64,000 nucleotides of DNA. Source: Azospirillum brasilense. GTDB lineage: Bacteria; Pseudomonadota; Alphaproteobacteria; Azospirillales; Azospirillaceae. A program made the translations under genes and the position numbers. Below are positions 1 to 64,000 of the stretch, piece by piece. The notes beneath the pieces were generated by a model that saw nothing but the letters and a program-made list of their open reading frames with translations, did no database searches and was not told where the DNA came from. The stretch covers positions 434,001 to 498,000 of the forward strand of contig NZ_VITI01000002.1 of assembly GCF_007827795.1 (NCBI RefSeq), read 5' to 3'. Every line of letters starts with the position of its first letter. The first letter of the stretch is position 1.

Positions 1-188
1 CCACGGCGAACGAGGACGACCATGTGTTCGAGAAGAACGGCGTGAAGGTCGTCACCGACGACGCCTCGCTGGATCTGCTCGCCGGCTCCACCCTCGATTA
101 TGTCGAGGATCTGATGGGGGCCGCGTTCCAGATCAAGAACCCGAACGCCACGGCCTCCTGCGGCTGCGGCAACTCCTTCGCCGCCTGA
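1..188 (+). CDS. erpA: Iron-sulfur cluster insertion protein ErpA (3' part only)
   Basis: The reading frame is open from base 3 to the TGA at 186-188 and gives the last 61 residues of an A-type Fe-S carrier. The visible part has the typical ending NATASCGCGNSFAA, whose CxC pair is two of the three cluster-binding cysteines; the first cysteine would lie before the window. A-type carriers pass 4Fe-4S clusters to apo-enzymes in the cytoplasm. The xthA gene begins 45 bp downstream on the same strand. ErpA rather than IscA is inferred from the DHVFEKNGVKVV segment and the C-terminus; IscA/SufA is the alternative. Confidence 0.85.
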   Translation, partial: TANEDDHVFEKNGVKVVTDDASLDLLAGSTLDYVEDLMGAAFQIKNPNATASCGCGNSFAA

Positions 189-233
189 CGGTTCCTTTTT
201 TCCCTGGCCTTTGCCGAACAAGAAGAACACGAC

Positions 234-1019
234 GTGAAGATCGCCACCTGGAACGTCAATTCGGCGAAGGCCCGCCTTCCGCTGATCACCGACTGGCTGC
301 GCGCGGAGTCCCCGGACGTCGCGCTTCTGCAGGAGATCAAGTGCGAAACCGCGGCCTTCCCCCGCGCCGCCTTCGAGGACCTCGGCTATCACGTCACGCC
401 GGTGGGGCAGAAGTCCTACAACGGCGTGGCGTTCCTCTCCAAGGCGCTGCACGAGGACGTGCTGACCCGCCTGCCCGGAGAGCCGGAGGATGAGCAGGCC
501 CGCTATGTCGAGGCCACGGTGGGCGGTGTGCGCATCGCCTCGCTCTATCTGCCCAACGGCAACCCCCTCGGGACGGAGAAGTTCGCATACAAGCTCCGCT
601 GGATGGACCGGCTGCACGCCCACGCCCGCGGCCTGCTGGCACAGGAAATCCCCTTCGTGCTTGGCGGAGACTACAACATCATCCCGGAGCCGCGCGACGT
701 CTTCGACCCGGCGGCCTTCGCCGGCGACGCCCTGTTCCAGCCCGAATCGCGAGCGAAATTCCGCGCCTTGTTGAATCTGGGGCTGACCGAAGCCTACCGC
801 GCCCTTCACGACGACGACCACGCCTACACCTTCTGGGACTATCAGGCGGGCTGCTGGCCGCGGGATCTGGGGTTGCGCATCGACCATTTCCTGCTGTCCC
901 CGCAGGCCGCCGACCGTCTGGTGGAATGCCGCATCGACCGCCTCCCGCGCGGTGCGGAAAAAGCGTCCGACCACACGCCAGTCCTGCTCGACCTGTGCGA
1001 CGGATCAGACATTTCTTAA
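234..1019 (+). CDS. xthA: Exodeoxyribonuclease III
   Basis: This 261-residue protein belongs to the exonuclease/endonuclease/phosphatase superfamily (ExoIII, base-excision repair at AP sites, 3'-5' exonuclease, Mg-dependent). Family motifs are in order: N-terminal KIATWNVNSAK, LLQEIK with the metal-binding Glu at residue 34, the GGDYNIIP segment with Asp and Asn, LRIDHFLLS, and C-terminal SDHTPVLLDL with the catalytic His. Length matches the family (about 260-270). The start is GTG at 234, the only start that leaves the invariant N-terminal strand intact. It follows erpA by 45 bp and may be co-transcribed. Confidence 0.96.
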   Translation: MKIATWNVNSAKARLPLITDWLRAESPDVALLQEIKCETAAFPRAAFEDLGYHVTPVGQKSYNGVAFLSKALHEDVLTRLPGEPEDEQARYVEATVGGVRIASLYLPNGNPLGTEKFAYKLRWMDRLHAHARGLLAQEIPFVLGGDYNIIPEPRDVFDPAAFAGDALFQPESRAKFRALLNLGLTEAYRALHDDDHAYTFWDYQAGCWPRDLGLRIDHFLLSPQAADRLVECRIDRLPRGAEKASDHTPVLLDLCDGSDIS

Positions 1020-1092
1020 ATTTTTTCACGCATCCTCAAGACCGACTCGGAAACCGAGCGAGCGTCCATCCGCGGGGAGAGGCGGCAAGACG

Positions 1093-1665
1093 ATGGTCTG
1101 GGGACAGGACAGCGGCCGCAGGGCGATCGAAGAACTGCTGACGGCCATCGAGCAGCAGGCCGGCGAAGCGGTCTCACTGGGCGTGCGTGCACAGCGCGAT
1201 ATCCAGGAGGACCGTTTCTCCTCGTTCCTTGGCTTCCGCCGGAAGGTGGAGGAGGTGCGCGCCCTCGTCACCCTGACGGAAGAGCGCCTGACGACCGTCG
1301 GCACGGCGAAGCTGTCCGACCTGCGCACGGAGTTCGAACGGATCGACCTTCTCCTGACCGGCCTGCTGGCCCGCGCCACCCGGAACTATTTCGAACGGAT
1401 GCGGGACGATCAGGCGCTCCCCATCGGCGCCCGCGAACTGTTCGAGCCGGAGTTGAAGATCATCGAGGAGATGCGCAGCAAGCTGGAGCGCCCACACTAC
1501 GCGGGCCGCGTTTCGGCCACGGTGATCGACGATCTGGAGGCGACCGGCGTCATGATCCGCAAGGTCCTCAACCGAGCCCCCAGCCTGCCCGATTTCTCCG
1601 ACTCCCCGAGGCCTCCGAAGCCGACGAAGCGGCTGTCGAACCTGGGCCGCCCGATCCGGATGTGA
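1093..1665 (+). CDS. Hypothetical helical protein, 190 aa
   Basis: I do not recognise this family. Translation from ATG 1093 gives MVWGQDSGRRAIEELL and a mostly alpha-helical protein rich in Arg, Glu and Leu. Heptad-like stretches suggest a coiled coil over roughly residues 10-95, followed by a proline-rich tail (SPRPPKPTKR). There is no signal peptide, membrane segment or cysteine cluster. The frame stays open upstream to about 952, but that part overlaps the end of xthA and reads as low-complexity Arg/Ser/Pro, so the internal ATG is preferred. It lies 73 bp after xthA and 206 bp before a tRNA gene. Confidence 0.7.
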   Translation: MVWGQDSGRRAIEELLTAIEQQAGEAVSLGVRAQRDIQEDRFSSFLGFRRKVEEVRALVTLTEERLTTVGTAKLSDLRTEFERIDLLLTGLLARATRNYFERMRDDQALPIGARELFEPELKIIEEMRSKLERPHYAGRVSATVIDDLEATGVMIRKVLNRAPSLPDFSDSPRPPKPTKRLSNLGRPIRM

Positions 1666-1871
1666 CTTCCCCACGTTGAACCAAGACGGCCCCCGCGCGA
1701 CGAGCATCAAAAGCGAGTTGACCGAGGAACGGGGACACGGCATGTTCCCCCCGCTTCTGATCCCCGGTGAGGAGATAGCCTGAAATCGGGCGCCAATTTC
1801 GGGGATCAGGGTGGGGACCAGAGAGCGATGGTTCCCAGACGCGCAAGGCAAAGCCCTTGAAAGCGTTGATT

Positions 1872-1961
1872 GGATGGGTGGCCGAGCGGTTTAAGGCTCC
1901 AGTCTTGAAAACTGGCGTGGGGGTAACTCCACCGTGGGTTCGAATCCCACCCCATCCGCCA
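1872..1961 (+). tRNA. tRNA-Ser (anticodon UGA)
   Basis: Ninety bases fold as a class II tRNA. The acceptor stem pairs GGATGGG (1872-1878) with CCCATCC (1951-1957), then discriminator G and an encoded CCA at 1959-1961. The anticodon stem CCAGT/ACTGG encloses CTTGAAA, giving anticodon TGA, and a long variable arm precedes the T arm GTGGG-TTCGAAT-CCCAC. The long variable arm and G73 agree with serine. No integrase or duplicated 3' end was seen next to it. Confidence 0.97.
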
Positions 1962-2164
1962 ATTCTCCCTTGCAGCAAACTCAGGCCACCGTCCTATCGT
2001 TGAAAATCCCCTTGTTTTCGACAAACCTCACTTGTATTGGCCCCTTTTTTTCAGTTGGGTTGGCGCACGCTACCCGTCGATCCAGGTTCATTCGGAAATC
2101 CATACGGTTGTAATGTTTCCTTCAAGGCTTTGTGCTTCTCTGGAGCAATGGTCGTGGAGGCCGC

Positions 2165-3061
2165 ATGCGGATTTTGGTGGTGGACGATTCGCGCATGGCG
2201 CGCACGGTGCTGTGCCAGCAGCTTGAAGGCTTTGGCCATCAGACGGCCTTTGCCGAAAGCGGCCAGGCAGCCTTGGCCCGCTGCCGCGACGAGCCCATCG
2301 ACATCGCGCTCGTCGATTTCCGTGTCGGCGAGACGGAGGGAGTGGAGGTGTGCTGGCACCTGCGCGCGGCGCAGCGGGAACGGCACCTCTACCTTATGTT
2401 GATGATCCCCGGCAGCATCACAAACCAGTTCTTCGAAGTCGTGGAGAACGGCGCCGATGAATTCCTGCGCAAACCGCTGGACCTCACGTGGCTTCGCGCC
2501 CGTCTGCTCGCCGCCTCGCGCGTGGTTGACATGCAGCGCCAGTTGGAACGGCTCGCCACCACCGATTCGCTGACCGGGGCGCTGAACCGTGGACGCTTCA
2601 TGGCGCGGGCCGCCGACGAGGTGGCGCGGGCGCAGCGCAACGGCCAACCGCTGTCAGCGATCATGCTGGACATCGACCATTTCAAGAAGGTCAACGACAC
2701 CTACGGTCACGCCACCGGGGACGAGGCCATCCGCACCGTGGTCCGCGTCTGCCGGTCCATGGTGCGCGGCGCGGATGTCCTGGGCCGGCTGGGCGGCGAG
2801 GAATTCGCCATCCTGCTGCCCGAGACGCCGCCACAAGGGGCGGCGCTGCTGGCGGAACGGCTGCGCCGCGCGCTGGCCGAAACCGACGTGCGAATCGCCA
2901 ACGGCGCCGGGTCCGTCCTCACCTTCACGGTCAGCATCGGCGTCAGTGCGCTGAGACCGGGTGAGAACGGAGTCGCCGCGGTGCTGGCGCGGGCGGACGA
3001 GGCGCTGTACCGCGCGAAGAATGGCGGCCGCAACCGGGTGGTGTGCGACGCGGTGCCGTAA
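2165..3061 (+). CDS. Receiver-GGDEF diguanylate cyclase
   Basis: This 298-residue response regulator makes c-di-GMP from GTP. An N-terminal receiver (about 1-120) starts RILVVDDSR, with phospho-acceptor Asp51 in LVDF and Lys103 in RKPLD. A GGDEF domain (about 130-298) has TDSLTGALNRGRF, the metal-binding MLDIDHFKKVND and the active GGEEF signature at 210-214. RGAD at 201-204, five residues before it, is the inhibitory RxxD I-site, so product feedback is expected. ATG 2165 directly precedes the first receiver strand; an in-frame start at 2132 would add 11 unlikely residues. It stands alone, convergent with the leuD-like gene 15 bp away; no partner kinase is adjacent. Confidence 0.94.
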   Translation: MRILVVDDSRMARTVLCQQLEGFGHQTAFAESGQAALARCRDEPIDIALVDFRVGETEGVEVCWHLRAAQRERHLYLMLMIPGSITNQFFEVVENGADEFLRKPLDLTWLRARLLAASRVVDMQRQLERLATTDSLTGALNRGRFMARAADEVARAQRNGQPLSAIMLDIDHFKKVNDTYGHATGDEAIRTVVRVCRSMVRGADVLGRLGGEEFAILLPETPPQGAALLAERLRRALAETDVRIANGAGSVLTFTVSIGVSALRPGENGVAAVLARADEALYRAKNGGRNRVVCDAVP

Positions 3062-3076
3062 TCCGGCATAACGCCG

Positions 3077-3673
3077 TCAAGTTCCCGGCATCAGCCAAGG
3101 CCGCGCTTCCTCATCCGCGCGATCGAAGGCGTCGATGGCGTCTTGGTAACGCAGCGTCAGAGCCACGTCGTCGAGGCCTTCGATCAGGCATTCCTTCTTG
3201 AACGGGTCGATGGCGAAGGGCCGCGGCTGGCCGTCCGGACCGGTTAGAGTCTGGGCCGGCAGGTCCACGGTGACGGCGGCGCCCGGCGTCTCCTGCAATT
3301 GACGGCGCAGTTCCGCCACCGTCTCTTCCGGCAGGGTGATGGTCAGCAGGCCGTTCTTGGCGGCGTTGGCGGCGAAGATGTCGCCGAAGCTGGGAGCGAC
3401 GACGCAGCGGAACCCGCCGTCCACCAGCGCGTAGACCGCCCCCTCCCGCGATGACCCGCAGCCGAAATTGCGGTCGGTCACCAGCACGCGCGCCCCGGCA
3501 TAGGCCGGGTCGTCCAGCGGAAAGCCGGGCTTGCGCTCGTCGTGAAGCAGGAAATTGCCGTAGCCGGCGCTGCGCGGCTTCTTCAGGAAGCGGGCGGGGA
3601 GCAACTGGTCGGTGTCGATGTTGGCGATGTCGAGCGGCACCGCCGGAGCGGTCAGCGTGACGAAGGGGTCCAT
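3077..3673 (-). CDS. leuD: LeuD-like small subunit of an aconitase-family hydro-lyase
   Basis: The 198-residue protein has the swivelling small-subunit fold of 3-isopropylmalate dehydratase: N-terminal LDIANIDTDQLLPARFLKK, then RNFGCGSSREGAVYALVDGG and the PFKKECLIEGLDDVALTL ending, matching bacterial LeuD in length. LeuD-type subunits supply substrate-recognition residues to a LeuC-type Fe-S subunit. It is the last gene of the 13-gene leftward operon, two bases after the leuC-like stop. Among dehydrogenase, imidase-like and lyase genes with a catabolic importer, a role in leucine synthesis is doubtful. A maleate, citraconate or dimethylmaleate hydratase is my inference; true isopropylmalate isomerase remains possible. 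Confidence 0.85.
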   Translation of the reverse strand: MDPFVTLTAPAVPLDIANIDTDQLLPARFLKKPRSAGYGNFLLHDERKPGFPLDDPAYAGARVLVTDRNFGCGSSREGAVYALVDGGFRCVVAPSFGDIFAANAAKNGLLTITLPEETVAELRRQLQETPGAAVTVDLPAQTLTGPDGQPRPFAIDPFKKECLIEGLDDVALTLRYQDAIDAFDRADEEARPWLMPGT

Positions 3674-3675
3674 CC

Positions 3676-5082
3676 TTACGAAGCTCCCAGCTTGCGGACA
3701 TCGGTGAGTTTGCCGGTCACGGCGGCGGCGGCGGCCATCGCCGGGCTCATCAGATGCGTGCGCGCGTTCGGCCCCTGCCGGCCGGGGAAGTTGCGGTTGG
3801 TGGTCGAGGCGCAGCGCTCCCCCGCCGGGACGAGGTCGCCGTTGATGCCGACGCACATCGAACAGCCGGGCTCGCCCCATTCCAGACCGGCGTCGGTGAA
3901 GACGCGGTCCAGCCCCTCCGCCTCCGCCTGACGGCGCACCGGAACCGATCCCGGAACCACCAGCCCCGGCACCATGGCGCGGCGGCCGCGCAGCACGGCG
4001 GCGGCGGCGCGCAGATCCTCCAGCCGGGCGTTGGTGCAGGACCCGATGAAGACTCGGTCGATCCCGACGTCCTCCAGCCGCGTGCCGGGGATCAGACCCA
4101 TGTAGTCGAGCATTTTGCGCATCTGGCCGGCGCGCACCGGGTCGCTCTCGGCGCCGGGATCGGGAACCGCGCCGGTGACCGGAACCGCGGTTTCCGGGCT
4201 GGTGCCCCAGGTGACGGAGGGGGCGATGACGGCGGCGTCGAGTGACACCTCGCGGTCGAAGTCGGCGTCCGGGTCGCTGGGCAGGGTCCGCCACTGCGCG
4301 ACGGCACGGTCGAACAATTCCCCCTTGGGAGCGTAATTCCGCCCCTCGATCCAGGAGAAAGTGGTGTCGTCGGGGGCGATCATGCCGGCCCGCGCCCCCG
4401 CCTCGATCGACATGTTGCAGACGGTCAGCCGGCCTTCCATCGACAGGGCGCGGATGGCGCTGCCGGCGTATTCGATGACGTGGCCGGCCGCCCCGTCGGC
4501 GCCGATGAAGCCGATCACCGCCAGGATCAGGTCCTTGGCCGTCACATGCGCGCCCAGCACCCCGTCGATGGTGACGCGCATGGTCCTGGGCCGGCGCTGC
4601 CACAGCGTCTGGGTCGCCAGCACATGCGAGACCTCGGTGGCGCCGATGCCGAAGGCGAGCGCCCCGAAGGCGCCGTGGGTGGAGGTGTGGCTGTCGCCGC
4701 AGACGATGGTCAGGCCCGGCAGAGTCAGCCCCTGTTCCGGCGCCAGCACATGAACGATGCCCTGCGCCGGGTCGTGCAGACCGAAATGGCGCAGACCGTG
4801 ACGCCCGGCGTTGGCCTCCAGCATCGTCACCATGTTGGCGATTTCGGGGTCGGCGATCGGCGTGGCGCGGCTGTGCGAGGGCACATAATGGTCGGCGACG
4901 GCGAAGGTCAGCTCCGGCCGGCGCACCGGGCGTTTGGCGTGGTCGATCATGCCGAAGGCGTGGAACGAGCCCTCGTGCAGGAAATGGCGGTCGATGGCGA
5001 GCAGTGCCTGCCCGTCCGGCCGGGTCGCCACCAGATGGGCGTCCCAGACCTTGTCGAACAGGCTGCGGGGGTGCTGCGTCAT
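3676..5082 (-). CDS. leuC: LeuC-like large subunit of an aconitase-family hydro-lyase
   Basis: This 468-residue protein has all 4Fe-4S ligands of the family: Cys349 in [10 protein letters not shown] and Cys407/Cys410 in PGCSMCVG, at the spacing of E. coli LeuC. It also carries [21 protein letters not shown]. With the LeuD-like subunit it should add or remove water on a substituted malate/maleate. Its start overlaps the FAD-dehydrogenase stop by 4 bp, so it is translationally coupled to catabolic genes instead of leuB or leuA. Substrate is inferred only; overall sequence is typical enough that isopropylmalate dehydratase is the default label. Confidence 0.88.
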
Positions 5083-6503
5083 TGGTTGCCTTCCTCCTTC
5101 ACCGAATCTGCGGCCACGGAGTCTGCGGCGGCGGCCCCGGCGATGCGCCCCAGCGCCACCGCGGTCAGCAGCCCGTTGCCGGACAGATAGCCGGACGCCT
5201 TCGCTCCCGACACGCCGCAGGCGGCCCCGCCGGCGGCGTAGAGGTTGGGCAGCGGACCACCCTGCCCGTCCAAGACGCGAGCGTCGTCATCGACAACCAG
5301 CCCGCCCTGGGTGTGGAACAGGGCGCCGGTGACTCGGACCGCACGGAAGGGTGCGACCAGCGGCGCCGAGCCGGCGAAATCCCGGCCGAAGCCATCGTTC
5401 CCCCCCTCGACCTTCAACCGGTCGACCTCGGCCAGCGTGGCGGCCAGCGCCGCCGCGTCGATCTTCAGCTGACGGGCGAGGTCCGCCGGATCGTCGGCGC
5501 CGAGCACCGCGCCCATCGCCTCGGCCTGCCGGAAATCCTCGAACTGGCGGGCGACGGCGGCGATGCGCTCGTCGAAGACGGTCCAGGCGATGCCGTCGGG
5601 CTGGCGCAGCACGACGGCGGCCTGCTCCGAATAGCCCTGCGCCTCGTTGGAGAAGCGCTTGCCCTCGGTGTTCACCTGCACGCCGCCTTCGGTGACCGTC
5701 GCCCAGGTGACGAGGATGCCGGCGGGATGGGCGACCGAGCCGTGGCCCTGGTGCCCCGACAGGTGCCGCGTCGCCGCCCCCAGCGCCTCGCCCCAGAGCA
5801 GCGCGTCGCCTTGATTGCCGGGATGGCCGAAATAGAGCGCGTCGGCCAGTTCCGGGACATGGCGCTCGACCAGGGCCCTGTTGCCGCCATAGCCGTTGCA
5901 GGCGAGGATCAGCGCCGCGCAGCCGACCCGCTCGACGCTGCCGTCGGGCCGGGTCACTTCCACGCCGCGGACACGCGGGCCTTCGGCGTAGAGCGCGGTC
6001 ACATGCGCCTCGCACAGCACGTCGATGCCGGCGGCTTCCACGGCGCCGCGCAGCCGGTCGATCAGTTCGGCCCCCGACCGGCTGGGCAGCCCGTGCATGC
6101 GCCGGGCGCTGTGGCCGGGATAGGTGAAGTTGTCGACCACCGAGAACGGCAGGCCGTAGCGGTCGGCCAACCATTCCAGCGCCGGGCCGACCGCAAGGGC
6201 GACGCGGGACACGTCCGCCGGGTCGGGCTCCCCTTTCGCCTTGGCGATGATGTCGGCGGCGAAGAGTTCCGCGCTGTCCTCGATCCCGGCGGCGCGCTGC
6301 CAGCGGGTGCCCGGCGCCGGGATCAGGCCGGCCGACAGGGCGGTGGAGCCCTGGGGCAGCGCGTCGCGCTCCAGCACCAGCACCTCCGACCCGCGCTCGT
6401 GGGCGGCGAGCGCGGCGATCATCCCGGCCGCCCCGCCGCCGATCACGACGACGGGCACCGTGAATTCGAACGTCACGCCCTCGCCGGGCAGGATGCGGCT
6501 CAT
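5079..6503 (-). CDS. FAD-dependent dehydrogenase of the fumarate reductase/succinate dehydrogenase flavoprotein family
   Basis: The 474-residue protein begins with a dinucleotide-binding fold ([10 protein letters not shown], about residues 22-31) and [15 protein letters not shown], the Ser/Thr-rich FAD phosphate loop of FrdA/SdhA-like enzymes. It ends with [16 protein letters not shown] and [18 protein letters not shown], the C-terminal FAD-binding part. A capping domain lies near 240-370. Relatives oxidise or reduce an alpha,beta C-C bond (fumarate reductase, tricarballylate dehydrogenase, ketosteroid dehydrogenase). It lacks a signal peptide and covalent-flavin motif, so it is soluble and cytoplasmic. 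It overlaps both neighbours by 4 bp. In this operon it could desaturate a succinate-type intermediate before the LeuCD-like hydratase; that step is inferred. Confidence 0.85.
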
Positions 6504-7114
6504 GGCGCGGACAGCTCCTCCAGCATCGTCGCGACCGTCGCCACGCGGCAGACCGGGCGCAGGGCGGCGACCGAGACGTCATGGACCTGCGGCGTGAAGG
6601 CGGCGCAGCCGTCCTCCAGCAGGATGGTGTCGAAGTCGCGGACATGGGCGTCGCGGACGGTGGAGGCAACGCCGCCGTTGGTGACGATGCCGCAGACCAG
6701 CAGCCGCTCCACGCCACATTTGCGCAGCACCCACTCCAGCCGCGACATGTAGAAGGCGGAATAGGCGATCTTCTCCACCTCGACATCGACGGGCTGGAGC
6801 GTGTCCACCGTGCGGTGCCCCCAGCCGCCCGGCTGGAAGTCGCCCTTGGTCAGGAAGGGACGCAGCGCCTTCAGGTGGGGGGAGATCATCGGCTCGCCGC
6901 CGCGGCCGGGAACCAGGGTGAAGTTGGTCGAGATCACCCAGCCGCCGCGCGACCGCAACAGGTCGGCCAGCGGCTTCACCCGCTCCGGCAGGGCCAGGAT
7001 TTCCGGCGCCGTCTGCCCGGCGCGGCCATAGGCCCCCTCGGCGTGCAGGAAATCGTTCTGCAGGTCGCAGACCAGCAGCGCGGTGCGCTCCATAGGAATC
7101 GCCGCGGCGCTCAT
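6500..7114 (-). CDS. Isochorismatase-fold hydrolase lacking the catalytic Cys
   Basis: The 204-residue protein has the isochorismatase/cysteine-hydrolase fold: TALLVCDLQNDF with catalytic-type Asp17, a candidate Lys115, and the C-terminal loop CGIVTNGGVASTVRDA. In amidases of this family (nicotinamidase, N-carbamoylsarcosine amidase, maleamate amidase) that loop reads T-D/N-x-C-V; here Gly148 replaces the nucleophilic Cys, as in EntB and PhzD, which cleave a vinyl ether. The usual amidase call is therefore uncertain. ATG 7112-7114 overlaps the hyuA stop by 4 bp; an upstream extension would run inside hyuA. The gene overlaps the FAD-dehydrogenase start likewise. Confidence 0.85.
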   Translation of the reverse strand: MSAAAIPMERTALLVCDLQNDFLHAEGAYGRAGQTAPEILALPERVKPLADLLRSRGGWVISTNFTLVPGRGGEPMISPHLKALRPFLTKGDFQPGGWGHRTVDTLQPVDVEVEKIAYSAFYMSRLEWVLRKCGVERLLVCGIVTNGGVASTVRDAHVRDFDTILLEDGCAAFTPQVHDVSVAALRPVCRVATVATMLEELSAP

Positions 7115-9189
7115 CGGGCGCTCCTTTCCACGATGACGTTGCCGAAGCCATCGACGCGGGCGCTCAGGTCGGGATCGATGACGGTGGTGGCGTCGGGCTG
7201 CTCCAGGATCGCCGGTCCCTGGATATGCGCGCCGACCGGCAGGTCGAGGCGGTTGTAGACCGCCGTCTCGTGCCACGCCCCGTCGAACCACACAGGCCGC
7301 GCGCCGGCACGGGCGCCCTCCACCGTCGTGCCGGCGGCCGGGGCCAGCGCGGCGAGGTCGAAATGCGGGCGACGGCCGATGGCGGCGGTGCGCAGGTTGA
7401 CGATCTTGGCGCCGACGCCCGGCAGCAGCCGGCTGAAGGACGCCTGATAGGCGCGCTCGAAGGCGGCGCGGATGGTCGCCTCGTCGATTCCGGTGGTGCC
7501 GTTCGCCACCGACAGCGGCAGCGGCACGGCGACCGTGTGGGTCTGGCCGATGTAGTGCATGTCGAGTTCGAAGACGAGGTCGATGCGCTCGACGCTGAGG
7601 CCGGCGGACTCCACGACGGCGCGGGCGGCGGTCGCCTCCTCCACCATGCGGCGGTCGAGCGACGCGGCGTCGATGCCGGCCAGCGGCAGGTTGACCGTCT
7701 GCACCTGATCGTGGCGGATGTCTGCGATGACGCAGCCGAGCGCCGAGGTCACGCCGGGGAAGCGCGGCACCAGCGCCGCCTTCAGCCCGACCTCCTTGAT
7801 CAGCGCGCCGACATGCAGCGCGCCGCCGCCGCCGAAGGGCACCGCGGCGAACTTGGCCGGGTCGTGCCCGCGCTCGATGGAGACGAGGCGGATGGCGCCA
7901 GCCATCTTGCTGTTGGCGATGCGCACCACCGCCTCCGCCGCCGCCATGACGTCGAGGCCCAGCGGCTCGGCGACGTGGGTGGCGATGGCGGTGCGGGCGG
8001 CGTCGACGTCCAGCCGGGAGAGCTTGCCGCCGATCGGCCGCTCCGCGTTGATGCGGCCGAGCAGCACGTTGGCGTCGGTCAGCGTCGGGCGGGTGTTGCC
8101 CTGGCCGTAGCAGACCGGCCCCGGCCGCGAGCCGGCGCTCTCCGGCCCGACCTGGAGCATGCCGCCAGGATCAACCCCGGCGATGGAGCCGCCGCCGGCG
8201 CCGATGGTGGTGATCTCGATCATCGGCGTGCGCACGACCAGACCGAAGTCGATGGTGGTCTGGGCGGCCAGCATGGTCTGCCCCTCCACCACCAGCGACA
8301 CGTCGAAGCTGGTGCCGCCGAGGTCGCCGGTGATGACGTTGGGGAAGCCCGCCGCCTTGGAAATCGCCGCCGCGGCGATGACGCCGGCCGCCGGTCCGGA
8401 CAGGGCGGTGCGCACCGGCAGGCGCCGCGCGGTGTCGGTGGACATGACGCCGCCGTTCGACTGCACGATGTGGAAGCGCCCGCCGAACCCTTCCCCCGCC
8501 AGCGCGTTGTCGAGCTTGGCGAGGTAGCTGCCAACCACCGGCTGGAGATAGGCGTTGAGCGCGGTGGTCGAGGTGCGCTCGAACTCGCGGATCTCCGGCA
8601 GGATGCGCGATGAGCATTCGAGGTTGGCGTTGGGCCAGACCTCGCGCGCCGCCTCCAGCGCCGCCAGCTCGTTGGCCGGGTTGGCGTAGGCGTTGATGAA
8701 GACGATGGCGAGCGCCTCCGCCCCCATCGCGGCCAGACGGCGGGCGGCGGCGCGCACCTCCTCCGGATCGACGGCGGCGCGGACGGTGCCATCGGCCAGC
8801 GTGCGCTCCGCCACCTCCAGCCGCAGATCGCGGTCGACCACGGGGACGAAGTCGCCCCACAGGCCCCAGGTCTGGCGGCGGTCGCGGCGGCGCATCTCCA
8901 GCACGTCGCGGAAGCCGGCGGTGGTGATCAGCCCGACCTTGGCGCCCTTGCGCTCCAGCAGCGCGTTGGTGCCGACCGTGGTGCCGTGGACGATGGAGCC
9001 CAACTCGGCGACCGGGCCGAAGCTCTGCAGGCCGGCGAGGAAGCCGACCGCCTCGTCGCCGCGGTTGGACGGGACCTTGGCGGTGCGGAAGCTGCCGCGC
9101 GCCTCGTCGTAATGGAACAGGTCGGTGAAGGTGCCGCCGACATCGACGCCGACGATCGCGCCACCGGGGATAGAATTGCTCGTGCTCAT
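7111..9189 (-). CDS. hyuA: Hydantoinase/oxoprolinase subunit A (HyuA family)
   Basis: This 692-residue protein opens with IVGVDVGGTFTD (about 12-23), the ATP-phosphate loop of the ASKHA-fold HyuA family, followed by VHGTTVGTNALLERKGA and, mid-protein, QSNGGVMS and TGDLGGTSFDVSLV. Hydant_A_N (about 12-185), Hydantoinase_A (about 200-490) and the C-terminal domain are all present. With HyuB it forms ATP-dependent enzymes that open cyclic amides (5-oxoproline, N-methylhydantoin, caprolactam) or carboxylate ketones (acetone, acetophenone). The start lies 19 bp after hyuB. A cyclic imide or lactam substrate is my inference from the operon. Confidence 0.92.
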   Translation of the reverse strand: MSTSNSIPGGAIVGVDVGGTFTDLFHYDEARGSFRTAKVPSNRGDEAVGFLAGLQSFGPVAELGSIVHGTTVGTNALLERKGAKVGLITTAGFRDVLEMRRRDRRQTWGLWGDFVPVVDRDLRLEVAERTLADGTVRAAVDPEEVRAAARRLAAMGAEALAIVFINAYANPANELAALEAAREVWPNANLECSSRILPEIREFERTSTTALNAYLQPVVGSYLAKLDNALAGEGFGGRFHIVQSNGGVMSTDTARRLPVRTALSGPAAGVIAAAAISKAAGFPNVITGDLGGTSFDVSLVVEGQTMLAAQTTIDFGLVVRTPMIEITTIGAGGGSIAGVDPGGMLQVGPESAGSRPGPVCYGQGNTRPTLTDANVLLGRINAERPIGGKLSRLDVDAARTAIATHVAEPLGLDVMAAAEAVVRIANSKMAGAIRLVSIERGHDPAKFAAVPFGGGGALHVGALIKEVGLKAALVPRFPGVTSALGCVIADIRHDQVQTVNLPLAGIDAASLDRRMVEEATAARAVVESAGLSVERIDLVFELDMHYIGQTHTVAVPLPLSVANGTTGIDEATIRAAFERAYQASFSRLLPGVGAKIVNLRTAAIGRRPHFDLAALAPAAGTTVEGARAGARPVWFDGAWHETAVYNRLDLPVGAHIQGPAILEQPDATTVIDPDLSARVDGFGNVIVERSAR

Positions 9190-9208
9190 GGTCTTGGTCC
9201 CGGATTCG

Positions 9209-10954
9209 TCAGGCGGCTGGGGATTCGCGGAGCGCCGCGGTGGCAGCGACGTCGAGCGTGCCGTCGTCGGTCAGCGCCACGCCGTAGGCGCTGCGCGCGG
9301 CCTCGGCGCCGAGATAGCCGAGCCGCACGTCGCGGGCCACGGCCACGGCGTCGCGGCGGAACGGGTCGCCCCAGCCGCCGCCGCCGGGCGTCTCCAGCCG
9401 CACGCGCTGGCCGTCGCGGACCTTCACGTCGGTGACCTTGGAGGCAAGCGGCGGCGACTTTTCGCCCTCATCGCTCTGCCACGTGAAGCGGTTCAGCGCG
9501 GCGGGCGTGCCGCCGGCCACCCCGAAGGGCGCGAAGACGCCGCGCTCGCCCAGCAGGAAGACGTCGGCGGCGGTCAGCGCCTCGATCTCGTAGACGGCGC
9601 CCAGCCCGCCGCGGTGCAGGCCGGCCCCGGCGGAATCCGGGCGCAGTGCCCATTGGGTGAACATCACCGGATAGGCGGCTTCGAGGATTTCCACCGGCGG
9701 GATGGTGGCGGTGGAGATCGGGTTGTTCGCGTGGTTCAGCCCATCGCTCTCCGGGTTGCCGCCCAGGCCGCCGCCGAAGAAGGAGAACATGACCCAGCGC
9801 GAGCCGTCCTGGCGGTGGCCGGCCAACGACAGCGCGTTGATGGTGCCGAAGGGGGCGGCGGTGGCGCGGGACGGGTCAGCCAGGGCCAGCGCGCCGAACA
9901 CCACGCCGATGACGCGCAGGATGGTCTCGGTGTAGCCGCCGACCGGCTTGGGCGGCTTCACCGCCAGCAGCGTCGTCTCGGGGATGACGAAGGTGATCGG
10001 GTTGAGGCAGCCGGCGTTGGCCGGCACGTCGGTGAAGACATGCTTCAGCGCGACGTAGCAGCAGGCCACCGCCGTGGAATAGGCGATGTTGAGCGGCCCG
10101 GCGCAGGGTGCGGCGGAGCGGGAGAAATCCAGCACCATACGGTCGCCCGCGATGGTCAGGTCGAGCGCGATCCGCAGCTTCTCCGACGTGATGCCGTCGT
10201 TATCGAGATAATCCTCGAAGCTGTAGGTGCCGTCGGGCAGCTTGGACAGGGCGCTGCGCATCAGCGCCTCGGCCCGCGCGGTGAAGGCGTCGAAGGCGGC
10301 GGCGACAGTGTCCTCGCCATGCTCGTCCAGCAGTTCGGTCAGGCGGCGCACGCCGAGGTCGAGCGCGTTGAGCTGCCCGTTCAGGTCGCCGTAGTTGGAC
10401 ACCGGCACGCGGGAATTGGCGGCGAGGATCGCCAGCAGGTCGTGGTTCATCACCCCGGCCTTGACCAGCTTCACCGGCGGGATGCGCACGCCCTCCTGGA
10501 AGCTGTCGGTGGCCCGCGCGTTGAAGTTGCCCGGCACGTTGCCGCCGATGTCGAGCCAGTGGCCGACCGACGCCATCCAGCAGAACAGCCGGCCCTGGCG
10601 GAAGATCGGCCGCACCAGCCGGAAGTCGTTCAGATGGGTGCCGCCGTCGTAGGGGTCGTTGAACAGGAAGATGTCGTCGGGGTACAGGTCGCCCTCCCGC
10701 GCCACCTTGTCGATCACCGCCTTGACCGCAAAGGCCATGGCGCCAACGAAGATCGGCAGGCCGTTGGTGCCCTGGACCAGGGTCGCGCCGGTCTCGGCGT
10801 GGTAGAGGCCATGGCAGGCGTCGCGTGCCTCGGCGATGATCGGGTTGAAGGCGGAGCGGTAGAGCGTCGCGTCCATCTCGTCGGCGATCTGCTCCAGCCG
10901 GCCCTTGAGGACGGCCAGCGTGACGGGGTCGATTGTGGTTTTCTGAATGGTCAT
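9209..10954 (-). CDS. hyuB: Hydantoinase/oxoprolinase subunit B (HyuB family)
   Basis: The 581-residue protein has the HyuB hallmarks DPVTLAVLKGRLEQIADEM near the start, then ATLYRSAFNPIIAE, DIFLFNDPYDGGTHLNDF and the C-terminal RLETPGGGGWGDPFRRD. It is the catalytic partner of HyuA in heteromeric ATP-dependent hydantoinases, 5-oxoprolinases and acetone-type carboxylases. Length is normal (about 520-600). The ATG at 10952-10954 overlaps the stop of the upstream lyase gene by 4 bp. No acetone-carboxylase gamma subunit is nearby, which favours a cyclic-amide hydrolase over a carboxylase, though weakly. Confidence 0.92.
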   Translation of the reverse strand: MTIQKTTIDPVTLAVLKGRLEQIADEMDATLYRSAFNPIIAEARDACHGLYHAETGATLVQGTNGLPIFVGAMAFAVKAVIDKVAREGDLYPDDIFLFNDPYDGGTHLNDFRLVRPIFRQGRLFCWMASVGHWLDIGGNVPGNFNARATDSFQEGVRIPPVKLVKAGVMNHDLLAILAANSRVPVSNYGDLNGQLNALDLGVRRLTELLDEHGEDTVAAAFDAFTARAEALMRSALSKLPDGTYSFEDYLDNDGITSEKLRIALDLTIAGDRMVLDFSRSAAPCAGPLNIAYSTAVACCYVALKHVFTDVPANAGCLNPITFVIPETTLLAVKPPKPVGGYTETILRVIGVVFGALALADPSRATAAPFGTINALSLAGHRQDGSRWVMFSFFGGGLGGNPESDGLNHANNPISTATIPPVEILEAAYPVMFTQWALRPDSAGAGLHRGGLGAVYEIEALTAADVFLLGERGVFAPFGVAGGTPAALNRFTWQSDEGEKSPPLASKVTDVKVRDGQRVRLETPGGGGWGDPFRRDAVAVARDVRLGYLGAEAARSAYGVALTDDGTLDVAATAALRESPAA

Positions 10955-11853
10955 GCCGCGTCCTCCCGCTTTGCGGAGGTGAAGTCCTTGTAGGTTTCGC
11001 CGAGCGCCAGCATCTCCGGCGTGCCGATGAGATCGTTCAGCGCGTTGAAGTCGAACATGCGGTCGCGGAAGGGCTGGGTGGTGCCGTGGGCAGCCAGCGA
11101 GGCGTAATAGTCCTGCGCCTGCCGGGCCAGCGCCCGCACGATGCCGCCGGGGAAGATCACCAGCCGGTAGCCGAGATCGCCGAGGTCGGCGGCGGAGCTG
11201 ATCGGCGTCTGCCCGCCCTCCACCATGTTCGCCAGCAGCGGGCGGATGCCGCCGAGATCGGTGGCGATGGCGGAGAGCTGCTCGCGGCTCTTCGGCGCCT
11301 CGACGAACAGCACGTCGGCGCCGGCCTCGACATAGAGGCGGGCGCGGTCGAGCGCCGCCGGGACGCCCTCCACCGCCACCGCGTCGGTGCGGGCGATGAT
11401 CAGCGTGCCTTCGCTGGTCCGGGCGTCGACCGCCGCCTTGATCTTGCCGGCCATCTCGCCGGCCGGGATCACCGCCTTGTCGGTCAGGTGGCCGCAGCGC
11501 TTGGGAAAGCTCTGGTCCTCAAGCTGCAGGGCGGTGGCGCCGGCCCGCTCGAACATGCGCACGGTGCGCTGCACGTTGAGCGCGTTGCCGTAGCCGGTGT
11601 CGGCGTCCACCACCAGCGGCGTCGGCACGCGGTCGCGCACCAGCGCGATGGTGTCCGCCACCTCGCTGACCGAGACCAGCCCAATGTCGGGCCGCCCGAG
11701 CCGGGTGTAGGCGATGGCGGCCCCCGACAGATACAGCGCCTCGAACCCCGCCGCCGCCGCCAGCGAGGCGGTGAAGGCGTCGTAGACGCCGGGGGCCAGG
11801 ACGACGCGATCCTGGGCCAGTCGGTCCCGGAAACTCATGCTGGGGACGGTCAT
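10951..11853 (-). CDS. Isocitrate lyase/PEP mutase superfamily lyase (methylisocitrate- or dimethylmalate-lyase type)
   Basis: This 300-residue TIM-barrel protein starts FRDRLAQDRVVLAPGVYDAF and carries VVDADTGYGN (metal-binding Asp83/Asp85), LEDQSFPKRCGH at 111-122 with catalytic-type Cys120, and IIARTDA. The KRCGH loop marks C-C lyases that split 2-substituted malates or isocitrates (methylisocitrate lyase, 2,3-dimethylmalate lyase), as opposed to phosphonomutases. ATG 11853 has GGGGGAG at good spacing; the frame is open to 11952 but without support. It is coupled to hyuB by a 4-bp overlap and follows livF by 95 bp. It probably yields pyruvate or glyoxylate as the final pathway step. Confidence 0.88.
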   Translation of the reverse strand: MTVPSMSFRDRLAQDRVVLAPGVYDAFTASLAAAAGFEALYLSGAAIAYTRLGRPDIGLVSVSEVADTIALVRDRVPTPLVVDADTGYGNALNVQRTVRMFERAGATALQLEDQSFPKRCGHLTDKAVIPAGEMAGKIKAAVDARTSEGTLIIARTDAVAVEGVPAALDRARLYVEAGADVLFVEAPKSREQLSAIATDLGGIRPLLANMVEGGQTPISSAADLGDLGYRLVIFPGGIVRALARQAQDYYASLAAHGTTQPFRDRMFDFNALNDLIGTPEMLALGETYKDFTSAKREDAA

Positions 11854-11948
11854 GTCAAGCGCTCCCCCCGGTACCGGTCCGCGAAGCCGTCGCAGCACCA
11901 CCGGGTCAGGGTTGAGAGATGTCGGGACAGGGCCGGAGCACGCATCGC

Positions 11949-12662
11949 TCACAGCCCCAGATAGGTGCGTTTCAATTCGGGGTCGCGCGCGATCTCGTCG
12001 GAAGGTCCCGACAGCGCGAAGACGCCGTTTTCGAGGATGTAGGCGCGGCGGGCGACCTCCAGCGACTGGACGACGTTCTGTTCGACCAGCAGGATCGCCA
12101 GCCCGTCCGCATTCAGCTTGCGGATCAGCCCGAACATCTCCTCCACCACCAGCGGCGACAGGCCGAGCGACGGCTCGTCGAGGATCAGCAGGAGCGGTTC
12201 GGCCATCAGGCCGCGCCCGATGGCGAGCATCTGCTGCTCGCCGCCCGACAGCGTGCCGGCAAGCTGGCCCTCGCGCTCCTTCAGGCGGGGGAAGGTCGTG
12301 AAGATGCGCTCCAGGTTCCGCGCCCGGTTCGGCTTGCCGCGCCGGTAGCTTCCCAGCTCCAGATTCTCGCGGATCGACAGGTTGGGGAAGATCTTGCGGC
12401 CTTCCGGCACCTGGATCAGCCCCTCCTCCACGATGCGCGCGGCGGAGCGGCCGTCGATGCGGCTGCCGGCGAAGCGGATCTCGCCCTCCCAGGGCGGCAG
12501 CACGCCCGACAACACCTTGTTCAGCGTCGTCTTGCCGACGCCGTTGGAGCCGAGGACCGTGACGATCTCGCCGTCCAGCACGGCCATGTCGATGCCGCGC
12601 AGCACCTCGGTGGCGCCGTAGCCAGTCTTCAGCCCCTGGATGCTCAGAAGCGCCTCAGCCAT
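11949..12662 (-). CDS. livF: Branched-chain-type ABC importer ATPase (LivF-like)
   Basis: This 237-residue ABC ATPase has Walker A GSNGVGKTT, Q-loop LIQVPEGRKIFPNLS, signature TLSGGEQQMLAIGRGL, Walker B LLLILDEPSLGLSP and H-loop/switch region LLVEQNV, ending in the short LivF form. LivF pairs with LivG on the LivHM permease to drive uptake of branched-chain amino acids or other carboxylates and amides. It overlaps the livG stop by 8 bp. LIV-type systems linked to catabolic genes often carry other substrates; here the probable substrate is that of the downstream enzymes. Confidence 0.93.
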   Translation of the reverse strand: MAEALLSIQGLKTGYGATEVLRGIDMAVLDGEIVTVLGSNGVGKTTLNKVLSGVLPPWEGEIRFAGSRIDGRSAARIVEEGLIQVPEGRKIFPNLSIRENLELGSYRRGKPNRARNLERIFTTFPRLKEREGQLAGTLSGGEQQMLAIGRGLMAEPLLLILDEPSLGLSPLVVEEMFGLIRKLNADGLAILLVEQNVVQSLEVARRAYILENGVFALSGPSDEIARDPELKRTYLGL

Positions 12663-13401
12663 GGGCCGCCCCCTCGGCCGCCAGACGGGCGGCGGCGCCG
12701 TGGCCGAGATAGGCCTCGATCACGCGGGGGTCGGCGCAGACGGCGGCCGGCCTGCCCTCGGCGATCATGCGGCCCTGCGCCAGCACATAGACGCGCTCGC
12801 ACAGGTTCATCACCGCCTGCATGACGTGTTCGATCATCAGGATCGTCACCCCTTCGTCGCGGATGCCCCGGATCACCGGGATGATGTCGCGGATCTCCGA
12901 CGGGTTCAGGCCGGCCAACACCTCGTCCAGCAGCAAAAGCTTCGGCTCGGTGGCGAGCGCGCGGGCCAGCTCCAGCCGCTTGCGCCCGGCCACCGTCAGG
13001 CCGCCGGCCGGCCGGTCCAGCTCGGCCGCCAGCCCGACGCGGCGGGCCACCTCGCGCGCCTTGGCGATGGCGTCGGCGCGCCTGGCGTGGCGCAGATAGG
13101 CGCCGACCGCGATGTTCTCGCACACCGTCAGCCCGGCGAAGGGCTGGACGATCTGGAAGGTGCGGCCGATGCCGCGTTCGGCGCGGCGGTGCGGCTCCTC
13201 GCCGGTGATGTCGGTGCCCTCAAACAGAATCCGCCCGTCGCTCGGTGCGACGAAGCCGGAGATCATCGAGAACAGCGTGGTCTTGCCGGCGCCGTTCGGC
13301 CCGATCAGGCCCACGATGCCGCCCGGCTCCAGCGCGAGCGACGCGTTGTCCACCGCCATCAGCCCGCCGAAGCGCTTGGACACGGACTCAACGGCCAGCA
13401 T
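12655..13401 (-). CDS. livG: Branched-chain-type ABC importer ATPase (LivG-like)
   Basis: The 248-residue ATPase begins MLAVESVSKRFGGL and carries Walker A GPNGAGKTT, a LivG-type insertion with IGRTFQIVQPFAGL, signature-region VAGRKRLELARALA and Walker B LLLLDEVLAGLNPSE, followed by MIEHVMQ. The signature is degenerate (LTVAGRKR rather than LSGGQ), as in many LivG proteins. The ATG at 13399-13401 lies inside the end of livM (14-bp overlap), showing translational coupling. An upstream in-frame start would extend deeper into livM and is less likely. Confidence 0.93.
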   Translation of the reverse strand: MLAVESVSKRFGGLMAVDNASLALEPGGIVGLIGPNGAGKTTLFSMISGFVAPSDGRILFEGTDITGEEPHRRAERGIGRTFQIVQPFAGLTVCENIAVGAYLRHARRADAIAKAREVARRVGLAAELDRPAGGLTVAGRKRLELARALATEPKLLLLDEVLAGLNPSEIRDIIPVIRGIRDEGVTILMIEHVMQAVMNLCERVYVLAQGRMIAEGRPAAVCADPRVIEAYLGHGAAARLAAEGAAHG

Positions 13402-14386
13402 GGGACACCTCCTTGGCGCCGCGCGCCACCAGCCCGCGCCCACGGTCGCGCAGCCGCTCCAGCAGGCCCAGGATGCCGCCGCGGGCGAAGGCGACGGCCA
13501 GCACCAGCACGCTGCCGAAGACGATCAGGTCGATGCCGGGGATGCGTCCGGCGAACTGCTTGGCGAGTTCGCCCAGCCCGTGCAGGGTCAGGGCGCCCAC
13601 CACCGGCCCGAAGACGGTGCCGACGCCGCCGATGATCGGGGCGAGCAGCAGCTCCACCGAGATCCAGCTGCCGTAGGCGATGTGGGCGTCGATGTAGAGG
13701 AAATACTGGGCGTAGAGGCAGCCGGACAGCGCCGTCACCGCGCCCGACAGGGCAATGGCGCGCAGCTTCACCTTCAGGGAATCGACGCCCAGCGCCTTGG
13801 CCGCGTCCTCGTTCTCGCGCACCGCGACGAGCTGCGCACCGAAGCGGGAGCGCTGGATCCAGCGCGTCAGCAGCAGCACGCCGGTGACGAAGGCCAGGAC
13901 CAGCCAGTAGAAGACGGCGCGGTCGGCGAATTGCAGGTTGGCGGGGTGGACCTCCAGCTTGATCAGCAGGCCGGCGGCGCCGCCGGTGACGGGCGTCGCG
14001 TTGGCGAGGATGCGGAACACCTCGGCGAAGGCCAGCGTCACCAGCGCGAAGTAGGACCCGCGCAGGCCGGAGCGGAAGCTGAGGAAACCGATGGCCCAGG
14101 CGACCGCCGCCCCCGCCGCCGCCGCCAGCAGCAGACCGGCCCAGGCGTTGACGCCGTAGCGCATCTGCAGGATCGCCGTCACATAGGCGCCCGTGCCGAA
14201 GAAGGCGGCATGGCCGAAGCTGAACTGGCCGCCGAAGCCGCCCAGGATGTTCCAGCCCTGCGCGCCCAGCGCCACGATCAGCGTGAAGACGAGGAAGTTC
14301 ATCACCGGGCTGGACGTCACCACCAGCGGCAGCAGCGCGGCAAGGACAGCCAGGACGGCGATCGGGATCAGGTCGCGCGCGGTCAT
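13388..14386 (-). CDS. livM: Branched-chain-type ABC importer permease (LivM-like)
   Basis: The 332-residue protein has eight to ten hydrophobic helices and the LivM signature NILGGFGGQFSFGHAAFFGTGAY near residue 50, given here only as the recognised region, plus RFGAQLVAVRENEDAAKALG, the cytoplasmic coupling loop. It ends in a charged tail after GGILGLLERL. It forms the inner-membrane channel with LivH. ATG 14384-14386 overlaps the livH stop by 4 bp. The frame continues open far upstream, but that extension is antisense-like low-complexity sequence inside livH. Confidence 0.92.
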   Translation of the reverse strand: MTARDLIPIAVLAVLAALLPLVVTSSPVMNFLVFTLIVALGAQGWNILGGFGGQFSFGHAAFFGTGAYVTAILQMRYGVNAWAGLLLAAAAGAAVAWAIGFLSFRSGLRGSYFALVTLAFAEVFRILANATPVTGGAAGLLIKLEVHPANLQFADRAVFYWLVLAFVTGVLLLTRWIQRSRFGAQLVAVRENEDAAKALGVDSLKVKLRAIALSGAVTALSGCLYAQYFLYIDAHIAYGSWISVELLLAPIIGGVGTVFGPVVGALTLHGLGELAKQFAGRIPGIDLIVFGSVLVLAVAFARGGILGLLERLRDRGRGLVARGAKEVSHAGR

Positions 14387-15255
14387 GCCTTGGCTCCGAA
14401 CAGGCCGGTCGGCCGCACCAGCAGCACGGCGATGAAGATCAGGAAGATGCCGATCTGCCCCAGGCTGTCGCCCAGGAACAGGCCGCACAGGCTCTCCACC
14501 ACGCCGATGAACAGGCCGCCCAGCAGCGCGCCGGGGAGCGACCCCATGCCGCCCAGCACCACGACCGTGAAGGCGACCAGCACGAAGGCGCTGCCGATGC
14601 GCGGGTTCACGTAGAAGGTCGGCATCAGCAGCCCAGCGGCCACGGCGAGGCAGGCGCAGCCCAGCCCGAAGGTGATGGCGTAGACGTGCGGCACGTCGAT
14701 GCCGACCAGATTGGCGCCCAGCTTCTCCTTGGCGACGGCGCGGATGGCCTTGCCGGTGTCGGTGCGGTTCAGCACCAGCCAGAGCAGCCCGGTCACCACC
14801 ACCGCCACCGCCAGCCCGATCACCCGCGGGAAGGACAGCAGCAGCGGCCCCAGCGCGACCACCTGGAACGAGTAATCGGTGTCGAGCGTGCGGGTGTCCG
14901 ACTGGAAGACCGCCAGCAGCACATTCTCCAGCACGATCGACAGGCCGAGCGTGACCAGCAGAATGTTGCCATCGTCGCCGTGGCTGGCCGGCCCGATGAC
15001 GAAGCGCTGCAGCCCGTAGCCCAGCACGAACATCAGCGGCACCAGCGGCACGATCACCAGATAGGGGTCGAGGCCCAGCCACGCCCAGGCGATCCACACC
15101 GCGAACATCGCGCAGGTCAGCAGCGCGCCGTGCGCGAAGTTGATGATGTGGAGCACGCCGTAGATCAGCGTCAGGCCGAGGGCGATCAGCGCGTAGACCG
15201 CGCCGGTCATCAGCCCGTTCAGCGCCGCTTCCAGGATGATCTGAGGTGAATACAT
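14383..15255 (-). CDS. livH: Branched-chain-type ABC importer permease (LivH-like)
   Basis: This 290-residue inner-membrane permease has about eight hydrophobic segments and LivH motifs: NGLMTGAVYALIALGLTLIYGVL region near the N-terminus, NFAHGALL, GKAIRAVAKEKLGANLVGI (coupling loop) and GGMGSLPGALLGG. It pairs with LivM. The gene starts 109 bp after the binding-protein stop; that gap contains a hairpin listed separately. The motifs and length (E. coli LivH 308) make the assignment safe; substrate is unknown. Confidence 0.92.
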   Translation of the reverse strand: MYSPQIILEAALNGLMTGAVYALIALGLTLIYGVLHIINFAHGALLTCAMFAVWIAWAWLGLDPYLVIVPLVPLMFVLGYGLQRFVIGPASHGDDGNILLVTLGLSIVLENVLLAVFQSDTRTLDTDYSFQVVALGPLLLSFPRVIGLAVAVVVTGLLWLVLNRTDTGKAIRAVAKEKLGANLVGIDVPHVYAITFGLGCACLAVAAGLLMPTFYVNPRIGSAFVLVAFTVVVLGGMGSLPGALLGGLFIGVVESLCGLFLGDSLGQIGIFLIFIAVLLVRPTGLFGAKA

Positions 15256-15287
15256 GGCAGCCCGCGCATGAGGGGAGCGATCCCCCT

Positions 15288-15327
15288 ACCCGTCCGGGAG
15301 GCCGATGCGCGGCGCCTCGGGACGGGT
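15288..15327 (-). repeat. Hairpin between binding-protein and livH genes
   Basis: ACCCGTCC (15288-15295) pairs with GGACGGGT (15320-15327), and inside it GAGGC (15298-15302) pairs with GCCTC (15314-15318). It occupies the 109-bp gap after the periplasmic binding-protein stop. Its place suggests an mRNA-stabilising or attenuating hairpin that favours high binding-protein expression over the membrane subunits. Two other ABC operons here have a hairpin at the same position. Confidence 0.6.
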
Positions 15328-15364
15328 GAGGGAAATGCGGGAGGTGCGGAGGCGGACGGACCGG

Positions 15365-16609
15365 TCACGCCGCCGGGAAGTTGACCTTCGCTTCCGCGAC
15401 GGATTCGGGGAAGATCACCTTGATGTCCTCGCCCTGGATCTGCGTGTTGATCGGGGTGGCGCCCTCGTTCTGGCCGTTCACGAACTTCGTCGGGCCGTAG
15501 GGCATGATGTGACCGGCGAAGGTGGAGGCGTTCAGCGCCTCGATGATCGTCTTGCGGTCGGCGGAGCCGGCGCGCTCGATGGCGTCGGCCAGCAGAAGCA
15601 GGTTCGAATAGTTCAGCGGAACATTGTAGGCGAAGGACTTGCCCTGCCCCTCCACCGCCTTGCGCAGCGCCAGCGCCTTCGGATTCTTCGGGTCGTGCCA
15701 GTGGTTGCAGTCGATGACGTTCTGGGCCGCCTGCGGGAATTCCTTGACGAAGCGCCCGTTCGACGCCGCCCCGCCCAGCACCGCGTAGACGCCCTTCGGC
15801 TTGATGCGCTGCTGCTGCATGGTGCGGGCGAGCAGAACGAACTCGCCGTAGTAGTTGGACGGGATGACGAGATCCGGGTTCAGCGAGCGGATGCGCAGCG
15901 CCACGTTGGACATGTCGCGCGCCGGGGTCGGATGGGCGATGGTCTCCAGGATCTCGAAGCCGCGCTTGGGCAGTTCAGCCTGCAGCAGCTTGGCGAGGCC
16001 GGAGCCGAACAGGCCGTCCTCGTGCACCAGCACGACGGTCTTGGCCGGCTTGCCGGCCAACTCGTTGATCCTGGTCAGGTTGTCGAGCGCGACCTGGGTG
16101 ACCTTGCCGAAGCCGGGGCTGAAGCGGAAGGTGTTGGTCAGGCCCCGCGCCATGATCTGGTCCGACACGCCGACATCGACCAGATAGGGCAGATCGTAGC
16201 GCGCCGCGGCCTGCGAGGCGGCGAGGCAGATCGGGCTGGCGAAGCCGCCGACGATAGCGCACACGCCCTCGGCCTGCATGCGCTCGACCTCCTGCGTGCC
16301 GGCCTCCGGCGTGGAGCGGGCATCGCCGAACACCATCTCGATCCTGGCGCCGCCCAGCGACTTGATGCCGCCCGCGGCGTTGATCTCGTTGATCGCCATC
16401 TCGGCGCCGAGCCGGCCGAGGTCGCCGTCATGGGCGAGCGCGCCGGTCACCGGCTGGAGGATGCCGATCTTCACGGCCGGGGTCTGCGCCCGCAGAATAG
16501 ACGGGGCGGCCACCGGCACCGTCGCGAAGGTGGCGGCCGCGGCGCCCGCCTTGAGCACCGTGCGGCGGGAGATGCCGAAGGGTGCGGAGTCCTGAACCGA
16601 ACGTCCCAT
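15365..16609 (-). CDS. Tat-exported LIV-type ABC substrate-binding protein
   Basis: The 414-residue precursor starts MGRSVQDSAPFGISRRTVLK; the twin-arginine pair, hydrophobic AGAAAATFATVPVAA and ILRAQ mark a Tat signal peptide. The mature part is a type I periplasmic binding fold (Peripla_BP_6): VKIGILQPVTGALAHDG, ALDNLTRINELAGKPAKT, FAYNVPLNYSNLLLLADAI. ATG 16609 is preceded by GAGGAG at 9 nt, better than the TTG at 16618 that overlaps the regulator gene. It captures the operon's substrate and hands it to LivHM. First structural gene after the GntR-type regulator. Confidence 0.93.
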   Translation of the reverse strand: MGRSVQDSAPFGISRRTVLKAGAAAATFATVPVAAPSILRAQTPAVKIGILQPVTGALAHDGDLGRLGAEMAINEINAAGGIKSLGGARIEMVFGDARSTPEAGTQEVERMQAEGVCAIVGGFASPICLAASQAAARYDLPYLVDVGVSDQIMARGLTNTFRFSPGFGKVTQVALDNLTRINELAGKPAKTVVLVHEDGLFGSGLAKLLQAELPKRGFEILETIAHPTPARDMSNVALRIRSLNPDLVIPSNYYGEFVLLARTMQQQRIKPKGVYAVLGGAASNGRFVKEFPQAAQNVIDCNHWHDPKNPKALALRKAVEGQGKSFAYNVPLNYSNLLLLADAIERAGSADRKTIIEALNASTFAGHIMPYGPTKFVNGQNEGATPINTQIQGEDIKVIFPESVAEAKVNFPAA

Positions 16610-16614
16610 AACGC

Positions 16615-17484
16615 TCAACTCCTCTGCTTGATGGCCCGCGAGCCGCGGGTGGGCTTTTCGCCCGCATTGTTCTTGTCGGTGTTGGCTTTGTCGGCCTTGG
16701 TTTTGTTGGGGGCGCGCGGCCGACCCAGCGCCGGGCTCCAGCGCCGTTCCCCGTCATCGCCGATGCGCACGAGATCCATGTGAAAGCTGTAGCGGTCGGG
16801 CCGGTACAGCGCGTGCAGATGCTCCACCCCGCGGCCGGACGGGTCGTGCACGACGCGGGTCAGGGTCAACAGCGGCGAGCCGATCTCCAGATCCAGCGCC
16901 GCCGCCGGCTCCGGACCGGCCAGCGTGGCGTTGATCGCCTGGGTCGCCCGCTCGGTCTTCACGCCCGACCGCTCGATCAGCTCCAGCAGCGGGCGCGCCG
17001 CCAGCTCCGCTTCCGAATAGGTCAGGCCGAGCCATTCCGGCACATGGGTGGTCAGGTAGGAGAAGGGCTCCCCGTCGATCAGCCGGACACGCACCGACCG
17101 CTGGACCCGCTCGCCCGGCTTCAGCCCCAGGCTTTCGGCGATCGCCTCCGGCGGCGCGACATAGCCGAAGGAGAGCAGCTTCACGTCGGTGCTGCGCCCC
17201 ATGTCGATCAGGTGCGACAGCACGTTGGAGAGGTCGGCGACGATCGGACGGACGCTGCGGGTGTCATGGACGAAGGTGCCGGAGCCGGCCTTGCGCTGCA
17301 CCAGCCCTTCCTTCTCCAGCAGGTCGAGCGCCCGGCGCACGGTCACCCGCGACACCGCGTGTTCGGCGGCCAGCGCCGGCTCCCCCGGCAGCCGGCAGCC
17401 CGGCGGCAGGTCGCCGGCGACGATGCGGTCGCGCAGCAGCAGATAAATCCTACGCGCCTTCAGGGGTTCGACCGCCGACTTCAC
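16615..17484 (-). CDS. GntR/HutC-family transcriptional regulator
   Basis: This 289-residue regulator has an N-terminal winged helix (about 8-75: ARRIYLLLRDRIVAGDLPPG, SRVTVRRALDLLEKEGLVQR) and a C-terminal UTRA ligand domain (about 95-240: PGERVQRSVRVRLIDGEPFSYL). After about residue 250 comes an unusual basic tail (NKTKADKANTDKNNAGEKPT) of no known function. The start is GTG 17482-17484. It leads its own operon, with two palindromes 34-77 bp upstream on a predicted promoter, so autoregulation and induction by the imported substrate or a metabolite are likely. The stop sits just before the next gene's ATG. Confidence 0.93.
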   Translation of the reverse strand: MKSAVEPLKARRIYLLLRDRIVAGDLPPGCRLPGEPALAAEHAVSRVTVRRALDLLEKEGLVQRKAGSGTFVHDTRSVRPIVADLSNVLSHLIDMGRSTDVKLLSFGYVAPPEAIAESLGLKPGERVQRSVRVRLIDGEPFSYLTTHVPEWLGLTYSEAELAARPLLELIERSGVKTERATQAINATLAGPEPAAALDLEIGSPLLTLTRVVHDPSGRGVEHLHALYRPDRYSFHMDLVRIGDDGERRWSPALGRPRAPNKTKADKANTDKNNAGEKPTRGSRAIKQRS

Positions 17485-17517
17485 AGTGCCCCGCCTCCCT
17501 CTCGCTGGAAACCGGTG

Positions 17518-17538
17518 TCTGTCTTTGCACCAGACAGA
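17518..17538. promoter_or_regulatory. Putative GntR operator 1
   Basis: TCTGTC (17518-17523) and GACAGA (17533-17538) form a perfect 6-bp inverted repeat with a 9-bp spacer. It lies between the predicted -10 box and the regulator's GTG start, where a bound repressor would block transcription. Operator 2 is about 24 bp away, centre to centre. Confidence 0.55.
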
Positions 17539-17541
17539 AAC

Positions 17542-17561
17542 CTGTATGATCTATGATACAG
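17542..17561. promoter_or_regulatory. Putative GntR operator 2
   Basis: CTGTAT (17542-17547) and ATACAG (17556-17561) form a perfect inverted repeat around 8 bp. GTAT/ATAC arms are common in HutC-type operators. It covers the predicted -10 hexamer and most of the spacer of the operon promoter. Confidence 0.6.
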
Positions 17562-17571
17562 CTTCGGTCAA
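17543..17571 (-). promoter_or_regulatory. Predicted sigma-70-type promoter of the 13-gene operon
   Basis: On the minus strand, TTGACC (17571-17566) is followed after 17 bp by CATACA (17548-17543), a fair -35/-10 pair. It lies 59 bp upstream of the regulator's GTG start and overlaps operator 2. Predicted by eye only. Confidence 0.4.
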
Positions 17572-17682
17572 CAGCGATGTTGGGGGTGCGAATGATCCAG
17601 GCGCGATCAATCGGGTTCCTGCAGGCACGCGCGGCGGGAGGGCACGGCGGGCGAGGGATGGGCAAGCCGGATGCCCAAAAGA

Positions 17683-17712
17683 AAAAGGCGCCTCGGAAGG
17701 GAGGCGCCTTTT
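17683..17712 (-). terminator. Rho-independent terminator of dcd
   Basis: GAGGCGCCTTTT (17701-17712) pairs with AAAAGGCGCCTC (17683-17694) around a 6-base loop. Read on the minus strand it runs into TTTTTCTTTT, 22 bases after the dcd stop. It separates dcd from the promoter of the downstream operon. Confidence 0.85.
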
Positions 17713-17733
17713 CGTCGTTTTCGTCGTTTGCCG

Positions 17734-18318
17734 TCAGGACTGTTCCAGGTTGATCCGGCTTGGCAGCGGGTCGAGCTGGTCGCGGTATTTGGCGTCGGGG
17801 CGCGCGGCGTAGGGCTTCGAGGTCGGCGACATCAGCGTCTCGAAGCTGAGGGCGCAGATCCGCATGCCCGGACGCAGCGCCAGCGGCAGCCGTCCGCAAT
17901 TGAAGAATTCCAGCGTGATGCGGCCGTTCCAGCCCGGATCGATGGTGTGCGCGGTGGCATGCACCATCAGGCCCAGGCGGGCGAGGCTGCTGCGGCCGTC
18001 CAGGCGGCCGGCGATGTCGTTGGGCAGGCCGATGCGCTGGACGGTGATGCCAAGCACCAGTTCGCCCGGATGGAGGAAGAACGGCTCGCCGACGGGAACC
18101 TCGACCCGGTCCATCAGCTTGTCGGGAACCTGGCTGGGATGGCCCTCGGGCGGGGCGAGGTCGACGAAGGCCGCCTTGCCCGGCGGGAAGACCTGGAAGG
18201 CGCTCCCGAGTTGCAGGTCGACCGACATGGCGCCGATCTGGCTCTCGGCCGGCAACGGGTCGATCTCGATGCGTCCTTCGGCGAGGTATCGGCGAATATC
18301 GACGTCTGACAGCTTCAT
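17734..18318 (-). CDS. dcd: dCTP deaminase
   Basis: The 194-residue protein matches bacterial dCTP deaminase (E. coli 193), which converts dCTP to dUTP for dTMP synthesis. Motifs: ESQIGAMSVDLQLGSAF, VPVGEPFFLHPGELVLG, GRSSLARLGLMVH (trimer-interface nucleotide loop) and GWNGRITLEFFN with the catalytic Glu. ATG 18316-18318 starts the conserved MKLSDVDIRRYL. It stands alone, divergent from the next gene, with its own terminator downstream. Confidence 0.95.
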   Translation of the reverse strand: MKLSDVDIRRYLAEGRIEIDPLPAESQIGAMSVDLQLGSAFQVFPPGKAAFVDLAPPEGHPSQVPDKLMDRVEVPVGEPFFLHPGELVLGITVQRIGLPNDIAGRLDGRSSLARLGLMVHATAHTIDPGWNGRITLEFFNCGRLPLALRPGMRICALSFETLMSPTSKPYAARPDAKYRDQLDPLPSRINLEQS

Positions 18319-18450
18319 TCTTTCCGACCCTCCTGTCGAAACCGCAATCGGCGCGGCTCCGGTCGCTTTCCTGGCGCACTCTATAGCCGGATCGACGCCT
18401 CTCGACAACACAATCACCAGTCCCTTAGATGAGGCTCCTTAGCACAAGGG

Positions 18451-19350
18451 GTGATGGGAATGGCGGTATCCTCGATCGACGCGGCGGCAACGGACCCATC
18501 GGCAACAAACCACGAGGCCGAGTTGCGGCGTCTGTCCGTCATCCTGGGCGATGTCCCGCCCGCGGGCGCCCGGCCGGACGTGGTTTCGCTATTCCGGACT
18601 CGCGTCGCCGAACATGGGGAGCGGGTCCGACACCTGCGGGACTCCGTATCGCCGCTGTTCGTCATCAACGGCGACCTCGCCTCCTACAGCGCCGAGGACA
18701 GGCCTCTGCCGACGTTGATCCTGGTCGGCGACAATCCGGGGCGCCGGGAGTATGAGCAGTCGGTCTATCTGTGCGTCCAGGGGCGCGCGGGGGCCATGGC
18801 GCACAGCTTCTTCGACGGCATCTTCGGCGCCGGGTCCTTTCGCAGCAAGGTGATGGTGCTGAACAAAAGCTCCTTCCACACGCCGCGCACGGTGGGGCTG
18901 ACCGAGGCGATGCGCGACGATCCGGCGCTCGCCGAGGCCATCCGGCGCGACCAGGAGGAGAACGCCCGCCTGATCGCCGACTCGGTGGCGCTGCTCGGCG
19001 TTCCGGTCATCACCATCGGCATGGAGAGCGGAGGGACGACCTTCCAGAGCTTCCGCAAGTCGCTGGAGGCCCGTTACCGCGCCCACGGCAACCCGTCGGC
19101 GATTTTCCAGGGGAAGCGCCTCGCCGGCCCCTTCCGCAAGGTGCCGCACTTCTCGCTGTCGAAGATTTTCTGCCGCAACGCCGATCCCGCCTGGAACGCC
19201 GCGCTCGAACGTTTCCTGGCTCGCCACGCGGCGGTGGCAGGACTGCGGACGGACAACGGCAACGTGTCGTCCAAGCTGCTGCTCGGGCTGGGGGACGGTG
19301 CTCTGCTGGCCGATTATCTGGACACGGTGATCCTCGGGAATGGCGGGTAA
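18451..19350 (+). CDS. Uracil-DNA-glycosylase-like protein (tentative)
   Basis: The 299-residue protein is not confidently recognised. The segment LILVGDNPGRREYEQ resembles the GDxPG water-activating motif of the uracil-DNA glycosylase superfamily, VMVLNKSSFHTPRT the following strand, and PHFSLSKIFCRN sits where UDGs have the HPS DNA-contact loop. No Fe-S cysteine cluster is present. The N-terminal 65 residues are variable. It diverges from dcd, which also keeps uracil metabolism in check, a suggestive but weak link. It precedes the TauE-type gene by 6 bp. ATG 18451 or 18454 may be the start. Confidence 0.55.
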   Translation: MMGMAVSSIDAAATDPSATNHEAELRRLSVILGDVPPAGARPDVVSLFRTRVAEHGERVRHLRDSVSPLFVINGDLASYSAEDRPLPTLILVGDNPGRREYEQSVYLCVQGRAGAMAHSFFDGIFGAGSFRSKVMVLNKSSFHTPRTVGLTEAMRDDPALAEAIRRDQEENARLIADSVALLGVPVITIGMESGGTTFQSFRKSLEARYRAHGNPSAIFQGKRLAGPFRKVPHFSLSKIFCRNADPAWNAALERFLARHAAVAGLRTDNGNVSSKLLLGLGDGALLADYLDTVILGNGG

Positions 19351-19356
19351 CCGCGG

Positions 19357-20106
19357 GTGTTCAACGAAACGGTCGGTCTGACGGCGCTGATCCTGGCCGT
19401 CGCCACACTGTACGCCGCGGTCGGACAGGCCGGCGCCTCGGGCTATCTGGCGGTCATGGGAATCGTCGGACTCGATCCGGCGACGATGAAGCCGACGGCG
19501 CTCGCCCTCAATCTCCTGGTGGCAACCATCGGCACCGTCCGTTTCGCACGCGCCGGGCTGTTCGACTGGCGCGCCTTCTACCCGTTCGGCGTGCTGGGGA
19601 TGCCCTTCTCGTTCCTCGGCGGGACGCTGCACCTGCCGCCGCATCTCTATTACCCGCTGGTCGGGGCGATCCTTCTCCTGGCGGCTCTGGAACTCGCGCG
19701 TTCCACCTGGGCGGCGCGCGGAACGCCCGAACGGGCGGATGCGACCGTGCCGCCCATCCTGCCGGCGCTCGCCGCCGGGGCCGCCGTGGGGTTCCTGTCC
19801 GGGATGACCGGCACGGGCGGCGGCATTTTCCTGGCGCCGCTGATCCTGCTCATGGGCTGGGTCGAGACGCGCCGCGCCGCCGCCGTGTCGGCCGCCTACA
19901 ACCTGCTGAACTCGGCGGCGGCGCTGGCCGGGACCTGGACGACCGCGACGACCCTGCCCGCGGCCCTGCCCTGGTGGCTGGCCGCCGCCGGGGTGGGCGG
20001 GGCGGTCGGCGCGTGGCTGGGCAGCCGCCATCTGCCGACCGCGGCGCTGCGCTATCTTCTGTCGGCGATCCTCGCTCTGTCCGGCCTCAAGATGCTGACG
20101 GCCTGA
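19357..20106 (+). CDS. TauE/SafE-type sulfite/anion permease
   Basis: The 249-residue inner-membrane protein has seven to eight hydrophobic segments and the two related family repeats, GQAGASGYLAVMGI near the N-terminus and SGMTGTGGGIFLAPLILL in the middle. TauE/SafE proteins move sulfite or sulfonate-related anions across the membrane. Start is GTG 19357, 6 bp after the previous stop, suggesting co-transcription. Its 3' end overlaps the convergent SDR gene by 20 bp. Substrate cannot be read from the sequence. Confidence 0.85.
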   Translation: MFNETVGLTALILAVATLYAAVGQAGASGYLAVMGIVGLDPATMKPTALALNLLVATIGTVRFARAGLFDWRAFYPFGVLGMPFSFLGGTLHLPPHLYYPLVGAILLLAALELARSTWAARGTPERADATVPPILPALAAGAAVGFLSGMTGTGGGIFLAPLILLMGWVETRRAAAVSAAYNLLNSAAALAGTWTTATTLPAALPWWLAAAGVGGAVGAWLGSRHLPTAALRYLLSAILALSGLKMLTA

Positions 20107-21136
20107 CCCTCGAGTCCTCCCACGCCCGCCGCTCCCAGACCTGGGCGGGCAGACGGCTCATCAGCGCGATGGGCAGCAGGAACAGAGCGAGATTGGTCCA
20201 GGAGAAGGCCCGGCGTCCGTCCGTCCGTCCTTGCGGCGCCTGCGCGGCGGCGCGCTCCATCCAGCCGCCGCTCGCCTCCCGGTAATCAGGCATGGCCTCC
20301 AGAACGCCGCCGGAGGTGTCGTGGGCCGGACGGTTGTCGAACATGTCGCGGTCCATCCGGTGGGCCAGCATGCGGTCGGCCAGCGCCGGCGCCACCGCGT
20401 GCGGCAGGGCGGCGGTGCGCCCCGCGGCGCCGACGAACAGTTCCGGCCGGGGGTTCTCGGCCAGGCGCAGGATGGCCTCGGCCACCTCCTCCGGCGGGCG
20501 CAGCGGCGTCATCGCCTTGACGGCGCGGCCGGTGTAGTTGGCGCCATGCTGCCACAGCGGCGTGTCGATGGGACCGGGCAGCACCGTGCAGACCTGGATG
20601 CCGGGGTCCTCCACCAATTCCTGCCGCAGCGTTTCGGAGAAGCCGCGCACCGCGAATTTGCTGGCGGCGTAGGCGGCGGCGTAGCGCTGCCCGACGATCG
20701 AGGCCAGCGAGGCGACGTTGATGACCGTGCCCTCCTCCCGCTCCAGGAAATGCGGCAACACGGCCCGGCAACCATTCGCGGTGCCGAAGAAGTTCGTGCG
20801 CATCACCTCCTCGAACACGTCCTGCGGAGTCTCCTCGAAGCGCCCGAAGGCGATCACGCCCGCGTTGTTCACCCAGACGTCGATCCCGCCGAACACCTCG
20901 ATGGCGCGCTCGGCCAACCGGTTCATCTGCTCCTGGTCGCGCACGTCGGTGGGCACGACCATCGCCCGCCCCCCGGCCTCGATGCAGTCCTCCGCGACCT
21001 CGTGCAGAGCGGCGTGACGCCGCGCCGCCAGCACCACCGCGGCGCCGTGGCGCGCGAACTCCAGGGCCGTCGCCCGGCCGATCCCGCTGGACGCCCCGGT
21101 GACGACCACCACCTTGTCGAAATGCCGACCAGCCAT
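20087..21136 (-). CDS. Short-chain dehydrogenase/reductase with C-terminal membrane segment
   Basis: The 349-residue protein has a classical SDR core: VVVTGASSGIGRATAL cofactor loop (about 10-25), NNAGV, catalytic Ser in NVASLASIVG, and YAASK with the catalytic Tyr/Lys. LAARRH after strand 2 (Arg rather than Asp) favours NADP(H). Beyond the usual 250-residue core is an extra 100 residues ending in a hydrophobic stretch, NLALFLLPIALMS, probably a membrane anchor. This long form is common among uncharacterised SDRs. Its promoter region is shared with the divergent tusA-like gene. Confidence 0.9.
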   Translation of the reverse strand: MAGRHFDKVVVVTGASSGIGRATALEFARHGAAVVLAARRHAALHEVAEDCIEAGGRAMVVPTDVRDQEQMNRLAERAIEVFGGIDVWVNNAGVIAFGRFEETPQDVFEEVMRTNFFGTANGCRAVLPHFLEREEGTVINVASLASIVGQRYAAAYAASKFAVRGFSETLRQELVEDPGIQVCTVLPGPIDTPLWQHGANYTGRAVKAMTPLRPPEEVAEAILRLAENPRPELFVGAAGRTAALPHAVAPALADRMLAHRMDRDMFDNRPAHDTSGGVLEAMPDYREASGGWMERAAAQAPQGRTDGRRAFSWTNLALFLLPIALMSRLPAQVWERRAWEDSRVRPSAS

Positions 21137-21308
21137 AAGCGTTGCTCCCGCATTGTTCGTTCGAATCCGTTTCCCTGGCTAACATCCCAACCCGGCAAAG
21201 GTGCCCTGGGCCTCCGGACCGCCGAACTGTCCGGAACGGTGGAGACGGCGGCGCGAACCCGCTACAGTCGCGGCGTCCGGTGCCCATGCAGAAGAAGAGG
21301 TTACGTTC

Positions 21309-21545
21309 GTGGCGGCCAAGGAACTCGACGTGAAGGGGCTGCATTGCCCGCTGCCCATCCTGCGGACGCGCGCCCTGCTGGACAAAATGGCCGAGGGGGA
21401 GGAGGTGATCGTCTACGCCACCGACCCGGCGTCGATCATCGACTTCAAGCATTTCTGCAACACGACCGACAACGTGCTGCTGGCGCACGAGACGCGCGGC
21501 GAGGTGTTCGTGTACCACATCCGCCGCGGCGTCTCCGTCGCGTGA
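21309..21545 (+). CDS. TusA-family sulfur carrier protein
   Basis: The 78-residue protein has the TusA/SirA fold with the sulfur-binding Cys in GLHCPLPILRTR (CPxP motif, Cys about residue 13), then IDFKHFCNTTDN. TusA-type proteins carry persulfide sulfur for tRNA thiolation, molybdenum cofactor enzymes or sulfur oxidation. The start is taken as GTG 21309, with GAAGAAGAGG upstream; the open frame extends to 21201 without homology. It begins a rightward group with a DUF2478-DUF364 protein and DUF1244 protein facing moeA, which suggests a role in sulfur or molybdenum metabolism. Confidence 0.88.
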   Translation: MAAKELDVKGLHCPLPILRTRALLDKMAEGEEVIVYATDPASIIDFKHFCNTTDNVLLAHETRGEVFVYHIRRGVSVA

Positions 21546-21577
21546 CTTTCGTCTCCATCTCCGAAGGAGCCCGCCCC

Positions 21578-22816
21578 ATGCCGACCCTGCGCCCCGCGGT
21601 TCCGCCCCCGCTGCGTCCCGGCGCGGTGGTCCATGGCCCCGGCTCCGCCGCCGTGGACGCGATGATCGACCGCTTCGTGACGGAGTTGCAGCGGCGCGGC
21701 TTCCGCGTCGGCGGCGTGATCCAGCGCAACACCGGCGCCCCCGGCGACTGCGCCGACCTGATGGAGCTGGTGGACGTCGCCACCGGCCAGGCCTACGACA
21801 TCTCGCAGCATCTGGGCCGCCAGTCGCGATCCTGCCGCGTCGATCCCCAGGGAGTGGCCGAGGCCAGCCAGGCGCTGCGCCGCGCCATCGGGGAGCGCGC
21901 CGACCTGCTGGTGGTCAACAAGTTCGCCGGTCTTGAGGCGCACGGCGAAGGGCTGGCGGACGAACTGCTGGCCGGCATCGCCGAAGGCATTCCGGTGCTG
22001 ACCAGCGTCGGCAGCCGATTCCTCAACGAATGGCAGAGCTTCACCGGCGGCTTCACCTCCCTGATCTCGCCGGACGAGGACGCGCTGTGGCGCTGGTGGG
22101 GGGCGCACCGGCTCTACGACGACCTGCTGCACGGGGTTGAGGATGCCGAGGTCCGCGCCATCACCATCGGCGCCAAATGGATCATGGTGGAGACGGACGG
22201 CACCACGGGAGCCGGCATCGGGCTGGCCGCCCGCCCGCAGTCGGCGCCGCCGCCCGATCCGGCGCGCTGGGCCGGGGTCGGCCTCGCCCGACTGGCCGCC
22301 CACGCCGCGCGCTCCTGGGACCCGCAGGAGGCCGCGGTCGGCATGGCCGCGCTGAACGCCCACTACAACCGCCCCGACCTGACCGGCTCAGCAGCGAACG
22401 GGCTTGACCTGTTCACCGGGATGGAGGGGCGCGTGGTCGTCTTCGGGGCCTTCCCGCAGATTGCCCGGCGCCTGCCCAACGCCCATGTGGTCGAGATGAA
22501 CCCCAGCGACGGGGAGTATCCGGAAGCCGCCGGGGAATGGCTGCTGCCGGGCGCGGAGGGCGCGGCGATCACCGCCTCCACCCTGACGAACCGCACCCTG
22601 CCCCGCCTGCTGTCGGTGGCCGAGGGAACCCGCGTCGCCCTGGTCGGGCCGGGGACGCCGCTGACCCCGCGGCTGTTCCGCTACGGCGTCGCCACGCTGG
22701 CCGGCTTCGTGGTGGAGGACCGCGACGCCGTGGCCGAGGCGATCCTGGGCGGCGGCTCGTCCCGGAGCTTCCACCGCCATGGCCGCTTCGTCACGCTGCA
22801 CAACGAACAGAATTGA
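21578..22816 (+). CDS. DUF2478-DUF364 fusion protein
   Basis: The 412-residue protein joins two domains. Residues about 10-165 resemble DUF2478 (GPGSAAVDAMIDRFVTEL, GGVIQRNTG, LGRQSRSCRVDP, LLVVNKFAGLEA), a P-loop-like family often beside molybdate genes. Residues about 180-400 resemble DUF4213/DUF364 putative metal-chelation proteins (GAKWIMVETDG, RVVVFGAFPQIARRL, ITASTLTNRTLPRLL, VALVGPGTPLTP). No signal peptide or membrane segment, so cytoplasmic. ATG 21578 has GAAGGAG upstream and lies 32 bp after the tusA-like gene. Function is unknown; the neighbours suggest metal (molybdenum) or sulfur handling. Confidence 0.8.
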   Translation: MPTLRPAVPPPLRPGAVVHGPGSAAVDAMIDRFVTELQRRGFRVGGVIQRNTGAPGDCADLMELVDVATGQAYDISQHLGRQSRSCRVDPQGVAEASQALRRAIGERADLLVVNKFAGLEAHGEGLADELLAGIAEGIPVLTSVGSRFLNEWQSFTGGFTSLISPDEDALWRWWGAHRLYDDLLHGVEDAEVRAITIGAKWIMVETDGTTGAGIGLAARPQSAPPPDPARWAGVGLARLAAHAARSWDPQEAAVGMAALNAHYNRPDLTGSAANGLDLFTGMEGRVVVFGAFPQIARRLPNAHVVEMNPSDGEYPEAAGEWLLPGAEGAAITASTLTNRTLPRLLSVAEGTRVALVGPGTPLTPRLFRYGVATLAGFVVEDRDAVAEAILGGGSSRSFHRHGRFVTLHNEQN

Positions 22817-22827
22817 GAGGGATTGGA

Positions 22828-23154
22828 ATGGACGAGAAGACCCGCACCGAGCTGGAAGCCGCCGCGTTCCGCGGTCTGGTCGCGCATCTCCAGAAGCGCA
22901 CCGACGTGCAGAACATCGACCTGATGAATCTGGCCGGCTTCTGCCGCAACTGCCTGTCCAAATGGTACGCCGCCGCCGCCAGGGAGCGGAACGTGCCGCT
23001 GACCGACGAGGAGGCCCGCATCGCCGTCTACGGCATGCCCTATTCGGACTGGAAGGCGAAGCACCAGAAGGAAGCCACCCCCGAGCAGCAGAAGACGTTC
23101 GAGGACACCAAGCCCCTGCATGCCGAGATCAGCGGCCACATGCCGAAGAAGTAA
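22828..23154 (+). CDS. DUF1244 protein
   Basis: This 108-residue protein fits the proteobacterial DUF1244 family: FRGLVAHLQKRTDVQNIDLM, the conserved NLAGFCRNCLSKW with CxxC, and VYGMPYSDWKAKHQ. The family is helical with no assigned function; the CxxC pair could bind metal or form a disulfide. It starts 11 bp after the DUF2478-DUF364 gene with GAGAGGGATTGG upstream, so it belongs to the same transcript. It ends 48 bp before the convergent moeA stop, across a palindromic repeat. Confidence 0.88.
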   Translation: MDEKTRTELEAAAFRGLVAHLQKRTDVQNIDLMNLAGFCRNCLSKWYAAAARERNVPLTDEEARIAVYGMPYSDWKAKHQKEATPEQQKTFEDTKPLHAEISGHMPKK

Positions 23155-23164
23155 GGGCTCCCCT

Positions 23165-23190
23165 CCCTCTCCCGGCCCTCCGGGAGAGGG
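23165..23190. repeat. REP-like palindrome / bidirectional terminator
   Basis: CCCTCTCCCGG (23165-23175) and CCGGGAGAGGG (23180-23190) form an 11-bp perfect stem with a 4-base loop. It fills the gap between the convergent DUF1244 and moeA genes, so it can end both transcripts. The CCCTCTCC...GGAGAGGG pattern recurs at 27.0 and 30.8 kb. Confidence 0.75.
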
Positions 23191-23202
23191 ATTGTCCGGC
23201 GC

Positions 23203-24456
23203 TCAGGCGAACAGGCCGGTGAAGGGCAGGAACTCCACCATGTCCCCCTCGCGGATCGCCGTGGCATCCGCCGGCATGTCCACCAGCCCGTCGGCCTCGA
23301 CCATCGAGGTCAGGACGCCGGAGCTGTCGCTGGGAAACTTGTGGGCGACTGGGCGGCCATCCGGTCCGGTCGCCAGACGGGCGCGCAGGAACTCGCGGCG
23401 CCCCGGCTTCTTCTTGAAGTCGAAGCCGGCAACGACAAGGCAGCGGGGGGCCGGCGCGTTCTTCGCACCCGACAGGCGCAGCACCAGCGGGCGCCCCACC
23501 AGCATGAAGGTCACCATCGCCGAAACCGGGTTGCCCGGCAGGCCGAGGAAGGGCGTGGTCCCGATGCGCCCGAGCGCCAGCGGCTTACCCGGCTTCAGCG
23601 CCAGTTTCCACAGATCGACGGACCCCAGTTCGCCGACCACCGCTTTCACATGATCCTCCTCCCCCACCGACGCTCCGCCGGAGGTGACGACGAGATCGGC
23701 GGTCGCCGCGGCGTCGGCCAAGGCGGCACGGGTCACGTCCGGCTTGTCGGGCAGGATGCCGAGGTCGCGCACGTCGGCCCCCAGCGCGTCGAGCTGGGCG
23801 GCCAGCGTGTAGCGGTTGGCGTCGTAGATGGTGCCCTCCGGCTTGTCCGTTCCCGGCTCGCGCAACTCGTCGCCGGTGGAGAACAGGACGACGCGCAGAC
23901 GCTTGCGCACCGACAGGCTCGACCGCCCGACCGCGGCGGCCAAGCCGATCTCCTGGGCGCGCAGCCGCAGGCCGGGGGTCAACACGACCGACCCGGCCGT
24001 CATGTCCTCCCCGGCGTCACGAATGTTGGCGCCGCGCTGGAGGGTGGCGGGCACCAGCACCGCACCGTCCTCGGCCCGGCAGTCCTCCTGCATGGCGACG
24101 GTGTCGACCCCCACCGGGATCGGCGCGCCGGTGAAGATGCGCACCGCCTCGCCCGGCCCGACCGTTCCGGGGAAGACGGAGCCCGCCGGCACACGCCCCA
24201 CCACGGCCAGCCGCCGGACATCGCCTTCCGCACCCGCGGAGTCCGCCTTGCCGTATCCCCAGCCGTCCATCGCCGAGACGGCGACCGGCGGCACATTCAC
24301 CGTCGCCGTCACCGGTTCCGCCAGGATGCGGCCGAGCGCGGCGCGCAACGGCACCTCCTCGGGCTCCGTCACCGCGCCGTAGGTCCGCTGCACGCGGGCC
24401 AGCGCCTCGTCCAGCGGGATGGGGGCGGCGGGGCCGGGGCCGGCGAAGCAGTCCAT
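23203..24456 (-). CDS. moeA: Molybdopterin molybdenumtransferase
   Basis: The 417-residue protein inserts molybdate into adenylylated molybdopterin in the cytoplasm. Family motifs: PIPLDEALARV at the N-terminus, VAVSAMDGWGYG, VFSTGDEL-type VLFSTGDELREPG, VTSGGASVGEEDHVK (domain 3) and LGLPGNPVSAMVTFML. The four MoeA domains are present at normal length. It diverges from the ABC permease gene across a 400-bp gap and converges on the DUF1244 group. Confidence 0.94.
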   Translation of the reverse strand: MDCFAGPGPAAPIPLDEALARVQRTYGAVTEPEEVPLRAALGRILAEPVTATVNVPPVAVSAMDGWGYGKADSAGAEGDVRRLAVVGRVPAGSVFPGTVGPGEAVRIFTGAPIPVGVDTVAMQEDCRAEDGAVLVPATLQRGANIRDAGEDMTAGSVVLTPGLRLRAQEIGLAAAVGRSSLSVRKRLRVVLFSTGDELREPGTDKPEGTIYDANRYTLAAQLDALGADVRDLGILPDKPDVTRAALADAAATADLVVTSGGASVGEEDHVKAVVGELGSVDLWKLALKPGKPLALGRIGTTPFLGLPGNPVSAMVTFMLVGRPLVLRLSGAKNAPAPRCLVVAGFDFKKKPGRREFLRARLATGPDGRPVAHKFPSDSSGVLTSMVEADGLVDMPADATAIREGDMVEFLPFTGLFA

Positions 24457-24857
24457 GCGACAATCCTTCTCCCTTGAGGGCCACCCTCACGGGGCGGCGC
24501 CGCGTCATATCACCCCGGATAGTCCGGTGCGCGGTCATGTTCCACCTTGATCATCGTCAAGACGCGGCGCGGCGCAAGCGTCCGTTCGTGGACGCTCCAT
24601 CACGGTGGAACATCACAGCGGATATTTCGCGTCTTAATTGTTTGATGCGCGAATTAAATTTCGCAGCGCTGCGTTTTCCGCCTTGCGCATTTGGATCGAT
24701 CCAAATAGGCTTCCCCAACATCCGGCGCCGGAGGCATCGCCGCGGTTCGCCGGACGACGAGAGGCCGATAACGAGAATCCCGCACAGGGACCGTCCGCCG
24801 GCGGCGCGCAACGCCCTCGGCATGGTTGCGGCCGGTCCGGATGCGGAGGGAAAGCCC
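24457..24857. other. 401-bp divergent regulatory region
   Basis: The gap between moeA and the polar amino acid ABC operon holds no convincing gene. It includes an AT-richer core at about 24,613-24,665, a perfect 12-bp palindrome CGCAGCGCTGCG (24662-24673), the 18-bp palindrome listed separately, a small stem AGCGTCC/GGACGCT (24577-24583/24590-24596), and a spaced repeat ATGTTCCACC (24537-24546)/GGTGGAACAT (24604-24613). The promoters of both divergent units must lie here. Confidence 0.6.
24689..24706. promoter_or_regulatory. Perfect 18-bp palindrome, probable LacI-type operator
   Basis: ATTTGGATCGATCCAAAT is perfectly symmetric with a central CG, the usual form of LacI-family operators. It is 152 bp upstream of the first ABC permease gene, whose operon encodes a LacI-family regulator at 28.9 kb. 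That regulator is the likely ligand. Confidence 0.6.
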
Positions 24858-25532
24858 GTGAACTACACCTTCGATTTCAAGGCGGTCATCGATTCCTGGG
24901 ACTATCTGCTCCAGGGCGCGTGGCTGACCGTGCAACTGTCGATCGGCGCCATGGTGCTCGGCCTGATCGTCGCCATCCTCTGCGCGCTCGGCAAGACGTC
25001 CGGGCCGAAGCCGGTCCGCTGGGTGATCAACGCCTACATCGAGGTGGTCCGCAACACGCCCTTCCTGGTGCAGATCTTCCTGATCTTCTTCGGCCTGCCG
25101 ACCATGGGCATCCGCCTGTCGCCCGACCTCGCCGCGCTGATCGCCATGGTGATCAATGTCGGCGCCTACGCGACGGAGATCATCCGGGCCGGCATCGAAT
25201 CGATCCAAAAGGGCCAGATCGAAGCCGGGCTGGCGCTGGGGCTGAGGCCGTTGCAGGTCTTCCGCTACATCGTCATCAAGCCGGCGCTGCGCACCGTCTA
25301 CCCCGCGCTTACCAGCCAGTTCATCCTGCTGATGCTCAGTTCCAGCGTGGTCTCGGCGATCTCGGCGGACGAGCTGACCTCGGTCGCCAACAACATCCAG
25401 TCGCAGACCTTCCGCAGCTTCGAGATCTACATCGTGGTGACCGGCATCTATCTGGCGCTGGCGATGATGTTCTCCGCGCTGTTCGCCGGCATCTACAAGC
25501 TGGCCTTCGCCTACGACACCGACCGGCGCTGA
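24858..25532 (+). CDS. Polar amino-acid-type ABC permease 1
   Basis: The 224-residue inner-membrane protein fits the HisM/GlnP permease family: an N-terminal helix AWLTVQLSIGAMVLGL, EVVRNTPFLVQIFLIFFGLP and the coupling loop EAGLALGLRPLQVFRYIVI, with about five hydrophobic helices. GTG 24858 has GGAGGG 7 bases upstream and is chosen over earlier in-frame starts, whose translation is low-complexity. It opens a seven-gene rightward operon (two permeases, binding protein, ATPase, D-2-hydroxyacid dehydrogenase, LacI regulator, FAH-family enzyme). Confidence 0.92.
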   Translation: MNYTFDFKAVIDSWDYLLQGAWLTVQLSIGAMVLGLIVAILCALGKTSGPKPVRWVINAYIEVVRNTPFLVQIFLIFFGLPTMGIRLSPDLAALIAMVINVGAYATEIIRAGIESIQKGQIEAGLALGLRPLQVFRYIVIKPALRTVYPALTSQFILLMLSSSVVSAISADELTSVANNIQSQTFRSFEIYIVVTGIYLALAMMFSALFAGIYKLAFAYDTDRR

Positions 25533-25546
25533 GGGAGGGCCGAATC

Positions 25547-26200
25547 ATGATCCGCGCCTTCGGTTACAACGAGTTCCTCTTCCTCGTCAGCGCCATGCAA
25601 TGGACGCTGGCGCTGTCGGCCATCGCCTTCGTCGGCGGGGCCACGGTCGGGCTGGTCATCGCGCTGGCTCGCACCTCCGACATCAAGGCGGTGCGGCTGG
25701 CCGCCACCGGCTACATCCAGCTGTTCCAGGGCACGCCGCTGCTGATGCAGCTCTTCCTGGTCTTCTTCGGCGCCACGGTGCTGGGGCTCGACCTGAATCC
25801 CTGGGCCGCCGCCGCGCTGGGCCTGACGCTGAACGCCAGCGCCTTCCTCGGCGAGATCTGGCGCGGCTGCATCCAGGCGGTGCCGCGCGGCCAGTGGGAG
25901 GCCGCCTCGGCGCTCGGCCTGCGCTATCCGGGGCTGATGCGCTACGTGATCCTGCCGCAGGCGGTGAAGGTCGCGGTGCCGCCGACGGTGGGCTTCCTCG
26001 TGCAGCTCATCAAGAGCACGTCGCTGGCCGCCATCATCGGCTTCACCGAGCTGACCCGCGCCGGGCAGATCGTCAACAACGCCACCTTCCAGCCCTTCCT
26101 GGTGTTCGGCATCGTGGCGGTGCTCTACTTCCTGATGTGCTGGCCGCTGTCGCTGCTCAGCGCCCGTCTGGAGCGGCGCTACGCCCTGGCCACCCGCTGA
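25547..26200 (+). CDS. Polar amino-acid-type ABC permease 2
   Basis: The 217-residue permease is the HisQ/HisM-type partner of the preceding gene: TLALSAIAFVGGATVGLV, YIQLFQGTPLLMQLFLVFFG and the EAASALGLRYPGLMRYVILPQA coupling loop. It has about five membrane helices. ATG 25547 lies 14 bp after the permease-1 stop, with GGGAGGG upstream. The pair forms the translocation channel for the binding protein encoded next. Confidence 0.93.
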   Translation: MIRAFGYNEFLFLVSAMQWTLALSAIAFVGGATVGLVIALARTSDIKAVRLAATGYIQLFQGTPLLMQLFLVFFGATVLGLDLNPWAAAALGLTLNASAFLGEIWRGCIQAVPRGQWEAASALGLRYPGLMRYVILPQAVKVAVPPTVGFLVQLIKSTSLAAIIGFTELTRAGQIVNNATFQPFLVFGIVAVLYFLMCWPLSLLSARLERRYALATR

Positions 26201-26235
26201 TACTCCCCTTTCATAAGAACCGTGAGGAAACCCCA

Positions 26236-27036
26236 ATGACCCTGTCGATCACCCGCCGCCTCGCCGTCGCCGGCGCCATGATGGCCGCCGCCGTCGCCCT
26301 GGCCGCTCCGGCCGCCGCCCAGACCGTCGACGAGATCAAGTCGAAGGGCAAGCTGACCATAGGCATGCTGGTGGACTTCCCGCCCTTCGGCATCACCACC
26401 GCCGACGGCAAGCCGGACGGCTACGACGCCGACGTCGCCAAGCTGCTGGGCAAGCACATGGGCGTCCCGGTGGAGATCGTTCCGGTCACCGGCCCGAACC
26501 GCATCCCCTACCTGCTGACCAACAAGGTCGATCTGCTGGTCGCCTCGCTGGGCATCACCCCGGCCCGCGCCGAGCAGGTGCAGTTCTCCGAGCCCTACGC
26601 CGCCATCGAGATCGGTCTGGTCGCCCCGGCCAACACAAAGATCAAGGAGGCCGCGGAGCTGTCGGGCAAGCGCGTCGGCGTCGCCCGCGCCAGCACCCAG
26701 GACAACGCCCTGACCGCCGTCGCCCCGAAGGACGCGCGCATCATGCGCTTCGACGACGACGCCAGCGCCGTGCAGGCGATGCTGTCCGGTCAGGTGGACG
26801 CGCTGGGCCTCAGCAACGTGGTCACCAAGGAGATCAAGAAGCTGGCCCCGCAGGCCAACTACGAGATGAAGTTCGTGCTGAACCGTCAGGTCCAGGGCAT
26901 CGCCATGCGCAAGGGGCAGGACGCCCTGCTGAAGTGGGTCAACGAGTTCATCGAGACCGCGAAGTCGAACGGCGAGCTGAACGAGGTCCACAAGAAGTGG
27001 CTGGGCACCGACCTGCCCCCGCTGACCAAGTCGTAA
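26236..27036 (+). CDS. Polar amino-acid-type periplasmic binding protein
   Basis: The 266-residue precursor has a Sec signal peptide (MTLSITRRLAVAGAMMAA... ending PAAAQ, about 28 residues) and a type II binding fold (SBP_bac_3): KLTIGMLVDFPPFGI, GYDADVAKLLGKHMG, PYLLTNKVDLLVASLGIT, RAEQVQFSEPY and KSNGELNEVHKKWLG. The canonical Arg after the GIT motif (ARAEQV) agrees with an amino or hydroxy acid alpha-carboxylate ligand. It follows permease 2 by 35 bp; a hairpin lies directly after its stop. Confidence 0.93.
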   Translation: MTLSITRRLAVAGAMMAAAVALAAPAAAQTVDEIKSKGKLTIGMLVDFPPFGITTADGKPDGYDADVAKLLGKHMGVPVEIVPVTGPNRIPYLLTNKVDLLVASLGITPARAEQVQFSEPYAAIEIGLVAPANTKIKEAAELSGKRVGVARASTQDNALTAVAPKDARIMRFDDDASAVQAMLSGQVDALGLSNVVTKEIKKLAPQANYEMKFVLNRQVQGIAMRKGQDALLKWVNEFIETAKSNGELNEVHKKWLGTDLPPLTKS

Positions 27037-27046
27037 CGACGGAACT

Positions 27047-27069
27047 CCCTCTCCCCTCTGGGGAGAGGG
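27047..27069. repeat. REP-like hairpin after binding-protein gene
   Basis: CCCTCTCCCC (27047-27056) and GGGGAGAGGG (27060-27069) form a 10-bp perfect stem with a 3-base loop. It lies 10 bases after the binding-protein stop and 27 bp before the ATPase start, inside the operon. It has no T-run, so it is more likely to stabilise the upstream mRNA than to terminate fully. Confidence 0.7.
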
Positions 27070-27096
27070 TTTACACAGAGCAGGAGGAGTCCCCCC

Positions 27097-27885
27097 ATGG
27101 CCTCGGCTTACGATACGACGGACGTCCCCGCGCCGCGGCCGGTCAGCGGCGAGGTCGTCATCCGCATGGCCGGCGTCCAGAAATGGTACGACAGCTTCCA
27201 TGTGCTGAAGGACATCGAGCTTGAGGTCCGCAAGGGCGAGCGGATCGTCATCTGCGGCCCCTCGGGCTCCGGCAAGTCCACGCTGATCCGCTGCATCAAC
27301 CAGCTGGAGAAGCACCAGAAGGGCACGATCACCGTCAACGGCGTCACGATCGACGCCCACCACCGCCACCTCGATCAGGTGCGGCGCGACGTCGGCATGG
27401 TGTTCCAGCAGTTCAACCTGTTCCCCCACCTGACCGTGGTCGAGAACTGCATGCTGGCGCCCATGCGGGTGCGCGGCACCTCCAAGCAGGAGGCGCGCGA
27501 CATCGCCATGAAGTATCTGGCCCGCGTGCGCATCCCGGAGCAGGCGGACAAGTATCCCGGCCAGCTCTCCGGCGGCCAGCAGCAGCGCGTCGCCATCGCG
27601 CGGTCGCTGTGCATGAACCCGAAGGTCATGCTGTTCGACGAGCCGACCTCCGCGCTGGACCCCGAGATGGTCAAGGAGGTCCTCGACACCATGATCGGGC
27701 TGGCCGAGGACGGCATGACCATGCTCTGCGTCACGCACGAGATGGGCTTCGCCAAGTCGGTCGCCGACCGCGTCATCTTCATGGACCGCGGCGAGATCGT
27801 CGAGCAGGCCACCCCGGCCGAGTTCTTCACGAATCCGAGGTCCGAGCGGACCCGCAACTTCCTCGGCCAGATCCTCACCCACTGA
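27097..27885 (+). CDS. Polar amino-acid-type ABC importer ATPase (GlnQ/HisP-like)
   Basis: This 262-residue ATPase has Walker [11 protein letters not shown]-loop [15 protein letters not shown], signature [15 protein letters not shown], Walker [17 protein letters not shown] and switch His in VTHEMGFA, with the family ending [10 protein letters not shown]. It powers the two upstream permeases. ATG 27097 follows GGAGGAG. Specificity for an amino acid is the family default; the downstream hydroxyacid dehydrogenase and keto-acid-type enzyme suggest an amino, keto or hydroxy acid. Confidence 0.94.
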
Positions 27886-27911
27886 GTCTTCCCCATTAAG
27901 GACAGCGTTTG

Positions 27912-28850
27912 ATGAAGCCGGAGATCCTCCTCGTCGAATCCATGATGCCGGACATCGAGGCGGCGCTGGACGCGGGCTACACCGTCCACCGCCTCGCCGG
28001 GGCGCCCGACCGCGACCGGCTGATCGCCGAGGTGGGACCGCGCGTCCGCGCCGTCGTCACCGGCGGCGGCACGGGCGTCAGCAATGCGATCATGGACGCC
28101 TGCCCCGGCCTGGGGATCGTCGCGATCAACGGCGTCGGCACCGACGCGGTGGACCTGAAGCACGCGGCCAGCCGCGGCGTCCGCGTCACCAACACGCCGG
28201 ACGTGCTGACCGACGACGTGGCCGATCTCGCCATCGGGCTGATGATCGCCGGGTCGCGCCGCATGATGGTCGGCGACCGCTTCGTGCGCGCCGGGCGCTG
28301 GCCGGGCGGCGGGCTGCCGCTGGCCCGCAAGGTGACCGGCAAGCGGCTGGGCATCCTGGGTCTGGGCCGCATCGGGATGGCCATCGCCCAGCGCGCCGCC
28401 GGCTTTGGCATGGACATCGCCTACACCAACCGCAAGCCGCGCAGCGACGTGCCCTACCGCTTCGTCGCCTCCCCGGTCGATCTGGCGCGGGAGAGCGACA
28501 TCCTGATCGTCGCCGCCTCGGCCGGGCCGGACGCCCGCAACATGGTCAACCGCACGGTGATCGAGGCCCTGGGTCCCGACGGGCTGCTGGTCAACGTCGC
28601 CCGCGGCGCCGTGGTGGACGAGCCGGAGCTGGTCGCCGCTTTGACCGACGGGCGCCTCGGCGGGGCCGCGCTGGACGTCTTCGCCAACGAGCCGCACGCG
28701 CCGGAGGCCCTGTTCGGCCTCGACAACACCGTGCTCCAGCCGCATCAGGCGAGCGCCACCATCGAGACGCGGATGGCCATGGGCAATCTGGTTCTGGCGA
28801 ACCTGTCGGCCTTCTTCGCCGGTCAGCCGCTGCCGACCGCCGTCGTCTGA
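27912..28850 (+). CDS. D-2-hydroxyacid dehydrogenase
   Basis: The 312-residue protein has the D-isomer 2-hydroxyacid dehydrogenase fold: NAD(P) loop [20 protein letters not shown] (about 145-164), catalytic Arg in [10 protein letters not shown], Glu in DVFANEP and His in LQPHQAS. The TNRKPR after strand 2 (Arg) suggests NADPH use, as in GhrB/hydroxypyruvate reductases. ATG 27912 is chosen over the adjacent TTG. It sits 26 bp after the ATPase gene in the same operon and likely interconverts a 2-keto and a D-2-hydroxy acid derived from the imported compound. Confidence 0.92.
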
Positions 28851-28862
28851 ATGGCGGCGTGA

Positions 28863-29915
28863 ATGACCATCCTTGACGAGCGCGGCGGACCGGCCCGCAT
28901 CACCCTGACGGAGGTGGCACACCACGCCGGGGTGTCGCGGTCCACCGTCTCGCTCGTCCTGCGCGGCAGTCCTCTGGTCGCCGCCGACACGCGGGAGCGC
29001 GTGCAGGCCGCCATTGAGGCCCTGGGCTACGTCTACAACCGCGGCGCCGCGACCCTGCGCGCCGCCCGCACCGACACCGTTGGCCTGCTCGTCTGCGAGA
29101 TCAACAACTCCTTCTACGGCGAGCTGACCGCCGGGGTGGACGACGTTCTGGGCGAGCGGGGGGTCGTCGCCTTCCTCGCCAACACCGCGGAATCGGGGGA
29201 GCGGCAGGACCGCTACCTCCAGCGCATGCGCGAGCAGAATGTGGACGGGGTGATCATCTGCCCCGCCGCCGGCACGTCGCCGGCCCTGCTGGACCGGCTG
29301 CGCCAGTGGCAGCTTCCCGTCGTCCAGGCGCTGCGTTTCATCTCCGCCCGCGAGGGTGACTACGCCGGGGTGGATTACGAGTTCGGCATGGAGATGGTGA
29401 CCGAGCATCTGCTGCGCCTCGGCCATCGCCGCATCGCCTTTGTCGGCGGCAACCTGTCCCACTCCGCCTTCGCCGGGCGTCGCGTCGGCTTCGCCGCGGC
29501 GCTGCGCCGCCACGGCCTGACCCCGGACCTCGTCGTCCGCTGCCCGGCCACCCGCCGCGGCGGGCTGGACGCGGTGGGGCCGCTGTTGGACCTTGCCGAC
29601 CCGCCCACCGCGATGCTTTGTTACAACGATCTGGTCGCGTTCGGCGTGATGCTGGGGCTGGAGGCTCGCGGTCTGCGGGCGGGACGGGACATCGCCGTGA
29701 CCGGTTTCGACGACGTCACCGAAGCGGCGATGAGCCGCCCCGCCCTGACCACCGTCGCGACCTCCGCCCGCCAGATCGGGCAGGAGGCCGCCCGCCTGTT
29801 GCTGCGCCGCATCGCCGACCCGCAGGGCGCGCCGGAGCGCGTGATCCTACCTGCCCGGCTGGTCATCCGCGAGTCCTGCGGCGCCATGAGAGTCCAACTC
29901 GACAAGCACCAATAA
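28863..29915 (+). CDS. LacI-family transcriptional regulator of the ABC operon
   Basis: The 350-residue regulator has an N-terminal LacI helix-turn-helix ([23 protein letters not shown] region, about 13-36, with hinge [14 protein letters not shown]) and a periplasmic-binding-like ligand core ([30 protein letters not shown]). It begins 12 bp after the dehydrogenase gene. A perfect 18-bp CG-centred palindrome upstream of the first gene is its probable operator, so it would regulate its own operon in response to the transported compound or a product. Confidence 0.92.
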
Positions 29916-29941
29916 CCGAAGAAAAGCGAAGGCCCGAAGAG

Positions 29942-30694
29942 ATGAACGATTCCGCATTCAGCGACTCCGTCGATGCCCTGATCCAGGCGCGCGAGACCCG
30001 CAACTGGCTGTCCGCCCTGCCGACCCGCCCCACCAGCGAGGCCGAGGCCTACGCCATCCAGGACGCCGTGGCGCGCCGCCTCGGCCCGGTGGTCGCTTGG
30101 AAGGTCGGCGCCCGCACCCCGGACTCGGAGCCGTTCCGCGCCCCCATCCACGCCGACACGCTGTTCTTCGACACCACGGTGCTTCCCGCAGCGGACTATC
30201 AGGTCATCGGCATGGAGGCCGAGATCGCCTACAAGTTCGCCAAGGACCTGCCGCCCCGCGCCGAGCCCTATAGCCGCGAGGAGGTCCTCGACGCCGTCGA
30301 GTCAGTCCATCCCGCCTTCGAGATCGTCGACACGCGCTTCGCCGGCTTCGGTTCGCAGGACTGGTTCAGCCACATGGCCGACCAGTTCAACCACGGCGCC
30401 CTAGTCGTCGGCCCGGCCATTGCCGACTGGCGCTCGCTGGAGCCGCTGAAGGAGCGGGTGGCCCTGGTCGTCGACGGCGAGACGAAGGCCGATACGGTCG
30501 CCGGCAACTCGGCGGGCGAGCCGGTGCGGCTTCTGGTGTGGATGGCCAACACCGGCGCGGTCAGCCTGGGCGGCCTGAAGGCCGGCGACGTGGTAACCAC
30601 CGGTTCGCACGTCGGCACCGTCATGGTCCCGGCGGGAAGCACGTCGGTCGCCGTGTACGGGACGATGGGCACCTACGAGCTGACGGTGAAGTGA
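29942..30694 (+). CDS. 2-keto-4-pentenoate hydratase-type enzyme (FAH superfamily)
   Basis: The 250-residue protein resembles the MhpD/2-oxopent-4-enoate hydratase branch of the fumarylacetoacetate hydrolase superfamily: YAIQDAVARRLGPVVAWKVGA, metal-site IGMEAEIAYKFAKDLP, HPAFEIVDTRF, NHGALVVG and the C-terminal LKAGDVVTTGSHVG. Relatives hydrate dienols or decarboxylate/isomerise 2-keto acids with Mg. ATG 29942 follows the LacI gene by 26 bp. Within this operon it probably acts on the keto acid made by or for the dehydrogenase. No aromatic meta-cleavage genes are nearby, so pentenoate is not assumed. Confidence 0.85.
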   Translation: MNDSAFSDSVDALIQARETRNWLSALPTRPTSEAEAYAIQDAVARRLGPVVAWKVGARTPDSEPFRAPIHADTLFFDTTVLPAADYQVIGMEAEIAYKFAKDLPPRAEPYSREEVLDAVESVHPAFEIVDTRFAGFGSQDWFSHMADQFNHGALVVGPAIADWRSLEPLKERVALVVDGETKADTVAGNSAGEPVRLLVWMANTGAVSLGGLKAGDVVTTGSHVGTVMVPAGSTSVAVYGTMGTYELTVK

Positions 30695-30742
30695 TTGGAC
30701 TTCCCTGGCGCCGACCAGGGCCGTCACCTCTGGCCTTTATAG

Positions 30743-30858
30743 CCCTCTCCCCCTGGGGAGAGGGTGGCCCGGAGGGCCGGTGAGGGGGTTGTGCATGGCG
30801 ATACGTACGGCATAAGCGCACCCTCCTCACCCTAACCCTCTCCCCGGAGGGGAGAGGG
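30743..30858. repeat. Paired REP-like palindromes (BIME-like element)
   Basis: Two hairpins of the same type stand 70 bp apart. CCCTCTCCCC/GGGGAGAGGG occurs at 30743-30752/30755-30764 and again at 30836-30845/30849-30858. The sequence between them also has inverted complementary parts (GGTGAGGGGG near 30779 and CACCCTCCTCACC near 30820). The element fills the gap between the convergent FAH-family and edd genes and probably ends both transcripts. Confidence 0.75.
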
Positions 30859-30879
30859 AAACTGCAATAGGATCACCCC

Positions 30880-32679
30880 TCAGCCGAACACCGACGCACC
30901 GGCTTCGGCGCTGCCGACCGCCCGGCGGAACACACCGAACAGCTCCCGCCCGCAGCCGACACCGGCATCCGCCGGCGCGTCCGCCAGCGAGCGAGCGTCC
31001 CACTCCGCGTCGTCCACTAGCACCTCCAGCGTGCCGCGCTCGGTGTCCAGCCGCAGCCGATCGCCGTCCCGCACCCGGCCCAGCGGCCCGCCCGCCGCGG
31101 CTTCCGGCGTGACGTGGATCGCCGCCGGGACCTTGCCTGAGGCACCGGACATCCGGCCGTCCGTCACCAGCGCCACCCGGTAGCCGAGATCCTGAAGCAC
31201 GCCCAGAGGCGGCGTCAGCTTGTGCAGTTCCGGCATGCCGTTGGCCTTCGGCCCCTGGAAGCGCACCACCACCACCACGTCACGATGCAGCTCGCCGCGG
31301 CGGAACGCCGTCTGAACCGATTCCTGATCGGTAAAGACGCGGGCCGGCGCCTCGATGACGCGATGGTCCGGCTTCACGGCGGAGACCTTTACCACCGCAC
31401 GGCCCAGCGGCCCGCTCAGCACGCGCAGCCCGCCCTCGGCCGCCATGGGCGACGCGACCGGAGCCAGCACGGCGGGGTCGGCGCTCTCCCGCACCGCAGC
31501 GCCGCGCACCAGCTCACCCCCCTCCAGCCGCAGCGGGCGGCGGTAGGCGGCGATGCTGTCGTCCTCCCACACAGTGGCGGCGTCACCGTGCAGAAGCCCG
31601 GCGTCGGCCAGCTCCCCGATCAGGAAGGCCATGCCACCCGCCGCCTCGAAATGGTTCACGTCGGCGCTGCCGTTCGGGTAGACGCGGGCGAGCAGCGGCA
31701 CCACCGCCGACAGCTCGGCGAAGTCCTCCCAGGTCAGGGCGATCCCCGCCGCCGCCGCGATGGCCGGCAGATGCAGCGTGTGGTTGGTCGAGCCACCCGT
31801 CGCCAGCAGCCCGACCACCGCGTTGACGATGGCGCGTTCGTCGACGATCTCCCCGATGGGCGTGCGCAGGGACACCACCCGCCGCGCCGCCGCGTCGGTC
31901 AGCGCGTCGCGCAGCGCCGTGCCGGGGTTGGCGAAGCTCGCCCCCGGCAGGTGCAGCCCCATCATCTCGACCAGCATCTGGTTCGAGTTGGCGGTGCCGT
32001 AGAAGGTGCAGGTGCCCGGCGCGTGGTAGGACGCCGCTTCCGCCTCAAGCAGCGCCTCCTTGTCAAGCTTGCCTTCCGCGTATTGCTGGCGGATGCGCCC
32101 CTTCTCCTTGTTGGGCAGGCCAGAGGGCATCGGCCCGGCGGGCACGAAGACGGTGGGCAGATGGCCGAAGGACAGCGCGCCGATCAGCAGCCCCGGAACG
32201 ATCTTGTCGCAGACGCCCAGGCACAGCACGCCGTCGAAGGTGCCATGCGACAGGGCGACCGCCGTTCCCATGGCGATGACCTCGCGCGAGAACAGCGACA
32301 GCTCCATCCCCGGCTCGCCCTGGGTGACGCCGTCGCACATCGCCGGCACGCCGCCCGCCACCTGCGCCACGCCGCCCGCCGCGCGCACCGCCGCCTTGAG
32401 CCGCTCCGGATAGTCCCCGTAGGGCTGATGGGCGGACAGCATGTCGTTGTAGGAGGTGACGATGCCGATGGCCGGCGTGGAGCCGCCGCGCAGCGCCGCT
32501 TTGTCCTCCGCCGCGGTGCAGCCGGCGAAGCCGTGCGCCCGGTTGGCGCAGCCGAGCGCCAGGCGGCGCGGCCCCTGCGCCGCGGCGGCCCGCAGCCGCT
32601 CCAGATGGGCGGCGCGGGAGGTGGCGCTGCGCTCCCGGATGCGGCGGGTGACGGCGTCGATGATGGGGTGAAGACTCAT
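30880..32679 (-). CDS. edd: 6-phosphogluconate dehydratase
   Basis: This 599-residue protein (E. coli Edd 603) makes 2-keto-3-deoxy-6-phosphogluconate in the Entner-Doudoroff pathway. IlvD/Edd motifs: [22 protein letters not shown] region near the N-terminus, [61 protein letters not shown] and [18 protein letters not shown]. The Cys ligands for its Fe-S cluster are in the CDG, GVCDK and GTCTFYG segments. ATG 32677-32679 is used. It is the second gene of a leftward pair with gntK, 28 bp apart. No eda gene is in the window. Confidence 0.96.
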
Positions 32680-32707
32680 GGCGCGGTCCTTCCAGACGGC
32701 AGAATGT

Positions 32708-33259
32708 TCAGGCGGCGGGAGCGATCCGGGAGGAGACGCGGGCGGCGATCTCCGCCGGGCTGGCGTCGATGTCGCAGACGATGCCCATCTCCCCGGACTC
32801 CAACGGCTCCAGCGCGGCGAACTGGCTGTCGAGCAGGGCGGTCGGCATGAAATGACCGGCGCGCAGGGCCATGCGGGCGTGTATGGTTTCCCGGCTGCCG
32901 TGCAGATGGACAAACAGGACGCGCGTCCCGCCGGCGCTCAGCCGGTCGCGGTAGCGCCGCTTCAGCGCGGAGCAGGACACCACAATCGGCGCCTTCGCCT
33001 CCCGCGCCAGCGCGATGTGGGCGGCGATGGTGTCCAGCCAGCCCCAGCGGTCTTCGTCCTGAAGCGGGATGCCGGCGGACATCTTCGCAATGTTCTCCGG
33101 CGGATGGAAGCCGTCGCCCTCCAGGAACTGCCAGCCGAGGCGCCGGGCCAGTTCCTCCCCCACCGAGGTCTTGCCGCAGCCCGCCACGCCCATCACCACG
33201 ATCGCATCCACGGCCCCGCTTATGTTAGCGGTAACATCAGGAGTCGGGAGAGCGCTCAT
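32708..33259 (-). CDS. gntK: Gluconokinase
   Basis: The 183-residue P-loop kinase phosphorylates D-gluconate to 6-phosphogluconate, the substrate of both Edd and Gnd in this locus. Walker A is [15 protein letters not shown], followed by [31 protein letters not shown] segments and [15 protein letters not shown], all typical of thermoresistant-type gluconokinases. ATG 33257-33259 has GAGGA at 9 nt; a TTG at 33280 would lengthen it by seven residues. A LacI-type operator lies inside the first codons (33222-33237), and the repressor gene diverges. Confidence 0.94.
33222..33237. promoter_or_regulatory. Gluconate repressor operator 1 (inside gntK)
   Basis: ATGTTAGCGGTAACAT has perfect 6-bp arms ATGTTA/TAACAT and closely resembles the E. 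coli GntR box (ATGTTACCGATAACA). It lies about 22 bp inside the gntK coding region. Its centre is 80 bp from operator 2, which suits repression by DNA looping. Confidence 0.75.
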
Positions 33260-33301
33260 GCCGGTCGGTCCTCGAAACAATATGAGTGGGGAGTGATGCG
33301 C

Positions 33302-33317
33302 ATGTTACCGCTAACAA
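33302..33317. promoter_or_regulatory. Gluconate repressor operator 2 (gntK-gntR intergenic)
   Basis: ATGTTACCGCTAACAA matches the gluconate-repressor box with one end mismatch. It is 43 bp upstream of gntK and 60 bp upstream of the divergent repressor gene, so it can control both. Confidence 0.75.
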
Positions 33318-33377
33318 ACGAGGCTTGTAAAGCCCAATCCGGCGCGGGATAATGGCCGCCAGACAACTGGAACGCTG

Positions 33378-34436
33378 ATGACCGCCACTCCCCGCAAGCC
33401 CCGATCCTCGCGCAGCGGACGCGCCACCATGGCCGACGTCGCCGCCGCCGCCGGGGTCAGCGCCATGACCGTGTCCCGCGCCCTGCGCCGGCCCGACACG
33501 GTCAGCGAGGAGGTGCGCGCCCGCGTCGAGGAGGCGAGCCGCCGCCTGGGCTTCGTACCCAGCCGCGTGGCGTCGGCGCTGGCCTCGGCGCGCACGATGA
33601 CGGTGGCGGTGCTGATCCCCTCCCTGACCAACGCGGTCTTCATCGATCTGCTGGCCGGCGTGCAGGAGACTCTGAGCCCGCAAGGCTACCAGCCGCTGAT
33701 CGGCATCACCGGCTACGGCCCGGAGGCGGAGGAGCGCGTCTTGCGCACCCAGCTCGCCCACGACCCGGACGGGGTGATCCTGAGCGGGCTAGACCACACG
33801 CCGGGCACCTGGGAGCTGCTGCGCGGCCTCACGATCCCGGTCATCCACACCATGGATTTGGTTGCCGAAGGCGGGCACGGCGATTGCCCGGTGCAGACGG
33901 TCGGCTTCTCGCAGTTCGACGCCGGCTACGCCGTCGGCGCGCATCTGGCGGCGCGGGGGCGGCGGCGCATCGGGTTGATCGCCGGGCAGCTCGACCCGCG
34001 GACGCGCCAGCGTTGTGACGGCTGGCGGCAGGCTCTGCGCGACACCGGGCGGTACGACCCGGACCTTGAGCTGATGGTGCCGGATGCCACCTCCGTCGCG
34101 CTGGGCGCGGAGTTGCTGGAGCGCGTGCTGGCCACTCACCCGGACACCGACGCGCTGTTCCTGTGCAACGACGATCTGGCGCAGGGCGCGCTGTTCCGAT
34201 GCGCACGGCTGGGCATCCCGGTGCCGGAGCGGCTGGCCGTCGCCGGCTTCAACGATCTGGCGGGAGCGGCCTGGACCGTCCCGCCGCTGACCACCGTCGC
34301 CACCCCCCGCCGCGCGATCGGCGTGGAGGCGGCCCGCCTACTGATCGCGGGCATGGCGGACCGGACGCCGAAAAGCCGGGAAAATCCACGCCGCGTGGAT
34401 CTGGGCTTTCGCCTGATGGTCCGCGAGACCACTTGA
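33378..34436 (+). CDS. gntR: LacI-family gluconate operon repressor
   Basis: The 352-residue protein has a LacI helix-turn-helix (TMADVAAAAGVSAMTVSRALR, about 17-37) and hinge SRVASALASARTMTVAVLIPS, then a ligand core with NDDLAQGALFRCARLGI and LAVAGFNDLAGAAWTVPPLTTV, as in GntR of E. coli. It diverges from gntK-edd and precedes gnd by 65 bp. Boxes like the E. coli GntR operator lie in the shared promoter region, supporting the assignment. The inducer is expected to be gluconate or 6-phosphogluconate. Confidence 0.92.
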   Translation: MTATPRKPRSSRSGRATMADVAAAAGVSAMTVSRALRRPDTVSEEVRARVEEASRRLGFVPSRVASALASARTMTVAVLIPSLTNAVFIDLLAGVQETLSPQGYQPLIGITGYGPEAEERVLRTQLAHDPDGVILSGLDHTPGTWELLRGLTIPVIHTMDLVAEGGHGDCPVQTVGFSQFDAGYAVGAHLAARGRRRIGLIAGQLDPRTRQRCDGWRQALRDTGRYDPDLELMVPDATSVALGAELLERVLATHPDTDALFLCNDDLAQGALFRCARLGIPVPERLAVAGFNDLAGAAWTVPPLTTVATPRRAIGVEAARLLIAGMADRTPKSRENPRRVDLGFRLMVRETT

Positions 34437-34501
34437 GAGACCGCAACCGACCCCCCGCGCCGCGGGGCGTCATCGAAAAGAAAGTACGGGAGTTCGTCGT
34501 A

Positions 34502-35944
34502 ATGGTGCAGGGCAACGCGACCGAGACCGGAGCGGAATCCGCTGCCGTAGGCTCGGCCGACATCGCCGTCCTCGGCCTGGGCGTGATGGGGCGCAACCTC
34601 GCCGCCAATCTGGCCGACCACGGGGCCGTGGTGGCGGGCTACGACCTGGACGAGGGGCGCCGGGGCGCCTTTGCCACCCAGGTGGGCAACGCCATCCCCT
34701 GCGCGTCGGTGGAGGACTTGCTGGGCGCGCTCAAGGCGCCGCGCACGATCCTCATGATGGTGCCCGCCGGCGCCCCGGTAGACGATCTGACGGCGGCCCT
34801 GCTGCCCCGCCTGACGCCGGGCGACGTGCTGATCGACGGCGGCAACTCCCACTTCCGCGACACCAACCGCCGCGCGGCGCTCGCCGCCGCGGCGGGCGTG
34901 CGCTTCGTCGGGCTGGGCGTGTCGGGCGGCGAGGAAGGGGCGCGGCGCGGCCCCGCCCTGATGGCCGGCGGCGACGCCGAGGCGCTGGCCCCCGTCGCCC
35001 CGCTGCTGGCCGCCATCGCCGCCCGCGCGCCGGACGGCGAGTCCTGCTTCGCCCGCGTCGGGCCGGAGGGGGCGGGTCATTTCGTGAAGATGATCCACAA
35101 CGGCATCGAATACGCCGACATGCAGCTGATCGCCGAGGCGTATCATCTTCTGCGCGAGATCGGCGGCTGCTCCTACGAGCGTCTGGCGGACATCTTCGCC
35201 GAATGGAACGGCGGGGAGCTGGCTTCCTACCTGATGGAGATCACCACCGACATCCTGCGCACGAAGGACGGCGAGACCGGCGCCCCGATCCTGGAGGTCA
35301 TCCGCGACGCCGCCGGCCAGAAGGGCACCGGCCATTGGGCGGCGACCACGGCGCTGGAGCTGGGCATGCCCGCCCCGACCATCGCCGAGGCCGTGCACGC
35401 CCGCTGCCTGTCCGCCCTGAAGGACGAGCGCGTGCGCGCCGCCGAGGCGCTGGCCATCCCGCACGCCCCCTCCACGGAGGATCTGGTCGCGTCGGTCGGC
35501 GACGCGCTGCTCAGCGGGCGGATCGCGGTCTATGCCCAGGGCTTCGCGGTGATCGCGGCGGGCAGCCGGCAGTTCGGCTGGGACGTCGATCTGGCGGCGG
35601 TGGCGCGCATCTGGCGCGGCGGCTGCATCATCCGCGCCCGCCTGCTCGACCGCATCCTGACCGCGCTGAACCGTGCGCCGGAACTGCCGAACCTGATGCT
35701 GGACCCCGACATCGCCGGCCTGATGACCCGCGGCGACGCCGGCTTCCGCCGCGTGGTGGCCGCCGCGACGCTGGCTGCGGTGCCGGTTCCGGCGATGGCC
35801 TCGGCGCTGTCCTACTGGGACGGCTACCGCAGCGGCCGGCTGTGGGCCAACATGATCCAGGCCCAGCGCGACTATTTCGGCGCCCACGGCTATGAGCGCA
35901 CCGACCGTCCGGGCATGGTGCACACGGAGTGGAAGGTGGGGTGA
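34502..35944 (+). CDS. gnd: 6-phosphogluconate dehydrogenase (decarboxylating)
   Basis: The 480-residue enzyme oxidises 6-phosphogluconate to ribulose-5-phosphate with NADP. It has the GLGVMGRNLAANLADHG cofactor loop near residue 25, LIDGGNSHFRDTNRR, LGVSGGEEGARRGPALM, catalytic VGPEGAGHFVKMIHNGIEYADMQ segments and GQKGTGHW. The length fits the long NADP-type Gnd. ATG 34502 follows GTACGGGAG. It is downstream of the repressor gene, giving the cell a pentose-phosphate branch beside Edd for gluconate. Confidence 0.95.
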   Translation: MVQGNATETGAESAAVGSADIAVLGLGVMGRNLAANLADHGAVVAGYDLDEGRRGAFATQVGNAIPCASVEDLLGALKAPRTILMMVPAGAPVDDLTAALLPRLTPGDVLIDGGNSHFRDTNRRAALAAAAGVRFVGLGVSGGEEGARRGPALMAGGDAEALAPVAPLLAAIAARAPDGESCFARVGPEGAGHFVKMIHNGIEYADMQLIAEAYHLLREIGGCSYERLADIFAEWNGGELASYLMEITTDILRTKDGETGAPILEVIRDAAGQKGTGHWAATTALELGMPAPTIAEAVHARCLSALKDERVRAAEALAIPHAPSTEDLVASVGDALLSGRIAVYAQGFAVIAAGSRQFGWDVDLAAVARIWRGGCIIRARLLDRILTALNRAPELPNLMLDPDIAGLMTRGDAGFRRVVAAATLAAVPVPAMASALSYWDGYRSGRLWANMIQAQRDYFGAHGYERTDRPGMVHTEWKVG

Positions 35945-35970
35945 GTGGTTGAACCGGGCCCTCTCCCTAA

Positions 35971-36031
35971 CCCTCCCCCGCTATCGCAGGGGAGGGGATT
36001 AAGCTCCCTCCCCTGCGATAGCGGGGGAGGG
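35971..36031. repeat. 26-bp perfect inverted repeat (REP-like / terminator)
   Basis: Bases 35971-35996 are the exact reverse complement of 36006-36031, with a 9-base loop (GATTAAGCT). Each arm is itself a smaller palindrome of the CCCTCCCC...GGGGAGGG type around GCTATCGCA. It lies between convergent gnd and the enoyl-CoA hydratase gene. The arm core CCCTCCCCCGC recurs at 48.7 kb. Confidence 0.85.
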
Positions 36032-36057
36032 CCGGGGTGGGGGCCCTACGCTCGCAC

Positions 36058-36858
36058 TCACCCCTTCGGAAACACCGGTGCCCGTTTCTCGAAGAAGGCC
36101 GTCACGCCCTCCCCGGCCTCGTCGTTGAACAGCGACTCCACGAAGGCGTCGCGCTCGCGGTCGAGCTGATCCGCCAGCCCGCCGTAAGCCACCTCCAGCA
36201 GCTCCTTGGCGCGGCCCAGCGCCGCCGTCGGGCCGTCGGCCAGCCGCTCTGCCCAGGCGGTCGCCTCGGCCAGCGCGCCGCCGGGGGCGGTCAGCCGGTT
36301 GATCATACCGAGCTGTGCCAGACGCGGCGCCGCCACGCGCCCGCCCTCGAACAGGATCTCCGCGGCGAGCTGCGGCGGCAGCGCGCGGGCCAGCGATGCC
36401 GTGCCGCCTCCGTCGGAGGTCAGCGCGACCTTGATGTAAGACAGGGTGAAGACCGCGTCCTCCGCCGCGACGATCAGGTCGCAGGCCAGCGCCAGCGGAA
36501 AGCCCGCCCCGCCCGCCGGCCCCTCGACCGCGGCGATCACCGGCTTGGGGCAGGCGCGCAGGCTGCGGATCATGGCGTGGAAGCTCTCCACCCCCGCCCG
36601 CACCGACTCGCGGTCGCCGTTGCGCGCCTCCTTCAGCCATTTCAGATTGCCGCCGGAGCAGAAGGCTCCCTCGGCACCGGTCAGCACCACCGCCCCGACG
36701 CTCGCGTCCGCCGCCGCCGCGTCGAAGGCGGCGCGGGCCGCCTCCATCAGCGCCGGGCCGATCGAGTTGCGGGTGGCCGGGTCGTTGATGGTCAGGCGCA
36801 GGACACGACCGTCCTGGGCGATGTCCAAACCAGTCTTCTTATCGTTCGTATTGGTCAT
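36058..36858 (-). CDS. Enoyl-CoA hydratase/isomerase family protein (alternative oxepin-CoA hydrolase-like)
   Basis: The 266-residue crotonase-fold enzyme has the oxyanion-hole segments GAEGAFCSGGNLKWL and VEGPAGGAGFPLALACDLIVA, each shown in part. At the second catalytic position it reads ALTSDGGGT, with Asp as in PaaG-like and alternative oxepin-CoA hydrolase members rather than the Glu of classical hydratases. ATG 36856-36858 has GGAGGG upstream; an apparent longer frame upstream belongs to another gene region. It overlaps the thioesterase gene by 4 bp, so the two probably act on the same CoA ester. Confidence 0.88.
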   Translation of the reverse strand: MTNTNDKKTGLDIAQDGRVLRLTINDPATRNSIGPALMEAARAAFDAAAADASVGAVVLTGAEGAFCSGGNLKWLKEARNGDRESVRAGVESFHAMIRSLRACPKPVIAAVEGPAGGAGFPLALACDLIVAAEDAVFTLSYIKVALTSDGGGTASLARALPPQLAAEILFEGGRVAAPRLAQLGMINRLTAPGGALAEATAWAERLADGPTAALGRAKELLEVAYGGLADQLDRERDAFVESLFNDEAGEGVTAFFEKRAPVFPKG

Positions 36859-37286
36859 CGGGGCGTTCCCTCCGGATTTTCGCTTCCGGGGGCATATTTG
36901 AACATTCCTTCGGCGGACGCCAGCAGCGCGCCGTCCTCCTTGCGCCGCACCTCGCCCCGGCAACCGACGATCTTGCGCCCGCCACCCAACAGCGTGCCGC
37001 GGGCCACCACCGTGCCCTCCGCCACGGCACCGAGGAAGTTGGAGGACAGCGACAGCGTGACAACCCGGCGGGAATGGCCGGGCACTGCGCAGTGGGTCTC
37101 CGCGAATCCCATGACGGTGTCGAGCAGGGTCATCAACGCGCCGCCGTGCAGGACGCCACCCCGGTTGCGGTGCTGCGGAGCGATGGTCAGCTCCACCTCC
37201 GCCACGCCTTCCTCCCACCGCACCAGCGTGTAGCCGAGCAGGGTCTGGAAGCCGGAGGCCGGTTCCCCCTTCATCAAGTCGTCCAT
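36855..37286 (-). CDS. PaaI-type hotdog thioesterase
   Basis: The 143-residue protein has the hotdog thioesterase pattern: HRNRGGVLHGGALMTLLDTVMG with the HGG motif and nucleophile-side Asp, then SSNFLGAVAEGTVVARGTLLGGGR. It hydrolyses acyl- or aryl-CoA esters. ATG 37284-37286 with GGAGAG upstream is chosen over TTG 37301. It is the first gene of a two-gene leftward unit, overlapping the enoyl-CoA hydratase by 4 bp, and may recover CoA from dead-end esters of that pathway. Confidence 0.88.
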   Translation of the reverse strand: MDDLMKGEPASGFQTLLGYTLVRWEEGVAEVELTIAPQHRNRGGVLHGGALMTLLDTVMGFAETHCAVPGHSRRVVTLSLSSNFLGAVAEGTVVARGTLLGGGRKIVGCRGEVRRKEDGALLASAEGMFKYAPGSENPEGTPR

Positions 37287-37347
37287 AAAAGCGCTCTCCA
37301 ACCCGTCTTCTTGGTTCTGGAGCGCCAGTGTCGCACGAATGGGTGTG

Positions 37348-38328
37348 TCAGTGCCGCCGCGCCGCCTTCAAAAAACGCTCGCGGTCGCTGGAGCCGACGC
37401 GCATGTCGAACACGTCGCCCTCCCGCTCCATGGTCAGCGGCACGTCCACACCCGCCGGGCCAAGATTCCACAAGGCCCGGTAGAAGTCGGCCAGCGAGCC
37501 CACCGGCTGCCCGGCGACGGCGCGCACCACATCGCCGGCCCGCAGTTCCGCCCGCTGCGCCGGCCCGTCGCCGGCCAGCCCGACCAGCACCACCCGCTCC
37601 CGCTCGTCCTGGGTGGCGTAAAGACCGAGCCAGGGGCGCGGCGGGTCACTGACCTTCCCGCGGGTCATCAGGTCGTCCAGGATCGGCTTCAGCAGATCGA
37701 TCGGCACATTCATGTTCAGCGGCAGGACACGCTCCTCCGGCGCCCGGTACTGGAGCTGGAGGGAGCCGATGCCCAGCAGTTCGCCCCCCGCCCCCAGCAT
37801 CGCCGTGCCGCCCCAATTCGGATGCGCCGGCAGGGTGAACAGCGCGTCGTCGATCATGTACTCCCAGTAGCCGGCGAACTCCTGCCGGGCGACCACCCGC
37901 GCGGTCATGGACCGCTCGCGCCCGCCGGCCCCGGCCACCACCACCGGGTCGCCCAACTCCACATGGCGCGACGAGCCGAGCATCAGCGCCGGCACGCCCA
38001 GCGGCGACAGCGCCTGCACCAGCCCGAATCCGCTGGTGTGGTCATAGGCCACCACATGGGCCTGCACCGCCCGCCCGTCGTTGGTGGTCAGCCAGACCTC
38101 CTCGGCCTCCGCGATCAGATATCCGATGGTCAGGACCAAGCCATCCTCGCGGATGACGGCGCCCTGCCCGGCGCGCTCGGTGCCCAGCACGCCGGCGGTG
38201 TAGGCGTCGTCCGGCACGTTGGCGCGCAGCCCGACCACGGCGGACAGCGCCCGGTCCAGGTCATAGGCCAGCTCATCCGGATCGGGCTGGAATTGCGGCG
38301 GAATCCGCCAGTCGTCGGACGGGTTCAT
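37348..38328 (-). CDS. HtrA-like (S1C) protein with PDZ domain and lost catalytic triad
   Basis: The 326-residue protein follows the HtrA/DegP plan: a trypsin-like domain (about 20-210) and a PDZ domain (about 225-315, PWLGLYATQDER, LRAGDVVRAVAGQPVGSLADFY). All three catalytic residues are replaced: LTIGY has Tyr70 for the His of LTNNH, HTSGFGLV has Gly100 for the Asp of TDLA, and HPNWGGTAM has Trp172 for the Ser of GNSGG. It has no signal peptide and should be cytoplasmic. A peptide-binding or scaffold role is inferred. It stands alone, leftward, about 60 bp upstream of the thioesterase gene. Confidence 0.88.
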   Translation of the reverse strand: MNPSDDWRIPPQFQPDPDELAYDLDRALSAVVGLRANVPDDAYTAGVLGTERAGQGAVIREDGLVLTIGYLIAEAEEVWLTTNDGRAVQAHVVAYDHTSGFGLVQALSPLGVPALMLGSSRHVELGDPVVVAGAGGRERSMTARVVARQEFAGYWEYMIDDALFTLPAHPNWGGTAMLGAGGELLGIGSLQLQYRAPEERVLPLNMNVPIDLLKPILDDLMTRGKVSDPPRPWLGLYATQDERERVVLVGLAGDGPAQRAELRAGDVVRAVAGQPVGSLADFYRALWNLGPAGVDVPLTMEREGDVFDMRVGSSDRERFLKAARRH

Positions 38329-38541
38329 CGGCGGCTCCTTTGCGCAGGGGGCGGGGTGATCCTCTGCCCTTTCAGCGTGATTCTCTATGACGTTATTTGG
38401 GCTCCATGACCTTATTTGGGAAGTCGAACGCGCCTGCTAAGCCCGGCGTTCCGCACCCCCTCCTCCGCGCGTGAAACCAGCGGGCCGCAACGGTGTTGTC
38501 CGGGATCGCTTCACCAAGGCGACCAACCGAGGGAGGACATG

Positions 38542-39027
38542 ATGGGCCTGTTCGATTTCTTCCGCCGTGACCACGGCGAAAAGGTCGGCGATGCGGACAC
38601 CCCGACCGCCGACGAGCTGAAATCCCACCTGACACAGGTCGGCCTGCCGACCAACGGGCTGGACATCCAGGTCGCCGAGGACACGGTGACCGTGCGCGGC
38701 AGCGCCGCCTCGCAGGAGGAGAAGGAGAAGATCGCCGTGGCGCTCGGCAACGTGAAGGGCGTGTCGCGGGTGGACGACCAGACCGCCGTCATCGCCAAGG
38801 ACCAGGGGGCGGGCGGCCCGGACCAGCCGACCGTGCCGCCGACCGGGCAGCCGGCCAGCCAGACGCAGTTCCACACGGTGGAGACGGGCGACACCCTGTC
38901 CGCCATCGCCAAGAAGGTCTACGGCGACCCCAACCGTTACAATGCCATCTTCGAGGCGAACAAGCCGATGCTGAAGGACCCGAACAAGATCTATCCCGGT
39001 CAGGTCCTGCGCATCCCGCCGCAGTGA
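38542..39027 (+). CDS. kbp: BON-LysM protein (Kbp/YgaU-like)
   Basis: The 161-residue protein starts MGLFDFFRRDHGEKV like E. coli Kbp (YgaU), a cytoplasmic potassium-binding protein. A BON domain (about 25-90, LDIQVAEDTVTVRGSAAS) is followed by a Pro/Gln linker and a LysM domain (about 110-160, FHTVETGDTLSAIAKKVYGDP, NKIYPGQVLRIP). There is no signal peptide. Two ATGs are adjacent (38539, 38542); the second gives proper spacing to GGGAGG and the family N-terminus. It is monocistronic, followed 162 bp later by an unknown gene. Confidence 0.9.
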   Translation: MGLFDFFRRDHGEKVGDADTPTADELKSHLTQVGLPTNGLDIQVAEDTVTVRGSAASQEEKEKIAVALGNVKGVSRVDDQTAVIAKDQGAGGPDQPTVPPTGQPASQTQFHTVETGDTLSAIAKKVYGDPNRYNAIFEANKPMLKDPNKIYPGQVLRIPPQ

Positions 39028-39189
39028 AACGGCACCGTCCCGCGGCGGGGGCGAAAACCCTGCCGCGGGATCGGTCCGCAAAGGTGCAGATCGCGCCGGA
39101 GTCTCCCGCCATTCCGACCGATCTCGAATTGCTCCGCCCAAGCCGCTTCGGCAGGCTTCCCGCCACTAACCGGCAGGGAGGAACAGGCT

Positions 39190-40077
39190 ATGAAGATCAT
39201 CGGATACCCGGACGAACTCATTCCGCGCGTGGCGACGGCCAGCCTGGGGACGTACCGGACCCGGCAGGAATGCGCGGATCTGCTGGCCGGGATGGCTGAC
39301 GCGGAGAAGGCGTTCAACTCGATCACGTGGCACAAGGTGATGCTGCTCGCCCTCACCAAGCCTGAGCCGTTGGACGAGGACACCATCCACGTCTATGAGA
39401 GCGAGGTGGACAACGCCATCGCCCGCGTGTTCCGCAAGATGAAGATGCTCAACACGCTGGCAGCCGCAGCCTCCAAGGATCTCGGCGCCCTGGCGAAGGC
39501 GAACCCGAAGGACGCGGTGGCGAAGAAGGCCCTGGCCGCTACCAAGGCGGTGCCGGGCGTCACGGCGAAGCTGGTGAAGGCCCTCGAGGACGCCATCGAC
39601 AAGGACCACAAGGACATCAAGACCCGCTTGGCCAAGGACGAGGCGGCCCATGAAAAGCAGCGCAAGGCGGCTGCAAAGGCGGCACAGCAAACCAATGGCG
39701 GCCAATTCGTGAACCCCTTCGAAGGCAAGGACATCGACGACATCCTGAAAAGCAGCAAGCTGACGCTTCTGCTGCACGCCTACGCCAAAACGGAGCAAAC
39801 CGACGAGAACGTCGAGTTCCTGTCGATCACGCGCAAGGGCGTCGACCAGCGGGGCGCGCTGAAGCTCTACAACCTGTTCATCGACCCGAACGGCGCGAAA
39901 AGCCTGAACATCACGGGCCAGCAGCGCACCGATTTCTCCAATGGGATCGGCAACGGTGCCTATGTGGGCGTCCTGAAGGACATCCAGACCCATATTCGGA
40001 TCGTCGTCAGTGGGAACACTCTGACGCGGGCGCAGGCCCTCGATGAGCCGGCCCTGCGCAAGCTCGGCTACAAGTGA
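39190..40077 (+). CDS. Unknown protein with RGS-like C-terminal region
   Basis: The 295-residue protein is not a family I can name. Residues about 70-165 are Lys/Ala-rich and strongly helical (coiled-coil like). Residues about 180-275 show a pattern like eukaryotic RGS domains: a helix ending TEQTDENVEFLSI (RGS: seEN-eFwla), then ALKLYNLFIDPNGAKSLNIT (RGS: a-kIY-eFI---ap-elNId) and an IQTHI helix. There is no signal peptide, membrane segment or cysteine. ATG 39190 has AGGGAGGA upstream. It is monocistronic between kbp and the yeh operon. The RGS match is a by-eye resemblance. Confidence 0.75.
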   Translation: MKIIGYPDELIPRVATASLGTYRTRQECADLLAGMADAEKAFNSITWHKVMLLALTKPEPLDEDTIHVYESEVDNAIARVFRKMKMLNTLAAAASKDLGALAKANPKDAVAKKALAATKAVPGVTAKLVKALEDAIDKDHKDIKTRLAKDEAAHEKQRKAAAKAAQQTNGGQFVNPFEGKDIDDILKSSKLTLLLHAYAKTEQTDENVEFLSITRKGVDQRGALKLYNLFIDPNGAKSLNITGQQRTDFSNGIGNGAYVGVLKDIQTHIRIVVSGNTLTRAQALDEPALRKLGYK

Positions 40078-40125
40078 TGCCAACCGGCGCTGCCCTTCAG
40101 GCGACCTTCCTTCAAGGAACCTCCT

Positions 40126-40881
40126 TCAGGCGGCGCCGGGCCTCCAGCGGGTCAGCCGCGCCGCCAGCCGGTCGAAGCCGGCGTCCAGCACCACCGCCAG
40201 GGCGGCCACGATCACCGCCCCCTGGATGACGTAGGCGGGGTTGGAGCCGTTCAGCCCGACGATGATCGGCAGGCCGAGGGTCTTCGCCCCGACCGTGGAG
40301 GCGATGGCCGCCGTGCCGAGATTGACGACCGCCGCCGTCCGAACCCCGGCCAGGATCACCGGGGCGGCCAGCGGCAGTTCCACCCGCCACAGCATGGCAC
40401 CCGGCCCCATGCCCATGCCGCGCGCGGCCTCGCGCACCGGTTCCGGCACCGATTCCAGACCGGCCACGGTGTTCTCCACGATGGGCAGCAGCCCGTAGAG
40501 CGTCAGCGCGATCAGCGCCGGGGGGGGGCCGAAGCCGAGGACGGGAACCGAGACGGCCAGCACCGCCACCGGCGGGAAGGTCTGGCCCATCGCCGCCACC
40601 GCGTCAAGGACGCCGCGGAACTCCCGGCCGAAGGGCCGGGTCACCGCGATGCCCGCCGCCCCGCCGAGCAGAGCCGCGATCAGGCTCGCCCCGCCGGCCA
40701 GGGCCAGATGGTCCAGCGTCAAAGCGAGGAAGCCGTCCGCCTCGTACATCGGCCGGTCGAGCGCCGGGAAGGTTGCGGCGAACAGCGGCTTCAGCGCCGG
40801 CATCCCCAGCACCAGCGCCGCCAGGACGAGCAGGCCCAGGATCAGCCGGTCCGTCAGCAGAACCGTCAGAGCGCCCCTCAT
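40126..40881 (-). CDS. yehW: Osmoprotectant-type ABC permease (YehW-like)
   Basis: The 251-residue permease has six or so hydrophobic helices and the betaine-type permease pattern: [46 protein letters not shown] segments and ATVGAKTLGLPIIVGL at the end. It closes a four-gene operon in the E. coli order yehZ-Y-X-W, a low-affinity glycine betaine/osmoprotectant importer. Its start overlaps the ATPase stop by 4 bp. Length matches E. coli YehW (243). Confidence 0.88.
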   Translation of the reverse strand: MRGALTVLLTDRLILGLLVLAALVLGMPALKPLFAATFPALDRPMYEADGFLALTLDHLALAGGASLIAALLGGAAGIAVTRPFGREFRGVLDAVAAMGQTFPPVAVLAVSVPVLGFGPPPALIALTLYGLLPIVENTVAGLESVPEPVREAARGMGMGPGAMLWRVELPLAAPVILAGVRTAAVVNLGTAAIASTVGAKTLGLPIIVGLNGSNPAYVIQGAVIVAALAVVLDAGFDRLAARLTRWRPGAA

Positions 40882-41816
40882 GCGCGGTCCGCCCCACGCA
40901 GAAGGTCCGCGAGGTGGAGCACACCCATCGGGCGCCCCTGCCCGTCCGCCACGGGAAGCCGGTCGGTGCCGCATGCCACCATCGCGGCCAGCGCCTGACG
41001 CAGCGATGCTCCCGCCGCCAGGGGATCGCCCGGCGCCGTTTCGCCGGGGCGCGTCCGCTCCGCCACCGTCTCCACGGCCAGCCGCTTCAGCCCCCAATCC
41101 TCGCGCCCCACCAGATCGCGCACGCGGTCGTCGGCGGGCCGGGTCAGGATGTCGAGCGGCGTGCCGGTCTGCACCAGCCGCCCGCGGTCCAGAATGGCGA
41201 TCCGGCTGGCCAGAGTCAGCGCCTCGTCCATGTCGTGGGTGACGAAGACGATGGTGGTCCCGGTCGCCTTGTGGATCGCCGCCATCTCTGCCTGCAAGGC
41301 CCCGCGGGTGATCGGGTCGAGCGCGCTGAACGGCTCGTCCATCAGCAGGATGTGCGGCTCCGCCGCCAGCGCGCGGGCGACGCCGACGCGCTGCTGCTGC
41401 CCGCCGGACAATTCGTGCGGGAAGGCGCCGCGGTACCGCTCCGCATCGAGATTCAGCAAGGTCAACAGCTCCGTCACCCGGTCGCGCACCCGCGCCCTGG
41501 GCCAGCCGAGCAGGTCCGGCACGGCGGCGATGTTGCGCTCCACCGTCCAGTGCGGGAACAACCCGATGCTCTGGATCACGTAGCCCATGCGGCGGCGCAG
41601 CGTCTCCGGCTTCAGGCGGGCGATGTCCTCCCCCTCCACCCGGATGGTCCCGGCGTCCGGCGCGATCAGCCGGTTCATCATCCGCAGAACCGTCGATTTG
41701 CCGGAGCCGGACGGGCCGATCAGCACGCGGAACTCCCCCGCCGCCACGCTCAGCGACAGGTCGTCCACGGCGGTCCAGGCGCCGAACCGCTTGGTCACTC
41801 CCTCGAAGGCGATCAC
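40878..41816 (-). CDS. yehX: Osmoprotectant-type ABC ATPase with CBS domain (YehX-like)
   Basis: The 312-residue ATPase has Walker [10 protein letters not shown], signature [15 protein letters not shown], Walker [14 protein letters not shown] and H-loop [11 protein letters not shown]. The C-terminal 55 residues form one CBS-like unit ([29 protein letters not shown]), usual for betaine/OpuA-type ATPases and a likely ionic-strength sensor. The start is GTG 41814-41816, inside a 4-bp GTGA overlap with yehY. Length fits E. coli YehX (308). Confidence 0.9.
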
Positions 41817-42985
41817 GCCGCCATCCTCCCGAGTCTCGACAGCGCCAGCGCCGAGGCCAGCTTCAGCGCCGCGTCGGCGGCAACGGCCAGCAGGATCACC
41901 GGCACCGCCCCCAGCAGCACGAGGTCCAGCGCGTTGGCGAACAGCCCCTGGAACATGATCGCCCCCAGCCCCCCGGCGCCGATCAGCGCCGCCACTGCGG
42001 CCAGCCCGACCGCCTGGACCAGCGTGATCCGCAAGCCGGACAGGAACACCGGCAGGGCCAGAGGCGCCTCGACCCGCCAGAAGACTTGGCGCGGCGTCAT
42101 GCCGATGCCGCGCGCCGCCTCCCGCACCGGCTCCGGCACGCCGGCCAGCCCGGCGGCGGTGTTGCGCGCGATGGGCAGCAGCGAATAGAGCGTCAGCGCG
42201 ATCACCGCCGGCACCGGCCCCACCCCGCCGATCCCCAGCCCGGGAAAGGCGGCGGCCAGCGCCGACAGCGGCGCCAGCAGCAGCCCGAACAGGGCGATGG
42301 ACGGGATCGTCTGCACCACGTTCAGCACCGGGAAGACCAGCCGCCCCACGGCGGGCGAACGCTGCGCCGCGATGCCCAGCGGCACGCCGATCAGCAGGGT
42401 CGGCAGCAGGGCCGCCGCGACCAGCGCGGCGTGGCGCAGCACGGCCCCGGCGAAGACGTCCCGCTGGTTCGCGTATTCCTTCATGATCGACAGCTGGTCG
42501 AGATGCCCGGCGGCGAATTGCCCGCCGATCAGCGCCGCCGCCAGCGCGCCGACGGCGACCCGCCCGGCGGGACCCAGCCCCAGCCGCCGCACCCCGTCGA
42601 GAACGGCGAGCAGAGCCGCCGCCTCCATCACCCAGAACCCCGCCGCGAAGGAGGTCCGCGCCGCCGGGCTGGCGGTCGCGGCGAGCAGGGCGGCGTGCTG
42701 CCCGGCCAACCAGACCAGCCCCGCCGCCGCCAGCGCGCCGGCCCCGGTGTAGAGCGCGTTCACCATCCGCCCGGCGCGCAGGAACGGCACGGCCAACAGC
42801 AGGGCGACCGGCAACAGCGCCGCCGCGCTCCACCCGCCGCCCGCCGCCGCGCTCAACGCGATAGCCTTCCCCGACAGCAGCCGGTTCGGCGCGAAGCCGA
42901 GGAACGGCAAGGCCAGCGCCGCTACCACGGTGACGGCAGCCAACAGCAGGGCGACGCGGTTGTGAATAAGCCGGACGCGGATCAT
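41813..42985 (-). CDS. yehY: Osmoprotectant-type ABC permease, long form (YehY-like)
   Basis: The 390-residue inner-membrane protein has an extra N-terminal membrane region of about 160 residues before the BPD_transp_1 core ([62 protein letters not shown]). This long form is typical of YehY (385 in E. coli) and distinguishes it from the shorter YehW partner. It begins 4 bp after the binding-protein stop and overlaps the ATPase start. Confidence 0.9.
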
Positions 42986-42989
42986 CCCG

Positions 42990-43910
42990 TCAGTTCAGGA
43001 AGCCTTTCGACTTCAGGTACGTCGTGGCAACCGTCCGCGGGTCCTGCCCCTCCACGGAAATCTTGGCGTTCAGCCCGCGCAGGGTCTCGGTGTCCAGGGA
43101 TTTGAAGACCGGATCCAGCAGGTCGCGGATCTTCGGATAAGCGTCCAGCACGCCGTCGCGGATGGTCGGGGCCGGGGCGTAGACCATCTGCGCGTTCTTG
43201 GTGTCCTTCATGACCACGAGGTCCAGAGCGGCGATGGCGCCGTCCGTGCCGTAGACCATGGCGGTGTTCACGCCGGACGTGCCCTCGGCCGCGGCGCGGA
43301 TGGTCGCCGCCGTGTCGCCGCCGGCCAGCACCAGGATCTGGTCGGGCTTCAGCGTGAAGCCGTAGGATTTCTGGAAGGAGGGCAGCGCCGCCGGGCTTTC
43401 CACGAACTCAGCCGACGCGGCGAGCTTGGCCGTGCCGCCGGCACCGACCCAGCGGGAGAAGTCCTCCATGGTGGCGAGGTTGTTGGGCGCCGCCACGTCG
43501 CGGCGCAACGCGATGGCCCAGGTGTTGTTCGCCGGGGCCGGGGTCAGCCAGATGATGTTGTGTTTGTCGCGGTCGAGCTGCTTCACCGTCTCGTAGCCGG
43601 CGGCGGCGTTCTTCCAGGCCGGATCGCTGTCGAGGTTGAAGAAGAAGGCGCCGTTGCCGGTGTATTCCGGATAGACGTCGATCTCCCCGGCCAGCAGGGC
43701 GCTGCGCACGATCCGGGTGGGGCCGAGCTGGATCTTGTTCTCCACCGGGATGCCGTTGGCCTCCAGCACCTGCAGGATCATTGTGCCGAGCAGGCCGCTT
43801 TCGGCATCCAGCTTCGATCCGACACGGACCTTGTCCGCCGCCGCGGCGCTCCCCGCCGTCAGCAGCGCACCCAGCGCCAGGGTGGCCACCGCCCGAACCA
43901 CACGCCGCAT
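42990..43910 (-). CDS. yehZ: Osmoprotectant-type periplasmic binding protein (YehZ/OsmF-like)
   Basis: The 306-residue precursor has a Sec signal ([20 protein letters not shown], cleavage near SAAAA) and an OpuAC fold: [45 protein letters not shown] and [12 protein letters not shown] segments. ATG 43910 has GGGAGG 9 bases upstream and gives the length of E. coli YehZ (305); an ATG at 43931 lacks a ribosome site. First gene of yehZYXW. Unlike the other three ABC operons here, no hairpin follows it (4-bp gap). Confidence 0.9.
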
Positions 43911-44025
43911 CGCCCGCATCCTCCCAACCATCGTCCATTGTGTCCGTCCGCTAGGATGGGGAAACCGGGCCGCCGCGACAACCCGCCCTTTCCGCCTGTG
44001 CGGTCCTCCATTTTGGGGAAGGGTG

Positions 44026-45111
44026 TCACGCCGTGACGTGGTCCTCCGCGTCGCGGGCCGCCCGCGCCCCGGCGCCGTCCACCCAGCCGCCCAGTTCGCG
44101 CTCCACGATGTCGGTCAGGAAGGCGACGTGGTCGGGATGATCGTTCAGGCAAGGAATGTAGGTGAAGCGCTCGCCGCCCGCCGCCATGAAGGCGTCCTTC
44201 ACCTGGAACTGGATCTCCTCCAGCGTCTCGACGCAGTCGGCGGAGAAGCCCGGCGCGATCACCGCGATCTTCGTCTTGCCGGCGCGGGCCAGCTCCTCGA
44301 CGGTCTTGTCGGTGTAGGGCTTCAGCCACTCTGCCTTGCCGAAACGCGACTGGAAGCTGTACTGCACGCGTCCCGGCTCCCAGCCCAACCGCTCGGCCAG
44401 CAGGCGCGCGGTCTTCACGCAGAAGCAGTGGTAGGGGTCGCCACGGTCGAGATAGGCCTTGGGCAGGCCGTGGAAGCTCGCCAGCAGCACGTCCGGCGTG
44501 TGGTCCAGCGCCGCGATGTGCCGCACCACCGACCGCGCCAACGCCTCGATGTAGCCCGGCTCGTCGTGGTAGGCGGGGACAGTGCGCACCGCCGGCTGCC
44601 AGCGCATGGTTATCAGCTGGCGGAAGGCCTGATCGTTGGCCGTGGCCGTCGTCGTCGCCGAATATTGCGGGTAGAGCGGAAACAGCAGGATGCGGTCGCA
44701 GCCCTGGTCCTTCATCCGCTGGATCGCCGGGCCGACCGCCGGCTGGCCGTAGCGCATGGCCCAGTCCACCACCACCGTTTCGCCGTGCCGCGCCGCCAGC
44801 GCCGCCGCCACGCCCTCCGCCTGGGCGCGGGTGACGGTCTTCAGCGGGCTTTCGTTGCGCTCCTCGTTCCAGATGCTTTTGTAGGCATGGCCGCTCTTGC
44901 CGGGACGCACGGTCAGGATGATGCCGTTCAGTACCGGCCACCACACCGCCTTCGGCACCTCGATCACGCGGGGGTCCGACAGGAACTCCTTCAGGTAACG
45001 GCGCATCGACCAGTAGTCGGTCGCCTCCGGCGTTCCGAGATTCATCAGAAGCACACCGACGCGGCGCGCGGGAACCGGCGGATGGTCGGCGGGCTTGGAA
45101 ATAGGCTGCAT
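44026..45111 (-). CDS. hemH: Ferrochelatase
   Basis: The 361-residue enzyme inserts Fe(II) into protoporphyrin IX, the last step of heme synthesis. Motifs: VGVLLMNLGTPEATD, MRRYLKEFLSDPRVIE, LFPLYPQYSATTTATA, the catalytic-His segment LLASFHGLPKAYLDRGDPY, FQSRFGKAEWLKPYT and VIAPGFSADCVETLEE. The start at 45111 (MQPISKPADHP, GAGGTG upstream) is preferred; ATG 45165 would add 18 residues. It is monocistronic, leftward, between the yeh operon and a GntR-type regulator gene. Confidence 0.95.
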   Translation of the reverse strand: MQPISKPADHPPVPARRVGVLLMNLGTPEATDYWSMRRYLKEFLSDPRVIEVPKAVWWPVLNGIILTVRPGKSGHAYKSIWNEERNESPLKTVTRAQAEGVAAALAARHGETVVVDWAMRYGQPAVGPAIQRMKDQGCDRILLFPLYPQYSATTTATANDQAFRQLITMRWQPAVRTVPAYHDEPGYIEALARSVVRHIAALDHTPDVLLASFHGLPKAYLDRGDPYHCFCVKTARLLAERLGWEPGRVQYSFQSRFGKAEWLKPYTDKTVEELARAGKTKIAVIAPGFSADCVETLEEIQFQVKDAFMAAGGERFTYIPCLNDHPDHVAFLTDIVERELGGWVDGAGARAARDAEDHVTA

Positions 45112-45233
45112 GATGTCGGTCACCTCGATGTCGCGGCGGGCAGCATAATAGCGAGCCGAACCCATCGGAAGCAGCCCTTTGTCCCTATGCGGTCGATAGG
45201 GCCGGGCTATCCTCCGACCGTTCGGACAGGGCC

Positions 45234-45986
45234 TTACGTCGGGTCCGCCAGCCGATCCGCCGGCCGTTCCGCGAAGACGGATTTCAGATCGACCGCGCCA
45301 TCCGGCCGCAGGTCGAGGTCGAGCTGACGCTCCACCTCGTCCAAATGCTCCATCATCAGCCGCATCGCCTCGCCCGGCGGGCCGGACTCCAGCGCCGCCA
45401 CGAACCGCCGGTGCTCGGTGGCGGAGCAGGAATGGGAGGACCGCCGCTCGAAGGCCGCGATGGCGAGGCTGGAGCGGTCGATCAGGTCCGCCAGAATTCC
45501 GGCCAGCGTGGCGTTCCCGGCGAAGTCGGCCAGCAGCAGGTGGAACTGGCCCGACAGGCGGATCAGCGCCATGCGGTCGCCGGAGCGGTCGGCCTCCTCC
45601 TCCCGCGCCAGATGGGCGCGCAGCTTGTCCGACATCTCGTCGGGCAGGGGGCGTGGAGTGCGGTCCAGCGCCTCGACCACGGCGCGCTCGATCACCCGCC
45701 GGGCCTCGAACACCTCGCGCGCCTCCCGCGCGGTTGGTCTGGCGACGAAGGCGCCGCGGTTGGGGATCAGCGTCACCACGCGCCGCTGCGCCAGCAGGAG
45801 CAGCACCTTGCGCACCCGCTCCCGGCTGACGCCGAACACCTCGGCCAGACTTTCCTCCGCCAGCTTGGTGCCGGGCGGCAGACGGCGGTCGGCGATGGCC
45901 TCGCCGATGCTGCGGACGATGCGGGCCTCCGCCCCCTCCCCCCGCCCCCGGACGGCGCGGCGGGGTGCGCTCAGGACAGTCTTCAT
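45234..45986 (-). CDS. GntR-family regulator, FCD type
   Basis: The 250-residue regulator has an N-terminal winged helix (about 20-85: VRSIGEAIADRRLPPGTKL, FGVSRERVRKVLLLLAQRRVV, NRGAFVARPT) and a helical FCD ligand domain (about 95-220) with metal-site type residues (FHLLLADFAGN, EHRRFVAALESG). It diverges from the polyamine-type importer operon. Two TTGTGCACAA palindromes fitting the FadR-family consensus TNGT...ACNA lie at 46,022 and 46,230, so it most likely controls itself and that operon. Confidence 0.92.
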   Translation of the reverse strand: MKTVLSAPRRAVRGRGEGAEARIVRSIGEAIADRRLPPGTKLAEESLAEVFGVSRERVRKVLLLLAQRRVVTLIPNRGAFVARPTAREAREVFEARRVIERAVVEALDRTPRPLPDEMSDKLRAHLAREEEADRSGDRMALIRLSGQFHLLLADFAGNATLAGILADLIDRSSLAIAAFERRSSHSCSATEHRRFVAALESGPPGEAMRLMMEHLDEVERQLDLDLRPDGAVDLKSVFAERPADRLADPT

Positions 45987-46021
45987 GATGGCACGGGCGC
46001 TGTTCAAACCTTCGCTGCGGA

Positions 46022-46031
46022 TTGTGCACAA
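46022..46031. promoter_or_regulatory. Putative FCD-GntR operator 1
   Basis: TTGTGCACAA, a perfect 10-bp palindrome matching TNGT/ACNA, 36 bp upstream of the regulator gene. An identical copy sits 208 bp away; an imperfect copy (CATGCACAAT) is at about 46,092-46,101. Confidence 0.65.
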
Positions 46032-46229
46032 AGCGGACCAGCGGACAAACGCCAACGCCGCGCCGTGCCCATGCATCGGGCACAGCCCACCCATGCACAA
46101 TTTCGCGCCATAGCGCCGAAATCCTGACCATTCGCTGATTTGCGCCACTGGAAAGGCGTGGGATTCCGCCATTCACACGCTGGCATGGAACTTGCGGACA
46201 TCTCCGACAGCCGCACCGGGCGCCTCAGA

Positions 46230-46239
46230 TTGTGCACAA
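46230..46239. promoter_or_regulatory. Putative FCD-GntR operator 2
   Basis: A second TTGTGCACAA, directly upstream of the importer ATPase gene. It ends 13 bp before the preferred ATG at 46253, so repressor bound here would cover the 5' leader of the operon. Confidence 0.65.
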
Positions 46240-46252
46240 AATGGAGAAGGCC

Positions 46253-47272
46253 ATGACCACCGGATCGACCACAGCCGGATCGGCCACCGCCGGTTCAAAC
46301 GTCGAGCTGGTGAAGCTGCGCAAGTTCTATGGCTCCACCATCGCCGTGGACGGCATCGACCTGCGCATCGCCGCCGGCGCCTACTGCTGCCTGCTCGGCC
46401 CCAGCGGCTGCGGCAAGACCTCCACGCTGCGCATGATCGCCGGCCATGAGGACATCTCCGACGGCGACCTGCTGATCGGCGACACGGTGGTGAACGGAGA
46501 GCCGCCGGCCCGCCGCGGCACCGCCATGATGTTCCAGAGCTACGCTTTGTTCCCCCACCTCGACTGCACCGACAACGTCGCCTTCAGCCTGAAGATGAAG
46601 GGCGTGGCGAAGGAGGAGCGGCGGCGCCGCGCGCGGGAGATGCTGGACCTCGTCCACATGTCCCAGTACGCGGACCGGCTGCCCGCCCAGCTCTCCGGCG
46701 GCCAGCAGCAGCGCGTGGCTCTGGCCCGCGCGCTGATCACCCGGCCGGGCGTGCTCCTGCTCGACGAGCCGCTGTCGGCGCTCGACCCCTTCCTGCGCAT
46801 CCGCATGCGCGAGGAGCTGAAGCGCCTGCACACGGAACTCGGCATCACCTTCGTCCACGTCACCCACAGCCAGACCGAGGCGATGGCGCTGGCCGACCTC
46901 GTGGTGGTGATGAACCAGGGCCGGATCGAGCAGGCCGGCCCGCCGCGCGAGGTCTTCAACCTGCCTCGCACCGCCTTCGTCGCCCGCTTCATCGGCGGCC
47001 ACAACGTGGTGGAGGACGCCGCGGGCCGCCGGGCCGTGCGGGCCGACCGCATCCTGCTGGGCCGGCCGGAGGGCGCCGACCATCAGGTAGAAGGCACCGT
47101 CCGCGCGCTGGAGTATCACGGCGCGTCGGTCCACCTGACGCTCGACGTGCCGGGTGCGGAGGACTTCGCCGTGGTGCTGGACGAATCCCGTTTCTACGAC
47201 GCCCCGCTTGCCATCGGCGACCGCGTGACCGCGGGCTGGCGGGCGCGCGACGTCCACCCCCTGGTCGCCTGA
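46253..47272 (+). CDS. Polyamine/Fe-type ABC importer ATPase (PotA-like)
   Basis: The 339-residue ATPase has Walker [14 protein letters not shown]-loop [14 protein letters not shown], signature [15 protein letters not shown], Walker [14 protein letters not shown] and H-loop [14 protein letters not shown], then a C-terminal TOBE domain (about 255-335). Several starts are possible (GTG 46232, ATG 46241, ATG 46253); 46253 has GGAG/GAAGG at good spacing. It opens a six-gene rightward operon: ATPase, binding protein, two permeases, racemase and GNAT. A PotABCD-like substrate cannot be assumed; relatives carry many amines and amides. Confidence 0.92.
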
Positions 47273-47321
47273 TTTCCCGAACCAATCCCCAAAACGACCG
47301 ACCATACTGGAGGCACAGAGC

Positions 47322-48638
47322 ATGACCGAGACGCGCACCGGCTCGCCCCTTTCCGCCGGGACCACCACGGGCGTCAGCCGCCGCACGCTGCTGAAGGGCA
47401 CCGCCGCCGCCGCGGGTGTCGCCATCGGGTCGGGGGCGATCACCGGCTTCCCCACCATCTGGGCGCAGAACATCAAGAACGTCACGCTGCGCCAGTTCGG
47501 CACCGGCGTGTCGAACCTGAACGCCGTCGCCGACAAGGTGAAGGAGGATCTGGGCTTCACGCTGCAGATGACCGCGCTCGACAGCGACGCGGTGGCCCAG
47601 CGCGCGGTGACCCAGCCGAAGTCCTACGACATCGCCGACATCGAATACTGGATCTGCAAGAAGGTCTTCCCGGCCGGCGTGATGCAGCCGATGGACGTGT
47701 CCAAGATCAAGAACTTCGACAAGATCGTCCCGATCTTCGTCAACGGCAAGCTGACCCCGGAAAGCGCCGTCGCCCAGGGCACCGCGCCGCACACCGTCGG
47801 CTTCGTGGAAGGCAAGGACAGCATCAAGTTCGCCAAGTCGGCCACCCAGTGGATGACGCTGATCCCGACCATCTACAACGCCGACACGCTGGGCATCCGC
47901 CCCGATCTGGTCGGCCGCCCGATCACCAGCTGGACGGACCTGCTGGACCCGGCCTTCAAGGGCAAGGCGTCGATCATCAACATCCCCTCCATCGGCATCA
48001 TGGACGCCGCCATGGTCTGCGAGGCCATGGGCGAGGTGAAGTACGGCGACAAGGGCAACATGACCAAGGAGGAGATCGACAAGACCCTCAAGATCATGAC
48101 CGATGCCAAGAAGGCTGGGCAGTTCCGCGCCTTCTGGAAGACCTTCGACGAGAGCGTCAACCTGATGTCGTCGGGCGAGGTCATCATCCAGTCGATGTGG
48201 TCGCCGGCCGTGGCCGCCGTGCGCGCCAAGGGCATCCAGTGCGTCTACCAGCCGCTGAAGGAAGGCTACCGCGCCTGGGGCGGCGGCCTCGGCATCGCCA
48301 AGCATCTGAGCGGGCTGGAGCTGGAGGCGGCCTACGAGTACATCAACTGGTACCTGTCGGGCTGGGTCGGCGCCTATCTGAACCGCCAGGGCTATTACTC
48401 CGCCGTGCTCGACACCGCGAAGGAGCACATGTCGCCGGACGAGTGGGCCTTCTGGATGGAGGGCCAGCCGGCCAAGACCGACATCCTCAGCCCCGAGGGC
48501 AAGGTGATGGAGAAGGCCGGCGCGGTGCGCGACGGCGGGTCGTTCAAGGACCGCATGGGCCGCGTCGCCTGCTGGAACGCGGTGATGGACGAGGACCGCT
48601 ACATGGTCCGCAAGTGGAACGAGTTCGTCGCGGCGTAA
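47322..48638 (+). CDS. Tat-exported PotD-type periplasmic binding protein
   Basis: The 438-residue precursor has a twin-arginine signal (GVSRRTLLKGTAAAAG, then a hydrophobic stretch to FPTIWAQN). The mature part is a type II binding fold like PotD/spermidine-putrescine proteins (NVTLRQFGTGVSNL, ITSWTDLLDPAFKGKASIIN, NLMSSGEVIIQSMWSPAV segments, EYINWYLSGWVGAYLNRQGYYS). Conserved Trp and aromatic residues suit an amine ligand, but specificity is open. It follows the ATPase by 49 bp; a large palindromic element follows its stop. Confidence 0.9.
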   Translation: MTETRTGSPLSAGTTTGVSRRTLLKGTAAAAGVAIGSGAITGFPTIWAQNIKNVTLRQFGTGVSNLNAVADKVKEDLGFTLQMTALDSDAVAQRAVTQPKSYDIADIEYWICKKVFPAGVMQPMDVSKIKNFDKIVPIFVNGKLTPESAVAQGTAPHTVGFVEGKDSIKFAKSATQWMTLIPTIYNADTLGIRPDLVGRPITSWTDLLDPAFKGKASIINIPSIGIMDAAMVCEAMGEVKYGDKGNMTKEEIDKTLKIMTDAKKAGQFRAFWKTFDESVNLMSSGEVIIQSMWSPAVAAVRAKGIQCVYQPLKEGYRAWGGGLGIAKHLSGLELEAAYEYINWYLSGWVGAYLNRQGYYSAVLDTAKEHMSPDEWAFWMEGQPAKTDILSPEGKVMEKAGAVRDGGSFKDRMGRVACWNAVMDEDRYMVRKWNEFVAA

Positions 48639-48649
48639 CCTAGGCCCGC

Positions 48650-48754
48650 TTGCCCCCACCTTCCCGCCTTGCGGGTCCCTCCCTCCCCCGCTTCGCAGGG
48701 GAGGGCTGATTTCCCTCCCCCGCCCAGCGGGGGAGGGTCAGGGTGGGGGCAAGA
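48650..48754. repeat. Composite REP-like palindrome after binding-protein gene
   Basis: Outer arms CTTGCCCCCACC (48650-48661) and GGTGGGGGCAAG (48743-48754) enclose two tandem CCCTCCCC...GGGGAGGG hairpins around 48,681-48,706 and 48,714-48,738. The whole 105-bp element can fold as one cruciform-like structure. It lies within the operon, 11 bp after the binding-protein stop and 44 bp before the permease start. Confidence 0.8.
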
Positions 48755-48798
48755 CTCCCCCACACCAGCACTCCCCCACGGCACCGGACCCCTGCGCC

Positions 48799-49722
48799 AT
48801 GACCGTCTCCGCCGTCCCATCCGAAGCGTCCAGCGCGTCCGCGGCACCGCGGAGCGGCGGGGTGCGCCGTTCCGTGCTGCGCCGGGTCGCCCCCTATCTC
48901 CAGGCCGGGCCGCTGGCGCTGACGCTGCTGGTCTTCCTGCTGATCCCCATCCTGACCATCGTCGCGGTCAGCTTCTGGGACTATGACAGCATCCGCATCT
49001 ACCCGGACTTCGTGCTGACCAACTACGAGGAGCTGCTGACCTCGCCGGTCACCTGGAAGACCTACCTGAACACGGTGAAGTTCGCGGCGCTGACCTGGGT
49101 CATCACGCTGCTGATCGGCTTCACGGTGGCCTATTTCCTGGCCTTCCACGTCCGGTCCACGACATGGCAGATGGTGCTGTTCCTGGTCTGCACGATCCCG
49201 TTCTGGACCTCCAACATCATCCGCATGATCTCGTGGATTCCCTTCCTCGGGCGCAACGGGCTGCTGAATTCCGGGTTGATCTCCGCCGGGCTGATCGACC
49301 AGCCGCTGGAGTTCCTGCTGTTCTCCGACTTCGCGGTGGTGCTGGCCTTCGTACACCTCTACGCGCTGTTCATGGTGGTGCCGATCTTCAATTCGATGAT
49401 GCGCATCGACCGCGCCCTGGTCGAGGCGGCGCGCGACGGCGGCGCCAGCGCGGCGCAGGTGGTGTGGAACGTCATCCTGCCGCTGGCCAAGCCGGGCATC
49501 GCCATCGGCTCCATCTTCGTGGTCACGCTGGTGATGGGCGATTTCATCACCGTCCGCCTGATGAGCGGCGGGCAGAGCGCCTCCATCGGGTTGATGATCG
49601 CCAACGAGATCTCGCTGCTCCAATACCCCGCCGCCGCCGCGAACGCCGTCGTCCTGCTGGCCGTCGTCCTCATCATGGTCGTGGCGATGCTGCGCATCGT
49701 CGACATCCGCAAGGAGCTGTAA
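48799..49722 (+). CDS. PotB-type ABC permease
   Basis: The 307-residue permease has six hydrophobic helices, the first at about 35-58 (PLALTLLVFLLIPILTIVAV). It carries the PotB-type features SNIIRMISWIPFLGRNGLLN, LYALFMVVPIFNSMMRID and the coupling loop EAARDGGASAAQVVWNVILPLAKPG, given here in parts. ATG 48799 follows the palindromic element. It pairs with the next permease, 3 bp downstream. Confidence 0.92.
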   Translation: MTVSAVPSEASSASAAPRSGGVRRSVLRRVAPYLQAGPLALTLLVFLLIPILTIVAVSFWDYDSIRIYPDFVLTNYEELLTSPVTWKTYLNTVKFAALTWVITLLIGFTVAYFLAFHVRSTTWQMVLFLVCTIPFWTSNIIRMISWIPFLGRNGLLNSGLISAGLIDQPLEFLLFSDFAVVLAFVHLYALFMVVPIFNSMMRIDRALVEAARDGGASAAQVVWNVILPLAKPGIAIGSIFVVTLVMGDFITVRLMSGGQSASIGLMIANEISLLQYPAAAANAVVLLAVVLIMVVAMLRIVDIRKEL

Positions 49723-49725
49723 GCG

Positions 49726-50565
49726 ATGACCGGCACCAGCGCCCGCCGCGGCCTGTCCTTCTACCTGCTCGCCGCCTTCTTCGGGTTGTTCGTCCTGTTC
49801 CTCTACGGGCCGATCGCCACCATCACCATCCTGTCCTTCCAGGGGCCGGAGGGCGGGCTGACCTTCCCGATGAACGGCGTCTCCCTCCACTGGTTCAAGA
49901 ACCTGTTCGAGCAGCAGGCAGTGGGCGATTTCGGCGGGTCCTTCCGCCGCTCCATCGCGCTGGGGCTGACGGTGATGGTGCTGACGGTCCTGTTCTCGCT
50001 GCTCGCCGGCTTCGCCTTCCGCCGCCGCTTCCTGGGCAGCGGGGCACTGTTCTATCTGGCGGTGGCGAGCCTGATCGTGCCGTCGATCCTGGTCAGCCTG
50101 GGCATCGGCCTGCTCTTCAACATCCTGGGGTTTGAGCCGACCTGGTACGGCTCGGCGCTCGGCGCGCATCTGACCTGGACGCTGCCCTTCGGCCTGCTGA
50201 TCGTCTTCGCCATCTTCAACCGCTTCAACCCGGCCTACGAGGAGGCGGCGCGCGACCTCGGCGCCACGCCCTGGCAGACGGTGCGCCATGTGGTGCTGCC
50301 CATCCTGCTGCCCAGCCTGATCGGCGTCGGGCTGTTCGGCTTCACCCTGTCCTACGACGAGTTCGCGCGCACGCTGATGACCGCGGGGTCCTTCAACACC
50401 CTGCCGCTGGAGATCTACGGCATGACCACCAACGTCACGACGCCGGTGCTCTACGCGCTGGGCACGCTGACGACGCTGTTCTCCTTCACGGTGATCGGCC
50501 TGTTCCTCGCCGGGGTGATGATCCTGCGCCGCCGCCGGCTGCGGCGCACCGGCGCCGCCGCTTGA
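49726..50565 (+). CDS. PotC-type ABC permease
   Basis: The 279-residue permease has six hydrophobic helices, VLFLYGPIATITILSFQ near the start, the NRFNPAYEEAARDLGATPWQTVRHVVLP coupling region (in parts) and FTLSYDEFARTLMTAG, the usual PotC ending motif. It starts 3 bp after the PotB-type stop and is followed 16 bp later by the racemase gene, tying transport and metabolism in one transcript. Confidence 0.92.
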   Translation: MTGTSARRGLSFYLLAAFFGLFVLFLYGPIATITILSFQGPEGGLTFPMNGVSLHWFKNLFEQQAVGDFGGSFRRSIALGLTVMVLTVLFSLLAGFAFRRRFLGSGALFYLAVASLIVPSILVSLGIGLLFNILGFEPTWYGSALGAHLTWTLPFGLLIVFAIFNRFNPAYEEAARDLGATPWQTVRHVVLPILLPSLIGVGLFGFTLSYDEFARTLMTAGSFNTLPLEIYGMTTNVTTPVLYALGTLTTLFSFTVIGLFLAGVMILRRRRLRRTGAAA

Positions 50566-50581
50566 GGAAATAAGGACCACC

Positions 50582-51328
50582 ATGCGCATCCTGGTCGTCA
50601 ACCCGAACACCACCGCCTCGATGACCGCGAAGGCCGGGGATGCCGCCCGTGCCGTCGCGGCGCCGGGGACGGAGATCGTCGCCGCCAACCCGGCCATGGG
50701 TCCCGCCAGCATCGAGGGCTATTACGACGAGGCGCTGGCCGTCCCCGGCCTGCTGGAGGTGATCGCCGCCCACGAGCGTGCGGCGCCGGGCATCGACGGC
50801 GTCGTGATCGCCTGCTTCGACGATGTCGGGCTGGACGCCGCGCGCTGCCTGTCCGCCGTCCCGGTGGTCGGCATCTGCGAGGCGGCGATGAAGACCGCCA
50901 CCCTGCTTGGCGGGCGGTTCAGCGTCGTCACCACCATGCCGCGCTCCGTCCCGGCGCTGGAGCATCTGTCGGAGCGCTACGGCGTGGCCGGGCGCTGCCG
51001 GGTGCGCGCCGCCGGCGTGCCGGTTCTGGCGCTGGAGGACCCGGCGTCGGGCGCCGTGGAGCGGGTGCGCGAGACCATCCGCCAAGCCATCGCCGAGGAT
51101 GGGGCGGAGAGCGTCGTCCTGGGCTGCGCCGGCATGGCTGATCTGGCGCGCGCCCTGACCGCCGAGATGGGCGTGCCGGTGGTGGACGGCGTCACCGCCG
51201 CGGTGAAGCTGGTGGAGGGGCTGGCCGTGCTGGGCTTGCGCACCGGCAAGACCGGCGGTTACGCTTTCCCACTGCCCAAACCCTACGCCGGGGAGATGGC
51301 GCGCTTCGCCCCCGCCCCGCAACCCTGA
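50582..51328 (+). CDS. Asp/Glu racemase family protein (hydantoin racemase-like)
   Basis: The 248-residue protein has the Asp/Glu/hydantoin racemase fold: MRILVVNPNTTASMT at the N-terminus is typical of hydantoin racemases (HyuE/DcsC). The two catalytic cysteines sit in VIACFDDVGL (about 80) and VLGCAGMADL (about 183), two-thirds of the way apart as expected for a two-base racemase. FSVVTTMPRSVPALE fits the ligand loop. It follows the importer genes by 16 bp. A 5-substituted hydantoin, or an amino acid derivative, would be the likely imported compound. Maleate isomerase-type members of the fold are an alternative. Confidence 0.9.
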   Translation: MRILVVNPNTTASMTAKAGDAARAVAAPGTEIVAANPAMGPASIEGYYDEALAVPGLLEVIAAHERAAPGIDGVVIACFDDVGLDAARCLSAVPVVGICEAAMKTATLLGGRFSVVTTMPRSVPALEHLSERYGVAGRCRVRAAGVPVLALEDPASGAVERVRETIRQAIAEDGAESVVLGCAGMADLARALTAEMGVPVVDGVTAAVKLVEGLAVLGLRTGKTGGYAFPLPKPYAGEMARFAPAPQP

Positions 51329-51341
51329 CCGGAGCGCCCTC

Positions 51342-52184
51342 ATGCAAGGCTACCGCGTGCGCGTGATGAGCCGGGCCGAACTGGATCTGGCCGTGGATTG
51401 GGCGCGGGCCGAGGGCTGGAACCCCGGCCTGCACGACGCCGGGGCCTTCCACGCGGTGGACCCGGAGGGCTTCCTGATCGGGGAACTGGACGGCGAGCCG
51501 GCGGCCTGCATCTCCGTCGTCCGTTATCCCGAGAACTTCGGCTTCCTCGGCTTCTACATCGTGCGGCCCGAGATGCGCGGGCGCGGCCTCGGCTGGAACC
51601 TCTGGCGGGCCGGTCTGAAGCATCTGGCGGGCTGCACCGTCGGTCTGGACGGGGTGGTGGCGCAGCAGGACAACTACCACAAGTCCGGCTTCGCGCTCGC
51701 GTACCGCAACATCCGTTATGGCGGCACGCCGCCCGCCGGAACCTCCTCCGCCGCGGCGCTGGCGGACGCGCGGACTGTACCCTTCGACCGGCTACTGGAA
51801 TGGGACCGCGCCCTGTTCCCGGCGCCGCGCGCCGGTTTCCTGTCCAACTGGATCGCCCTGCCCGGCGCCTCCGCACTCGCCGCCGTGCAGGACAAGGCGT
51901 TGCAGGGCTTCGGGGTGATCCGCCCCTGCCACATCGGCAGCAAGATCGGCCCGCTCTACGCCGCCGACCGCGGGACGGCGCGCGATCTGGCGCTGGCGCT
52001 CGCCGCCACGGCGGGAGAGGGTCCCATTTTCCTCGACGTGCCGGAGGTCAACCGCGACGCCGTCCTGCTGGCGGAGGAGTTGGGCCTGACTCCGCAGTTC
52101 GAAACTGCCCGCATGTATCTCGGCCCCGCCCCAACCATCGACACCGCGCGCCTGTACGGCGTGACGAGCTTTGAGTTGGGTTGA
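51342..52184 (+). CDS. GNAT-family N-acetyltransferase with C-terminal second domain
   Basis: The 280-residue protein has an N-terminal GNAT domain (about 1-130), with the acetyl-CoA loop VRPEMRGRGLGWNLWRAGL and FGFLGFYIV, and a second C-terminal domain (about 140-275: GFLSNWIALPGASALA, RPCHIGSKIGPLYAA, IFLDVPEVN). This two-part layout fits the Acetyltransf_1 plus Acetyltransf_18-type proteins. It starts 13 bp after the racemase gene, the last gene of the importer operon. It may acetylate the amine imported or released in the pathway. Confidence 0.88.
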   Translation: MQGYRVRVMSRAELDLAVDWARAEGWNPGLHDAGAFHAVDPEGFLIGELDGEPAACISVVRYPENFGFLGFYIVRPEMRGRGLGWNLWRAGLKHLAGCTVGLDGVVAQQDNYHKSGFALAYRNIRYGGTPPAGTSSAAALADARTVPFDRLLEWDRALFPAPRAGFLSNWIALPGASALAAVQDKALQGFGVIRPCHIGSKIGPLYAADRGTARDLALALAATAGEGPIFLDVPEVNRDAVLLAEELGLTPQFETARMYLGPAPTIDTARLYGVTSFELG

Positions 52185-52300
52185 GCCGTAACAGTCCGTT
52201 ACCAAACAGGGGAGTGCCGGACACACGCCGGCAACAGGGGACGCGCAGCATTGGGGCATCGGGATCACGATCCCGGCCTGATGAGAAGAGGGACACCCCC

Positions 52301-52693
52301 ATGTCGCGCATCCTGATCGCCGCCATGACCACCGCCTTGACCGCCGCCTCCGTGCTGGTCGGCCTGGGCACCCAAGACGCCTCCGCCGCCGGCTGGGGAC
52401 CGGATCATCGCGAGCCGCCGCGGATGGAGCGGGACCACCGCGGCCCCGACCTGCACCGCCCCAACTTGCATCGCCCTCCCCCGCCCGTCCACCGCGCGGC
52501 GCGGCATTGGAGGCCCGGCGACCGCCTGCCCGCCGCCTATGCATCGCGCCGCTACGTCATCGCCGCGCCAGCCGCGTATCATCTGCACCGGCCGCCGCGC
52601 GGGCATCACTGGGTCCGCGCCGGGTCGGACGCCGTTCTGGTGGCGTCCGGATCGGGCGTCATGGTCCGGATCGTTCCCGGCCTCTTCCGCTGA
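52301..52693 (+). CDS. RcnB-like periplasmic protein
   Basis: The 130-residue precursor has a Sec signal peptide (MSRILIAAMTTALTAASVLV, cleavage near DASAA), a His/Pro/Arg-rich middle (HREPPRMERDHRGPDLHRPN) and a C-terminal RcnB-type segment (HWRPGDRLPAAYASRRYVIA, PRGHHWVRAGSDAVLVA). RcnB helps nickel/cobalt homeostasis in E. coli, but most members are uncharacterised. No rcnA or metal exporter lies nearby, so a metal role is not shown. It is 116 bp after the GNAT gene and probably has its own promoter. Confidence 0.85.
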   Translation: MSRILIAAMTTALTAASVLVGLGTQDASAAGWGPDHREPPRMERDHRGPDLHRPNLHRPPPPVHRAARHWRPGDRLPAAYASRRYVIAAPAAYHLHRPPRGHHWVRAGSDAVLVASGSGVMVRIVPGLFR

Positions 52694-52796
52694 GGACACC
52701 CCCTTCCTTCATGGACGCGACCCGACCGGGCGGTCTACTCTCCCCCGAGTTGCACCGCCCGCTCCCGCGATGCCCGCTCCTTGAGATGGACGCTCC

Positions 52797-54755
52797 ATGA
52801 CGGACAGCCGTACCGCCCGGCCCTCGATCACCGATGCCCTGACCCTGCACAACGACGGCCGCGGCGACGAGGCGGAGCGGGCGTACCGCCAGATCCTGAA
52901 GCGTGAGCCGCGGAACCCCGACGCCTGGCATCTGCTGGGCGTGCTGCAGTCCGAGCGGGGCGACCACAACGCCGGCATCGCCAGCATCCGCACCGCCCTG
53001 TCGTTCCGGGAGGCGTTGGAATACCACCTGAATCTCGGCTCCGCCCTGCTCGACGCGGGCCGTGTGGACGAGGCCTTGGATGCCCTGATGGCGGCGCTGC
53101 GCCTCGGCCCGGACCGGGCGGACGTCCATTTCCGGCTGGGCAATCTGTTTCGCCTTCAGCGCCGGCCCAACGAAAGCGTCGCCGCCTACCGTCAGGCCAT
53201 CGCGCTCCAACCCGGTTTCGTGGAGGCGCTGAACAACCTCGGCTCGCTGTTCCTGGAGGTCGGGCAGACGGACGCCGCCATCGCCGCCTTCACCGACGCC
53301 ATCCAGGCAGCACCGACCAACGCCGAGTCCCACTGCAACCTCGGCTACGCCCTGGACCAGCAGGACCGGTTGGGCGAGGCGGCGGCGGCCTACCGCGTCG
53401 CCCTGGCCTTCCGGCCCGATTTCGCCCTGGCTTGGTCCAACCTCGGCAACACGCTGAAAGGACAAGGCCATCTGCACCAGGCCATGGCCGCCTACCGTTC
53501 GGCGTTGACGCACCGTCCGGATTTCCCGATGGCGCACAGCAACATTCTGATGGCACAGCATTATGTCCCGGAGTGCGGAAACGCCGACTATCTCGCCGCC
53601 GCCCGCGATTGGGCCGAACGAAGCGGCGGCGGTCTTCCCGTCACCGCTCCGGTGGTCCGCGACGACCGCCCCCGCCCGCTGCGCATCGGCTACGTCTCCA
53701 GCGACTTCAACAGCCATCCCGTCGGCTATTTCCTGGAAAGCGTCCTGCGAGCGCACGACCGTTCGGCGGTCACCGCCTTCGGCTACGCCAACAACGGCCG
53801 GACCGACGACGTGACGGAGAGCCTTCGCGCGGCCGCCGACGGATGGCGCCCGATCGTCGGCATGGACGACGCGACGGTGGCCGACCTGATCCGGCGGGAC
53901 GGCATCGACATCCTCGTCGATCTCTCCGGCCACACCGGGAACAACCGCCTGACCCTGTTCGCCCGGCGGCCCGCGCCTATCCAGGCGAGCTGGCTTGGCT
54001 ATTTCGGGACGACCGGCCTGCCGACGATGGACTGGATCATCGCCGACCGCCACGTCCTGCCGCCAGGGGAGGAGAGCTTGTTCACCGAGAAGGTCTGGCG
54101 CCTTCCCGACAGCTATCTGTGCTTCACACCGCCGGCGGAGGAGGTGCCGGTCGGACCGCTCCCGGCGCTCTCCGGTGGCCCGGTCACGCTCGGCGCCTTC
54201 CACAACCGGGCCAAGATCACCCGGCCGACCGTCGCGCTGTGGGCGCAGGTCCTGGCCGCCCTGCCGCAAGCCCGCCTGCTGCTGAAATCACGTGAGTTCG
54301 GCGATTACGGCGTGCGGCAGGCCCTGCGCGACCAGTTCGCCGCGCACGGCGTCGCAGCGAACCGCCTGCGCATGGAAGGAAAGACGCCGCGGGCGGACTA
54401 TTTCAACAGCCACAACCGCATCGACCTCGCGCTGTCCCCCACCCCCTTCGGCGGCGGCACGACGACGGCCGAAAGCCTGTGGATGGGCGTGCCGGTGGTC
54501 ACCCTGCGCGGCGACCGCTGGGCGGGGCGGATCGGGGTCAGCTTCCTGGAAACGCTCGGCCTCGCCGACCGGCTGGTGGCGGACAGCCCGGAGGACTACG
54601 TCGCCAAGACCGCTGCTCTCGTCGGTGACCTGGAATCCCTGTCCGCCCTGCGCGCCGGCCTGCGGGAACGTATACGTCAATCCCCCCTGTGCGACGCGCC
54701 GACCTTCGCCCGGTCGCTGGAGAAGGCCTACCGCTCGATGTGGCGCGCACCGTAA
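52797..54755 (+). CDS. TPR-containing O-GlcNAc transferase-like (SPINDLY) protein
   Basis: The 652-residue protein has about seven TPR repeats (about 10-250, e.g. NPDAWHLLGVLQSERGDH, FVEALNNLGSLFLEVGQT) and a GT41 catalytic region (about 295-645). Catalytic-region motifs are RIGYVSSDFNSHPVGYFLE with the active-site His, VDLSGHTGNNRL, PIQASWLGYFGTTGLP, HNRAKITRP with the UDP-contact Lys, and LSPTPFGGGTTTAESLWMGVPVV (in part). Bacterial SPINDLY/OGT relatives transfer a sugar (GlcNAc, fucose or other) to protein Ser/Thr, for example on flagellins. No flagellin or glycan genes are near; the target is unknown. No signal peptide. Confidence 0.92.
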   Translation: MTDSRTARPSITDALTLHNDGRGDEAERAYRQILKREPRNPDAWHLLGVLQSERGDHNAGIASIRTALSFREALEYHLNLGSALLDAGRVDEALDALMAALRLGPDRADVHFRLGNLFRLQRRPNESVAAYRQAIALQPGFVEALNNLGSLFLEVGQTDAAIAAFTDAIQAAPTNAESHCNLGYALDQQDRLGEAAAAYRVALAFRPDFALAWSNLGNTLKGQGHLHQAMAAYRSALTHRPDFPMAHSNILMAQHYVPECGNADYLAAARDWAERSGGGLPVTAPVVRDDRPRPLRIGYVSSDFNSHPVGYFLESVLRAHDRSAVTAFGYANNGRTDDVTESLRAAADGWRPIVGMDDATVADLIRRDGIDILVDLSGHTGNNRLTLFARRPAPIQASWLGYFGTTGLPTMDWIIADRHVLPPGEESLFTEKVWRLPDSYLCFTPPAEEVPVGPLPALSGGPVTLGAFHNRAKITRPTVALWAQVLAALPQARLLLKSREFGDYGVRQALRDQFAAHGVAANRLRMEGKTPRADYFNSHNRIDLALSPTPFGGGTTTAESLWMGVPVVTLRGDRWAGRIGVSFLETLGLADRLVADSPEDYVAKTAALVGDLESLSALRAGLRERIRQSPLCDAPTFARSLEKAYRSMWRAP

Positions 54756-54864
54756 GGATGCCGCGGGCGTGCCAAAGGAAGTCCTTCCGATACGCCCTGG
54801 CACAACGGCGCCGGACATGCGTTGAAGGAACCGACGACGCAGCGGAAGCGAGGCCGAGACGCCG

Positions 54865-55122
54865 ATGATGAAAGATCCCAAACAGATCGCGCGGGTTGCC
54901 CTGCAATCGGCCCGCGTCAATGTCGAGGTCTACGAAGCCTGCGGCCTGATCGACACGCCGTCGGCCCACGGCCTGCGCTACAAGATCGCCGTGCAGGCCA
55001 GCGACGTGAACGGCGACGAGTGCCGTTTCCCCTCCTGCGCTTGCCCCTGGCCGGACTGCTCCCGCCAGGCGGAGGCGGGGGCGGCGGGCGATCAGCCCAG
55101 CGGCCCGACCGTCTCCACGTAA
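54865..55122 (+). CDS. Small cysteine-rich hypothetical protein, 85 aa
   Basis: A short frame from ATG 54865 (a second ATG follows directly) gives MMKDPKQIARVALQSAR. Codon use looks like its neighbours and a weak GAGG lies upstream. Residues 53-65 hold four cysteines in a CX4CXCX4C pattern (CRFPSCACPWPDC), suggesting metal binding. It starts 109 bp after the SPINDLY gene and its last 31 bp overlap the convergent regulator gene. I do not recognise the family; it may be a chance frame. Confidence 0.5.
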   Translation: MMKDPKQIARVALQSARVNVEVYEACGLIDTPSAHGLRYKIAVQASDVNGDECRFPSCACPWPDCSRQAEAGAAGDQPSGPTVST

Positions 55123-56162
55123 CGCTCCATGGCGGCCACGCCGTCATCGGTCAGTTCGATGAAGACACGGCGACCGTCTTTGTCGTCGGCGATGCGCCGG
55201 ACCAGCCCGCGGTCGTGCAGGTCGGTGATGCGGCGCAGCGCCGTGGTCTGGGCCACGCCGGACGCGATGCACAGCGACGACACGGAAATCCGCCGACCCT
55301 GGAGATGATTGATCATCAGGTCCAGCAGCATGTCCCAGCAGGGGTCCTCGAACAGGCCCTTGGGGAAGAATTTCTCGCGGGCGGCGCGCTTGCGCCGGAT
55401 CGCCGTCAGGATGCCCAGGCTGTCCGGCACACCACCCTCGGTCACCGCTTCGCAGGCGGGTTGAACCGCGGTCGTGATCGCCGCAGGAGACGTTGCGGGT
55501 TCGACCGCCGCGCGATGGGCTGCGACAAAGGGCATCACGCGGGCCGCCGCGGCCTCTCCGCGCAAGGCGCGCACCGTCTCGACCAGCGCCAGCCCATGGC
55601 GGTAGGCCTGTTCCAGCGCGTCGTCATGGCTGCCCATGGACAGTGGCGGACGATCCGTGACGGACGATGCGATGCCCTCCCCGCCACCGAGGACACGGGC
55701 GAGCGCGCGCTCGATCTGCGCCTCGTCCTCCGGGTCGGTCACCACGTCGGCGGCGTCGAGCCGCAGGGCGCGCACCACGTCGTCCGCCTCCGGATTGCGG
55801 GCGAAGAGGATGCAGGCGAGCCCGCGGTGGGTGCGGTGCAGCCGCTCCATCAGCGCCAGACCATCGAACCAGGGAGATCCGCCGTCCACGAACACGACGC
55901 CGACGCTGCGATCCACGTCGAGCAGGCCCAGCGCCGAAATGACGTCGCGCGTGTCCTGCACCCGGTGGCCGAGCCGCAGCGCGCAGTCACGGATGCCGGC
56001 GATGGCCGCGCTGTCGTTGCCGATGATCAGAATCGACGGCGCCGCCGCGTAACTCGGTGCCGAGTAATTCTGCGCTGCTTCACTGGCCGCCGTTTGACCA
56101 GCCGCCATATGACCAGTCAGCGTGAAGCGCTCCGCCGAACGCGAAACCAGGGACCGTTGCAT
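55092..56162 (-). CDS. Receiver-like domain fused to MarR-type winged helix
   Basis: The 356-residue protein has an N-terminal receiver-like domain (about 43-160: SILIIGNDSAAIAG, VVFVDGGSPWFDGLALMERL with Asp93 at the phospho-acceptor position). The usual Thr and Lys positions are Ala (LFARN) and Asp (VVTDPE), so normal phosphorylation is doubtful. After a linker comes a MarR-like winged helix (about 270-350: DPCWDMLLDLMINHLQGRR, VAQTTALRRITDLHDRGLVRR, DKDGRRVFIELTDDG). ATG 56162 is used. A 20-bp palindrome at 56,323 in its promoter region is a likely operator. Leftward, upstream of nothing else in the operon. Confidence 0.82.
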   Translation of the reverse strand: MQRSLVSRSAERFTLTGHMAAGQTAASEAAQNYSAPSYAAAPSILIIGNDSAAIAGIRDCALRLGHRVQDTRDVISALGLLDVDRSVGVVFVDGGSPWFDGLALMERLHRTHRGLACILFARNPEADDVVRALRLDAADVVTDPEDEAQIERALARVLGGGEGIASSVTDRPPLSMGSHDDALEQAYRHGLALVETVRALRGEAAAARVMPFVAAHRAAVEPATSPAAITTAVQPACEAVTEGGVPDSLGILTAIRRKRAAREKFFPKGLFEDPCWDMLLDLMINHLQGRRISVSSLCIASGVAQTTALRRITDLHDRGLVRRIADDKDGRRVFIELTDDGVAAMERYVETVGPLG

Positions 56163-56322
56163 GCCGCTCTCACCCGCATCAGATCGCGCACCGGTTGGCC
56201 GGCGGCGGTGTCAGGCCCGGAGCGGCGCCCCGATGCGGCGGAACGCTCCGCCACCTCCAGGTACCCGCTTGGAACCGTCAATCATTCGTTGGGTGATGTA
56301 TAGCATTACCCCGTTCGAACGC

Positions 56323-56342
56323 GTATCAACGGCGGTTGATAC
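56323..56342. promoter_or_regulatory. Palindromic operator upstream of the receiver-MarR gene
   Basis: GTATCAAC (56323-56330) and GTTGATAC (56335-56342) form a perfect 8-bp inverted repeat with a 4-bp spacer. It lies 160 bp upstream of the start, in an AT-richer gap. Size and form fit MarR-family operators, so autoregulation is likely. A nearby 8-bp palindrome GTTCGAAC lies at 56313-56320. Confidence 0.6.
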
Positions 56343-56392
56343 TTTTCCATCGGAGTAACCGGCGGTTTATTATTGCATATTAATCATTATCG

Positions 56393-57142
56393 TCAAGATT
56401 CGTCAGATTCCAATGCATAACCGACCCCACGGACGGTAACGATCGGCGAGGACGTGCCGTCGTCCAGCCGCATCTTGCGGCGCAGCCGGGTGATCAACGT
56501 ATCCACCGTATGCTCGCTGATGGAGCGCGGGTCGCGGTTGCTGATCACATCCAGCAGATATTCGCGGCTGACCGGGTTTGGCCGCATGGCCGCCAGCGCC
56601 GCCAGGATGTTGAACTCCCCCGTCGTCAAAGCGAGGTAGGAGCCGTCGGGACGGAACAGCGCACGGCGCACAAGATCCAGACGCCATCCCTGGAAGGTCA
56701 GCGGCGCATCGGGCGACGGAACCGCTCCCCCCTCCGCGGAGGCAGGCGGAACGGCGGACGCTCCGGAGCGGCGCAGCAGGTTGCGGATGCGGATCAGCAG
56801 TTCCAGCAGATCAACCGGCTTGGTCACATAGTCGCCGCCGTGGGACAGGCCGGCGACGCGGTCGGTCGGGCTGTCGCGCCCGGTCACGAAGATCAGCGGA
56901 ACAGTTTCCCCCAACCGCAGCCGTTCGGCCAAGGCCAGCCCGTCGCAATCCGGCAGGTTGATGTCCAGCAACACGAGATCGGGCCGGTCCTGTGCGATGC
57001 GGGCGGTCAGTTCCGCCCCATTCGCGGCCCGCAGCACCCGCAAACCCTGATGCTCCAGATAGGTGGCGATCAAATCCTGCGTTTCCGGCGAGTCCTCGAC
57101 CACCAGCACGGTCCGTCCGGCCAGTTCCGATCCGACACTCAT
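56393..57142 (-). CDS. OmpR-family response regulator
   Basis: The 249-residue regulator has a receiver (about 10-125: VLVVEDSPETQDLI, phospho-Asp in VLLDINLPDCDG, Thr in IFVTGRD, Lys in YVTKPVD) and an OmpR-type winged helix (about 150-245: LTTGEFNILAALAAM, PVSREYLLDVI, RSISEHTVDTLITRLRRKM, IVTVRGVGYAL). The loop before the Lys reads HGGDYVTKP, one residue shorter than usual. It follows the hybrid kinase gene by 49 bp on the same strand, so it is the presumed output partner through the kinase's HPt domain. Confidence 0.94.
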   Translation of the reverse strand: MSVGSELAGRTVLVVEDSPETQDLIATYLEHQGLRVLRAANGAELTARIAQDRPDLVLLDINLPDCDGLALAERLRLGETVPLIFVTGRDSPTDRVAGLSHGGDYVTKPVDLLELLIRIRNLLRRSGASAVPPASAEGGAVPSPDAPLTFQGWRLDLVRRALFRPDGSYLALTTGEFNILAALAAMRPNPVSREYLLDVISNRDPRSISEHTVDTLITRLRRKMRLDDGTSSPIVTVRGVGYALESDES

Positions 57143-57191
57143 GATGCCCTGCCCGCCACGACCGCTCCCGTCGCAACCACCCTTGTCGCCG

Positions 57192-60041
57192 TCATGTCAG
57201 TCCCGCCTCCCCTTTTTCGATGGCGTGCAGGGCGGCGTGCAGCCGGTCCCGAAGCGCCGCCGCATCTCCTTGCATGGAAGCGGTCCCCCCGCCTCCGTTT
57301 TCGACGGCCTGCGCCGTCCGCTCCAGCGCCCGCGCCGCGGCGCTCACCTCCGGAAAGCCATAGGTGCCGCCGCTGCCCTTCATGCGGTGCGCCGCGTCGA
57401 CCACGCGCCGGGGCGCCGATTCCGGGTCATCGAGAACCGCCAGCACCTCCCGGCAGGCCAGGGCGAAGCGGTCCATCAGCCGCGCCCGGTCCGCGCTTGA
57501 CAGACCTCCCGTGACCGGTGCCCCGGTGAGCGGCGCCTGCTGGACCGTGAAGGACGGAGCGGGTGCGCAGGAGCCGGACGGCGCGTGGCGGGCAAGCGCG
57601 TCCTGAAGCGCGTCGGGGTCCACCGGCTTCGCCACCACCTCGTCGACACCGGCGTCCAGATAGTCCGCCCGATCCTCCGGAGAGCTGTTGGCGGTCACCG
57701 CGATCACCGGCACCAGAGCCCGTTCCGCGTCGGACAGCGCGCGGATGCGCCGCGTCACCTCCACCCCGTCGATACCCGGAAGCCGCATGTCGAGCAGCAC
57801 GACGTCCACGACGCGGGTGGCCAGAACCGCCAGAGCCTCCTCCCCGCTGTCCACATAGACGGCGCGGTGACCGCCCGGCGCCAAATACTCGCGAAGGATG
57901 GCCTGGTTCTCCGGCGCGTCCTCCACCACCAGGATGTCGAGGCTCCCCGGAACGGGCATCGGCGCGGCGCGGCCCGGCGACGGATCGGCCACCGGCAACG
58001 GGCGTGTCGGCAGCGAAACGGTGAAGAGGGAGCCACCAACCGGCCGACCCTCCAGGCAAACGTCGCCCCCCATCAGCCGGACGAGCCCGTTGACGATGGC
58101 AAGGCCGAGTCCGGCGCCGTCGCGGCGGTTGCCTTCGAGCCGGCTCCCCTCCAAACGATGAAAGGGCTCGAAGATGATGGCCTGCGCCGCCCGCGGCACG
58201 CCGGGCCCGCTGTCCGCCACGGTCAGGCACAAAACGACGGTCCCGCTTTCCGTGCCCGCCGGCGCCGGCTTCGCGGTCAGCGATACCTCCACCCCGCCGC
58301 GTTCGGTGAACTTCACGGCGTTGCTCAGCAGGTTCAGAACGATTTGGCGCAGACGCAATGGATCGATCCAAAAGCGCGCCGCCCCCAGCCCGCTGACCGA
58401 CAGGGACAGGTCGAGGCCCTTCTCCTCGGCGCCCGCGCGCATCAGCGCCACGGCGTCCTCCACCAGCGCGACCACATCGGTCGGCTGGGGATGCAGTTCC
58501 ATCCGGCCCGCCTCCAGCCGCGACAGGTCGAGGATGGTGTCGAGCATCGAGACGAGATGCCGCCCCGCCCCGTCGGCGACGCGCAGCCGCTCGTCCAGCT
58601 GGTCGGTCGGTCCCTCGCGGCGGATCACCCGCACCATGCCCAGAACGGCGTTCAGCGGCGTCCGGACCTCGTGGCTGAGGTTGGCGAGGAAGCGCTCCAG
58701 CATCGCGGACTTGTCCGACAGGGCGCGTGTGCGCTCGGCGATCTGGCGCTCCAGCCCCTCGTTGAGGGCGGCCAGTTCCTGCGACAGCCGGCGTTCGTTG
58801 AGAAAGGCCGTCTCCACCCGCCGACCCAGCACCAGCGCGTGGCTGAACAGGAACAGCAGCGCCCCGTAGGGCACGAGGTCGATGCTTTCGAAGAAATGCG
58901 CGTACATCAGCGCGTCGTGCACCACCGACCCCAGGAAGGCCAGCGCCCCCGCCCCAAGCAGAAGCGCGCCCGCGTGGCGGCGCAGGGCGGCCACGGCGAG
59001 GCGCCACGCGAAATACAGGGCCGACAGCACCAGCAGCAGGCTCGCCAGATCGCGAAACCGGGTGAACTGCGCCGGTTCGGTCACCAGCACCAGGAACATG
59101 CCCGGCACCGCGACCGCCATCATGGCGCGCCCGACCCCACGGTGCAGGCATCCGGGAAACAGTTCGCGCAGCAGGTGGAAGTAGATCGGGTAGAACATGT
59201 AGATCGGCAGATATTCCAGCCGGTAGGCCCAGACATCCGACACGCCGGGGAAGAAGACGCGCAGCAGTTCGCTGGTGCAGATCAGCCGCATGGCGCAGGC
59301 GGCCAGCAGCATGACCAGGAACAGCGGGGCCGCCGACAGGCGGCGGCGCAGGAAGGCGCCGATGAACAGCGCCATCAGGGACAGCGACATCAACGCCCCG
59401 GCGTTGGTCATCAACTGGCGCTGCCACAGCCGCGACAGCCCGCCGTTGGCGTCGAGATAGATCGTGCGCCCGATCCCGCCTTCGAAATGGAAATGGTTGG
59501 AGACCTCGACCGCCAGTTCGATCGCCCGCTGCCCGCCATGCAGCGTGACGAACCGGGAGACGGACGATGGCTGCTCCTGCGCGGCGGCCACGGCCGGAAC
59601 CCCCGCGGAGGCGACCGAGCGGCCGTCCACCCACACCCGCATGGCGGAATTGACCGGCGGTATCTTCAGCGTCAGCGGCGGCATGCCGGGCGGCAGGAGG
59701 ATCTTGAGGCGGAAGGTGGCGGCCCCCATCCCGCCCATTCGCTGCCCATCCGGGCGCGCGGCCCCGTTCCAGATCGCCGGCAGGGTGAAGGGCGTCCACA
59801 GCCGGCCATCCGGCTCCGGCAGGGGATTCAGGCTTTCCTCGCCGGCCAGACGGTCCCAGGACACCAGCCATTCGCCGTCCAGGGACACCGGACCGTCAAG
59901 ATCGGCGTACCATCCACGCAGATCGAGCACGCCGCCCTCCGCCTGCGGCAGGACCGAGGCCAGGGCCGGAGCGGTGCAAAGAAGAGCGAGGAGCAGAATC
60001 GCGCCCAGCCGCCGGGTTGCACGCGCAAGGAAAGCGCTCAT
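57192..60041 (-). CDS. Hybrid sensor histidine kinase (7TM-DISM, HisKA, HATPase, REC, HPt)
   Basis: The 949-residue protein has a signal peptide or first helix (to about 29), a periplasmic sugar-binding-like DISM domain (about 35-200), seven membrane helices (about 212-405), a short coiled coil, a HisKA domain with His457 (FLANLSHEVRTPLN), an ATPase domain (LNLLSNAVKF, DSGPGVP, GAGLGLAIV), a receiver with Asp751 (VVLLDMRLPGIDG) and a C-terminal HPt with His885 (AAHRMKGSGG). This is a full internal phosphorelay. The start at 60041 gives the cleanest signal; GTG starts at 60071 or 60104 are possible. It is followed by the OmpR-type regulator. Input signal unknown; DISM suggests a carbohydrate or small ligand. 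Confidence 0.93.
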   Translation of the reverse strand: MSAFLARATRRLGAILLLALLCTAPALASVLPQAEGGVLDLRGWYADLDGPVSLDGEWLVSWDRLAGEESLNPLPEPDGRLWTPFTLPAIWNGAARPDGQRMGGMGAATFRLKILLPPGMPPLTLKIPPVNSAMRVWVDGRSVASAGVPAVAAAQEQPSSVSRFVTLHGGQRAIELAVEVSNHFHFEGGIGRTIYLDANGGLSRLWQRQLMTNAGALMSLSLMALFIGAFLRRRLSAAPLFLVMLLAACAMRLICTSELLRVFFPGVSDVWAYRLEYLPIYMFYPIYFHLLRELFPGCLHRGVGRAMMAVAVPGMFLVLVTEPAQFTRFRDLASLLLVLSALYFAWRLAVAALRRHAGALLLGAGALAFLGSVVHDALMYAHFFESIDLVPYGALLFLFSHALVLGRRVETAFLNERRLSQELAALNEGLERQIAERTRALSDKSAMLERFLANLSHEVRTPLNAVLGMVRVIRREGPTDQLDERLRVADGAGRHLVSMLDTILDLSRLEAGRMELHPQPTDVVALVEDAVALMRAGAEEKGLDLSLSVSGLGAARFWIDPLRLRQIVLNLLSNAVKFTERGGVEVSLTAKPAPAGTESGTVVLCLTVADSGPGVPRAAQAIIFEPFHRLEGSRLEGNRRDGAGLGLAIVNGLVRLMGGDVCLEGRPVGGSLFTVSLPTRPLPVADPSPGRAAPMPVPGSLDILVVEDAPENQAILREYLAPGGHRAVYVDSGEEALAVLATRVVDVVLLDMRLPGIDGVEVTRRIRALSDAERALVPVIAVTANSSPEDRADYLDAGVDEVVAKPVDPDALQDALARHAPSGSCAPAPSFTVQQAPLTGAPVTGGLSSADRARLMDRFALACREVLAVLDDPESAPRRVVDAAHRMKGSGGTYGFPEVSAAARALERTAQAVENGGGGTASMQGDAAALRDRLHAALHAIEKGEAGLT

Positions 60042-60496
60042 GAACGGCACGACGGCAGGCGGCAGAGGCACCAGGGCAAAGTTCCTTCGACAGGCGCATG
60101 GCACGGGCCGCGGCCCGACCCGCAGGTCGAAAGGCGCCGAGCCACTCCCATCATGAGGGGTATCGCAAAACGGTTGTTGCGGAAATACCGATGCACCCAG
60201 GCATTTAAAGCCGAAACCCCATGAAACCGAAACCGGCCGCGCTGCGAAGTATAATCAGCCATCGACGCAACAACGACTCAGAAATTCGCAACAAGCTTCA
60301 TCAATCGTAAATCCTATAGGAATTATGGTTTTTAACCTCTCAGTCGGGGACACGTGCTGTATTTGGCATCAGCCGACGGACAGGACGATTCCAACAGGAA
60401 CCGCTAATGGAATGAGCGTCTGGAACCGCCCTTATAATGACGGTTTCCCAGACGCTCCATCCCGGTGCGGCCAATCGGCCAGCGCGCCGGGTGCGG
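60042..60496. other. 455-bp intergenic region upstream of the hybrid kinase
   Basis: No gene is supported here. The part at about 60,160-60,420 is clearly AT-richer than the surrounding DNA and probably carries the kinase promoter. Near its right end is the hairpin at 60414-60457. The GTG starts for a longer kinase N-terminus (60071, 60104) also fall in this stretch. Confidence 0.6.
60414..60457. repeat. Long imperfect hairpin downstream of the helical protein gene
   Basis: GAGCGTCTGGAACCG (60414-60428) pairs with CGGTTTCCCAGACGCTC (60441-60457) with two extra bases, around a TTATAATG-containing loop. It is 40 bp after the stop of the leftward gene at 60497. There is no T-run on the minus strand, so termination is possible but not assured. 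Confidence 0.6.
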
Positions 60497-61258
60497 TCAG
60501 GCCATGGCCTTCATCTGCTTGTCCATGCGGGCGAGCACGGCCATCACCTCCTTGCAGCGGCTCTTCACGTCCTCGTCGGTTTCCGGGATGCCGTCCTGGG
60601 AGGAGATGTTGCGCCAATCCTTCAGAAAGGCCTTCAACTCGGGCATCTTCGGCAACTGGGTGCCGACGCCGCGGATGTCCTCCTTCCACAGATCCTGATA
60701 GTCGCTCACCGTCTTCGCCGTCTTCAGCTTCTTCGCCAGGGACAGCATGTACTTCTCGAGAATCTCGCGCCCCTTGGCGCGCACCTTGTCGGCCTTCTCG
60801 ATGGCGTCCTTCATGCCCTCATAGTCATCGACGATCTTGTCGCCGAGCGAGGACTGGTTGAAGGCGACGAAGAGCTGGTCGGCGGCCTTGGCGACCTTCT
60901 CCGCGTGGGCGGCGGAGTCCTTCGGAATCAGCTTATTGGATTTGAACTTCTTCGCCGTCGCCTCGGCCAGATCGCGGAGCTTCTGGAGCTGGGTGCGCAG
61001 CGGTTCGACCGAGCGCTTGTACTCCGCCCGTGCCTCGTCCAGCAGCGAATCGAGATCGTCCAGCGTGGCGTTGCTGGGAGCGTTCACCGACACGCTCAGC
61101 GTCTTCCAGTTGATGGCGCCATGCGCCTTGTCCACCGCCTTCATCGCGTCGCCGATGCCGGTCTTGCCGGCGATCTTGGCGATGGCGCCCTTCTTCTTGT
61201 CCCAATCCTTCTGGGTCAGGATGTCCGGGATGTCGATGCGCTTCAGGGGACCACCCAT
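60497..61258 (-). CDS. Unknown helical protein, 253 aa
   Basis: I do not recognise this family. The protein is Lys/Ala/Asp-rich and almost wholly helical, with coiled-coil potential at about 70-110 and 150-185 (LDSLLDEARAEYKRSVEPL, EKADKVRAKGREILEKYML). It has no signal peptide, membrane segment or cysteine. The C-terminal part (KAFLKDWRNISSQDGIPETDEDVKSR) is the most globular. ATG 61256-61258 has GGAGGAGCTGAGAC upstream. It lies 148 bp after the gene at 61407 in the same direction and may be the last gene of that cluster. In composition it resembles the protein encoded at 39190. Confidence 0.72.
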   Translation of the reverse strand: MGGPLKRIDIPDILTQKDWDKKKGAIAKIAGKTGIGDAMKAVDKAHGAINWKTLSVSVNAPSNATLDDLDSLLDEARAEYKRSVEPLRTQLQKLRDLAEATAKKFKSNKLIPKDSAAHAEKVAKAADQLFVAFNQSSLGDKIVDDYEGMKDAIEKADKVRAKGREILEKYMLSLAKKLKTAKTVSDYQDLWKEDIRGVGTQLPKMPELKAFLKDWRNISSQDGIPETDEDVKSRCKEVMAVLARMDKQMKAMA

Positions 61259-61406
61259 GTCTCAGCTCCTCCGCTTAACCAAACATTCACCCTATCCGTC
61301 CGCATGGTAGGAGGCGGGCGTCCCCCTCGGAATCGGCGATTGCTCCTCTCCCACCGCTACCGGAACCGATTGGGTCCAAAACGGCGGCTTCCCTCCCCGC
61401 CTCATT

Positions 61407-62192
61407 TCAGCGGCCACCCACCAGCTGCACCACGCCCTTGCAGACGGTGGCGAACTCCTTGATGAGGTCGGTGATCTGGCGCGCGGTGTAGTCGGGCGGC
61501 ACGCGCATCGGCGGCCCGTCGCCGCCCTGCCCGGCCCAGGGGGCGAGCTTCCGGCGGTAAAAGTCCGGATCGGCGCGCAGCCCGTCCAGCGCCTTCGCCG
61601 CGGCGAGCTGGGCGGCGAGATCGCGGGCCAGCGCCGGGAACAGCTCGTTGTAGGTCTCCGGCGTCGGCTTGGCGCGCACCTTGGCGACTCCGGCGGCGGC
61701 GCGGGCGAGCGCGCCGTTGATGTTCGCCTCCCACCGCTTCTGCGCCCGCTCCGCCGACGCGGTGTCCTTCTCGGCCTGGGCGGCCTGCGCCTTGAAGCGA
61801 TCGGCGTCCGCGCCGATGTCCGCCTCCAGATCGGCGAGGTCCTTGGCGAGCGCCTTCATCGCCCGCTCGCAGGCCGCCGCTGCGGCCTTGTCGCCACGGC
61901 TGGCCACATCCTGATTCAGGGCCTCGTCCAACGCCTTTCCGAGCGCGGCCAGATAGGCCTTGCGCGCCTTCACGACGTCCTTTCCGGCGGCCACGAGATC
62001 CTTTGCGGCCTCGTCGCCGGCCGTGGCGGCGCGGTGGACGGCGTCGCCGGACTTCAGCGCCTTGACCAGCGCGGCGTCGCCGTTCAGCGCGGCGGCGACC
62101 GCCTTGGCATCCTTCGGCCGGTGCTTCGCCGTTGCAGCCTCGAAGCGCTTGCGTGTCGCGGTCCAGCGCTGCTCGTAGGGGACATGCGCCAT
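61407..62192 (-). CDS. Unknown Ala/Lys-rich helical protein, 261 aa
   Basis: I do not recognise this family. Residues about 45-180 are extremely Ala/Lys/Asp-rich and helical (KDVVKARKAYLAALGKALDE, LADLEADIGADADRFKAQAA), so a long coiled coil is likely. The C-terminal 40 residues (PPDYTARQITDLIKEFATVCKG) look globular. There is no signal peptide or membrane segment. It begins 21 bp after the ATP-grasp stop and is probably co-transcribed with it. Its N-terminus MAHVPYEQRWTATRKRFE is given by the only good ATG. Confidence 0.72.
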   Translation of the reverse strand: MAHVPYEQRWTATRKRFEAATAKHRPKDAKAVAAALNGDAALVKALKSGDAVHRAATAGDEAAKDLVAAGKDVVKARKAYLAALGKALDEALNQDVASRGDKAAAAACERAMKALAKDLADLEADIGADADRFKAQAAQAEKDTASAERAQKRWEANINGALARAAAGVAKVRAKPTPETYNELFPALARDLAAQLAAAKALDGLRADPDFYRRKLAPWAGQGGDGPPMRVPPDYTARQITDLIKEFATVCKGVVQLVGGR

Positions 62193-62213
62193 GGCGGCCC
62201 GCCCGTTCCGGTG

Positions 62214-63476
62214 CTACGCGACGGCCGGCTGGAGGCGATCCTCCAGGGAGCGGATGGCGGCCCAGTCGCGCTCGAACACAGCACGGTCCGGATGCGCCAG
62301 ATATATCTTCGCCAGCACCTGCGTCAGATCGAGCGTCGGCACCACCTCGTCCCCGAGCCGCGGCACCAGGGCGTAGCCACGCACGCTCGCCATCCCGTCC
62401 AGAATGGAGAGATCCGGCAGCGCCTCAACCCGGCCCGACACCAGAACCGGCAGATACAGCACCATCGCGTCGGCCAGGAACCGGTAATGGCCGTCGAGCA
62501 GCGGTCCGACCACCGCCGCCCCATCGAAGGCGTCGACCAGCAGATCCACCTGATCGTGCCCGGTGCCCGCCGCGATGGCGGTGGTGGAGCCGGCCGGCCC
62601 CATGGCGCGCGCCGCGATCTCCACCAGCGCCGGGCCGCGTGCGGTCATCCGCACCTCGGCGTGGCCGGCGCCGTCGGTGATCTCCAGCGCGTCGAGAACC
62701 CGGCGGATGTAGGCCATCAGCGCCTGCGCCACCGGCTCCTCCGGCGGCAGAAGCCGGTAGTAATCGTAGACGAAGGGCGACCCGTTCAGCGCCCGCTTGG
62801 CGGACAGCAGCACGTCGCAGACATAGTGGCGCCCGCCGCGGCTGACCGTATTGACGACATATTCAAGCCCGTCGAGGTAGGTCTGCACGAGCACCCGCTC
62901 GTTGGCCGAACCGCAGAAGTCGCGGCTGCCCAGGATGGCGTCCACGGCGGCGCGGAGTTGCGCCGGGGTGTCGCAGAAATAGACATGGTCGGTGGAAGCG
63001 CTGGCCATCGGCTTCGCCACCACCGGCCAGCCCGCCTGCGCCGCCCATTCCACCGCCTCGGCGGCGTCGGTCGCCATGGTCTGGCGGGCGGTCAGCAGGC
63101 CGGCGGCGGCCAGCCGCTCGATCATCATGAACTTGTTGCGGCGCGCGGCGGTCAGCTTCGGGCTGTTGCCCGGCGTGCCCAGGACGGCGCCCAGCGCATC
63201 GGTCAGTTCCACCGCGGACTCATTGCCCGGCAGGATGAAGGCCGGGGCCAGCGGGCGCAACCGCTCGGCCAGCGCGTCGAGATCGCCGCGGTCGCCGTCA
63301 AGGAGGATGTGCGCCGCGAAGTCGTCGGGCTGATAGCTGCGCAGCAGCGACGGGGCGAGGTCCGGGCGGCTCTGCACCGCGACCACGTCGTAGCCCCGCG
63401 CGCGCAGGCGCGGCGCCAGAAGGATGCCGGTGGAATAGGGATCGACGACAACCGCCGTCTTGCGGGGCGCGCTCAT
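62214..63476 (-). CDS. ATP-grasp ligase
   Basis: The 420-residue protein starts KTAVVVDPYSTGILLAPRLR, the pre-ATP-grasp fold seen in BacD-like amino-acid ligases and related carboxylate-amine ligases. The ATP-grasp part (about 120-310) has a candidate nucleotide Lys in GWPVVAKPMASASTDHV, Glu in VQTYLDGLEYVVNTV, and metal-site-type residues in AEVRMTARGPALVEIAARAMG. These enzymes join a carboxylate (acyl-phosphate) to an amine. Its ATG overlaps the stop of the GNAT-like gene by 4 bp. With GNAT and two unknown helical proteins it forms a cluster; a small peptide or amide product is my inference. Confidence 0.88.
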   Translation of the reverse strand: MSAPRKTAVVVDPYSTGILLAPRLRARGYDVVAVQSRPDLAPSLLRSYQPDDFAAHILLDGDRGDLDALAERLRPLAPAFILPGNESAVELTDALGAVLGTPGNSPKLTAARRNKFMMIERLAAAGLLTARQTMATDAAEAVEWAAQAGWPVVAKPMASASTDHVYFCDTPAQLRAAVDAILGSRDFCGSANERVLVQTYLDGLEYVVNTVSRGGRHYVCDVLLSAKRALNGSPFVYDYYRLLPPEEPVAQALMAYIRRVLDALEITDGAGHAEVRMTARGPALVEIAARAMGPAGSTTAIAAGTGHDQVDLLVDAFDGAAVVGPLLDGHYRFLADAMVLYLPVLVSGRVEALPDLSILDGMASVRGYALVPRLGDEVVPTLDLTQVLAKIYLAHPDRAVFERDWAAIRSLEDRLQPAVA

Positions 63477-64000
63477 GGCGTGGTCTCCATCACGGCGTCC
63501 TGAGGCACAGCCGGCACCGCCTCGACCGGGCGCGCGTAGGTGACCAGCGGCACGGGACCGTCCAGTTCCACCGAACGCCCGATCCAGCCGGCCTCGATCA
63601 CCGCCTTCTGCTCCTCCAGCTCCGGCACGGCGAAGACGCGCTCGCTGCCCGGCACCCAGGCGGGCGGCGCCGCCCCGAGGTCGCGGTGCAGCAGGTAGCG
63701 CAGCCGACCGCTGGCGTGCATGACCAGAACCCGGCGCACCAGGAAGCCGCCGGACAGCAGGTTCGACAGGCTGCGCGGGTTCGACAGGGCAACGCGCGAG
63801 AACAGATGCGGGCGCCCGGCCCCCAGGGCGTGGAGCGTGCGCAGCGTGACCAGCAGCCGTTGCAGCCCGTTGCCTCGGAAGTCCGGGTGGACCATGCAAC
63901 TCGCCATGTGGGCGGTGGCGGTAACGGCGGGCCGAGCGCCCGGCAGATCGTCCACGAAGGCCGGCATGCCGGGCAAGGGCAGACCCAGGATGGCGCAGCC
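63473..64000 (-). CDS. GNAT-like acetyltransferase (5' end beyond the window)
   Basis: The frame is open from the window edge to the stop at 63473 and gives at least 175 residues. It shows GCAILGLPLPG at the edge, then MASCMVHPDFRGNGLQRLLVTLRTL, the acetyl-CoA phosphate-loop helix of GNAT enzymes, and NPRSLSNLLSGGFLVRRVL. Because open frame continues past the TTG at 63976 with homologous-looking residues, the true start lies outside. It overlaps the ATP-grasp gene by 4 bp, so the two are coupled; it may acetylate the product or substrate of the ligase. Confidence 0.82.
   Translation of the reverse strand, partial: GCAILGLPLPGMPAFVDDLPGARPAVTATAHMASCMVHPDFRGNGLQRLLVTLRTLHALGAGRPHLFSRVALSNPRSLSNLLSGGFLVRRVLVMHASGRLRYLLHRDLGAAPPAWVPGSERVFAVPELEEQKAVIEAGWIGRSVELDGPVPLVTYARPVEAVPAVPQDAVMETTP

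Follow-up and report, generated by a model that had tools for sequence, protein, structure and literature searches.

A recurrent alphaproteobacterial gene cluster proposed to carry substituted cyclic imides to glutarate

A core of four genes, encoding a PEPM/ICL-type C-C lyase, the ring-opening amidohydrolase subunits HyuB and HyuA and an isochorismatase-fold protein (IsoH), is recurrent across Alphaproteobacteria; an FAD-dependent enzyme and a LeuCD pair are separable modules of the same cluster. We analyzed a 64,000-nucleotide stretch of Azospirillum brasilense DNA (the window) in which all of these genes lie in one run. From the sequence we propose, with about an even chance of being right, that this is a GntR-controlled catabolic operon acting on a substituted cyclic imide with a carboxyethyl (propionate) side chain, and that its route leads from the imide to glutarate. 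A homoaconitate-like tricarboxylate would be the source of the two products of the lyase, glutarate and a 2-oxo acid. An earlier note on this DNA had proposed a complete route from a cyclic imide or lactam, or an alkyl-dicarboxylate, to pyruvate and a short acid; the outline of that route survives, but the readings of IsoH, of the FAD enzyme and of the products have changed.

The operon consists of thirteen intact frames on the minus strand, running leftward from position 17484 to position 3077, as previously described. The description of its junctions as mostly 4-bp overlaps was generous: the overlap is exactly 4 bp at five of the twelve junctions, but the other seven comprise overlaps of 8 and 14 bp and gaps of 2, 5, 19, 95 and 109 bp, all of these lengths depending on the start codons that we chose. 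The first gene (16615..17484) encodes a GntR/UTRA transcriptional regulator of the HutC type (PF00392 and PF07702 above cut-off), which reaches no NCBIfam equivalog cut-off. It is followed by a LivK-like periplasmic substrate-binding protein (15365..16609; PF13458, 163.5 bits), which probably carries a Tat signal (the TAT_signal model matches weakly, 20.3 against a cut-off of 22.7), by LivH-type (14383..15255) and LivM-type (13388..14386) permeases, and by LivG-type (12655..13401) and LivF-type (11949..12662) ATPases. The LivH, LivM, LivG and LivF identities come from sequence and annotated relatives; the other nine proteins were scanned against Pfam and NCBIfam and match the families named for them in the earlier note. 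The remaining genes encode the lyase (10951..11853), HyuB (9209..10954), HyuA (7111..9189), IsoH (6500..7114), the FAD-dependent enzyme (5079..6503) and the LeuC-type (3676..5082) and LeuD-type (3077..3673) subunits of the proposed hydratase.

Two putative operators precede the regulator gene, the inverted repeats TCTGTCT-N7-AGACAGA (17518..17538) and CTGTAT-N8-ATACAG (17542..17561). Upstream regions were compared for eight loci (the window, L060, L081, L127, L128, L158, L219 and L220). A CTGTCT/AGACAG repeat is also found in L158 and a related GCTGTC/GACAGC repeat in L127, and the TCTGTCT-type repeat is absent from the upstream regions of L060 and L081. The second repeat is the same in L128, and its arms are reversed in order in L219 and L220.

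Related loci, 115 in total, were examined, and IsoH is present in 113 of them. HyuA occurs in 110 of these 113, HyuB in 108, the lyase in 95, the FAD enzyme in 74 and the window-type LeuC in 42, counts that refer to loci found through IsoH, many of them from Azospirillum or otherwise related, with several contigs ending early. Such co-occurrence shows that the association of the genes is not due to chance, and upholds the view that they form a conserved catabolic unit. Outside Azospirillum, conservation does not extend to the full, exact set of thirteen genes. Apart from Azospirillum, a single genome (L195) was seen to end its operon in the order FAD-LeuC-LeuD; this genome additionally carries MmgE. 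Genes in the related loci were called by a simple codon-usage caller with identity thresholds of our own, which may miss or mislabel genes, and the best 80 of 160 relatives were kept. An old-yellow-enzyme-like gene in L219 was rejected as a member of the unit, its best other matches being at 33-42% (L115, L085 and L081). Locus L075 holds a molybdenum hydroxylase-like gene, a possible pointer to an N-heterocycle.

Both subunits of the LeuCD pair pass NCBIfam cut-offs, LeuC (PF00330) those of NF009116 (725.4 of 531) and TIGR00170 (663.8 of 560.25), and LeuD (PF00694) those of NF002458 (227.2 of 167) and TIGR00171 (173.6 of 116.25). The NCBIfam name of the pair is isopropylmalate dehydratase, which counts against reading it as a hydratase in an imide route. 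That it might be the genome's only isopropylmalate isomerase, a point raised previously, is ruled out by a further leuC and a further leuD, located on contigs C4 and C1, respectively. In a LeuC tree with type 2 (homoaconitase/DmdAB-type) as the outgroup, the type 1 operon LeuCs are not gathered in one clade, and housekeeping LeuCs attach beside the branch of Azospirillum and L195 operon sequences, an ambiguous placement that likewise speaks against the imide reading. Most operon LeuCs checked are nearer to the window's LeuC (0.61-0.68) than the housekeeping LeuC is (0.84), the exception being that of L125 (0.88).

Across the related loci the hydration slot is occupied by the LeuC-type LeuCD, by the type 2 LeuCD or by MmgE/PrpD. 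Ninety loci had sufficient flanking sequence, defined as over 8.5 kb between IsoH and the left end and over 3.5 kb between IsoH and the right end, irrespective of operon orientation. Of these, 71 have at least one of the three and 19 have none; LeuC types 1 and 2 never occur together among these 90. MmgE/PrpD is present in 42 of the 113 loci, in 41 of them directly before the lyase, and type 2 LeuCD stands directly before the lyase in 13 of 15 loci. These occupants, all of the aconitase or PrpD families, sustain the hydratase step of the original proposal and suggest one metabolic step served by different hydratases. Many relatives include MmgE/PrpD in the unit, which could not be seen from the window alone.

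Hydratases of this kind are known from nicotinate fermentation, in which a dimethylmaleate hydratase is followed by a dimethylmalate lyase. In a generic form of the earlier proposal, the same enzyme families would open a small alkyl imide (dimethylmaleimide, ethylmethylmaleimide or methylsuccinimide) to an alkylmaleate, hydrate it and cleave the product to pyruvate or 2-oxobutyrate and acetate, propionate or butyrate. The type 2 small subunits score 160.3 with the LeuD/DmdB model (cut-off 108.95), and the lyase has matches in two solved structures, 3fa3 (dimethylmalate lyase) and 1zlp (petal death protein), in keeping with such a substrate. We nevertheless consider it unlikely, as it leaves unexplained the glutarate genes described below.

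The lyase (PF13714, 151.4 bits) is PrpB-like and, as the earlier note had recognized, a KRCGH enzyme: the motif is complete in 97 of 98 lyases, with Lys, Cys, Gly and His in all 98 and Lys replacing Arg in one. PrpB is its nearest model (TIGR02317), and Phe186 of PrpB is retained in all 98. Together with the PrpD-family gene in 42 loci, these features agree with a tricarboxylate one carbon shorter, in which the imide of 2-methyl-cis-aconitate would give 2-methylisocitrate, whose cleavage to pyruvate and succinate would mirror the methylcitrate cycle. However, the lyase scores 292.8 bits, under the PrpB cut-off of 354.4, and in the PLSAF stretch of PrpB most lyases have Gly for Leu237 (92 of 98) and for Ser238 (96 of 98), substitutions that could reflect a larger pocket. 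The glutarate genes would again have no explanation, and we know of no natural imide with the 2-methyl-cis-aconitate skeleton. We regard the shorter substrate as quite improbable.

Three lineages (Tistrella, G326 and Rhizobium mayense), accounting for only 4 of the 113 loci, have a gene for glutaryl-CoA dehydrogenase (GcdH), for a succinate-glutarate-type CoA-transferase (CaiB) or for both within the cluster or next to it. This makes glutarate a likelier product than the unspecified short acid first suggested. The two Tistrella loci (L126 and L159) have the order HyuB-HyuA-IsoH-GcdH-CaiB-LeuC-LeuD. In G326 (L158), which has the transferase only, CaiB lies between LeuC and IsoH with a 4-bp overlap on each side. 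In R. mayense (L080) both genes are downstream of the cluster on the same strand, with a LysR-like fragment between the cluster and the pair. By our estimate, chance co-location would be expected at 0.39-0.54 loci, against three lineages observed (P 0.008-0.018). The L126 GcdH matches the solved glutaryl-CoA dehydrogenase 1sir along its whole length (residues 6-394 of 395; 619.9 bits); it scores 214.8 of 470 with NF045552, below cut-off, and slightly higher with other acyl-CoA models. For the L126 CaiB, the succinate--glutarate CoA-transferase model NF052585 is the best of seven at 533.1 of 750, also below cut-off, and the solved 4ed9 and 10uh, which bear other names, are matched better than succinate--hydroxymethylglutarate CoA-transferase 9br6. 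Both glutarate genes are present in the window's genome, on contig C18; GcdH was not found at the cut-off used in the IsoH-positive genomes G310, G393 and G431.

The adjacency of glutarate genes to HyuAB-IsoH would also fit a direct origin of glutarate, with HyuAB opening a six-membered ring like that of glutarimide or valerolactam, and LeuCD and the lyase serving another substrate under the same regulator. The nearest HyuAB models, those of caprolactamase, point the same way. The Tistrella cluster itself is without a lyase, a point against the imide-to-glutarate route. Three Tistrella-like genomes (G242, G339 and G114, assigned by a GcdH that shares 99-100% identity with the one in the named plasmid record) retain an operon-type lyase (76-77%); each of them has a second GcdH elsewhere. 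The lyase (95 of 113 loci) and the hydratase (71 of 90) are too constant to be bystanders, and we hold the six-membered ring to be highly improbable.

The expected domains are found in both HyuAB subunits, PF02538 (578.6 bits) in HyuB and PF01968, PF05378 and PF19278 in HyuA, which is of the ATP-using type. Neither subunit meets the caprolactamase CapAB equivalog cut-offs of 1000, HyuA scoring 518 with the alpha model and HyuB 305 with the beta model.

IsoH has a clear isochorismatase domain (PF00857, 129.3 bits, cut-off 27), but lacks the cysteine of the amidohydrolases. Its Gly148 aligns with the catalytic Cys of the solved 6xix, and Gly holds this place in all 82 aligned homologues and in all 113 loci, while the triad partners Asp17 and Lys115 are kept in 82 of 82. 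No invariant Cys exists among the 82 homologues; the closest is Cys170 (78 of 82), whose place is also Cys in 6xix, adjacent to the catalytic one. IsoH as an ordinary cysteine half-amidase is thereby rejected, and the protein points to an isochorismatase-fold family without the expected nucleophile. A role of IsoH in completing an amide hydrolysis is hypothetical; the cysteine could be dispensable if a dialkylmaleamate uses its own adjacent carboxylate as the nucleophile, via an anhydride.

HyuAB and isochorismatase-fold genes co-occur in creatinine and hydantoin use, and the best solved match of HyuB is N-methylhydantoinase 7hk5. A hydantoin route, in which HyuAB would open a substituted hydantoin, IsoH remove the carbamoyl group and the FAD enzyme oxidize the amino acid, could also accommodate the racemase-family pairs (PF01177) found in 6 of 113 loci. 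Yet IsoH is without the Cys used by N-carbamoyl amidohydrolases, and the hydratases and the malate-type lyase would have no role, so that we judge this route the most improbable of those considered.

The FAD enzyme (PF00890) belongs to the flavocytochrome c/KSTD superfamily and scores 243.1 with the flavocytochrome c model (cut-off 285.45). It had been read as an FrdA-like succinate desaturase, a classical activity that we reject in view of the replacement of two arginines. In fumarate reductase we take the reference residues to be the catalytic Arg402, the substrate-binding Arg544 and the active-site histidines 365 and 504. The catalytic Arg is replaced by Tyr291 (Tyr in 52 of 53 relatives) and the C-terminal substrate-binding Arg by Ala436 (Ala in 40 of 53) beside a 3-residue insert; the histidines are retained as His254 (52 of 53) and His397 (53 of 53). 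The active site of 3-ketosteroid dehydrogenase (KSTD) has a Tyr-x-Ser near the C-terminus. The FAD enzyme carries the stretch GYLSGNG, with Tyr439 in 53 of 53 and Ser441 in 48 of 53. A search with its C-terminal piece gave no residue alignment to a KSTD and placed flavocytochromes first, at 39.8 bits against 24.6 at best for KSTDs.

In the imide-to-glutarate route the Liv transporter would import the imide. A saturated ring would be converted to the maleimide by the FAD enzyme, whose target would be a neutral carbonyl and not a dicarboxylate. HyuAB would open the ring to a substituted maleamate, probably consuming ATP, and the Cys-less IsoH would help ammonia release, leaving a homoaconitate-like tricarboxylate. 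LeuCD, or in relatives the HacA/DmdAB-type LeuCD or MmgE/PrpD, would hydrate this to an alkyl-homoisocitrate. Cleavage by the PrpB-like lyase would then give glutarate together with a 2-oxo acid, pyruvate where the second substituent is a methyl group. Glutarate would enter metabolism via the succinate-glutarate-type CoA-transferase and glutaryl-CoA dehydrogenase.

Hematinic acid, 3-carboxyethyl-4-methylmaleimide, is the monopyrrole with methyl and propionate groups that comes from heme, bilins and chlorophyll. Its ring-opened acid would be 2-methylhomoaconitate, hydration and lysis of which would yield pyruvate and glutarate, and the mass balance closes: C8H9NO4 + 3 H2O = C3H4O3 + C5H8O4 + NH3. 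We tentatively suggest, as a possibility somewhat short of an even chance, that the operon mineralizes tetrapyrrole monopyrroles, namely hematinic acid and, with the FAD enzyme taking part, dihydrohematinic acid, which derives from chlorophyll's reduced ring. A search of the open-licence literature found no bacterial route from tetrapyrrole monopyrrole fragments to central metabolism. A recurrent alphaproteobacterial operon with a predicted product makes the fate of such fragments testable in a plant-associated soil bacterium.

The proposed route resembles several known systems in part. With the methylcitrate cycle it shares a PrpB-like lyase, which in many relatives is immediately preceded by a gene of the PrpD family or a pair of the aconitase family; unlike that cycle, the operon has nitrogen-ring enzymes and no citrate synthase, its lyase is below the PrpB cut-off, and the proposed product is glutarate instead of succinate. 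The end steps of nicotinate fermentation likewise join a LeuCD-type hydratase to a PEPM/ICL-type lyase, with a DmdB-type small subunit in the type 2 relatives, but the operon adds a transporter, has HyuAB and IsoH as its point of entry and is proposed to act on a larger skeleton. Caprolactamase and N-methylhydantoinase, from cyclic imide and lactam catabolism by HyuAB, are of the same families and give the best model and structure matches; here HyuAB falls well under the caprolactamase cut-offs and is linked with a hydratase and a C-C lyase. Known glutarate catabolism, by CoA-transferase and glutaryl-CoA dehydrogenase, follows lysine breakdown. Both of its genes are found in or beside the Tistrella and R. 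mayense clusters, and the transferase alone in G326, but here the two enzymes would take up the product of the lyase.

The thirteen-gene leftward run described in the earlier note was confirmed: the operon (positions 3077–17484, contig C2) consists of 13 minus-strand genes, with a GntR regulator first and a LeuD-type gene last. Its 12 junctions comprise five 4-bp overlaps, overlaps of 8 and 14 bp, and five gaps of 2–109 bp. The flanking genes, identified by eye, encode a GGDEF-type response regulator (left, opposite strand) and a dCTP-deaminase-like protein (right). Two inverted repeats with half-sites CTGTAT and CTGTCT precede GntR; among eight upstream regions read, comparable repeats lie ahead of GntR in the related loci L128, L158, L127, L219 and L220, and were not found in L060 or L081. 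The closest named matches are from Azospirillum, and several lie on large plasmids.

We examined 115 loci (the best 80 of 160 relatives and 35 more). IsoH, the isochorismatase-fold protein, is present in 113, which are mutually non-independent and include several cut contigs. These 113 loci hold the ring-opening amidohydrolase subunits HyuA (110) and HyuB (108), the PrpB-like lyase (95), the FAD enzyme (74) and the transporter gene LivH (69), together with three kinds of hydratase: LeuC of the window's type 1 (42), LeuC of the homoaconitase/DmdAB-like type 2 (15) and MmgE/PrpD (42). The operon is a real unit made of a core (lyase, HyuB, HyuA and IsoH) and separable modules, among them the FAD enzyme and LeuCD. 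With the window's genome counted each time, IsoH was found in 30/82 genomes from the order, 26/385 from the class and 8/398 drawn at phylum level; a single one of those eight falls outside the class. This sole outside relative (G802; L189 and L200) has a full cluster, but with one TGA codon inside the IsoH match.

Other genomes replace or supplement the Liv transporter: with TRAP DctPQM in L124, L125 and L199, with a TctC-type binding protein adjoining LeuCD in L127, and with a polar-amino-acid-type ABC system in L106, L109 and L155. In L065, L074, L076, L080, L084, L090, L219 and L220 the cluster is adjoined by tandem PF01177 genes (Asp/Glu/hydantoin racemase family), whose usual cysteines, judged by eye, appear replaced. 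Several of these loci also have a second FAD gene, ∼50% identical, and a small tautomerase-like gene. In L092 (8–11 kb) IsoH occurs without HyuAB, LeuCD adjoins on the other strand, and maleate-isomerase-like and LigB-type dioxygenase-like genes (named by eye) are present; here the same Cys-less protein perhaps serves a different route.

At least one hydratase kind is present in 71 of the 90 loci with enough flank and none in 19; LeuC types 1 and 2 never occur together (0/90), and type 1 accompanies MmgE in 18. MmgE immediately precedes the lyase in 41 of 42 loci bearing it, and type-2 LeuCD does so in 13/15. Type-1 LeuCD stands at the operon end in Azospirillum and L195, on the opposite strand in L070, L081, L085, L097, L099, L127 and the Sulfitobacter loci L124/L125 (the latter pair with the TRAP transporter), and adjoins core genes in other orders in L077, L086, L126 and L158. 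The window's operon has no MmgE gene, and the three PF03972 genes that the genome does encode share only ∼30% identity with the MmgE of the operon type. Near-identical Azospirillum relatives (L036–L040) hold MmgE/PrpD where the window has a 95-bp LivF–lyase gap (11854–11948); L128 (A. oryzae) likewise lacks it, with a gap of about equal length. The concern that the operon's LeuCD might be the genome's only isopropylmalate isomerase did not hold up, because the genome has a further leuC, on contig C4 (69% identical to its E. coli counterpart and 59% to the window's copy), and a further leuD, on C1 (51% identical to the E. coli protein).

Probable genes for glutarate use lie within or next to the cluster at four loci, the only ones of the 113 with either glutaryl-CoA dehydrogenase (GcdH, 3/113) or the CoA-transferase CaiB (4/113). 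The order is HyuB-HyuA-IsoH-GcdH-CaiB-LeuC-LeuD in Tistrella L126 (a plasmid record) and L159 (G242). In L158 (G326) it is LeuD-LeuC-CaiB-IsoH-HyuA-HyuB with a divergent GntR-lyase pair, and 4-bp overlaps join CaiB to both LeuC and IsoH. At L080, from Rhizobium mayense, the cluster is followed on the same strand by a LysR-like fragment, GcdH, CaiB and two genes identified by eye, one 3-hydroxyacyl-CoA dehydrogenase-like and one EtfB-like. GcdH matches a solved glutaryl-CoA dehydrogenase end to end. CaiB is nearest to the succinate–glutarate CoA-transferase model, under its cut-off (533.1 of 750), and among solved chains 4ed9 and 10uh outrank the succinate–hydroxymethylglutarate CoA-transferase 9br6. 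A second GcdH and an operon-type lyase (76–77%; next paralogue 46–47%) occur in each of the three Tistrella-like genomes; in L219 and L220, from the two that were mapped, this lyase belongs to a second cluster together with GntR, Liv genes, MmgE and an FAD gene.

Assuming one glutarate gene pair per 5.5 or 4 Mb genome and independent loci, chance predicts 0.39–0.54 occurrences in the examined stretches versus three lineages observed (P 0.008–0.018). GcdH is also commoner in IsoH-positive genomes (23/26 vs 194/359, Fisher P 0.0004, genome size uncontrolled, both searches being taken to cover the same 385 genomes); at the cut-off used it was not found in IsoH-positive G310 (100% complete), G393 (97%) and G431 (86%). 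In the window's genome GcdH and a CoA-transferase are adjacent on contig C18.

A lyase of this family could release glutarate only from a 3-(2-carboxyethyl)malate. If the second substituent is methyl, the corresponding imide is hematinic acid. All 98 of 98 lyases keep Phe186, a residue of the methyl pocket in E. coli PrpB, which favours pyruvate rather than glyoxylate as the probable partner product. We regard the case for a route from a cyclic imide, whose identity we infer, to glutarate as evenly balanced. Tetrapyrrole fragments as the substrate are the boldest reading, and a rather doubtful one. Hematinic acid and maleimides have been reported in senescent leaves and lake sediments (PMC7318184). 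In the open-licence literature we found no publication describing the gene set.

The route proposed earlier, from a cyclic imide or lactam, or an alkyl-dicarboxylate, to pyruvate plus a short acid, is supported in part; the active sites of the FAD enzyme and IsoH alter it, and it sharpens to a probable route from a cyclic imide to glutarate. The FAD enzyme aligns well with Shewanella flavocytochrome c and retains both active-site histidines, but two arginines of fumarate reductases are replaced: Tyr291 occupies the catalytic Arg position, as in the aligned chain 1jrz (presumably the R402Y mutant), and Ala436 the second. Trp267 aligns with the Glu following the active-site Thr. This pattern suggests a neutral carbonyl as the substrate. 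The GYLSG motif is reminiscent of 3-ketosteroid dehydrogenases, a resemblance that our search did not confirm.

IsoH, assigned to PF00857, is unlike an ordinary cysteine hydrolase: Gly replaces the nucleophile in 82/82 and 113/113 homologues. Gly148 aligns with the Cys of 6xix and with the Ser replacing the Cys in RutB chain 8bll. Asp17 and Lys115 are invariant (82/82), and Cys170 is present in 78/82; its equivalent in 6xix is additional to the catalytic one. The best model match of IsoH is PRK11440, the NCBIfam model of YecD, far under cut-off (67.9 of 195). In the alignment E. coli YecD (chain 1j2r) likewise carries Gly where the catalytic Cys would be, and Cys-less members are therefore not unique to this operon.
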